Below are positions 1 through 26,489 of a DNA stretch of 26,489 nucleotides, piece by piece. The notes under the pieces were generated by a model. That model was not told where the DNA came from, did not search any database, and saw only the letters and a list, made by a program, of their open reading frames with translations. The stretch is taken from positions 1 to 26,489 of IMG/VR virus record IMGVR_UViG_3300013131_004061; one strand, 5' to 3'. This stretch comes from a virus. Position 1 is the stretch's first letter, and each line of letters begins with the position of its first letter. The translations under genes and the position numbers were made by a program.

Positions 1-1
1 C

Positions 2-427
2 AATAGTTACGGTCCTCTTTCTGGTTATATAGACGAAGAACCTCTTTCTGGTATATTTGATGGAATTAAGTTTGAATGGGAGCAATTGGAGCCAAGCATT
101 GACAAAGAAAACGACACTGTAATTATTACAAAGAAATCACCTTATGGTAAAAAAGTCATACTCATAGGTCACAGTGGTTTAAAGAATGGTAGGAATTCAC
201 TTATAAAGAAACTTTCAGTGACTCTTAAGAAGCCTGGTTACTGGCAAGAAAATTCAGGAAAAACTGCAGAATTACTATATTCATTTCATGTACCATACTT
301 AGAAACAAGAAGAGAAGTAAATACTTTTTATAATGAAATAGAATGGTTAAATGATAAAGGTTGGTACTATAGAGAAATAAATGATAAAAGTACAAAGTCA
401 TCATTATTCGGTAGACCAGTATTTTAA
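2..427 (+). CDS. Unknown phage protein, 3' part only (5' end outside window)
   Basis: The frame is open from base 2 with no stop, so the gene begins upstream of the window and only its last 141 residues are visible. The first possible in-window start is a TTG at 86, which I reject because the frame continues upstream of it with normal codon use. The visible part is hydrophilic and mixed in charge, and it ends with an aromatic-rich tail (WLNDKGWYYREI, then FGRPVF). I see no catalytic motif and do not recognise the family. It lies 15 bp before a run of genes whose products look like packaged head proteins, so a virion role is possible but not shown. The reading frame is well supported; the function is not known. 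Confidence 0.7.
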   Translation, partial: NSYGPLSGYIDEEPLSGIFDGIKFEWEQLEPSIDKENDTVIITKKSPYGKKVILIGHSGLKNGRNSLIKKLSVTLKKPGYWQENSGKTAELLYSFHVPYLETRREVNTFYNEIEWLNDKGWYYREINDKSTKSSLFGRPVF

Positions 428-442
428 AAATAAAAATAGAAA

Positions 443-709
443 ATGGAAGATTTAAAAACATTCGAAGAATTTAACGACAATTCTCTAAATGAAGCAAACG
501 ATTTTAGACCTGAAAACGTAAGAACACGTGAAAAAATAGACAATCTACATATTAAATCTAAAGATGCAATGTCAAAGGCAAGAGAGTTTGACGACTCAGG
601 TGATATGCTTAAATCTAAAATTCAACAATTAACGTCTGAGAGTTTAAGACTTAAGGCGCGTGCTGCAGAAATTGATTGGAGAATTAAACAACTGAAAGAG
701 AAATTATAA
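443..709 (+). CDS. Small coiled-coil protein with T4-like capsid-targeting-type N-terminus
   Basis: This 88-residue protein starts with MEDLKTFEEF, a variant of the tag found on about ten other proteins here. The tag is followed by SLNEA, which fits the (L/I)-x-E / small-residue cleavage motif of the T4 prohead protease gp21. Residues 25-88 are charged and heptad-like, with regularly spaced Leu, Ile and Ala, so they are probably one long helix or coiled coil. The length and composition resemble T4 internal or prohead-core proteins, but I have no family match. Its stop codon overlaps the ATG of the next gene (TAATG), which suggests translational coupling. A packaged core protein is the inference; the sequence directly shows only the tag, the LNE site and the helical composition. 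Confidence 0.72.
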   Translation: MEDLKTFEEFNDNSLNEANDFRPENVRTREKIDNLHIKSKDAMSKAREFDDSGDMLKSKIQQLTSESLRLKARAAEIDWRIKQLKEKL

Positions 710-1830
710 TGAAAAAATTATATTCAATTGAAGAACATAATGATATTGTAACTATAAATAAAAGGGCATCTGAAATAAATTCTCTTTTTAATGGTTTACT
801 TGAAAAAGAATATTCTGAAAGCTTTGCAGTATATGAGTTTTTGAATTTAAGAAGTATTTTCAGGTCAATATTTATTAATCCTGGTATTAAAAGGCAAATT
901 AGAAAGCTTGTCGAAGAACTTGTTAAAATAAGGGTAGAAATTGCTAAAATTTCACTTGAATATGAAACAGACGAGTTTGAAGATGAATATGACTATGATT
1001 ATGATTATGGTAGAAAGAAGAGATCTAAAAGAAATTACAAACAAACGCGCGAAACTAGTCCTAGCGAATTAAAGAAATCTACACTTGAAGACCAGTTGCA
1101 AGCAATAGAAGCTAAAATGGAATTACTTGCAGGTGAAGATGAAAAGATGCAAAAATTCTTAGAACTTCAAAAGATTCAGGCAAAATTAAACGCGAACGAG
1201 TTAATCTATAAATTAGCTTCAGATGAGCAACAAAAGATTCTAAATAAATATAATAAAAAGGTAAAAAAAGATATCAATGGTTTAGCAGACGACTTACATG
1301 AATCATTGAGTTTAAATTTTACACATATTTTATTCGAAGAGTTTTATCATCTAACTGAAGGTAAACTTATAAATGAAAATAATAATATTAATATGAAATA
1401 TATCAAAACGTTTGAATCATTTTTAAATGAGAAAAAGGAATATTTTATAGAAGTTTCTGTAAGGGATGCGCGTAAAGCGCTTGACCATCTGGATGATATG
1501 CATAGAAGAAAATACAAAACAGATGGTTCGAATTACTATATATTTAAAGACGAAGATGAGGCTTATGATGTTCTTCAGCACTTTAAAGATATGGGTATTG
1601 AAGTTGAAGACCATAATATAAGTGAATCTTTAAATGAAGGTACATTTGAAGAAGATGAAATAGCAACATATGATGACCCTAAAGGTGAAGACGGTTTAAC
1701 ACATATAGTAAAAAGAAAAAAAGGCTATTACGGTTATAATGATAACTTTGATTTCTATGCAAAAGACAAAAATGAACTTAAAGGAAAGTTAAAATCTTGG
1801 GGTTACAAACTAATTGCAGGTAAAATTTAA
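709..1830 (+). CDS. Two-module protein: helical N-terminal module fused to a tagged C-terminal module
   Basis: The 373-residue frame has two unlike parts. Residues 1-228 are highly charged and helical, with an acidic Asp/Tyr-rich stretch near 90-100 followed by a Lys/Arg patch. Near 215-222 is a possible gp21-type site (LTEG). Residue 229 is a Met opening MKYIKTFESFLNEKK, the capsid-targeting-like tag that is normally at an N-terminus. The remaining 145 residues include an ISESLNEG segment, another LxE site. The tag in mid-protein suggests fusion of two once separate genes, or a gene with a second, internal start at 1393. The upstream start (ATG at 709) overlaps the preceding stop. I do not recognise either module by function. 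Frame confidence is high; whether one or two proteins are made is open. Confidence 0.75.
   Translation: MKKLYSIEEHNDIVTINKRASEINSLFNGLLEKEYSESFAVYEFLNLRSIFRSIFINPGIKRQIRKLVEELVKIRVEIAKISLEYETDEFEDEYDYDYDYGRKKRSKRNYKQTRETSPSELKKSTLEDQLQAIEAKMELLAGEDEKMQKFLELQKIQAKLNANELIYKLASDEQQKILNKYNKKVKKDINGLADDLHESLSLNFTHILFEEFYHLTEGKLINENNNINMKYIKTFESFLNEKKEYFIEVSVRDARKALDHLDDMHRRKYKTDGSNYYIFKDEDEAYDVLQHFKDMGIEVEDHNISESLNEGTFEEDEIATYDDPKGEDGLTHIVKRKKGYYGYNDNFDFYAKDKNELKGKLKSWGYKLIAGKI
1393..1830 (+). other. Candidate internal in-frame start producing a tagged 145-residue isoform
   Basis: The ATG at 1393 is in frame with the gene that starts at 709 and is preceded by the A/T-rich run aataatattaat, the same kind of leader seen at other starts here. 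The codons after it closely match, at nucleotide level, the 5' ends of the tagged genes at 4370, 5232, 10004, 11010 and 11677. Initiation here would give a short protein with the tag at its true N-terminus. The sequence cannot tell whether this start is used. Confidence 0.45.
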
Positions 1831-1831
1831 T

Positions 1832-3649
1832 ATGTATAAATTAAAAAATTTAATATCATTTGTAAATGAGAAATGGATGAGAGTTTCTCCTTTACAGGGT
1901 GAATTTATTGAAAGATACGGTGTTGCATTAAATAAAATACATCTTTCTGAAACAGATGATGGTTATTTAGATGTCAATATGATTATAGTTAGACCTGCTG
2001 ATAGAGATAAGGGTATAGCTACTGAAATAATGGAAAGAATTGTAGAATATTGTGATAAGAATAATAAAATAGCTTATCTTACACCTACAGATGAATTTGG
2101 AAGTAATAAGAAAAAATTGAAAAAGTTCTATCAGCGATTTGGTTTCGTTTCTAATTCAGGTTTAAATAAAGATTTTAGAGTAAAAGATACTATGATAAGA
2201 TATCCTAATACTAATGAATCTTATTTAGTAACGGAACTTGAATTTATTGATAAAGAGGCATTTAACACTTATAGTAGTGAACATGATATCAGAGATACTA
2301 CTACTGTAACAATAGCAGGTAAAAAAACTACTGCAGGAGAAGCAAAGAAAGAATCAAAACCAGCTGTCTCAAAAATAAAAGGTAAGTCTTTATCGCCTAA
2401 TGGTACACTTTCTGAAAAACATAAAATGAAGATTGAGAAAATTCAGGACGGTGTAAAGATAGATGGTATCGAATACAAGAAACAGCCTGAAATTACAGAT
2501 GAACGTCTTTTAGAAATATATAAAGGCGACAAGAAGAAGGCAGAAATGGCAAGAAAGGCTTTAACAAAACATAATATGCTTATGGAAAAAGTTGAAAAGG
2601 TTCTTGTTAAAGGCGGTGAACTTGAGACATTATCTGCTTTTCCAGACACTCCTCCTACTACACCAGAAAACAGAGACAAATTAAAGAAAGGTACTGCTGA
2701 AAATTTAAGTAAAGCAATTACTGAGCAATTAGGCGAAGATAACCTTACAGAAGGACAAAAGAATATAGTAAAAGCACTTAATGATATTAAAAACTCTTCA
2801 GATGAAAAAGATTTTGAAGAGAAATTAATGGATATTACAAATAAAATATTCGAGGACCCTAGTCTTTCAACAGGTTCTGCAGACATGGTAGAAACTATAT
2901 CATATATGAGAGAGTTAAATAGAGGTAATGCTGCATATTTACCTGCTTCACCTAACTTTCCGTTGGGAGATGTAATATCTGTATCTTCTTCGAGCATTGA
3001 CCCTGAAAAAGATTCACCAGAAGAAATGGCCGATAAAATCAAAGCTATTACTTTAGGTATTGAAAATAGGTCAATTAAAAAAGATGCAGGTGGTGCTTCA
3101 GCATCACATGGTAAAGTTGGACTAACAACATATAAAGATTATAAAGACAAGAAAGGCAACGTCTTAGTATCTGCAGATGATATTAAAAAAGATTTAGATA
3201 AACTTACAAATAAAGACGGTTTATATAAAAAGATATTCAGTGAAGATAATGAAGATGTAAATGCTGATATAAAAGAATTAGCTCAAAAATACGGTGTAGC
3301 AATCAATAGTAGAATTTTTGGTGAGAAAAAGAAAAAAGCTATTGAGTCAGCTGTTGATAAAATTAAAAAAGCTAATCCTAAACTTGCAAAACCAGATTTA
3401 AGAAAGAAGTTAGATGCTTATTATAATATGGGTGCAGTATTTGAAGTAGTTTATAATAGACAAATGGACACGCAGTTATTTACAAACGAGGTTTGGTCTT
3501 ATAACGATAAGACAAAGAAAGTAGACGTTGACAAAACAGATGGTATAAATAAAGTATCTAAAGTTAAGTTCGAATTCAATATAGGTTGGACAGGAAAAGG
3601 AAAGCCTGCAAAAATAGTTCCTACAAGATTTAAAAACACCGTAATATAA
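1832..3649 (+). CDS. GNAT-domain N-terminus on a long tagged phage protein
   Basis: I choose ATG 1832 (605 residues) over an in-frame TTG at 1814, because the ATG gives MYKLKNLISFVNEKW, a tag-like start with VNE. Residues about 25-125 look like a GNAT acetyltransferase: a beta strand (LDVNMIIVRP), then the acetyl-CoA loop R-D-K-G-I-A-T (58-64), a helix, and the C-terminal KKFYQRFGF typical of the fold. From 130 onward the protein is Lys/Glu/Asp-rich, with no family I recognise; the C-terminal third (NIGWTGKGKPAKIVPTRF) looks globular. A phage GNAT could modify host proteins or a drug-like substrate, but the substrate is unknown. The gene sits between other tagged genes and its stop shares bases with the next ATG. 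The tag suggests head packaging. Confidence 0.75.
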   Translation: MYKLKNLISFVNEKWMRVSPLQGEFIERYGVALNKIHLSETDDGYLDVNMIIVRPADRDKGIATEIMERIVEYCDKNNKIAYLTPTDEFGSNKKKLKKFYQRFGFVSNSGLNKDFRVKDTMIRYPNTNESYLVTELEFIDKEAFNTYSSEHDIRDTTTVTIAGKKTTAGEAKKESKPAVSKIKGKSLSPNGTLSEKHKMKIEKIQDGVKIDGIEYKKQPEITDERLLEIYKGDKKKAEMARKALTKHNMLMEKVEKVLVKGGELETLSAFPDTPPTTPENRDKLKKGTAENLSKAITEQLGEDNLTEGQKNIVKALNDIKNSSDEKDFEEKLMDITNKIFEDPSLSTGSADMVETISYMRELNRGNAAYLPASPNFPLGDVISVSSSSIDPEKDSPEEMADKIKAITLGIENRSIKKDAGGASASHGKVGLTTYKDYKDKKGNVLVSADDIKKDLDKLTNKDGLYKKIFSEDNEDVNADIKELAQKYGVAINSRIFGEKKKKAIESAVDKIKKANPKLAKPDLRKKLDAYYNMGAVFEVVYNRQMDTQLFTNEVWSYNDKTKKVDVDKTDGINKVSKVKFEFNIGWTGKGKPAKIVPTRFKNTVI

Positions 3650-4185
3650 TGAAGTTATATAATATTAAGACATATAATGAGATAAGTGAGGCTGTACAAT
3701 ACCATATTAATAATGGTTTAACTATTACAGAATCTGTATTCAGAATAGGCAGTCCTTCTTATGCTGATTTTGTATGTGAAGTAAGAAAATTATGGTATTC
3801 AGGTAAAATTAACTTATCTGAAAATGACAAATTTATCGTTGAGAAATTAAAAACTGGTGAAAAAGCTATTTTTAAAAAAAGAGGTGAAAGAGATAAAGAA
3901 GTTGTGCTTGATAGCCCAAAGAGGTTACCAAAGGGAGATAAAAAGAAATTCCACGTCTATAGAGATTCAGGAAAGAAAACTGGTGATGGTACTATAGTTG
4001 CATTTGAAATTAAATGGGGTGACCCGAAACTATCTATAAAGAATTGTGACGAAGGTGCACGTAAATCATTTCTTGCACGTCATCAATGTTCAGAGAAAAA
4101 AGACATGGACACTGCAGGATGGTGGGCATGTAATGTACACAGGTTCTGGAAAGAACTTGGGTTAGACTGTGATAAACCTTGGTAA
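3649..4185 (+). CDS. Conserved phage protein with ITESVFR and RxSFxARHxC modules, tagged
   Basis: This 178-residue protein starts MKLYNIKTYNEISEA, a divergent form of the tag followed at once by ISE/A, a gp21-type site. Residues about 25-80 (ITESVFRIGSPSYADF onward) and about 85-178 belong to modules I recall from many T4-like and marine phage virion-associated proteins. The second module reads roughly as LDSPKRLPKGDKKKFHVY, then IKWGDPKLSI, then ARKSFLARHQC and GWWACNVHRFW. The invariant-looking Cys, His and Trp suggest a folded, perhaps metal-binding, domain. No enzymatic function is established that I know of. It overlaps the preceding stop by one base and is followed after 1 bp by the next ATG, so it is part of a tight operon. 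The family assignment is from memory and rated moderate. Confidence 0.72.
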   Translation: MKLYNIKTYNEISEAVQYHINNGLTITESVFRIGSPSYADFVCEVRKLWYSGKINLSENDKFIVEKLKTGEKAIFKKRGERDKEVVLDSPKRLPKGDKKKFHVYRDSGKKTGDGTIVAFEIKWGDPKLSIKNCDEGARKSFLARHQCSEKKDMDTAGWWACNVHRFWKELGLDCDKPW

Positions 4186-4186
4186 T

Positions 4187-4927
4187 ATGAATGAAAAGAA
4201 CTCTCCATATAAGCTTAAAACTCTTTTGAAATATAAAGACGAATTTAAAAAAGGCGAAAATATACCGTTTGGTGTAGAGTCAAGTCTAATTGCACAAGGT
4301 ATGATTCCTAGGCAAGGTGGACCAGATAAAGGTAAGAAAGTCAAATCACCTGAATATAAAAATGAAAATATGAAATACGTAAAGACATTTGAACAATTCG
4401 TCAATGAAAAGAAAATAGAAGACGAGGGAAGAGGAAAAGAAAGTGAAACGCCTAAAAGCAAAGACGTTAAAGGTGAGTATCTTACAGGTCCTACGGCTAA
4501 AGACCGTGAATTAATGAAGAAGGAAATCGACAAACATGCAAAGAAAGACGAAGATGACCCATCTGCATATGTAAAATGGCCTGCTGACTATAAAGGTGGT
4601 GACACTTCAGGTGAACCACATGATACCAAAAAGAGTCCTGCAACAATAGCATATCATAAAAAATACGGTAAAAAGAATGAGTCTTTATTATTAGAAGACG
4701 ATAGAATTGAAACAGCATTAAAAAACAAAGAGGAAGAAACTGGTATACCTTATAAAATATTAAAACAGGTACATGATAGAGGAATGGCCGCATGGAGAAC
4801 AGGTCATAAACCAGGTGTACCACAAGCTGCATGGGCAATGGGCAGAGTAAATTCATTTATTACCGGAGAAGGTGGAGCAAGAGATGCTGACGAAGATTTA
4901 TGGAAAGAATATAAAGGTAAAGAATAA
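4187..4927 (+). CDS. Modular phage protein with internal tag and a conserved C-terminal domain
   Basis: I start at ATG 4187, two bases after the preceding TAA; a GTG at 4169 overlaps the previous gene more. The 246 residues have three parts. Residues 1-61 form a short module (IPFGVESSLIAQGMIPR, then GKKVKSPEYK) seen as a free small protein in other phages. Residue 62 is a Met opening MKYVKTFEQFVNEKK, the tag. Residues about 170-246 match a conserved phage domain I recall as DUF5824-like: TGIPYKILKQVHDRGMAAWR, then GVPQAAWAMGRVNSFITG, ending with an acidic D-E-D-L-W. As in the gene at 709, the tag lies inside the frame, so the frame is either a fusion or a dual-start gene. Its function is not established; a packaged virion protein is the inference. 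Confidence 0.72.
   Translation: MNEKNSPYKLKTLLKYKDEFKKGENIPFGVESSLIAQGMIPRQGGPDKGKKVKSPEYKNENMKYVKTFEQFVNEKKIEDEGRGKESETPKSKDVKGEYLTGPTAKDRELMKKEIDKHAKKDEDDPSAYVKWPADYKGGDTSGEPHDTKKSPATIAYHKKYGKKNESLLLEDDRIETALKNKEEETGIPYKILKQVHDRGMAAWRTGHKPGVPQAAWAMGRVNSFITGEGGARDADEDLWKEYKGKE
4370..4927 (+). other. Candidate internal in-frame start producing a tagged 185-residue isoform
   Basis: The ATG at 4370 follows aaaaatgaaaat and is in frame with the gene at 4187. The nucleotides atgaaatacgtaaagacat are nearly the same as those at 5232 and 11010, where the tag is at a gene start. Starting here would separate the short upstream module (61 residues) from the tagged DUF5824-like protein. Which start is used cannot be decided from sequence. 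Confidence 0.45.
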
Positions 4928-5235
4928 TGTGTTGTAAAGAATGTGATGAAATAGAGGCTTTCTACGATTCATTTGAAGAAGGTATATCATATGAAGAAGA
5001 ACTAAAGGACGATTATGTTATTAGAAAATTTCATAATGATACACCTGACTATTTATTAAAGTGGCATTATGATGAAGAAGATAGAATCGTAATACCATTA
5101 GAATCAACTGACTGGAAATTCCAATTTGATGACGAACTCCCTTTTACTATGAATGAGAATATATACATAGAAAAAGGTAGATACCATAGAATAATAAAGG
5201 GTACAGGTAATTTAAAAATTAAAATTATAAAGTGA
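4927..5235 (+). CDS. Small cupin-like conserved phage protein
   Basis: The 102-residue protein begins MCCKECDEIEAF and then has a conserved core: DYLLKWHYDEEDRIVIPLES, then the TDWKFQFDDELP segment, and a C-terminal NENIYIEKGRYHRIIKGTG. The pattern of short strands, with H-x(3)-EDR in the first half and K-G-x-Y-H-R in the second, looks like a small double-stranded beta-helix (cupin-like) fold. It resembles a phage family I have seen in T4-like genomes. No ligand is known to me. The start ATG overlaps the previous stop (TAATG), and the gene's stop overlaps the next GTG start. It carries no tag, unlike its neighbours on both sides. Confidence 0.72.
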   Translation: MCCKECDEIEAFYDSFEEGISYEEELKDDYVIRKFHNDTPDYLLKWHYDEEDRIVIPLESTDWKFQFDDELPFTMNENIYIEKGRYHRIIKGTGNLKIKIIK

Positions 5236-5630
5236 AATACGTTAAAACATACGCTCAGTTTCTAGAAAGCAAACAAGTAAACGTAGACCATATTGATGAA
5301 TCTAAGTTAGGTGAAATAGCAAGAAATCTATACAAGAAGGGTACGGATTTTACTAAGTCTGTAATACAAGGTGCAAAAAGAGAAGGTAAAGAAACAGCAC
5401 AAGCCGTAAACATTCTTAGAAAAATGATTAAAGGCGAAGATGTTTCGGATAAAGAAAGAATGTTCTTTAAAGCACAATCTGTTGACTTAATTAGAGTTAT
5501 ACCTTTAGTTGCAATTTCAAGTATACCTATACCTGTACCTATTACCCCACTTTTGATTGTACTAGGTAAAAAATACGGTTTCAGTGTATTGCCAAACTCA
5601 CATGAGAAAATTGTATTAGACGAAGAATAA
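5232..5630 (+). CDS. LETM1-like membrane protein with capsid-targeting-type tag
   Basis: The start is GTG at 5232, overlapping the previous TGA (GTGA). The GTG is chosen because it gives MKYVKTYAQFLESKQ, the tag. Residues about 45-132 have the layout of a LETM1-like domain: a charged helix (ILRKMIKGEDVSDKERMFFK), the QSVDLIRVIPL turn, a hydrophobic segment rich in Ile and Pro at about 95-117 that can span or enter the membrane, and GKKYGFSVLPNSHEK. In eukaryotes the LETM1 family works in mitochondrial ion exchange; phage and bacterial members have no settled role. A tag on a membrane-active domain fits a protein injected with DNA that acts on the host membrane, but that is inference. Confidence 0.68.
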   Translation: MKYVKTYAQFLESKQVNVDHIDESKLGEIARNLYKKGTDFTKSVIQGAKREGKETAQAVNILRKMIKGEDVSDKERMFFKAQSVDLIRVIPLVAISSIPIPVPITPLLIVLGKKYGFSVLPNSHEKIVLDEE

Positions 5631-5662
5631 TCTAATACTTATATAAACAACATATCATATTT

Positions 5663-5670
5663 CTGTATAA
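5663..5670 (+). promoter_or_regulatory. Candidate phage promoter element CTGTATAA
   Basis: CTGTATAA lies 22 bases upstream of the ATG at 5693, in the first sizeable intergenic gap. The same octamer occurs 21 and 25 bases before the genes at 15539 and 17002, also in gaps. It could be a -10-type element read by the phage sigma factor. The sequence is AT-rich and no transcription start is known. Confidence 0.35.
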
Positions 5671-5692
5671 CAAATATACTAATTAAAATGTT

Positions 5693-5863
5693 ATGCCGAA
5701 GAAAAGTAAGAATAATCTAACACATATTATTGAAGAAACAGGTCTTTCTGGACCAGCACCTGATGATGGTTTATTAATAGTAGGACAGGACATGTATTGG
5801 AAACCAGAAATATTCTTTAAAGAAGAAGAAAAAATTGAAGATAATCTAGTAGACATATTATAA
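5693..5863 (+). CDS. Small hypothetical protein, 56 residues
   Basis: ATG 5693 opens a 56-codon frame that fills the otherwise empty gap between the LETM1-like gene and the glycoside hydrolase gene. The protein starts MPKKSKNNLTHIIEE, contains GPAPDDGLLIVGQDMYW and ends in an acidic tail (EEEKIEDNLVDIL). An ATG five bases earlier gives only a ten-codon frame. The stop is one base before the next ATG, and codon use matches the neighbours. I do not recognise a family. A candidate promoter element lies 22 bases upstream, so this may be the first gene of a transcript that continues into the hydrolase, IMPDH-like and endolysin genes. Confidence 0.6.
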   Translation: MPKKSKNNLTHIIEETGLSGPAPDDGLLIVGQDMYWKPEIFFKEEEKIEDNLVDIL

Positions 5864-5864
5864 A

Positions 5865-6725
5865 ATGTTTGAATATATTGAAAGGCTAAAGTACGATATA
5901 ATATGCTTTTTCTGGAACCTTTATCTGAAGGCTCAACTGAGGTTTAAGCTTAAATTCAAAAGAAAAGAATTATATTATTTTCACCGTAAAACTAATTCAA
6001 TAAAAGGGTGGCGTCTATTATTTTCAGATGAATTTAACGAAGAATCACTTAATTATAAAAAATGGAGGAGTGATGCATATTACGGTTTAAGGTTTCATCC
6101 GGGCCCAATTATAAATGATTATCTTCCGCCTAGAGAATATTATTCAGAAGATTGTCTAGAGTTTACAGGGCATTCTATTAAATTAAAGGCAATAGAAAAA
6201 CCTATCAGTGTTAAATATGAAAATCAATATTGGACAATACCTTATCAAGTAGGTCAGATAGACAGTTCAATAGGATTATCACAGAAGCATGGTTATTTTG
6301 AAATAAAAGCAATTATACCTAATAGCAAAGGTATGTGGCCTGCTTTTTGGTTGGCATCTACTGAAGCATGGCCTCCTGAAATAGATGTATTCGAAATTTA
6401 TACAAGTAAGAAAAACGGGTTTAGTTCATTTGAAAGTAATATACATCAGATAAATAAAAAGGGTAAACACAAAATGAATGCAATCAAACATAGGACGTTT
6501 AACCTTTCAAAAAGACCTTATGTATATGGATGTGAATGGGATGAGAAATGGATTAAATTTTATTTTCAAGGCCAACTTGTCAGAGTTTCTAAAACACCTG
6601 ATAGCTTTAAACATCCTATGCATATTATATTAAATAATTCAATTGACCCTAATTATTTAGAAGAAATAGAATTCCCTAACTATTTTGAAATATTTTATGT
6701 AAGGGCATATAAAAAAATAAATTAA
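5865..6725 (+). CDS. Glycoside hydrolase family 16-type enzyme
   Basis: The 286-residue protein has the beta-jelly-roll layout of GH16. LLFSDEFNEESLNYKKW (about 51-67) opens the domain, and HGYFEIKAIIPNSKGMWPAFW (about 142-162) is the typical strand before the active site. The catalytic signature E-I-D-V-F-E at 172-177 supplies the nucleophile (Glu172), assisting Asp174 and acid/base (Glu177). GH16 enzymes cut beta-1,3/1,4-glucans, agarose, carrageenan or related marine galactans; the substrate here cannot be told. There is no clear signal peptide, though residues 10-25 are hydrophobic and aromatic. The gene sits in a tight run ahead of the IMPDH-like and endolysin genes, so a role in degrading capsule or envelope polysaccharide at entry or exit is plausible. 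The fold and motif are secure; the role is inferred. Confidence 0.85.
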   Translation: MFEYIERLKYDIICFFWNLYLKAQLRFKLKFKRKELYYFHRKTNSIKGWRLLFSDEFNEESLNYKKWRSDAYYGLRFHPGPIINDYLPPREYYSEDCLEFTGHSIKLKAIEKPISVKYENQYWTIPYQVGQIDSSIGLSQKHGYFEIKAIIPNSKGMWPAFWLASTEAWPPEIDVFEIYTSKKNGFSSFESNIHQINKKGKHKMNAIKHRTFNLSKRPYVYGCEWDEKWIKFYFQGQLVRVSKTPDSFKHPMHIILNNSIDPNYLEEIEFPNYFEIFYVRAYKKIN

Positions 6726-6726
6726 A

Positions 6727-7785
6727 ATGAAAAATCAAAAAATAGACTTTAATGATATTCTTATTGTACCTGCAGTCAATTCTACGATCGAAAGTAGAAG
6801 TGAAATAACATATGAATATCCAATAAAGGATAGATTTATGGCTCTTCCTATCATTGCAGCACCAATGGACACTGTAGTTGATAGTAAAAGTGCAATAGAA
6901 TTTGCGAAAAATAATATTAATATATGTGCACCTAGGGGTTCTAATATTAATCCAAAAACAGTTAAGAATATAATGTGCTTCGTCTCTTACGGTCTGGATG
7001 AATTTATAGAAAAATATATCAAAAATGATATTAATCCCAAAGAAATATCTGGGCACGAAAGATATTTATTAATAGACATGGCTAATGGTCATATGTTTAA
7101 ACTTGAAAAAACTGTTAAAGATTTCAGAAAAAAATATGGTAGTAAATTTACATTAATGGTTGGTAATGTTGCAAATCATGAAACATATAAAAGACTTTCT
7201 GATGCAGGCGCAGATTATATTAGAGTTGGAATTGGAAACGGAAATGGCTGCTTAACAACTCAACAAACAGGTGTAGGATATCCTATGGCATCTCTTGTAC
7301 AAGAGTGTTATTATGCATCACTTGTACTAGACAATCCTGCTAAAATAGTTGCAGATGGTGGAATGAAAATATATAGTGATATAATTAAAGCACTAGCACT
7401 AGGTGCTGACTATGTAATGGTAGGAAGTATGCTAAATAAGTGCCTAGAAAGCGCCGGAGATACAAAATTTATGGGAATTAAAATACCTAGAAACTCAAAG
7501 TTAGCATATTGGCTTTTAAATAAAAAATATAAGCTAACAAAAAGCTTCAGAGGTATGAGTACAAAGGAAGTACAAAAGAATTGGGGTAATAAAGTACTTA
7601 AAACATCAGAAGGCGTGGTAAGAAAAAATAAGGTAGAATATACACTACAAGGCTGGGCTAAAAACTTCGCTGATTATCTCAAAAGTGCAATGAGTTATTC
7701 TGATTCTAGGTCTTTAAATGAGTTTATCGGTAACACTGAAGTAATAGAAATAAGTAACAGTGCATATAAAAGATTCAATAAATAA
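6727..7785 (+). CDS. IMP dehydrogenase / GMP reductase family protein
   Basis: The 352-residue TIM-barrel protein begins with DFNDILIVPAVN, matching the family's opening strand, followed by PIIAAPMDTVVD (41-52). The catalytic loop is GIGNGNGCLTTQQ with Cys175 as the thioimidate nucleophile. The phosphate-binding part IVADGGMKIYSDIIKALALG and VMVGSML follow. There are no CBS domains and the length fits GMP reductase or a CBS-less IMPDH. DMANGH resembles reductases, whereas the C-terminal YLKSAMSYSDSRSLNEF resembles dehydrogenases, so I leave the choice open. The enzyme would shift the host purine pool (IMP to XMP, or GMP to IMP). It starts 1 bp after the hydrolase stop. It is an unusual auxiliary gene for a phage. 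Confidence 0.88.
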   Translation: MKNQKIDFNDILIVPAVNSTIESRSEITYEYPIKDRFMALPIIAAPMDTVVDSKSAIEFAKNNINICAPRGSNINPKTVKNIMCFVSYGLDEFIEKYIKNDINPKEISGHERYLLIDMANGHMFKLEKTVKDFRKKYGSKFTLMVGNVANHETYKRLSDAGADYIRVGIGNGNGCLTTQQTGVGYPMASLVQECYYASLVLDNPAKIVADGGMKIYSDIIKALALGADYVMVGSMLNKCLESAGDTKFMGIKIPRNSKLAYWLLNKKYKLTKSFRGMSTKEVQKNWGNKVLKTSEGVVRKNKVEYTLQGWAKNFADYLKSAMSYSDSRSLNEFIGNTEVIEISNSAYKRFNK

Positions 7786-7801
7786 ATAAAAAACTTTTAT
7801 T

Positions 7802-8689
7802 ATGTTACTTAAAATAGGAAGTACAGGAGAAAATGTTAAAATACTCCAGAGGTTTTTAAAGCTAAAAGATGATGGTAGCTTTGGACCTAAAACAGCAGCT
7901 GCAGTCAAGGCTTGGCAAAAATCTAAGGGTTTATTAGATGATGGTATAGTTGGACCTAAAACTTGGGTTACAATGGGTTTAGATAAACTTGTTACTACTG
8001 ATAACTCTGAAAATGTTACAGACAACGGTAAATTAATATTTGAACAATATCTTTTACCTAAAAGTGAATATTTAGTAGGTCCTACTAATAAAGAATATTT
8101 ATTTTTACATCACACTGCAGGTGGTCACAATCCTTATCAAGTCGTTGATATGTGGGGTAGAGATACAAGAGGTAAAATTGCAACTGAATTCGTATTAGGA
8201 GGTCAATCTGCATCAAAAGGTGATAAAAAATACGATGGTAAATTAATACAGTGTATGCCAACAGGTTCATATGCTTGGCATTTAGGTGACAATGGTTCAC
8301 AGTACATGCACTCACATTCAGTTGGTATCGAAGTATGTAATTTTGGTTATGTTGTTAATGGTAAAACTTATGCAAAAACACCTGTCGATTCATCACAAAT
8401 TGTTACTTTACCTAAAGCATTCAGAGGTCATATAACATGGCATAGATATTCTGATAAGCAAATCGAAGTGCTAAAAGATTGGATTCTTTTTATAGCAAAC
8501 AGAGATGATATCGATGTTAGAAAAGGTCTACCAAAGTGGGTACACGAAAAAGGAGCATCTGCTTTTGAATTTAATACAGATGCGTATTACGGAAGAGTCA
8601 AAGGCCTTTTAACTCACACAAATACAAGAAAAGACAAAGTAGATATGTTTCCGCAGCCAGAACTATTAGATATGTTAATGAGTTTATAA
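7802..8689 (+). CDS. Endolysin: peptidoglycan-binding domain plus N-acetylmuramoyl-L-alanine amidase
   Basis: Residues 1-60 are a PG_binding_1-type domain: KIGSTGENVKILQRFL, DDGSFGPKTAAAVKAWQ and DDGIVGPKTW. Residues about 95-290 are an Amidase_2 domain, with the zinc ligand in FLHHTAGG (His103/104), a core SVGIEVCNFG that contains the catalytic-region Glu177, and the C-terminal ligand motif around His272 and Asp281. The enzyme cuts the bond between MurNAc and the stem peptide at lysis. It has no signal peptide, so it would need a holin to reach the wall; none is obvious next to it. The binding domain at the N-terminus is normal for phages of Gram-negative hosts. The gene is 16 bp after the IMPDH-like gene. 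Confidence 0.92.
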   Translation: MLLKIGSTGENVKILQRFLKLKDDGSFGPKTAAAVKAWQKSKGLLDDGIVGPKTWVTMGLDKLVTTDNSENVTDNGKLIFEQYLLPKSEYLVGPTNKEYLFLHHTAGGHNPYQVVDMWGRDTRGKIATEFVLGGQSASKGDKKYDGKLIQCMPTGSYAWHLGDNGSQYMHSHSVGIEVCNFGYVVNGKTYAKTPVDSSQIVTLPKAFRGHITWHRYSDKQIEVLKDWILFIANRDDIDVRKGLPKWVHEKGASAFEFNTDAYYGRVKGLLTHTNTRKDKVDMFPQPELLDMLMSL

Positions 8690-8727
8690 ACTTATACTAA
8701 CACTTGAATAGATAAAGATATATAATA

Positions 8728-9396
8728 ATGCGTATGATACCTTACTTTTATAAAATAACAAACTTGATTAATGGTAAATATTATTATGGGTCGACAATAC
8801 AGGAAGATTTAATTAAATATGGTGGCTCTAATTTATTATTAAAACTATCATATAAAAAATACGGGAAAAATAATTTCAAATTCGAAAAATTGAAATTTTT
8901 TGAATCTAGATTTGAAGCATTTGAATTTGAAGAAAGATTCTTAAGATTATATGATATGAGAAATAATAGGATGTCATATAATATGAGTAATAATGGTAAC
9001 GGAGGAGATACTATATCACAGAATCCTAATAGAGATAAAATAATTAAAAAACTAGGAAGAAAGGGAAGAATTAGTAATAGAAAAGGAATAATAATGGAAG
9101 AGGAGCAGAAAGTAAAAATATCAAAAAGCCTTAAGGAATCGTATAAGAACGGTAGAGCTAAGATGGTGAATAAAGGGTCTAAACTTTCTTCTGAACATAA
9201 GGCAAAAATATCAGAAGCATGTAAAGGAAAACGATCAAACGAGAAAAATGGGATGTGGTGTAAAGGTAAGCCCATATCTATCAATGGAGTTGAATATCAG
9301 TCAATAGCTGAAGCTGCTAGAAAGACAGGTCTTCACATTAAAACTATTACTTATCGTATTAATAATAAAAACGAAAAAGAATGGAAACGAATTTGA
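8728..9396 (+). CDS. Free-standing GIY-YIG homing endonuclease (SegA-like)
   Basis: The 222-residue protein has the GIY-YIG core at its N-terminus: FYKITNLINGKYYYGST (residues 6-22), then LLLKLSYKKYGKNNFKFE and an acidic FEFEERF helix. The C-terminal half carries NUMOD3-like repeats (EEEQKVKISKSLKESYKNG and SSEHKAKISEACKGK), followed by a NUMOD1-like helix-turn-helix (YQSIAEAARKTGLHIKTI) for DNA binding. This is the usual layout of phage SegA/F-TevI relatives that copy themselves into related genomes. ATG 8734 is an alternative start two codons in. It is flanked by short gaps and is not inside another gene, so it is free-standing rather than intron-borne. It is a mobile gene inserted between the endolysin and a set of small genes. 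Confidence 0.9.
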   Translation: MRMIPYFYKITNLINGKYYYGSTIQEDLIKYGGSNLLLKLSYKKYGKNNFKFEKLKFFESRFEAFEFEERFLRLYDMRNNRMSYNMSNNGNGGDTISQNPNRDKIIKKLGRKGRISNRKGIIMEEEQKVKISKSLKESYKNGRAKMVNKGSKLSSEHKAKISEACKGKRSNEKNGMWCKGKPISINGVEYQSIAEAARKTGLHIKTITYRINNKNEKEWKRI

Positions 9397-9423
9397 TACA
9401 AGGGAATATAAAATTTTATAATT

Positions 9424-9636
9424 ATGGGTTTTCATAAAAGATGGATTACTGAACACAATATTTTAGATATTTATAAAAGAAAGCATGATATCGAAGATGT
9501 GTGTGACTATATGAGTGCAGATGCTTTAATAGTAGAAATGGGTTTTGCTTCAGAAATAGTTGATTTAATTAATAAAGACATGTTAAAAGAGGCGGCTGAT
9601 ATTCTGGAAGAAAGAATATTGAATGAAAAAAATTAA
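9424..9636 (+). CDS. Small conserved-looking protein, 70 residues
   Basis: ATG 9424 follows an A/T-rich leader (ttttataatt). The acidic, helical protein begins MGFHKRWITEHNILDIYKR and has the centre DYMSADALIVEMGFASEIVD. It ends with EAADILEERILNEKN. I recall similar short proteins with an 'ADAL..-FS-' core in T4-like phages, but no function. There is no tag and no membrane segment. The gene stands alone between the homing endonuclease and a longer 63-bp gap that may hold a promoter. Confidence 0.62.
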   Translation: MGFHKRWITEHNILDIYKRKHDIEDVCDYMSADALIVEMGFASEIVDLINKDMLKEAADILEERILNEKN

Positions 9637-9646
9637 AATTGAAACA

Positions 9647-9670
9647 TTTGTTTTTTTAGAGGTTATAATT
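9647..9670 (+). promoter_or_regulatory. Candidate promoter before the small gene at 9700
   Basis: In the 63-bp gap, TTTG (9647-9650) is followed after 13 bases by TATAATT (9664-9670), 30 bases before the ATG at 9700. TTTG is the Bacteroidota -33 core, but the spacing is shorter than the usual 17-19, and no TAnnTTTG is present. The TATAAT could equally be a phage-type -10 box. Confidence 0.22.
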
Positions 9671-9699
9671 CATACATAAAGGGATTAAAACTTAATATT

Positions 9700-9972
9700 A
9701 TGAAAACAACTCAATTAGAATCTGAAATTCTTTTTAAAGAAGATATTACTGAAAATACAATGAACGATGCTTTTTCTAGAATAAAAAGACTAGGAAAAGC
9801 ATTTTTCACATTTGAAGGCGAAACAGGTTTTACTATTACTAAAAGAATAAGAATGGTAAAACAAATGGTCTCTTATTTTGAAAAGAAAGAAGAATATGAG
9901 AAATGTGCTGAGCTTATGAAAACATTAAATAAATTCGGAGTAATAAAGTTTAGGACATCTGATTATGTCTAA
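9700..9972 (+). CDS. Small 'EKC-motif' family protein, member 1
   Basis: The 90-residue protein ends with a helix-rich segment, MVSYFEKKEEYEKCAELMK. The pattern (Y/F)-F-E-x(3)-E-(Y/F)-E-K-C-x(2)-(L/M) recurs at the C-terminus of three other small proteins in this window (13701, 14479, 18376), so they form a paralogous family. The N-terminal part (MKTTQLESEILFKEDI, then FTFEGETGFTITKR) differs from the others. The conserved Cys is single, so metal binding by this segment alone is unlikely; a protein-protein contact helix is more likely. I do not recognise a function. The gene follows a 63-bp gap with possible promoter elements. Confidence 0.65.
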   Translation: MKTTQLESEILFKEDITENTMNDAFSRIKRLGKAFFTFEGETGFTITKRIRMVKQMVSYFEKKEEYEKCAELMKTLNKFGVIKFRTSDYV

Positions 9973-9977
9973 TGATA

Positions 9978-10002
9978 TATAGCCTATAAAATAATGGCTA
10001 TA
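9978..10002 (+). promoter_or_regulatory. RNA hairpin immediately before a GTG start
   Basis: TATAGCC (9978-9984) and GGCTATA (9996-10002) form a perfect 7-bp stem with an 11-base loop, ending one base before the GTG at 10004. No U-tract follows, so it is not a typical terminator. A hairpin this close to the start codon could affect initiation of the tagged gene. It is seen in sequence only. Confidence 0.4.
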
Positions 10003-10003
10003 A

Positions 10004-10303
10004 GTGAAATATATAAAGACATTTGAAGAATATCTTATTGAATCTGAAATTATAAAGGAGGCAGAAATTATCGACCCCGATTTAGAAGATATAAGATACT
10101 TCAGAGGTAGTATACTTCAGTTCAAAGATTTCTGGGAAAGAAAAATGGGCGTACCGTTTAATCCTCACGGTGAAGTAGAATATAAATATCCTAAAGAAAG
10201 AAGTGAAGACGATAGTTCACTCCCTTATCAGGATTTTGTTAATGGTAAAAGTAGTCTAGTTAAACATAATATGGAAACAAGGCGAAGAGGATTAATCAAA
10301 TAA
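10004..10303 (+). CDS. Tagged small protein with capsid-targeting-type N-terminus
   Basis: The start is GTG at 10004, chosen because it gives MKYIKTFEEYLIESE, one of the clearest copies of the tag. The following IIKEAEII holds another (I)-K-E/A gp21-type site. The remaining 80 residues are acidic then basic: DLEDIRYFRGSILQFKDFW, then PHGEVEYKYPKE, ending with KHNMETRRRGLIK. No domain is recognised. By analogy with T4 internal proteins, residues about 1-20 would be cut off in the maturing head, leaving an injected peptide of about 9 kDa. A perfect hairpin sits just upstream. Confidence 0.68.
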   Translation: MKYIKTFEEYLIESEIIKEAEIIDPDLEDIRYFRGSILQFKDFWERKMGVPFNPHGEVEYKYPKERSEDDSSLPYQDFVNGKSSLVKHNMETRRRGLIK

Positions 10304-10328
10304 AATAATATGGAATCAGATAGTAGTA

Positions 10329-10574
10329 GTGAAAAGAATAGTAAGAAAAATCCAGAATCGAAGACCGAGCCTTCCGAACGTATTCTTAGTTCTAGGAACG
10401 TTCTTTCTACCGTTGGGTTACGACGCGGCATTCGCAATTCTATACGATTATATGAAACTTCACTTCAAAAATCCGTATTGGCCTACAACAAGTGTGTTCT
10501 ATTGTATATCGGGCCTATTTTTTATATTGCATATATTATTTTCAAAACGTTCTAAACAAAATACAGAGAAATGA
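10329..10574 (+). CDS. Small two-helix membrane protein
   Basis: The 81-residue protein has two hydrophobic segments, about residues 17-40 (NVFLVLGTFFLPLGYDAAF and onward) and 53-70 (TTSVFYCISGLFFILHILF), joined by a short loop and followed by a basic tail. The GYDAAFA-x-Y...W-x-T-T-x-F-Y pattern matches a small phage membrane protein I recall from T4-like genomes. The start in this frame is GTG 10329. An ATG at 10310 in another frame opens a second, overlapping 81-residue frame, which I reject as coding (see the finding on this start). The function is unknown. A holin-like role is possible given the nearby endolysin, but nothing in the sequence proves it. Confidence 0.62.
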   Translation: MKRIVRKIQNRRPSLPNVFLVLGTFFLPLGYDAAFAILYDYMKLHFKNPYWPTTSVFYCISGLFFILHILFSKRSKQNTEK

Positions 10575-10891
10575 ATAAACAATACATGGAAAGTTTTTCT
10601 GACTTCAGAAAATCTGCTCATATAAATGAAGCAGAGAAAGAAGCTGATGACAATCAGAAAATAAAAGACTTAATGGAAAAAGCAAAAGAAGCTAAACAGA
10701 AAGCGCAAGAAGCTAAGTCTAAATATGATGAACTTTCGACTAAGAAAGAAAATGAAGATGAGGCTGATACTGTTTTGCTTCAATACAAAAAATTCAGAGC
10801 AGAAGCTGAATTACATGCTGCCAATGCTAAACTTTTAAGAAAAGGTTTAAGAGAAGAAGGCGAAGAAGGCGAAAAAGAAGAAAAAAAATAA
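10571..10891 (+). CDS. Ala/Lys/Glu-rich coiled-coil protein with tag-like N-terminus
   Basis: The 106-residue protein starts MNKQYMESFSDFRKSAHINEA. It has the S-F-x-D-F pattern of the tag, followed by INE/A, a good gp21-type site at residues 19-21. Residues 22-95 are almost entirely Ala, Lys, Glu and Leu in heptad-like order (KAKEAKQKAQEAKSKYDEL), so they probably form a long coiled coil. The tail is polyacidic and polybasic (EEGEKEEKK). This is the composition of prohead scaffold or internal core proteins. The ATG overlaps the stop of the membrane protein gene. I infer a scaffold or packaged protein; no family match is claimed. Confidence 0.7.
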   Translation: MNKQYMESFSDFRKSAHINEAEKEADDNQKIKDLMEKAKEAKQKAQEAKSKYDELSTKKENEDEADTVLLQYKKFRAEAELHAANAKLLRKGLREEGEEGEKEEKK

Positions 10892-10897
10892 TAAGAG

Positions 10898-11023
10898 GTG
10901 GCTAAAGCTAGAAAAGAAGGTAAACCTAAAAGAAATAGAGTAAATCTCTTAAAAAATCTCAGAAGAATAGAAAAGAATACTGAGATACTTAAAAGAATTA
11001 AAATTGAAAATGAAATACGTTAA
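10898..11023 (+). CDS. Tiny basic protein, 41 residues
   Basis: A GTG at 10898 opens a 41-codon frame that fills the gap between two tagged genes and overlaps the next start at 11010 by 14 bases. The product is strongly basic: MAKARKEGKPKRNRVNLLKN, then a leucine/isoleucine-bearing charged helix (EKNTEILKRIKIENEIR). It may bind nucleic acid or another protein. The GTG start and the small size make it less certain than its neighbours. In favour are the close packing of genes here and the absence of stops. No family is recognised. Confidence 0.45.
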   Translation: MAKARKEGKPKRNRVNLLKNLRRIEKNTEILKRIKIENEIR

Positions 11024-11354
11024 AACATTCGAGGATTTCATAGACGATGAAAGACTAAATAAAAGTGTTATATCGGAAGCTGAGGCATATGATGAGCCTG
11101 CAGACCCGCCGACAACTTCATTTAGACAGGAAGACTGGTCTGCAAAAGATAAATTGCAACATATTTCTAATTTTTCTGATGAGCTTACGCTTTTCATTGA
11201 AGATGGTGAGCAGTTAGAAGACTCTCAGCTGAAAATTATTCAAAGAATGTATGATGACATTCTTACATTAAGAAGACAGATAGAAGGAAGAGAAAAAATC
11301 AAAAGACAGGAAGAAGAAGATAGATATTCAAACATAGATAATCCTAATTTATAA
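11010..11354 (+). CDS. Tagged small acidic protein
   Basis: I start at ATG 11010, not the TTG two codons earlier, because it gives MKYVKTFEDFIDDERLNKS, an exact-type tag. The tag is followed by VISEAEAYDEP, containing ISE/A, a gp21-type site at about residues 21-23. The mature part (about 90 residues) is acidic and helical, ending with a charged helix (YDDILTLRRQIEGREKIKRQ). The nucleotides after the start match those of the genes at 5232 and 11677, which suggests that the tag spreads by duplication of its coding segment. No function is recognised. It lies in the second cluster of tagged genes. Confidence 0.7.
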   Translation: MKYVKTFEDFIDDERLNKSVISEAEAYDEPADPPTTSFRQEDWSAKDKLQHISNFSDELTLFIEDGEQLEDSQLKIIQRMYDDILTLRRQIEGREKIKRQEEEDRYSNIDNPNL

Positions 11355-11355
11355 T

Positions 11356-11490
11356 ATGAGTAAAAATAACTCTAGAAAAAATAATCCTAAAAGGGCGTCA
11401 TATAATATGATAGACCCTTCTCTTTTTGAAATTAAGAACGGTAAACTAATTAAAAAAGAAGATGCCGATAGCAAGAAAACCAAAGGGTAA
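11356..11490 (+). CDS. Small hypothetical protein, 44 residues
   Basis: ATG 11356, one base after the previous TAA, opens a 44-codon frame that overlaps the next gene by 29 bases. The N-terminus is basic and Asn-rich (MSKNNSRKNNPKRASYN), followed by MIDPSLFEIKNGKLIKKED. Without it there would be a gap of about 107 bases in a region where genes otherwise abut. No family is recognised. Confidence 0.5.
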   Translation: MSKNNSRKNNPKRASYNMIDPSLFEIKNGKLIKKEDADSKKTKG

Positions 11491-11680
11491 AATACAAATT
11501 ACTTCTAGGTCAAGGTCACCTAAGGGTAAAATATTTTCTACAGGTGAAATATATGAATATTATTCCATAGTCGAAAGAAGAAGTGCATGCGGTTGTGCAA
11601 AAGGTTACACTCTATATAAACTTTATGAAACAGATTACGGTTTAGTACCTACAACCAAAGCAATAATTATTAAAGAATGA
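11462..11680 (+). CDS. Small protein with Cys-x-Cys motif, 72 residues
   Basis: The protein is basic at the start (MPIARKPKGKIQITSRSRS) and then beta-rich, with repeated strands separated by Gly and Lys. The centre, RRSACGCAKGYTLYKLYETD, holds the only two cysteines (C-G-C). The overall shape suggests a small beta-barrel, but two cysteines are too few for a classical zinc ribbon. It overlaps the previous small frame by 29 bases, and its TGA overlaps the next ATG (ATGA), so it is probably co-translated with the 2H phosphoesterase. No family is recognised with confidence. Confidence 0.62.
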   Translation: MPIARKPKGKIQITSRSRSPKGKIFSTGEIYEYYSIVERRSACGCAKGYTLYKLYETDYGLVPTTKAIIIKE

Positions 11681-12294
11681 AATACATTAAAACATTTGAA
11701 GAGTATTCAGAAGAATATTCATTTCTTTATAAGAAAATAAACGAAAAGAAGGGCGATTCATACGATTACGGATGTGTAATGCTTTATTTTGAATTTCCTA
11801 GTTTAAAGGGTATACAAAGTGATATTACCCAAGATGATTTATATACTGAGGAAAACGACAGAAGTTATGGGTTTGAAGATGAACCGCATGTAACTCTTCT
11901 ATATGGTTTACATAAGGAAGTTACAATAGAAGATGTTCTTGAAAAAATAAAGCCATATAGATACGACGACCTGTTATTAACTAATATTTCTGCCTTTGAA
12001 AATCAAAAATATGATGTTCTTAAATTTAACGTTGTTTATCCTACAAGAGGTGGTTCTTATTTAAAACAAGCGGACAAAGCTTTAACTGAACTTCCTCATA
12101 CCACTGATTTCCCAGATTATCATGCTCATTCTACTGTTGCATATTTAAAACCAGGTAAAGCTAAAAAATACATAGAACAATTTAAAGGTACTGAACATAT
12201 TGTTAAGCCTAGTAAAATAGTTTATAGTATGGCATCAGGTGAAAAAATTGTCAAAGAAATAAACAATTCTAAATATATTTCATATAATCAATAA
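11677..12294 (+). CDS. 2H phosphoesterase (2'-5' RNA ligase-like) carrying a capsid-targeting-type tag
   Basis: The 205-residue protein has the two H-x-T signatures of the 2H phosphoesterase superfamily, about 80 residues apart: PHVTLLYGL (His71, Thr73) and AHSTVAYLKPG (His151, Thr153). Around them is the duplicated beta-alpha-beta layout. This superfamily cuts 2',5' or 3',5' phosphodiesters and cyclic phosphates in RNA and cyclic oligonucleotides; T4 Acb1 is a member that destroys CBASS signals. Uniquely among known examples I recall, this one starts with MKYIKTFEEYSEEYS, the tag, and has INE/K at about 21-23. That points to packaging and injection with the DNA. The start is an ATGA overlap with the previous gene. 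The superfamily is secure; substrate and packaging are inferred. Confidence 0.83.
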   Translation: MKYIKTFEEYSEEYSFLYKKINEKKGDSYDYGCVMLYFEFPSLKGIQSDITQDDLYTEENDRSYGFEDEPHVTLLYGLHKEVTIEDVLEKIKPYRYDDLLLTNISAFENQKYDVLKFNVVYPTRGGSYLKQADKALTELPHTTDFPDYHAHSTVAYLKPGKAKKYIEQFKGTEHIVKPSKIVYSMASGEKIVKEINNSKYISYNQ

Positions 12295-12295
12295 A

Positions 12296-12454
12296 ATGGA
12301 AATGGATAAAAGAGATGTTCTTGAATTAATTAAAGTTCTAAAAGATATTGCACAAGAGCTTAAAACTTCAAATGAGCTTAAGAAAAAGGAACTTTTAATT
12401 GAAAAAAAGAAATATAAAGTAGATTATGTAACTGAAGATTCTTCTAAAAAATAA
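12296..12454 (+). CDS. Small charged helical protein, 52 residues
   Basis: ATG 12296 (or the in-frame ATG two codons on), one base after the previous TAA, opens this frame. It encodes an almost wholly helical, amphipathic protein: MEMDKRDVLELIKVLKDIAQ, then KTSNELKKKELLIEKKKYKV. The leucine spacing suggests a coiled coil. There are 3 bases before the next ATG. Without this gene there would be an unexplained gap of 163 bases. No family is recognised. Confidence 0.58.
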   Translation: MEMDKRDVLELIKVLKDIAQELKTSNELKKKELLIEKKKYKVDYVTEDSSKK

Positions 12455-12457
12455 ATA

Positions 12458-12808
12458 ATGGCCGGTAATAAAAAATTCAGAAATAAAGATTCTAAAGATT
12501 TAAACGAAGGATATAACTTTGTTAAAAGAGAAAATTTAGAAGAATTTAAAGGCACAATAGAAGAATTTCTAGATAAGATAACGCATCTTAAACCGGGTTA
12601 CATGAAAAAACCCAATGGTAAATCACTTTTACATTTTTGGTGGGAAGACAAAGATTCATGGTTTATGAATCACGGTTCGCAAACAATTTCAACAAATAAT
12701 AAAGAAGTTTTCAGTACATCTGGTGGATGGTATATAGCAAAAGATATGCCTTCTGTAATAAAGGGTTATATGAATGAAGATTATAAAATGTTTTTCAGAA
12801 AAGTGTGA
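12458..12808 (+). CDS. Hypothetical Trp-rich protein, 116 residues
   Basis: The protein has a short basic start with a DLNEG motif (LNE/G, a gp21-type site) near residues 14-18. A helix, [16 protein letters not shown], follows, then a strand-rich, aromatic core: [20 protein letters not shown], then [16 protein letters not shown]. The Trp and His content suggests a ligand-binding or structural domain rather than a scaffold. The start lacks the M-K-Y tag, so packaging is doubtful. Its stop overlaps the GTG of the DnaJ gene. I do not recognise a family. Confidence 0.62.
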
Positions 12809-13677
12809 AAGAAAATTATTATGACATATTAGGAATTAATAAAGATTCCAGCCAAGAGGATATAAAGAAAGCATATAGGAAACTAGCGCTAAAATATCAC
12901 CCTGATAAAAATCAAGGTGACACAAGTGCTGAAGATATGTTTAAGAAAGTAGCTGAAGCATATGAAGTCTTGAGTGACGAAGACAAGAGAAGAAAATATG
13001 ATAGGACTTCTACAATGAGAAATCATACATACAGTAATTTCTCTAGTGAAAGCTGGGGAGGAATGTCAATGGATGATATCTTAGAAGACCTTAAGGGTAC
13101 TGGCTTTGAGAAGAATTTTGAGCAAATGTTTGGTCATCAATGGGGTTCTAATATCAAGGGACCAGACATGCATGTCGAACTAACTATTACACTTGAAGAT
13201 GCATATTATGGAATGTCAAGAGAAATTAACTTGTCAGGTTCACCATTTAGAATAAGTATAGGAAAAGGAATCCAGGACGGTCAACGTTTAAGAATAAGTG
13301 GAAAAGGTAGACCCCATCCTCTTAATACACAGGCACCTAACGGTGATATGATTGTTACTATAAAAATATTACCAAATAAAACATATCAAAGAGAAGGTGA
13401 TAGTTTAATATATGTTGCAGAAATAGACAGTATAGTTGCAGTATTAGGCGGAAGTTTAAAGATACCGACATATGACGGTGCAATTGAAATAAAGATACCT
13501 GAATTTACTCAACAAAATTCGACATTTAGAGTAAGAGGCAAAGGCATGCCTGTATATAAAAATGAGGAAATGAAAGGTGATTTATACGTAAAAGTAAATA
13601 TTAAAATACCTGAAGAGTTAACAGAAAAGGAGAGGTCTTTATACGAAGAGTTGGCTAAAATCAAATCTTCAAAATAA
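12805..13677 (+). CDS. DnaJ/CbpA-type Hsp40 co-chaperone
   Basis: The start is GTG 12805, overlapping the previous TGA. Residues 1-67 are a complete J domain, with [20 protein letters not shown], His-Pro-Asp at 32-34, and [21 protein letters not shown] short Gly/Ser-rich linker follows. Residues about 120-290 are the two C-terminal substrate-binding beta domains ([36 protein letters not shown], and [19 protein letters not shown]). The four CxxCxGxG zinc repeats of DnaJ are absent, so this is a class II (CbpA-like) protein. It would stimulate host DnaK, perhaps for head or replisome assembly. Full-length phage Hsp40s are uncommon. Codon use matches the neighbours. Confidence 0.92.
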
Positions 13678-13700
13678 TCAATATATAAATATCATAGATT

Positions 13701-13955
13701 ATGAAAGAATTTATAGCTAAATATACTGCAGACCCTGGGTTTAAAGATTTTATAGATACTATTAATACAAACAACGAAGTGTTAATGGATTTTGTATATG
13801 AACTTTATATGGTATACGGTATAAATACTATTAAAGAGTCTTCACATCTAATTAATTCATCACTTCTTAATATTGATACGCTTATACGTTTCTTTGAAGA
13901 AAAAGGTGAATTTGAAAAATGTCAAAAACTGGTTGAAATAAAAAAGAAAATATAA
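13701..13955 (+). CDS. Small 'EKC-motif' family protein, member 2
   Basis: The 84-residue protein ends with the family segment TLIRFFEEKGEFEKCQKLVE, which aligns with the ends of the proteins at 9700, 14479 and 18376. The N-terminal half (MKEFIAKYTADPGFKDFIDT and onward) is helical and not shared with the others. It sits 1 bp before the bS21 gene, and the next family member but one (14479) is about 0.5 kb on. The function is unknown. The leader contains tataaata ten bases before the ATG, but this string also occurs inside genes, so I do not call it a promoter. Confidence 0.65.
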   Translation: MKEFIAKYTADPGFKDFIDTINTNNEVLMDFVYELYMVYGINTIKESSHLINSSLLNIDTLIRFFEEKGEFEKCQKLVEIKKKI

Positions 13956-13956
13956 T

Positions 13957-14154
13957 ATGCTTAAAGTACAAGTTAAAGATTCTGTGAGTATAGACAGAGC
14001 ACTAAAAACATTGAAGAAAAAAGTAAAAGAAACAAAGCAAAACGAAATTCTTAGAGATAGAAAAGAGTTTAAAAAGAAGTCAGTTAAAAAGAGAGAGGAA
14101 ATAAAAAAGGCAGCTTTCCATCAAATGATTAAAACACAAAGAGAAAAAAGATAA
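13957..14154 (+). CDS. rpsU: Ribosomal protein bS21 homologue
   Basis: The 65-residue, strongly basic protein begins MLKVQVKDSVSIDRALKTLK. This is the start of bS21 of Bacteroidota type (M-L-x(2)-x-V-K-D-x(3)-I-D-R-A-L-K), followed by KEFKKKSVKKREEIKKAAF, matching the x-F-x-K-P-S-V-x-K-R-x(3)-x-K-A-A-Y segment. Length and charge fit. In flavobacterial ribosomes bS21, with bS18 and bS6, covers the anti-Shine-Dalgarno end of 16S rRNA, and Tyr54 is reported as a key contact; this protein has Phe54. Phage bS21 proteins are known from metagenomes and are thought to replace the host copy and bias translation. The gene stops 2 bp before the next ATG. The family call is confident; the effect is inferred. 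Confidence 0.85.
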   Translation: MLKVQVKDSVSIDRALKTLKKKVKETKQNEILRDRKEFKKKSVKKREEIKKAAFHQMIKTQREKR

Positions 14155-14156
14155 GT

Positions 14157-14429
14157 ATGCTAGAGTATCTTACTTACATTTATGAATTTTCGGCAAAAAG
14201 TTTTCCGAATTTTTTAATAGTTACATTTTTTACATTATTACATGGTATATTGCTAATTGCGCTTGTAAATTCTCTTTCGAATATTAGACTTTTCGGAAAA
14301 AAGGATTCAAACGAACAAGGTAAATTAAGAATTAATCCTGAAGAAAATACCGGTAACAAAAATACAACAGTATATGATATGCTTGTCCAAGCATATGAAA
14401 GACATAAAAACAAAGGAAGTAAAGAATAA
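14157..14429 (+). CDS. Single-pass membrane protein, 90 residues
   Basis: Residues about 18-40 (NFLIVTFFTLLHGILLIALV) form one strong hydrophobic helix after a short aromatic N-terminus. A charged, Asn-rich soluble tail follows (FGKKDSNEQGKLRINPEEN), ending with YDMLVQAYERHKNKGSKE. The tail length and single helix resemble spanin- or antiholin-like phage proteins, but no specific family can be named. There are only 2 bases between the bS21 stop and this ATG. The first 6-8 residues could place the N-terminus outside or inside; the sequence does not decide. Confidence 0.7.
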   Translation: MLEYLTYIYEFSAKSFPNFLIVTFFTLLHGILLIALVNSLSNIRLFGKKDSNEQGKLRINPEENTGNKNTTVYDMLVQAYERHKNKGSKE

Positions 14430-14456
14430 GGTAATAATGATTCCGATATTATATTT

Positions 14457-14472
14457 TATATTTTAAAATATA
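14457..14472. repeat. Perfect 16-bp palindrome before the gene at 14479
   Basis: TATATTTTAAAATATA is a perfect two-fold palindrome, ending 6 bases before the ATG. It could be an operator, or an RNA hairpin that hides the start. In AT-rich DNA a palindrome of this size is uncommon but not remarkable. No matching copy was seen elsewhere in the window. Confidence 0.35.
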
Positions 14473-14478
14473 TAAACT

Positions 14479-14775
14479 ATGATGGTCGACTCCGTTAAAA
14501 TTATTATCTTTAATATGGAAATAGAAAATAATCCAAGTGACCTTGACTATGTCATGAGACTTTCATATGAATCTCTCATATTTGACATAGAAAAAACCCT
14601 AGAAGAATTTATCGTATTTACAGACGGCGACGAAGTTGTTGAACTAAAGGGGGGTACAGGTGAAAGAAGTCAATATATTGACACTTTAATTAAGTATTTT
14701 GAAAATACTGAAGAATTTGAAAAATGTAAAAGCTTGCTCGATTTAAAGAATATTATAATCGAAAGAGGTAACTAA
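14479..14775 (+). CDS. Small 'EKC-motif' family protein, member 3
   Basis: The start is ATG 14479 or the adjacent ATG 14482. The 98-residue protein has a beta-rich N-terminal half (DSVKIIIFNMEIENN, then FIVFTDGDEVVELKGG). It ends with YIDTLIKYFENTEEFEKCKS, the family segment shared with the proteins at 9700, 13701 and 18376. The layout (N-terminal strands, Gly-rich turn, C-terminal helix pair) is closest to the member at 18376, which also starts with strands (KVRCKDISTG). No function is known to me. A perfect palindrome lies just upstream. Confidence 0.66.
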   Translation: MMVDSVKIIIFNMEIENNPSDLDYVMRLSYESLIFDIEKTLEEFIVFTDGDEVVELKGGTGERSQYIDTLIKYFENTEEFEKCKSLLDLKNIIIERGN

Positions 14776-14790
14776 ATAAATATAAAATGA

Positions 14791-15489
14791 ATGTCTAAAC
14801 CTAAAAGTACTAGAAAACAAACTACTCATTTAAAGCCGGAAGACTTAAAACATGTTGTTTTAAGACAATCACAAGGTAGTTATCAAAGAACAATTGAAGA
14901 AAATGATATAACATTATGTTATGGGCCAGCAGGTTCTTCTAAGACGTTCACTGCAGTATATACTGCACTTAAGCTATATGCTGAGAATAAAATAGAAAAG
15001 ATAATTCTAACTAAGCCAATACAAGAATCAGGTGAAAAATTGGGTTTTTTACCGGGTGACATATCTGAAAAGATAGACCCTTTTATGGAAAGTTTTATTA
15101 ATAATGCCTCTAAAATGATTGACGGTCAAGCATTTTCATTTTTACTTTCAGCAAACGTAATTGAATTTAGACCACTTGCTTATATGAGAGGGGCAACATT
15201 CGATAATTCAATAATGATATTAGATGAAGCACAGAACTGTGATTTTAGACAACTTATGTTATTTATAACAAGAATGGGTCAGAACAGTAAAATTGTAATC
15301 ACAGGTGACGTTAGTCAGTACGATATTGCTAAAAACAGAGTAGCATTACCTGAATTTATAAGACTGATAGAAGACGTAAAAGGCGTTGGTAAACATATAT
15401 TTGATGAAGACGATATAGTACGTGCCAAAATACTTAGAGATATTGTTAAGAAATACGAAAAATGGAAGGATGAAAAAGGTGAAATGTAA
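14791..15489 (+). CDS. phoH: PhoH-like ATPase
   Basis: The 232-residue protein matches the PhoH P-loop family. The Walker A motif is GPAGSSKT (45-52; most family members have GPAGTGKT) and the Walker B motif is IMILDEAQ (141-148). The family blocks KIILTKPIQESGEKLGFLPG (70-90), RGATFDNS and the sensor segment KIVITGDVSQYD are all present. PhoH is common in marine and large phages; it is an ATPase/putative helicase-nuclease of uncertain role, tied in hosts to phosphate starvation. Here it heads the DNA/RNA metabolism block. Length is typical of phage PhoH. The Ser-Ser pair in Walker A is tolerated in P-loops (S/T before K is not strictly Gly), so activity is likely. Confidence 0.92.
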   Translation: MSKPKSTRKQTTHLKPEDLKHVVLRQSQGSYQRTIEENDITLCYGPAGSSKTFTAVYTALKLYAENKIEKIILTKPIQESGEKLGFLPGDISEKIDPFMESFINNASKMIDGQAFSFLLSANVIEFRPLAYMRGATFDNSIMILDEAQNCDFRQLMLFITRMGQNSKIVITGDVSQYDIAKNRVALPEFIRLIEDVKGVGKHIFDEDDIVRAKILRDIVKKYEKWKDEKGEM

Positions 15490-15509
15490 TAAACATTTCA
15501 GTATTTTAT

Positions 15510-15517
15510 CTGTATAA
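15510..15517 (+). promoter_or_regulatory. Candidate phage promoter element CTGTATAA
   Basis: The octamer lies 21 bases upstream of the helicase ATG at 15539, in a 49-bp gap after phoH. It is shared with the gaps before 5693 and 17002, with similar distance to the start codon. Upstream of it the run gtattttat resembles the others in being T-rich. Confidence 0.38.
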
Positions 15518-15538
15518 GTATCGATAATCAATATTTAT

Positions 15539-16963
15539 ATGTCGAGTAAACCAAAATTTACAAAAGAACAATTAGCTTTTATTAAACATAGTGGGCCAGA
15601 ATCTGTAATACTTTCAGCTACTGCAGGTTCTGGTAAAACCGCATCTGCAACAGGGCGACTTATATGGTTACTTAACCAAGGCGTTAAACCTGAAAAAATT
15701 ATTTACTTCAGTTTTACAAATGACGCTGTCGATGAGTTAAGAAAAAGAATCAATAATGATAAGGTAGAAATTACGACAATACATTCTTTTTGTGCAAGAG
15801 TGTTAGCTAAAAGCAAGAAGTTTAAACCTCTTGTCGAGACTGCAATGTTTCCAAATTGGTATAAGAAAAAATATCAACCTAAGAAAAAGGACCCTGTAGA
15901 ACAAAAAATCTTTTATGATAGAGCATGTCGTCAATTAGAAGACGACTTAAATAAAATAATGAGCGATATTTCTAAATATAAACTCATTAGTGCGTCAGGT
16001 GTAAAAGATAAGTTGCCACCATTTTTTAAACAATATCAAAGATTTTTGATTGAAACAAGAACAAGAGACTTTGCTGATATGTTGACAGACACGCTTCATA
16101 TGACTACATTCAAGTCTTGGGAAAATAATTGGGAATATAAGTATCAATATATTTTTGTTGACGAGTATCAAGATACGTCTGCTCTTCAAATGAAAATACT
16201 TCTTGCATTAAGAGGTCAAACATATCATTTAATTGGTGATAGAAATCAAAGTATTTACGGTTTTCAAGGTTCAGACTGTTATATGATTGAAAATCTATTA
16301 AAAGAAAAGAAGACTGTAAAAGAATATACTCTTTCTATTAATTTTAGGTCTGCAAAAAAGATAGTAGAAAATTCGAATATGTATTCTGACCTTGCTGCTA
16401 CTCCTCATAAAGAGGCTTCTGGTAAAATACATGACAAGCTACTTACAGAAAAGGAGTTATTGGCACTAATGAAGAAAAAAGATGTTGTATTATTAGCAAG
16501 AACGAATTCTGTGATTAAAGCTCTAAAAACTTGGCTTCTAGGAAAGAAAGTTAAAATGAAATATTTTAATATTCTAGAAGAAGATGAATTAGAAATAATC
16601 CAAAACAGAGATGCTTTACCTGTTAAATTGAAGAACAGATTAAAGAAAATTTTACCTAAATTTCCAGGTACAGCAGAAGAAATGGTAAACTTTATAAGAG
16701 AGAATAAAGAAAGCAGGTCATTTGTAACATCAATTCATAAAAGCAAAGGAAGAGAATATCCTGTATGCGTAATAGTTAATTCGATATCACCTGAGATTAT
16801 AGAAAAAAATGAACTTGAATTAGATGATAAAGAGCTAAAAAGGCTTTCATTTGACCCCGAAGACTACAATGACAGAGAATCAAAAAACATTCATTATGTT
16901 GCTGTAACTCGCCCGATGGAGGAATTATACTATATGGTAGTAGATGAAGAAACATTATTATAA
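15539..16963 (+). CDS. UvrD/Rep-type superfamily 1A DNA helicase
   Basis: The 474-residue protein carries the ordered motifs of SF1A helicases. In order these are: the Q-like start FTKEQLAFIKHSG; motif I ATAGSGKT (27-34); Ia FTNDAVDELRKR; TTIHSFCARVL; motif II FVDEYQDTSALQ; motif III LIGDRNQSIYGFQG; motif IV LSINFRSAKKI; motif V TSIHKSKGREYPVCVI; and motif VI HYVAVTRPMEELYYMV. At 474 residues it is much shorter than UvrD or PcrA (about 700), so the 1B/2B insertions are reduced. It probably unwinds DNA in replication, recombination or repair beside the ligase and exonuclease further on. A candidate promoter lies just upstream. Confidence 0.95.
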   Translation: MSSKPKFTKEQLAFIKHSGPESVILSATAGSGKTASATGRLIWLLNQGVKPEKIIYFSFTNDAVDELRKRINNDKVEITTIHSFCARVLAKSKKFKPLVETAMFPNWYKKKYQPKKKDPVEQKIFYDRACRQLEDDLNKIMSDISKYKLISASGVKDKLPPFFKQYQRFLIETRTRDFADMLTDTLHMTTFKSWENNWEYKYQYIFVDEYQDTSALQMKILLALRGQTYHLIGDRNQSIYGFQGSDCYMIENLLKEKKTVKEYTLSINFRSAKKIVENSNMYSDLAATPHKEASGKIHDKLLTEKELLALMKKKDVVLLARTNSVIKALKTWLLGKKVKMKYFNILEEDELEIIQNRDALPVKLKNRLKKILPKFPGTAEEMVNFIRENKESRSFVTSIHKSKGREYPVCVIVNSISPEIIEKNELELDDKELKRLSFDPEDYNDRESKNIHYVAVTRPMEELYYMVVDEETLL

Positions 16964-16968
16964 TTTTA

Positions 16969-16976
16969 CTGTATAA
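16969..16976 (+). promoter_or_regulatory. Candidate phage promoter element CTGTATAA
   Basis: The octamer lies 25 bases before the sigma-factor ATG at 17002. It sits inside a small inverted repeat (TACTGT at 16967-16972 and ACAGTA at 16982-16987). As in the gap before 15539, TTTTA and ACAT lie upstream. If it is a phage promoter, the sigma factor may control its own gene. Confidence 0.38.
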
Positions 16977-17001
16977 ACATAACAGTACTAAATATTATAT
17001 T

Positions 17002-17610
17002 ATGGGTAAATCTAAAAAAGTATATACGTCTAATGAAGAAGATAAGCAATTAGTCAAGAAATATCTAGATGGAGATTCTTCTGCGTTTACACCTCTTTTT
17101 CATAAATATAAAAATATATTCTTTGTAAATGCAACAAGATGGTTTAATTATAAAGAGGATGAAATTGAAGATATGGCTATGGAATTCTTAGGCCGAATGG
17201 TTTCATCTCTAGATAAGTATGACCCAACAAAATCACTGTTTAGTACATGGATTACAAACTGTATGCGTAACTACATGATAGAATATCATGGTCGAGTTAA
17301 GAATAAGCCGGTTAAAGCTAAATCATTTGAGGATATGGGAATCATAACCCGTGATGGTGACAGAATAGAATTCTCAATTATAGAAGAAAGTGAAGTTTTA
17401 AATGAAATTGAAAGAAGTTCATATAGAAAACTTATTAAAGATATGATTGAAACACTAGGACCCTTAGAAGCTAGAATATTTCAAGAACACTTCATAAACG
17501 GATTAACCCAAAAAGAGACTGCCGAAATGTTAGGAATGAGACATGATACAATGTGGTACCAAGTCGGTAAAATAAGAAAAAAATTATATAAATTTAAAAA
17601 GAGATTATAA
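17002..17610 (+). CDS. Phage RNA polymerase sigma factor (sigma-70 family)
   Basis: The 202-residue protein has a region 2 core: LVKKYLDGDSSAFTPLFHKY (about 17-36), the EDMAMEFLGRMVSSLDKY segment (about 56-73), and FSTWITNCMRNYMIEYH (80-96), which matches the -10 recognition helix. A short linker leads to region 4: TLGPLEARIFQEHFINGLTQ, then ETAEMLGMRHDTMWYQVGK, a helix-turn-helix for the -35 site. Lacking regions 1 and 3, it is ECF-like or similar to T4 late sigma gp55. It would redirect host RNA polymerase to phage promoters. It overlaps the next gene's start by one base. Its own gap holds the CTGTATAA candidate element. Confidence 0.9.
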   Translation: MGKSKKVYTSNEEDKQLVKKYLDGDSSAFTPLFHKYKNIFFVNATRWFNYKEDEIEDMAMEFLGRMVSSLDKYDPTKSLFSTWITNCMRNYMIEYHGRVKNKPVKAKSFEDMGIITRDGDRIEFSIIEESEVLNEIERSSYRKLIKDMIETLGPLEARIFQEHFINGLTQKETAEMLGMRHDTMWYQVGKIRKKLYKFKKRL

Positions 17611-17795
17611 TGAAAGTTGAAGACGAATATAGAACTAATATTTTATCACATACACCTGGTGGTGTTACAGTATGTGCAGAAATAAATGGTAAATTATTGG
17701 AATATGACAAAGTAAAATATCCAGAAAAATTTATTAATAAATTATTAAAGAATAATCCGGGTGCAAGAGCTTGGGTAAAACAGGACGCAAAATGA
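17610..17795 (+). CDS. Small conserved phage protein, 61 residues
   Basis: The protein starts MKVEDEYRTNILSHTPGGVT and contains AEINGKLLEYDKVKYPEKFI, then NKLLKNNPGARAWVKQ. The pattern T-P-G-G...G-x-x-L-E-Y-x-x-V...P-x-x-F-I-x-K-L resembles a small family seen in other T4-like phages, probably a beta-hairpin plus a helix. No role is known. Start and stop overlap both neighbours (TAATGA-type and ATGA), so it is probably translated together with the sigma factor and exonuclease. Confidence 0.68.
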   Translation: MKVEDEYRTNILSHTPGGVTVCAEINGKLLEYDKVKYPEKFINKLLKNNPGARAWVKQDAK

Positions 17796-18370
17796 TATAT
17801 GTAAGCATTGATATTGAAACAACAGGATTAAATCCAGGTGAAGACCTTGTATTAGAAATAGGTGCAATAATTGAAGATACTTCTAAGAAATTATCATTTG
17901 ATGATATACCTAAATTTAGTGTATTATTAGAATATGATAAATATTGGGGAAGTGCCAAAGCTATTTCAATGAATCATAGAATATTTGAAATATTAGGTGA
18001 AATACCTAGAGATAAAAAAGAGGCATTAAATTATAGAGCTGAACATAAAATAATAAAAGCAGAAGATGCTGCACAACATTTTATGAAATGGCTATCTGAA
18101 AATGGGATAAATGGTCCTATTACTGCAGCAGGTAAAAACTTCGGTACATTTGATTTGAATTTTCTTAGAAAATTACCAGGATGGGATAATAGAGTCATAA
18201 TAAAACAGAGAATCCTAGACCCTGTTTGTTTTTTTGTTAATTTTAATACAGACAAAGATTTACCTAATATGTCTGAGTGCAAAAGAAGAGCTGGTCTTCC
18301 AGAAAATGTGACACATGTTGCACTTGAAGATGCATGGGATGTAATTGAATTATTAAGAACTAAATACTAA
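17792..18370 (+). CDS. DEDDh-type 3'-5' exonuclease
   Basis: I start at ATG 17792, which overlaps the preceding TGA. An in-frame TTG at 17771 adds seven residues inside the previous gene and is less likely. The 192-residue protein has Exo I SIDIETTGLNPG (Asp7, Glu9), Exo II GKNFGTFDLNFL (Asp121), and Exo III with His175 and Asp180 in THVALEDAWDVIELL. This places it in the DEDDh group with DnaQ epsilon, oligoribonuclease and RNase T. It could proofread, trim DNA ends or degrade small RNAs. The phage block holds no visible polymerase, so pairing with one is not shown. All four metal-binding acidic residues and the His are present, so activity is likely. Confidence 0.9.
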   Translation: MIYVSIDIETTGLNPGEDLVLEIGAIIEDTSKKLSFDDIPKFSVLLEYDKYWGSAKAISMNHRIFEILGEIPRDKKEALNYRAEHKIIKAEDAAQHFMKWLSENGINGPITAAGKNFGTFDLNFLRKLPGWDNRVIIKQRILDPVCFFVNFNTDKDLPNMSECKRRAGLPENVTHVALEDAWDVIELLRTKY

Positions 18371-18375
18371 TAATT

Positions 18376-18669
18376 ATGGTTAAGGTTAGATGTAAAGATA
18401 TTTCGACTGGTAATATTTATCAATTAGAAATAGTAAGCGCAGATACATTATTTATAAATAACGTATTAAAATCAATTGAGATTTCAATTAATACTGAAGA
18501 CGATATTGCTTTTATAGGAGAATTAAGCTATATGTTTGGCCAGTCTACGGAAATTAGTATAGAAAAAAAGGATTGGCAGGATTTTCTGTATAGTGCTTCT
18601 AGAGTATATGAAGACCTAGAGGAATATGAAAAGTGCCAAATGGTTTTATCTCTAATTAAAAGAATTTAA
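18376..18669 (+). CDS. Small 'EKC-motif' family protein, member 4
   Basis: The 97-residue protein begins with strands (MVKVRCKDISTGNIYQLEIV) and ends with SRVYEDLEEYEKCQMVLSLI, the segment shared with the proteins at 9700, 13701 and 14479. It is the most distant from the rest in position and sits in the DNA metabolism block. An acidic helix in the middle (DDIAFIGELSYMFGQS) is not shared. Its function is unknown. Its stop overlaps the next ATG (TAATGG). Confidence 0.65.
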   Translation: MVKVRCKDISTGNIYQLEIVSADTLFINNVLKSIEISINTEDDIAFIGELSYMFGQSTEISIEKKDWQDFLYSASRVYEDLEEYEKCQMVLSLIKRI

Positions 18670-18875
18670 TGGAATCAATAAGACATATTACTGATGAATT
18701 GGCATCAACTCTTTCAGAAGTGCCTTACAGTAAAGGTGATTTATCTGATATAGGAAATGAAATTGGAATTGTCATCGCAAAATACTTCAATAAAAATAAA
18801 ATGGGATTTGAGTTAGAAGACTTCACAAATGGTTTAAAACATGGAATCTCAATAACAGATGGTACACATGGATAA
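18669..18875 (+). CDS. Small conserved phage protein, 68 residues
   Basis: The helical protein reads MESIRHITDELASTLSEVPY, then DLSDIGNEIGIVIAKYF, then FELEDFTNGLKHGISITDGT. The final F-x-x-G-x-K-H-G-x-S-x-T-D-G-T-H is a sequence I recall as well conserved in small proteins of other T4-like phages. It is not the tag family. Its last bases overlap the RNase HII start, so the two are probably translationally coupled. No biochemical role is known to me. Confidence 0.68.
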   Translation: MESIRHITDELASTLSEVPYSKGDLSDIGNEIGIVIAKYFNKNKMGFELEDFTNGLKHGISITDGTHG

Positions 18876-19491
18876 ACTTAAAGCATTCGATAAACCAGAC
18901 ATAATAGAAGCAGGAGTAGATGAAGTAGGCAGAGGATGTCTAGCCGGTCCTGTAGTTGCAGCAGCAGTAGTTTTACCTAATGATTTCGACTTTGAAATTG
19001 TAAAAGACTCTAAACAACTTTCTGAAAAAAAGAGAATTGAAGCTGTTAAAATAATTAGAGAACATGCTTTATATTGGGCTGTATATTCGGTTAACGCAAA
19101 AAGAGTTGACGAAATTAATATATTACAAGCTACATATGAGGCGATGCATGGTGCATTAAATAAAATGGAAACCAATTCTAATATAAAAGTAGAACATGTA
19201 TTAGTAGATGGTGATAAATTCAATGGATATAGAGGGACTCCTCATAAATGTGTAATTAAAGGTGATGCTACATATTATTCTATTGCCGCAGCATCTATTT
19301 TAGCAAAAGTCACAAGAGATGAATATATGAAGTATATTTCTAATAAATCACCTGTATATGATTGGGCTAATAATAAAGGATATGGTTCTAAAAAACATAG
19401 AATTGCAATTACAGAACATGGTGTAACAGAATATCATAGAATGTCTTTTTTAGGAAATATCTTACCTAAAAATACAAATATTTTGTTTTAA
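18868..19491 (+). CDS. rnhB: Ribonuclease HII
   Basis: I prefer ATG 18868 (207 residues); ATG 18859 adds three residues. The protein has the RNase HII signature AGVDEVGRGCLAGPVVAAAV with Asp18 and Glu19, the segment VKDSKQLSEKKR, and VEHVLVDGDKF with Asp114. The C-terminal helix YYSIAAASILAKVTRDEYM and a Tyr-Gly-x(3)-H stretch (GYGSKKHRIAITEHG) complete the fold. The enzyme cuts RNA in RNA-DNA hybrids, for example primers or misinserted ribonucleotides. With the DEDDh exonuclease and the ligase next to it, primer removal and nick sealing are a natural joint role. Phages more often encode RNase HI or a T4-type RNase H, so a type II enzyme is less common. Confidence 0.95.
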   Translation: MDKLKAFDKPDIIEAGVDEVGRGCLAGPVVAAAVVLPNDFDFEIVKDSKQLSEKKRIEAVKIIREHALYWAVYSVNAKRVDEINILQATYEAMHGALNKMETNSNIKVEHVLVDGDKFNGYRGTPHKCVIKGDATYYSIAAASILAKVTRDEYMKYISNKSPVYDWANNKGYGSKKHRIAITEHGVTEYHRMSFLGNILPKNTNILF

Positions 19492-19541
19492 ACTTTTTTC
19501 TTTGAGGAATAATAGTTAATTTTACACTAAATAATAATTAT

Positions 19542-20858
19542 ATGAAAAGAGAATTAGAAACACTATATGAGATTTCACAGATAAGCGGTAAAGGTTCTGC
19601 ACAGCAACAAATTGATTTATTATCAGAAAATTTAACGGAAGATATGAAATATCTTCTTGATGTTGCTTTCAATCCATTTGTAACTACCAAGTTAAATAAA
19701 CTTGATGTAATTAAAACAGGTAACAAAATTGAGCCTACCGTAACTCAATTAAAAGAATTACTTGAACCGCTTGTAAATGGAAAGTCTGCAAACAATGATT
19801 TACGAATGATTATGGGTAGATTTGTAGGAAGTGTTGACCTTGATGAAAATTCAAGACAAATTCTTTTGGATATTATTACAAAAAATCTTGTCATTGGAAT
19901 AAAAGAAAAGACTATTAATAAAGCTGCAGGATACGAATTAATACCAAATCCTTCTCTTATGTTGGCAAAAGAAGAAGAAGGTGTAATAGAAAAATGGAAT
20001 GAAATCCATTGTGAAGTAAAGTATGATGGTGTAAGAGTTGCAGCAATCGTAAAAGACGGTGATATTAAATTCTATAGTAGAAATTTCAATGAAATTGATT
20101 CTACGCGTTTAAGTAGAATTAAAAAAGATTTAGAAGCCTTGTTAGAAGGTGATTTGAATAGAAACATATTCTTTGACGGTGAGTTAACAGACTTTGATAG
20201 AAAAACAGTTTCAGGTAAATTTAATAAAATCCTAAAAGGGACTGCACCTTCTAATATTGACAAAGATTTTGTATACCATGTCTTTGATATAGAAGACGTT
20301 AATACATTATCAACGGGAAAAGGTACAACGCCTTTTTCACATAGAAGGAAAACACTTGAACACATGTTCAACAATCATCAAACAAGTGAACATACAATAT
20401 TAGGAGTATCATATACAGTCAAGAGTAAAGACGAGGTTATTGAAATATATGACAAGGTTGTAGCAGGAGGAGGTGAAGGTGTAATATGTAAAAATGAGCA
20501 CTTTTATGAGACTAAACGTTGTACAAGCTGGATTAAGTTTAAGCAAATACAAGATTGTGATTTAAAAGTTACGGGCTGGGAAGAAGGTACAGGTAAAAGA
20601 ACTGGTTACATAGGCTCACTTATTTGTGAAAGTGAATGTGGTAAACTTAAAGTAAATGTAGGTTCAGGATTTACAGACTCTGACTTATCCCAAATGAACG
20701 AAAGAATCAAGTCTAATGAACTAATCGGAAAGATTGCTGTTGTCAGATACAATGAACGTATTACAGACAAATATGGAAATGAAAGTCTTTTCTTACCAAG
20801 ATTCATAGAAATCAGGGAAGATAAAGATATTGCCAATTTAATTGATGAAATAAAATGA
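19542..20858 (+). CDS. ATP-dependent DNA ligase
   Basis: The 438-residue protein has an N-terminal helical DNA-binding domain (1-135), then the nucleotidyltransferase core. Motif I is EVKYDGVR with the adenylated Lys160. Further motifs are FYSRNFNE (Ia), FFDGELTDFD (III), GGGEGVICKN (IV), and WIKFKQIQDCDLKV (V). The OB domain (about 340-438) ends with VVRYNERITDKYGNESLF. The layout resembles T4 gp30. It seals nicks in DNA during replication and repair. A 50-bp gap with no terminator-like structure precedes it. Its stop overlaps the next ATG (AAATGA). Confidence 0.95.
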   Translation: MKRELETLYEISQISGKGSAQQQIDLLSENLTEDMKYLLDVAFNPFVTTKLNKLDVIKTGNKIEPTVTQLKELLEPLVNGKSANNDLRMIMGRFVGSVDLDENSRQILLDIITKNLVIGIKEKTINKAAGYELIPNPSLMLAKEEEGVIEKWNEIHCEVKYDGVRVAAIVKDGDIKFYSRNFNEIDSTRLSRIKKDLEALLEGDLNRNIFFDGELTDFDRKTVSGKFNKILKGTAPSNIDKDFVYHVFDIEDVNTLSTGKGTTPFSHRRKTLEHMFNNHQTSEHTILGVSYTVKSKDEVIEIYDKVVAGGGEGVICKNEHFYETKRCTSWIKFKQIQDCDLKVTGWEEGTGKRTGYIGSLICESECGKLKVNVGSGFTDSDLSQMNERIKSNELIGKIAVVRYNERITDKYGNESLFLPRFIEIREDKDIANLIDEIK

Positions 20859-21049
20859 ATCAGAAACCTTCATATGAAGAAATGCGAGACTTCTTACTAG
20901 AACACGGTTGGGAAATGTCCTGGTCTGATGATAATTGGGTAAGAAGCAATGCAAAGAACAAAGAGGCAATGACAGGTATAAATACTTTAAGTGCCTATAA
21001 GATTGAAACTAATCAGACAGGTAGGATATACAAAATAAGACATGACTGA
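20855..21049 (+). CDS. Small hypothetical protein, 64 residues
   Basis: The protein has a YEEMRDFLLEHGWEMSWSDD segment and NWVRSNAKNKEAMTGINTLS, then a basic end (TGRIYKIRHD). Trp-rich small proteins of this type with 'FLLEHGW...W....W' are common in phages with no known role; the shape suggests a compact alpha-beta fold. Start and stop overlap both neighbours by a few bases, so it belongs to the ligase operon. I do not name a family. Confidence 0.66.
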   Translation: MNQKPSYEEMRDFLLEHGWEMSWSDDNWVRSNAKNKEAMTGINTLSAYKIETNQTGRIYKIRHD

Positions 21050-21246
21050 TGAATATTAAAGGTTCTCTAGACCCGGCAAAAGTTATAACTTTAATTGAAT
21101 TAATTAAAGAAGGTTTAAGTAAAAATGAAACATATAGAGTTAATTGCCAGCTCTCAAGTGCTGAAATCGTAGAATTAAAAAAACAATTCGAAGTAGAAAA
21201 TGACTTCGACGATATTTATATTTTTAAAAAGAAAAACAATGACTGA
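21049..21246 (+). CDS. Small hypothetical protein, 65 residues
   Basis: The protein begins MNIKGSLDPAKVITLIELIK and continues with a helix-strand-helix pattern, SKNETYRVNCQLSSAEIVEL. It ends with strands (FDDIYIFKKKNND). There is one Cys. The pattern is similar to an anti-repressor-like or ribosomal-type small alpha-beta protein, but no real match is known to me. It starts at the base where the previous gene ends and overlaps the next start by a few bases. Confidence 0.62.
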   Translation: MNIKGSLDPAKVITLIELIKEGLSKNETYRVNCQLSSAEIVELKKQFEVENDFDDIYIFKKKNND

Positions 21247-21460
21247 AATCGAAATTAAAAAAGCTTTATATAAGCAAAAACCTGAAGCACATATTCAATT
21301 TATAAGAAAGAGTGTAGTATATTATTATGCAGACCTTGAAGAAATGAGAGTTCATTTTGAAGTACCAGTTGATGATATGGGCGATGCAGACTTTTTACCA
21401 TCAATGGATGCTAAACTTCTTAATCGGTGGATTGTTTTAAATGTCACTGTAAATGAATAA
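21239..21460 (+). CDS. Small conserved phage protein, 73 residues
   Basis: I start at ATG 21239 (MTEIEIKKALYKQKP). An in-frame ATG at 21200 lies deep inside the previous gene. The core AHIQFIRKSVVYYYADLEEM, then RVHFEVPVDDMGDADFLPSM, and LLNRWIVLNV form a pattern (F-E-V-P-V-x-D-M-G-D-A-x-F...A-K-L-L-x-R-W-I) that I recall from small proteins in other large phages. No activity is known. The stop overlaps the next small frame, so it is part of a run of four short coupled genes after the ligase. Confidence 0.7.
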   Translation: MTEIEIKKALYKQKPEAHIQFIRKSVVYYYADLEEMRVHFEVPVDDMGDADFLPSMDAKLLNRWIVLNVTVNE

Positions 21461-21626
21461 GGTAGACGAAGAAATAACTTATTGGACTAATAAGTTAAAT
21501 GAAGAAAGAAGGGCCTTAATTGAATTGGAGAAAAAGGTCGAAGTTTCTAATAGTAAAACATTTATTATACAAGACTTTATAAGTAGTTTAAAAACTCTTA
21601 AATCAAATTTAGAAAAAAGATGCTAA
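21453..21626 (+). CDS. Small helical protein, 57 residues
   Basis: ATG 21453 opens a frame overlapping both neighbours (by 8 and 7 bases). The product is a charged helix (MNKVDEEITYWTNKLNEERR, then ALIELEKKVEVSNSK) followed by a shorter helix ending in NLEKRC. It looks like a helical hairpin or coiled coil. It fills an otherwise empty 159-base gap in a region of overlapping genes, which is why I accept it. No family is recognised. Confidence 0.58.
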   Translation: MNKVDEEITYWTNKLNEERRALIELEKKVEVSNSKTFIIQDFISSLKTLKSNLEKRC

Positions 21627-22009
21627 GTAAAGAAGAAATGAATGCTTTTCTAGAAGAAATTGGAGGTCTAGAAAACGGGTGGTACACAGACAGGCCCCCA
21701 ATTAAAGATTGTGGTTATTTTAGTGTAGGTTCAGGTTGGTATCAACTTATTAAAGATTTAATAATAGATCTTATAGAATTAGGTTGGGATAAACAAATTT
21801 GTCAAGTAAAAGAAAAATTCGGAGGCTTACGATTTTATATAAATGGTGCTTCAAATGAAGTACATGAAAGAATACGAAAAGCTGAAGATGAAAGTTATAA
21901 AGTATGTGAATTAACAGGTCGACCAGGTGAACTAAGAACTGACATCGGATGGTGGACTACTTTATGTGAAGAAGAATATCAAAAAGTATTACAGAAAAAG
22001 AAATCCTAG
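21620..22009 (+). CDS. Conserved phage/bacterial protein, 129 residues
   Basis: The conserved core is QVKEKFGGLRFYINGASNEV (about 73-92), followed by a helix with acidic residues (ERIRKAEDESYKVCELTG) and TGRPGELRTDIGWWTTLCEE. The pattern Q-V-K-E-K-F-G-x-L-R-F-Y...A-E-x-x-S...C-E-x-T-G-x-P-G...W-x-x-T-L-C is seen in a widespread uncharacterised family of phage and bacterial proteins. The cysteines in C-E-x-T-G-x-P-G and T-L-C may bind metal. The stop codon (TAG, rare here) lies inside the left arm of the terminator that ends this transcript. Confidence 0.78.
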   Translation: MLSKEEMNAFLEEIGGLENGWYTDRPPIKDCGYFSVGSGWYQLIKDLIIDLIELGWDKQICQVKEKFGGLRFYINGASNEVHERIRKAEDESYKVCELTGRPGELRTDIGWWTTLCEEEYQKVLQKKKS

Positions 22010-22033
22010 ACTTTTTAGTTTAGGATTTTTTGT
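22001..22033 (+). terminator. Rho-independent terminator after the small-gene run
   Basis: AAATCCTA (22001-22008) pairs with TAGGATTT (22021-22028). The stem extends inward by G-T, A-T and C-G pairs, giving about 11 bp with a six-base loop, and it is followed by a T-rich run (ttttttgtttattttt). The stem overlaps the stop codon of the upstream gene. It is the clearest terminator in the window and separates the ligase block from the glycosylase gene. Confidence 0.82.
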
Positions 22034-22054
22034 TTATTTTTACAATAAAAAGAT

Positions 22055-22951
22055 ATGCCAGAATTAGCAGAAGTTAAAATAATGTCAGAGTACATTAATG
22101 ATGTTTGTAGAAATGAAGATTTCACATCTATTTCATTTTCACCTAATGCTGTTAAAAGAGGAATGAGTATAGTACAAGACTCTGATTTACAGATATTTAG
22201 TATTGAAGCCGAGTCCAGAGGTAAAGAACTTATGCTTAGTATTAAACAGGGCGGTAATATTTTCATGAAGATATCATGTTCAATGGGTATGACAGGGAAC
22301 TGGATTTTCTGCGATAGAAATCTAGATGTAAAACATGGGCAAATGAAATTCCACTCTATTTCTGGTAAAACACTTGTATTAGTTGATATGCGCCATTTCG
22401 CAAAATGGAAAGTGGTAGAAGACTGGTCTAACAAAAGAGGCCCCTGTCCTCTAACTGAACATGATAAATTCAGGCAACATATATTAAAAGGATTAGAGAA
22501 ATCAAATAAAACATTCCAGAAACCTATACTTGAAGTAACAATGGACCAGAAATGGTTTAACGGTATAGGTAATTACTTAAGAGCTGAAATCTTATACAGA
22601 CTAAAAGATAAAATTAATCCCTTTGAACCTACATATAAAGCAATAAAGGATTGCCCTGAATTATTTGATGTAACTTTGCAAGTAATACAAGAAAGTTATG
22701 TAATGGGAGGAGGCGAATTAAAGGACTGGGATAATCCTTACACAAGAGGATTCGGACAAGGAAGAATAAATGAAAATATGAAGTCAGATGCACCTACAAG
22801 CTTTAGGGACTGGTTAAACTGTTATCAGAAAAAAGAATCAGTAATTGATTCTAAAAATAGAAGGTTCTGGTACGATAAAAGATATGCTGATAGTGCAGAT
22901 ATATATATTAAAAATATAACTGCTAGTAAAAGTGGAAGACGAGTACGATGA
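22055..22951 (+). CDS. Fpg/Nei-family DNA glycosylase lacking the C-terminal zinc finger
   Basis: The 298-residue protein begins MPELAEVKIM. After Met removal Pro1 and Glu2 are the catalytic pair, as in Fpg (MPELPEVE). SRGKELML (around Lys57), SMGMTGNW (75-83) and DMRHFAKW (111-118) match family positions. Residues about 155-190 form the helix-two-turn-helix (QKWFNGIGNYLRAEILYRLK). The four-Cys zinc finger at the end of Fpg/Nei is missing; the RRFWYDKRY segment may be a 'zincless' hairpin, as in NEIL1 and mimivirus Nei. The enzyme removes oxidised bases. Its presence suggests that the phage, or its DNA in the host, meets oxidative damage. A terminator lies just upstream, so the gene needs its own promoter. 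Confidence 0.9.
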   Translation: MPELAEVKIMSEYINDVCRNEDFTSISFSPNAVKRGMSIVQDSDLQIFSIEAESRGKELMLSIKQGGNIFMKISCSMGMTGNWIFCDRNLDVKHGQMKFHSISGKTLVLVDMRHFAKWKVVEDWSNKRGPCPLTEHDKFRQHILKGLEKSNKTFQKPILEVTMDQKWFNGIGNYLRAEILYRLKDKINPFEPTYKAIKDCPELFDVTLQVIQESYVMGGGELKDWDNPYTRGFGQGRINENMKSDAPTSFRDWLNCYQKKESVIDSKNRRFWYDKRYADSADIYIKNITASKSGRRVR

Positions 22952-22976
22952 CTACGGGTGGCACCCTGATTCTAAT

Positions 22977-22988
22977 TGCTAATTAGCA
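22977..22988. repeat. 12-bp palindrome in the gap after the glycosylase
   Basis: TGCTAATTAGCA is a perfect palindrome in the 55-bp gap before the tagged gene at 23007. A GGGTGGCACCC segment precedes it at about 22956-22966, also self-complementary. Either could be part of a weak terminator or an operator; no T-run follows directly. Confidence 0.28.
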
Positions 22989-23006
22989 TTAAATTAATTA
23001 TTACAT

Positions 23007-23969
23007 ATGTTTAAAGTTAGAGGTCTAGAAGATTTTGTAAATGAAAATATATCAAAGTCTGATTTAGATTCAATAGAAGTTTATGCAGATAGTCTTTTTA
23101 AGAAAATAGGCATAGATGTAGAATTTACACGTCATTTTTTAGAAAGATTAAATGACGCTAGAAATAAAAAGGCTATTACTGCTGCAGAAATAGAAGGAAT
23201 ATTTAAAAGAACTTATATTAAACATGGTAAACAGATACTTAAACTAGGCGATGATGCAGAAGCTGTAATAAAAGATATGCGAAGTGATATAAATGTGCCA
23301 TTCCATCTTTCATATGACAGATCGACAGGCATGTTTGATATGATTATGAAAACAGTAATGAGGAAAAAATCGTTTCTTACTAGTAATGTTACACTTGATA
23401 TTAACTCACATAATATATTTGAAGCAAGCGACAGAACTCTATATAATCAAATGAGGCCTTTTTTTGAAAAAACGCCTGAATACGTTTTTAGAGAATTGTA
23501 TTTTGTAAAAGACGGTTTCTTCAAAGAGGAGTTCGCAAAAATGATAGCGGACAAAGAAGACGATGAAGAAATAGAAATGTCTTTTATGGAATGGATTGAC
23601 TTAAAGTGGAAGAAAAAAGTAATAGATGTAAATATCAAAGACTTTAATTCCAATACACAGAGGTCGATGAAGTCAAGAGGTATGGGTACAAATTCAATTA
23701 AAGAAATACCTTCTGACGAAATAAGAAATTCGACACAGAGAGAAATCGCATCAAACACTGAACCGGGTAAAAACGAACCTGTTATTCTACTTAAAACATC
23801 AAGAGGTTATGATTTAATAGAAGGTTGGCATAGAACTATGTCTATTTTAAGTTTAGGTACAGATGGTACACAAAATTATGAAGACTGGGATAAAGTAAAA
23901 TTAAATGCTTGGATAGCAACAGGTGAATATGTTGATGAAATTTCTGATAATTTTGGTACCTTTCATTAA
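23007..23969 (+). CDS. Tagged protein with phage 'FTRHFLERLNDARN' domain and C-terminal ParB/sulfiredoxin-like domain
   Basis: The 320-residue protein begins MFKVRGLEDFVNENISK, a tag-like start with VNE. Residues about 24-125 hold a phage domain seen in T4-like genomes: LFKKIGIDVEFTRHFLERLN, NKKAITAAEIEGIFKRTY, DAEAVIKDMRSDINVPFHLS, and TVMRKKSF. Residues about 240-320 look like a ParB/Srx-type domain: NTEPGKNEPVILLKTSRGYD, then LIEGWHRTMSIL with the Gly-x-His-Arg-Thr motif at 273-277, the nucleotide-binding signature of that superfamily. ParB-like domains cut nucleotides or bind them; ATP/CTP use here is unknown. The tag suggests head packaging. Intergenic palindromes lie upstream. Confidence 0.75.
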   Translation: MFKVRGLEDFVNENISKSDLDSIEVYADSLFKKIGIDVEFTRHFLERLNDARNKKAITAAEIEGIFKRTYIKHGKQILKLGDDAEAVIKDMRSDINVPFHLSYDRSTGMFDMIMKTVMRKKSFLTSNVTLDINSHNIFEASDRTLYNQMRPFFEKTPEYVFRELYFVKDGFFKEEFAKMIADKEDDEEIEMSFMEWIDLKWKKKVIDVNIKDFNSNTQRSMKSRGMGTNSIKEIPSDEIRNSTQREIASNTEPGKNEPVILLKTSRGYDLIEGWHRTMSILSLGTDGTQNYEDWDKVKLNAWIATGEYVDEISDNFGTFH

Positions 23970-23987
23970 TTTTTTAGTATAATTTAC

Positions 23988-24443
23988 ATGGAAATAAAAA
24001 GAAAAATTGAAAAAATAGAAGTGTTTAAAAATATACTTCTACAAGTAGCTAGCCTTTCAGTAAGCCAAACTACAAAAGTCGGATGTATCGCCTTTAAGAA
24101 AAACTTTTCTAGAATATCAAGCTTTGGATATAACGGTACTTATCCCGGCGCACCTATTAATCCAGAAACAGGAGGCGAAGAGGTTTCATTAGTACCAGGT
24201 TGTTCAGGATTCTTACATGCTGAAGATAATATGGTGGCTAAGTTCCATGAAAGAGACCCTGAAAATCATATTGTATTTGTTTCACTTTCGCCTTGTAGAG
24301 AATGTACAATCAGATTAGTAAATGCAGGATTTAAAGAAGTTTATTGGGTTGAAACATATAGAATGACAGAACATTTAGAAATATTTGAAAAATGCGGTAT
24401 CAAATACGGCACTATAGATGATTATATAGCAACATTCCAATAA
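23988..24443 (+). CDS. dCMP deaminase (cytidine/deoxycytidylate deaminase family)
   Basis: The 151-residue protein has the zinc-dependent deaminase motifs. GFLHAEDN gives His77 as zinc ligand and Glu79 as proton shuttle. SPCRECTIRLVNAG gives Cys103 and Cys106 as the other zinc ligands. The upstream TTKVGCIAFKKNFSRISSFG, then GYNGTYPGAPINPETG, is the substrate-binding region of dCMP deaminases. The enzyme turns dCMP to dUMP and feeds dTTP synthesis. A phage with AT-rich DNA needs much thymidine, so this fits. No thymidylate synthase is visible in this window. The short gap before the gene holds no clear promoter. Confidence 0.92.
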   Translation: MEIKRKIEKIEVFKNILLQVASLSVSQTTKVGCIAFKKNFSRISSFGYNGTYPGAPINPETGGEEVSLVPGCSGFLHAEDNMVAKFHERDPENHIVFVSLSPCRECTIRLVNAGFKEVYWVETYRMTEHLEIFEKCGIKYGTIDDYIATFQ

Positions 24444-24498
24444 TAGCTGCTACTGTTACACAGGCCTGAATATATACAAAAAAGAATGTCTGTGTTAA

Positions 24499-25203
24499 AT
24501 GTTAATCGAATCAGCATCTACACGTCTAGCAATAGACTTAATAGAATCACTAAGAAAACACAAATTCAATGTAACTAATATTAGAGTTAGTTACATTGAT
24601 AAAGGGGGTAATCTTTCCTTTGTAACATTTTCAAATCTAGATGAAATAAAATCTTTATATGAAAAAACGTATGGCAAAGTAGTTGCCGCACGTAGAAACC
24701 CATTTACTACTGATAAAAGAAAAGCCCAACTTACACCTATAGTTGTTGACGGTTTAATAGTCGCAAAAGAGTCTGAACCAATTAATACTAGTAAAGTAGA
24801 TGGTTTGTGTGAACTAGGCAGGTTCGTTTCAATAGAAAGATTTAGAGCAGTATCTGAATCATTTAATTATGATATTGAATATAACTGCTTAAATGTAAGC
24901 GATGTTCTACAAGTAATTGAAGGTAGAAAAAGAGATTTAAGAAGAAATTCAAAAAGAGACGCTGATGTAAAAAGACACAAGGACGCAATTGTAGGATTGA
25001 TTTCTACATATAAAAAAATCTTAACTAGGCTTTATAAGGCGTATTATGCAAATTTATATGTAGATTTATGTTATGTGAAAATTGGATATGTTGAACAGTC
25101 AATATTTTTATATAGTATATTCTTTGCACTTGTAAAAGAGAGAATAGATTCTGGTCTAAGATTAAGTGTCCTAGAACCAAGATACTTAAAGAAGATAGAT
25201 TAA
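24499..25203 (+). CDS. Unknown phage protein, 234 residues
   Basis: The gene follows a 55-bp gap and precedes the tail-fibre gene. The N-terminal half is a mix of strands and helices: MLIESASTRLAIDLIESLRK, then FVTFSNLDEIKSLYEKTYGK. A basic middle (GRKRDLRRNSKRDADVKRHK) leads to a helical C-terminal part rich in Leu, Tyr and Ile (LYKAYYANLYVDLCYVKIGY, then SIFLYSIFFALVKER). That part may be amphipathic rather than membrane-spanning. No catalytic motif is visible and I do not recognise it. Its place next to the fibre gene makes a virion or assembly role possible. Confidence 0.65.
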   Translation: MLIESASTRLAIDLIESLRKHKFNVTNIRVSYIDKGGNLSFVTFSNLDEIKSLYEKTYGKVVAARRNPFTTDKRKAQLTPIVVDGLIVAKESEPINTSKVDGLCELGRFVSIERFRAVSESFNYDIEYNCLNVSDVLQVIEGRKRDLRRNSKRDADVKRHKDAIVGLISTYKKILTRLYKAYYANLYVDLCYVKIGYVEQSIFLYSIFFALVKERIDSGLRLSVLEPRYLKKID

Positions 25204-25242
25204 ATTTTGCGATAAATAAACTAACAAACATACGATATATTG

Positions 25243-26489
25243 ATGGTATTCCTTGAGGAATTTATAAAACTGAGAACAGAACAAGCTAGAGAGTTAACTC
25301 ATTTAGAAGTGGATAGAAACTTCCAATACGTTGCTAATCCATGGAATCCTAATAGACGTTATCTTGAAGGTATGATTGTTTATTATTCTGATAGTACTAC
25401 GGGTAGTACTGCAGGACTAGATGATTTAACATGGTATAGAGCAAATAAAGACCATGGTCCAAATAGTATATTTGATTTTTCAAATTGGGATCCTATCGGT
25501 GCAAGTGCACAAGTAGGTGAAGTGATTGTTAAAGATTCGGGTGGAATTTTTAATAGTATAGGAATTATAGAATTAAGTAGTGATTTTACAGTTACATTTG
25601 TTGGAAATACTGCTACATTAAATCTTGTACCAGGCTCTTTAAGTATATGGCAAGAGAATAGCATAGACCCTACTACTATTTACTATACAGATGACGTATT
25701 AATAGGTACAAGTACAATAATTAACCCTTCTTATAAATTAAGTGTTGCAGGAAACGCTATAGTTACAGGTAACTTAGATGTATCAGGATTAATTGACGGT
25801 GTAGATTTAGCTGCTTTATATTCAGCTTATACTGCACATACTCATACTATAGTACCTACATCTCTTTCTGGATATGCTGCTTCTTATCCTAGTTCAAAGG
25901 GTCAACTTGCAGATGTATTATTAACATCATTAGCGAATGGAGATTTTCTTTCATGGAATTCGTCACTTAAAAGATGGGTTAATACAGCAATTGCAGTAGG
26001 TGCCCATAATCTAGGAAGTCATTCAGATGTTAATGCAAGTGTAAGTGTTGCACCTTCTAATAATCAAATATTTATTTATAATAGTGGAGCAAGTAATTGG
26101 GAAAATAGAACAATTACAACAAATAATAATACAGGTTTTACTGCTGCACCATTTTCACATAACCATGACAGTAGATATTGGACACAGGCTGCATTAGCTG
26201 CGAATACAGGTAGTATAATAAATTGGAATAATATATTCGGTGCACCTAGTTTTACACCGTCTAATGCACAATATGTAGTAATTGCTGCTACTGGAACACT
26301 TTCAGACGAGAGGGTACTTACAAACGGTAACGGTATTAATTTAGTAGATGGTGGTGCAAATGGTCCTGTCACACTTTCTGTAATAGATAATACTACAATA
26401 CAGAAGATAAATGTATACGGGAATGGTACACTAATAGGTACAAGAAAGTCACTTAATTTTGTACAAAGTTCAGGTTCTAATCTTTCATA
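25243..26489 (+). CDS. Tail fibre / receptor-binding-type structural protein, 5' part
   Basis: The gene starts at ATG 25243 and runs off the window with no stop in 415 codons. The N-terminus (MVFLEEFIKLRTEQARELTH, then NPWNPNRRYLEGMIVYY) is a likely particle-attachment part. It is followed by Thr/Asn/Ser/Gly-rich sequence with few charged residues. Typical fibre signs are YKLSVAGNAIVTGNLDVSG and the His motifs AHTHTIVPTSL and FSHNHDSRYWTQAAL, which resemble the H-x-H and HDDRYYT motifs of trimeric fibres. There is low sequence complexity and a bias to Ala, Thr, Asn and Ser. The protein would bind the host surface; host range is not predictable. It is the clearest tail gene in the window and marks a structural region to the right. 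Confidence 0.88.
   Translation, partial: MVFLEEFIKLRTEQARELTHLEVDRNFQYVANPWNPNRRYLEGMIVYYSDSTTGSTAGLDDLTWYRANKDHGPNSIFDFSNWDPIGASAQVGEVIVKDSGGIFNSIGIIELSSDFTVTFVGNTATLNLVPGSLSIWQENSIDPTTIYYTDDVLIGTSTIINPSYKLSVAGNAIVTGNLDVSGLIDGVDLAALYSAYTAHTHTIVPTSLSGYAASYPSSKGQLADVLLTSLANGDFLSWNSSLKRWVNTAIAVGAHNLGSHSDVNASVSVAPSNNQIFIYNSGASNWENRTITTNNNTGFTAAPFSHNHDSRYWTQAALAANTGSIINWNNIFGAPSFTPSNAQYVVIAATGTLSDERVLTNGNGINLVDGGANGPVTLSVIDNTTIQKINVYGNGTLIGTRKSLNFVQSSGSNLS

Follow-up and report, generated by a model that had tools for sequence, protein, structure and literature searches.

A 2H phosphodiesterase with a T4-type capsid-targeting-like tag: a candidate head-packaged enzyme against nucleotide immune signals

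The closest described counterparts of the locus examined here are found in phage T4 and among the LigT-like phosphodiesterases of viruses. The T4 internal proteins IPI, IPII and IPIII are small proteins of the phage head with an N-terminal signal, MKT[FY]xEF...[IL]xE, that is removed at its L/I-x-E motif; IPI begins MKTFKEFTSTTTPVSTITE, and both IPII and IPIII begin MKTYQEFIAE. In IPIII ten N-terminal residues are enough for targeting to the head, and the protease gp21 cuts after L/I-X-E (PMC9026906). Each of the proteins Ip1-3 inhibits a GmrSD restriction system (PMC12373910), which sets a precedent for an injected anti-immune role. Phage T4 and avian poxviruses have LigT-like phosphodiesterases that are reported to hydrolyse cGAMP (PMC11410667). 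Acb1, the anti-CBASS phosphodiesterase of T4, does not accept rings larger than three bases (PMC9117128). Its gene, acb1 (57B), adjoins ipI, the gene of an injected internal protein (L088, T4 73591-74410). To our knowledge, a head-packaging signal is absent from T4 Acb1 and from the other phage enzymes that break down immune nucleotides, which must therefore be made in time. Neither a capsid-tagged 2H enzyme nor an Acb1-type enzyme with a packaging signal is described in the literature searched, outside which most subscription journals lie.

The window, by which we mean the whole 26.5 kb stretch analysed, is a virus record without further contigs. No tRNA was found in it, a scan for promoters and terminators gave nothing above chance, and head genes are absent from its 26 kb, so that protease and scaffold were seen only in relatives. 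The gene of interest (11677..12294, plus strand, as are all features given below for the window) encodes a 2H phosphoesterase of 205 amino acids, defined by its open reading frame, by family matches and by an ATGA overlap with the stop of the upstream gene that supports the start codon. Residues 1-23 (11677..11745), MKYIKTFEEYSEEYSFLYKKINE, form a capsid-targeting-like propeptide that ends in I21-N-E23, with a predicted prohead-protease cut site after Glu23. From the position of the last [LIVMF]xE in the family, residues 24-30 (KKGDSYD, 11746..11766) would be a linker between the predicted cut and the core, which spans residues 31-195 (11767..12261) in the AlphaFold2 model and by Foldseek. The core is ordered in that model, with pLDDT mostly above 90, and the tag is mostly below 50. 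The catalytic motifs are H71-V-T73 (11887..11895) and H151-S-T153 (12127..12135). A preliminary description had proposed a 2H phosphoesterase with both H-x-T motifs and a tag with an INE motif; the reading frame proved exact, and both motifs and the tag, which is disordered in the model, are present.

A tblastn search against phages matched the protein to metagenomic huge phages of 484-642 kb, at 34-41% identity, and to the cultured Maribacter phages Molly and Colly. The protein of Molly and Colly, named "2'-5' RNA ligase superfamily protein", is the nearest annotated relative from cultured phages, with 39% identity in the core, but has no N-terminal tag. A scan of viral contigs with the single sequence gave zero relatives; a profile from a seven-sequence alignment, built from the huge-phage matches, identified at least 423 viral stretches that encode relatives, and 80 of these were read. 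Run on contigs from 84,980 genomes of bacteria and archaea, the same profile matched at three places only, which makes the family essentially viral. Two of the three were assigned to Bacteroidetes/Bacteroidales bins, and from these assignments Bacteroidota are the likely hosts of phages that carry the family. Conservation was counted over 60 non-redundant aligned members, the window included. Both histidines and both threonines of the H-x-T motifs are invariant, the full set being G65, E67, H71, T73, L75, G77, S105, F107, V114, K116, Y148, H151, T153, Y156 and S184. One relative (L002:5986-7302, LR745206) joins the 2H domain and an RNase_T-type 3'-5' exonuclease in a single protein, with an SINE protease-like site between them; this fusion could be a polyprotein that is processed inside the head, or an enzyme that linearises and then degrades.

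The 2H superfamily is marked by two H-x-T/S motifs and a duplicated beta fold; here the motifs are invariant and the fold matches, and sequence and model together give the protein a 2H fold with an intact active site. Profile comparisons place it nearest to Acb1. It falls in phrog_755 (E 1.5e-6), the PHROG that also holds T4 57B/Acb1 (gp57B, 228 bits), and a profile search against PDB sequences was led by FBB1 Acb1 (E 3.5e-6) and a second Acb1 entry; with a larger alignment Acb1 entries made up the top three of four matches, with weaker scores than before. The Pfam models for Acb1 (PF23474) and 2_5_RNA_ligase2 give the window protein 20.7 and 20.5 bits, each under a cut-off of 27; some relatives exceed the Acb1 cut-off (28.4 and 27.5 bits). 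For the RNA 2',3'-cyclic phosphodiesterase equivalog ThpR/LigT (TIGR02258) the score is 16.1 bits against a cut-off of 65.7. By hhalign the probability is 86% to Acb1 and 2% to E. coli ThpR, the latter a single sequence, so that the two values are not like-for-like. The preliminary description had called for a structural comparison with Acb1 and with 2'-5' RNA ligase-like enzymes. In Foldseek searches with two independent family models the Burkholderia phage BCSR5 phosphodiesterase, annotated as Acb1 in the PDB, came first, followed by Usb1, poxvirus cGAMP phosphodiesterase, FBB1 Acb1, LigT and viral 2'-5' phosphodiesterases; Usb1 and LigT are nearly equal to Acb1, and at TM-scores of about 0.5-0.6 for all of them the Acb1-, Usb1- and LigT-type folds are inseparable.

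The active site shares with T4 Acb1 the HxT/HxT tetrad and aromatic residues at two base-stacking positions, W74 and F107 of T4 corresponding to F107 and F145 of the window in an hhalign alignment that covers this half only. F107 is invariant, and the F145 position is F or Y in 59 of the 60 members. In contrast, E141 and W147 of the C-terminal lid, which are invariant in T4-type Acb1, have no conserved counterpart among the 60, six of which have a C-terminal W at scattered columns. The family also differs from Acb1 in its own invariants (G65, E67, F107, K116, Y148, Y156 and S184), and T4 Acb1 has no cleavable tag. The poxvirus cGAMP phosphodiesterase, which is LigT-like, shares the fold and the catalytic histidines (Foldseek E ~1e-5, TM 0.5-0.6), but belongs to a eukaryotic virus, is only 13-15% identical, has an N-terminal lid and has no phage head signal. 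Usb1 and LigT (ThpR) have the 2H fold at about 10-15% identity, and the window protein lies far under the ThpR equivalog cut-off. Two further candidates were set aside: a PADLOC match to AriA (E 0.03), which has a weak score, spans the tag and the N-terminal half and is attributed to chance, and the metallophosphoesterase of PMC12287305, which is unrelated to the 2H enzyme. The substrate class is probably a nucleotide immune signal; that it is a cyclic di- or trinucleotide specifically falls a little short of probable.

Genes that carry the same kind of tag and neighbour the enzyme in its relatives were assigned by Pfam to Tad3, Zeta-toxin/AAA_33 kinases, GNAT acetyltransferases and DUF5824, with weak matches to ATP-grasp. 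The tagged homologue of Tad3, a Type I Thoeris inhibitor, in L034 scores 75.2 bits over a cut-off of 27, and its position beside the 2H gene in relatives favours a role in counter-immunity. Tagged Tad3 homologues were seen at L034:5226-5981 and L062:4925-5686, in the same tagged cluster as the 2H enzyme.

These neighbours also bear on a second reading, in which the packaged enzyme would work on RNA ends, as a 2',3'-cyclic phosphodiesterase or a Usb1/LigT-like processing enzyme that repairs or trims RNA early in infection, such as tRNAs cleaved by anticodon nucleases of the host. Usb1 of human and yeast, LigT and archaeal 2'-5' RNA ligase-like proteins match it closely in structure, the broad 2_5_RNA_ligase2 model matches all 60 members, one homologue is fused to the exonuclease described above, and the C-terminal VYSxPDGxK segment of the family is unlike Acb1. 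Against it are the low equivalog score and the hhalign value for ThpR, the lack of an RNA ligase or polynucleotide kinase partner beside the gene, and the tagged neighbours of recognised family, which are the Thoeris inhibitor, kinases and acetyltransferases. The RNA-repair alternative of the preliminary description is thus weakened and we consider it unlikely, yet Usb1/LigT-type folds score almost as well as Acb1.

Somewhat less likely again is a packaged enzyme that destroys cyclic oligoadenylates of type III CRISPR, cyclic ADP-ribose isomers of Thoeris or 2'-5'-linked oligonucleotides. That 2H enzymes handle varied 2'-5' and cyclic phosphodiesters, that viral 2'-5' phosphodiesterases are among the structural matches and that a tagged Thoeris inhibitor homologue adjoins the gene in relatives all speak for this wider range of signals, but T4 Acb1 excludes rings larger than three bases (PMC9117128) and, among structures whose immune substrate is known, cGAMP phosphodiesterases lie nearest.

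The anti-CBASS function first suggested for the window protein is plausible: Acb1 and cGAMP phosphodiesterases are its closest profiles and structures, but it scores below the Acb1 cut-off and has no lid residues. The other half of that suggestion, packaging, is strongly supported by comparison with the tags of relatives.

By its sequence the tag is of the T4 type. Its pattern, MKYIKTFEEY...INE over 23 residues, corresponds to MKTFKEF...ITE of T4 IPI and matches the pattern of a capsid-targeting sequence (CTS), with a length a little above the usual CTS range of 10-20 residues. Across the family the tag ends in [LIVMF]-x-E, the motif of T4-type proteases, in 57 of the 60 non-redundant members, the window included, and in 57 of the 58 members that have such a site the last one lies 4-9 residues ahead of the core; tag length ranges from about 6 to 29 residues, and the distance from cut motif to core is nearly fixed. 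For several members the start codon was picked among in-frame ATGs as the one nearest to the tag. As a baseline, 42% of ordinary genes at the same loci have an [LIVMF]xE somewhere in residues 6-25. In the model of the L062 protein the residues with pLDDT below 50 are exactly 1-13, MKHIKLFEEFVTE. Over 30 loci, the locus's own 2H tag recurs at other gene starts 101 times, against 4.7 with shuffled tags. This recurrence, the near-fixed position of the [LIVMF]xE motif and a tag of changed length in the related contig L065 together exclude a tag arisen by chance.

The window itself carries several further tags. Three small tagged proteins lie ahead of the 2H gene, at 10004..10303 ((GTG)KYIKTFEEYLIE, from the list of open reading frames, with an orthologue in L065), 10571..10891 (MNKQYMESFSDFRKSAHINE, from the same list; the L065 orthologue keeps F..F and IDE) and 11010..11354 (MKYVKTFEDFIDDERLNKSVISE, from the tag scan; MEDNKKYFMPTFEGFLNE in the L065 orthologue). 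Over most of its length L065 is collinear with the window, and its orthologues of the 10571, 11010 and 2H genes keep the tag pattern with different lengths. The tag scan also found a small protein at 443..709 (MEDLKTFEEFNDNSLNE) and a protein at 1393..1830 (MKYIKTFESFLNE), which is in frame with an open reading frame starting at 709; this frame (709-1830) contains MKYIKTFESFLNE internally, which may reflect two fused genes, a second start within the frame or a polyprotein. Pfam identified a GNAT acetyltransferase at 1832..3649 (tag MYKLKNLISFVNE), the N-terminal part of which is homologous to the tagged GNAT of L009 (BLASTP E 5e-17), and a DUF5824 protein at 4370..4927 (MKYVKTFEQFVNE, 58 bits), with tagged homologues in L066 and L011 that match from residue 1 in tblastn. 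A protein with a tag-like start, MFKVRGLEDFVNE, taken from the list of open reading frames, lies at 23007..23969. Elsewhere in the window are a glycoside hydrolase family 16 protein (5865-6725) and a peptidoglycan-binding amidase (7802-8689), both probably cell-envelope enzymes, and a gene at 8728-9396 that by eye resembles a GIY-YIG-type homing endonuclease.

Each phage lineage has its own flavour of tag, repeated on neighbouring genes; a strict tag pattern captured only the T4-like FEEF tags, and the shorter flavours were read lineage by lineage. At L085 the flavour is seen in MIRNIIKES, MQIRRILTE, MQLKKIIIE, MKIQNILLE and MKHIIKRILVE, and at L062 consecutive tagged genes surround the 2H gene, in a 256 kb record with about 19 tagged genes. 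Tags appear from the sequences to be swapped while cores persist. The junction EKQTYD[YF]GC stays constant and is preceded by MIKLLDLLK-E in L077, MESQEFKRMQELAGIIV-E in L055, MHILDNFISWKDAKKLF-E in L022 and MIKKFTEFVN-EK in L038, and L020 has no tag at the same junction (MSEKQTYDYGC). On the core tree the flavours require at least 15 changes where 4 would suffice, a count used as support only, since we assigned the labels with patterns of our own and the tree was built quickly and is weak at many of its forks. Relatives without a tag are those of the Maribacter phages, LR756508, LR756511 and a clade in L015-L031, where close relatives (L015, L016, L017, L019, L020, L025 and L031) have lost it (MSEKQTYDYGC...). 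The enzyme of this tagless clade may work only after expression. As several phages of tagless relatives have an S77 protease, packaging is not required for function everywhere.

The flavour of a lineage is shared with its own head-assembly proteins, which ties the tag to head assembly as for a capsid-targeting sequence. Genomes of 2H relatives encode homologues of gp20, gp21 and gp23. In all five region-complete genomes of the FEEF type, a tag begins the gene that separates the T4-like portal (Portal_T4, at 226 bits in the single genome where it was read) from the S77 prohead protease, with MKKLIKTFEQFIFE in G006, MKIIKTFEEFTSSLQE in G007, MKTYIKTFEQFIFE in G009, MKTIKTFEQFINSSYIKIDE in G010 and MKIFKTFESYMNSKVQE in G015; the five genes are homologous and hence non-independent. 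We take this slot to be the place of the cleaved prohead core proteins gp67 and gp68 in the T4 gene order. The role of these two core proteins in T4 is described in PMC5694885. In a genome of the KLxDLL type (G003) the tag occurs on 7 of 350 genes, three of them in the head cluster, against 1 in 1174 for an internal control. Two of these three, MKLKNLLNE and MIRLSKIVNE, lie directly between the protease and the capsid protein, and the 2H gene (MIKLKNLIKE) is among the seven. In a third flavour, all frames of a 174 kb genome (G011) contain just three RMQxLAG motifs, at the C-terminus of the scaffold (...EAFLRMQKLAGII-stop), at the start of another gene and in the 2H tag. Scaffold proteins with the start peptide of cargo genes as their end were read at L093:2247-3470 (FLRMQKLAGII) and in another record, L111 (ARMQKLAGL, near 315, minus strand). 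Genes in the scaffold position before the capsid gene of L207, L201 and L203 hold tandem YSEYLxEKVxxNI repeats, like a repeated cargo tag.

All the records of 150 kb or more that were searched encode a gp21-like S77 protease, and 19 of 20, T4 itself counted, have a gp23-like capsid gene. As a test of the tag, S77 presence was rejected as non-discriminating, since phages of tagless relatives have it too. The L/I-x-E sites in capsid propeptides, with several candidates in each, prove little. That the tag is instead some other localisation or interaction module, on an enzyme made and used after infection like T4 Acb1, is improbable, for although the tags are short and simple and wholly absent in one clade of relatives, their flavour is shared with portal-protease genes, protease-capsid genes and a scaffold C-terminus, their cut motif has a fixed position and their pattern is identical to experimentally proven T4 signals. 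Packaging of the window protein and its cleavage after Glu23 are very probable, as judged from these sequence comparisons.

In the explanation we favour on balance, a 2H phosphodiesterase is loaded into the head, injected and most likely hydrolyses a nucleotide immune signal. Residues 1-23 would serve as a capsid-targeting propeptide that binds the prohead core or scaffold, the tag imitating an element of that scaffold or core, carrying its cargo into the prohead and then being cut off by a gp21-like S77 protease after I-N-E (Glu23). The mature enzyme, of about 182 residues, would remain in the head and enter the host with the DNA, where it would hydrolyse the signal ahead of phage gene expression through 2H acid-base catalysis by H71, T73, H151 and T153; the first substrate to consider is a CBASS-type cyclic di- or trinucleotide. 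T4 carries no such enzyme among its head cargo, its internal proteins being inhibitors of GmrSD, and the relative G006 has about 19 tagged genes where T4 has three internal proteins.

A more tentative generalisation, which we think possible but would not press, is that T4-like phages, many of them jumbo, use a general code to load counter-immunity proteins for injection, the tag of each lineage being a copy of some element in its own scaffold or prohead core, such as the RMQxLAG end of the scaffold. On the same tentative footing, the payload would be swappable, with a 2H phosphodiesterase that destroys signals, a Thoeris inhibitor, acetyltransferases and kinases among its members, and immune signals would be destroyed from the first minute of infection. 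A family of immune-nucleotide-degrading enzymes with a head-packaging propeptide, spread over hundreds of environmental phages, would mean that signal-based immunity can be disabled ahead of the first phage transcript. A sequence rule, that of a tag resembling the phage's own scaffold or prohead core, would then find injected effectors in uncultured phages, and the long-standing question of the proteins that large phages inject would become directly testable.
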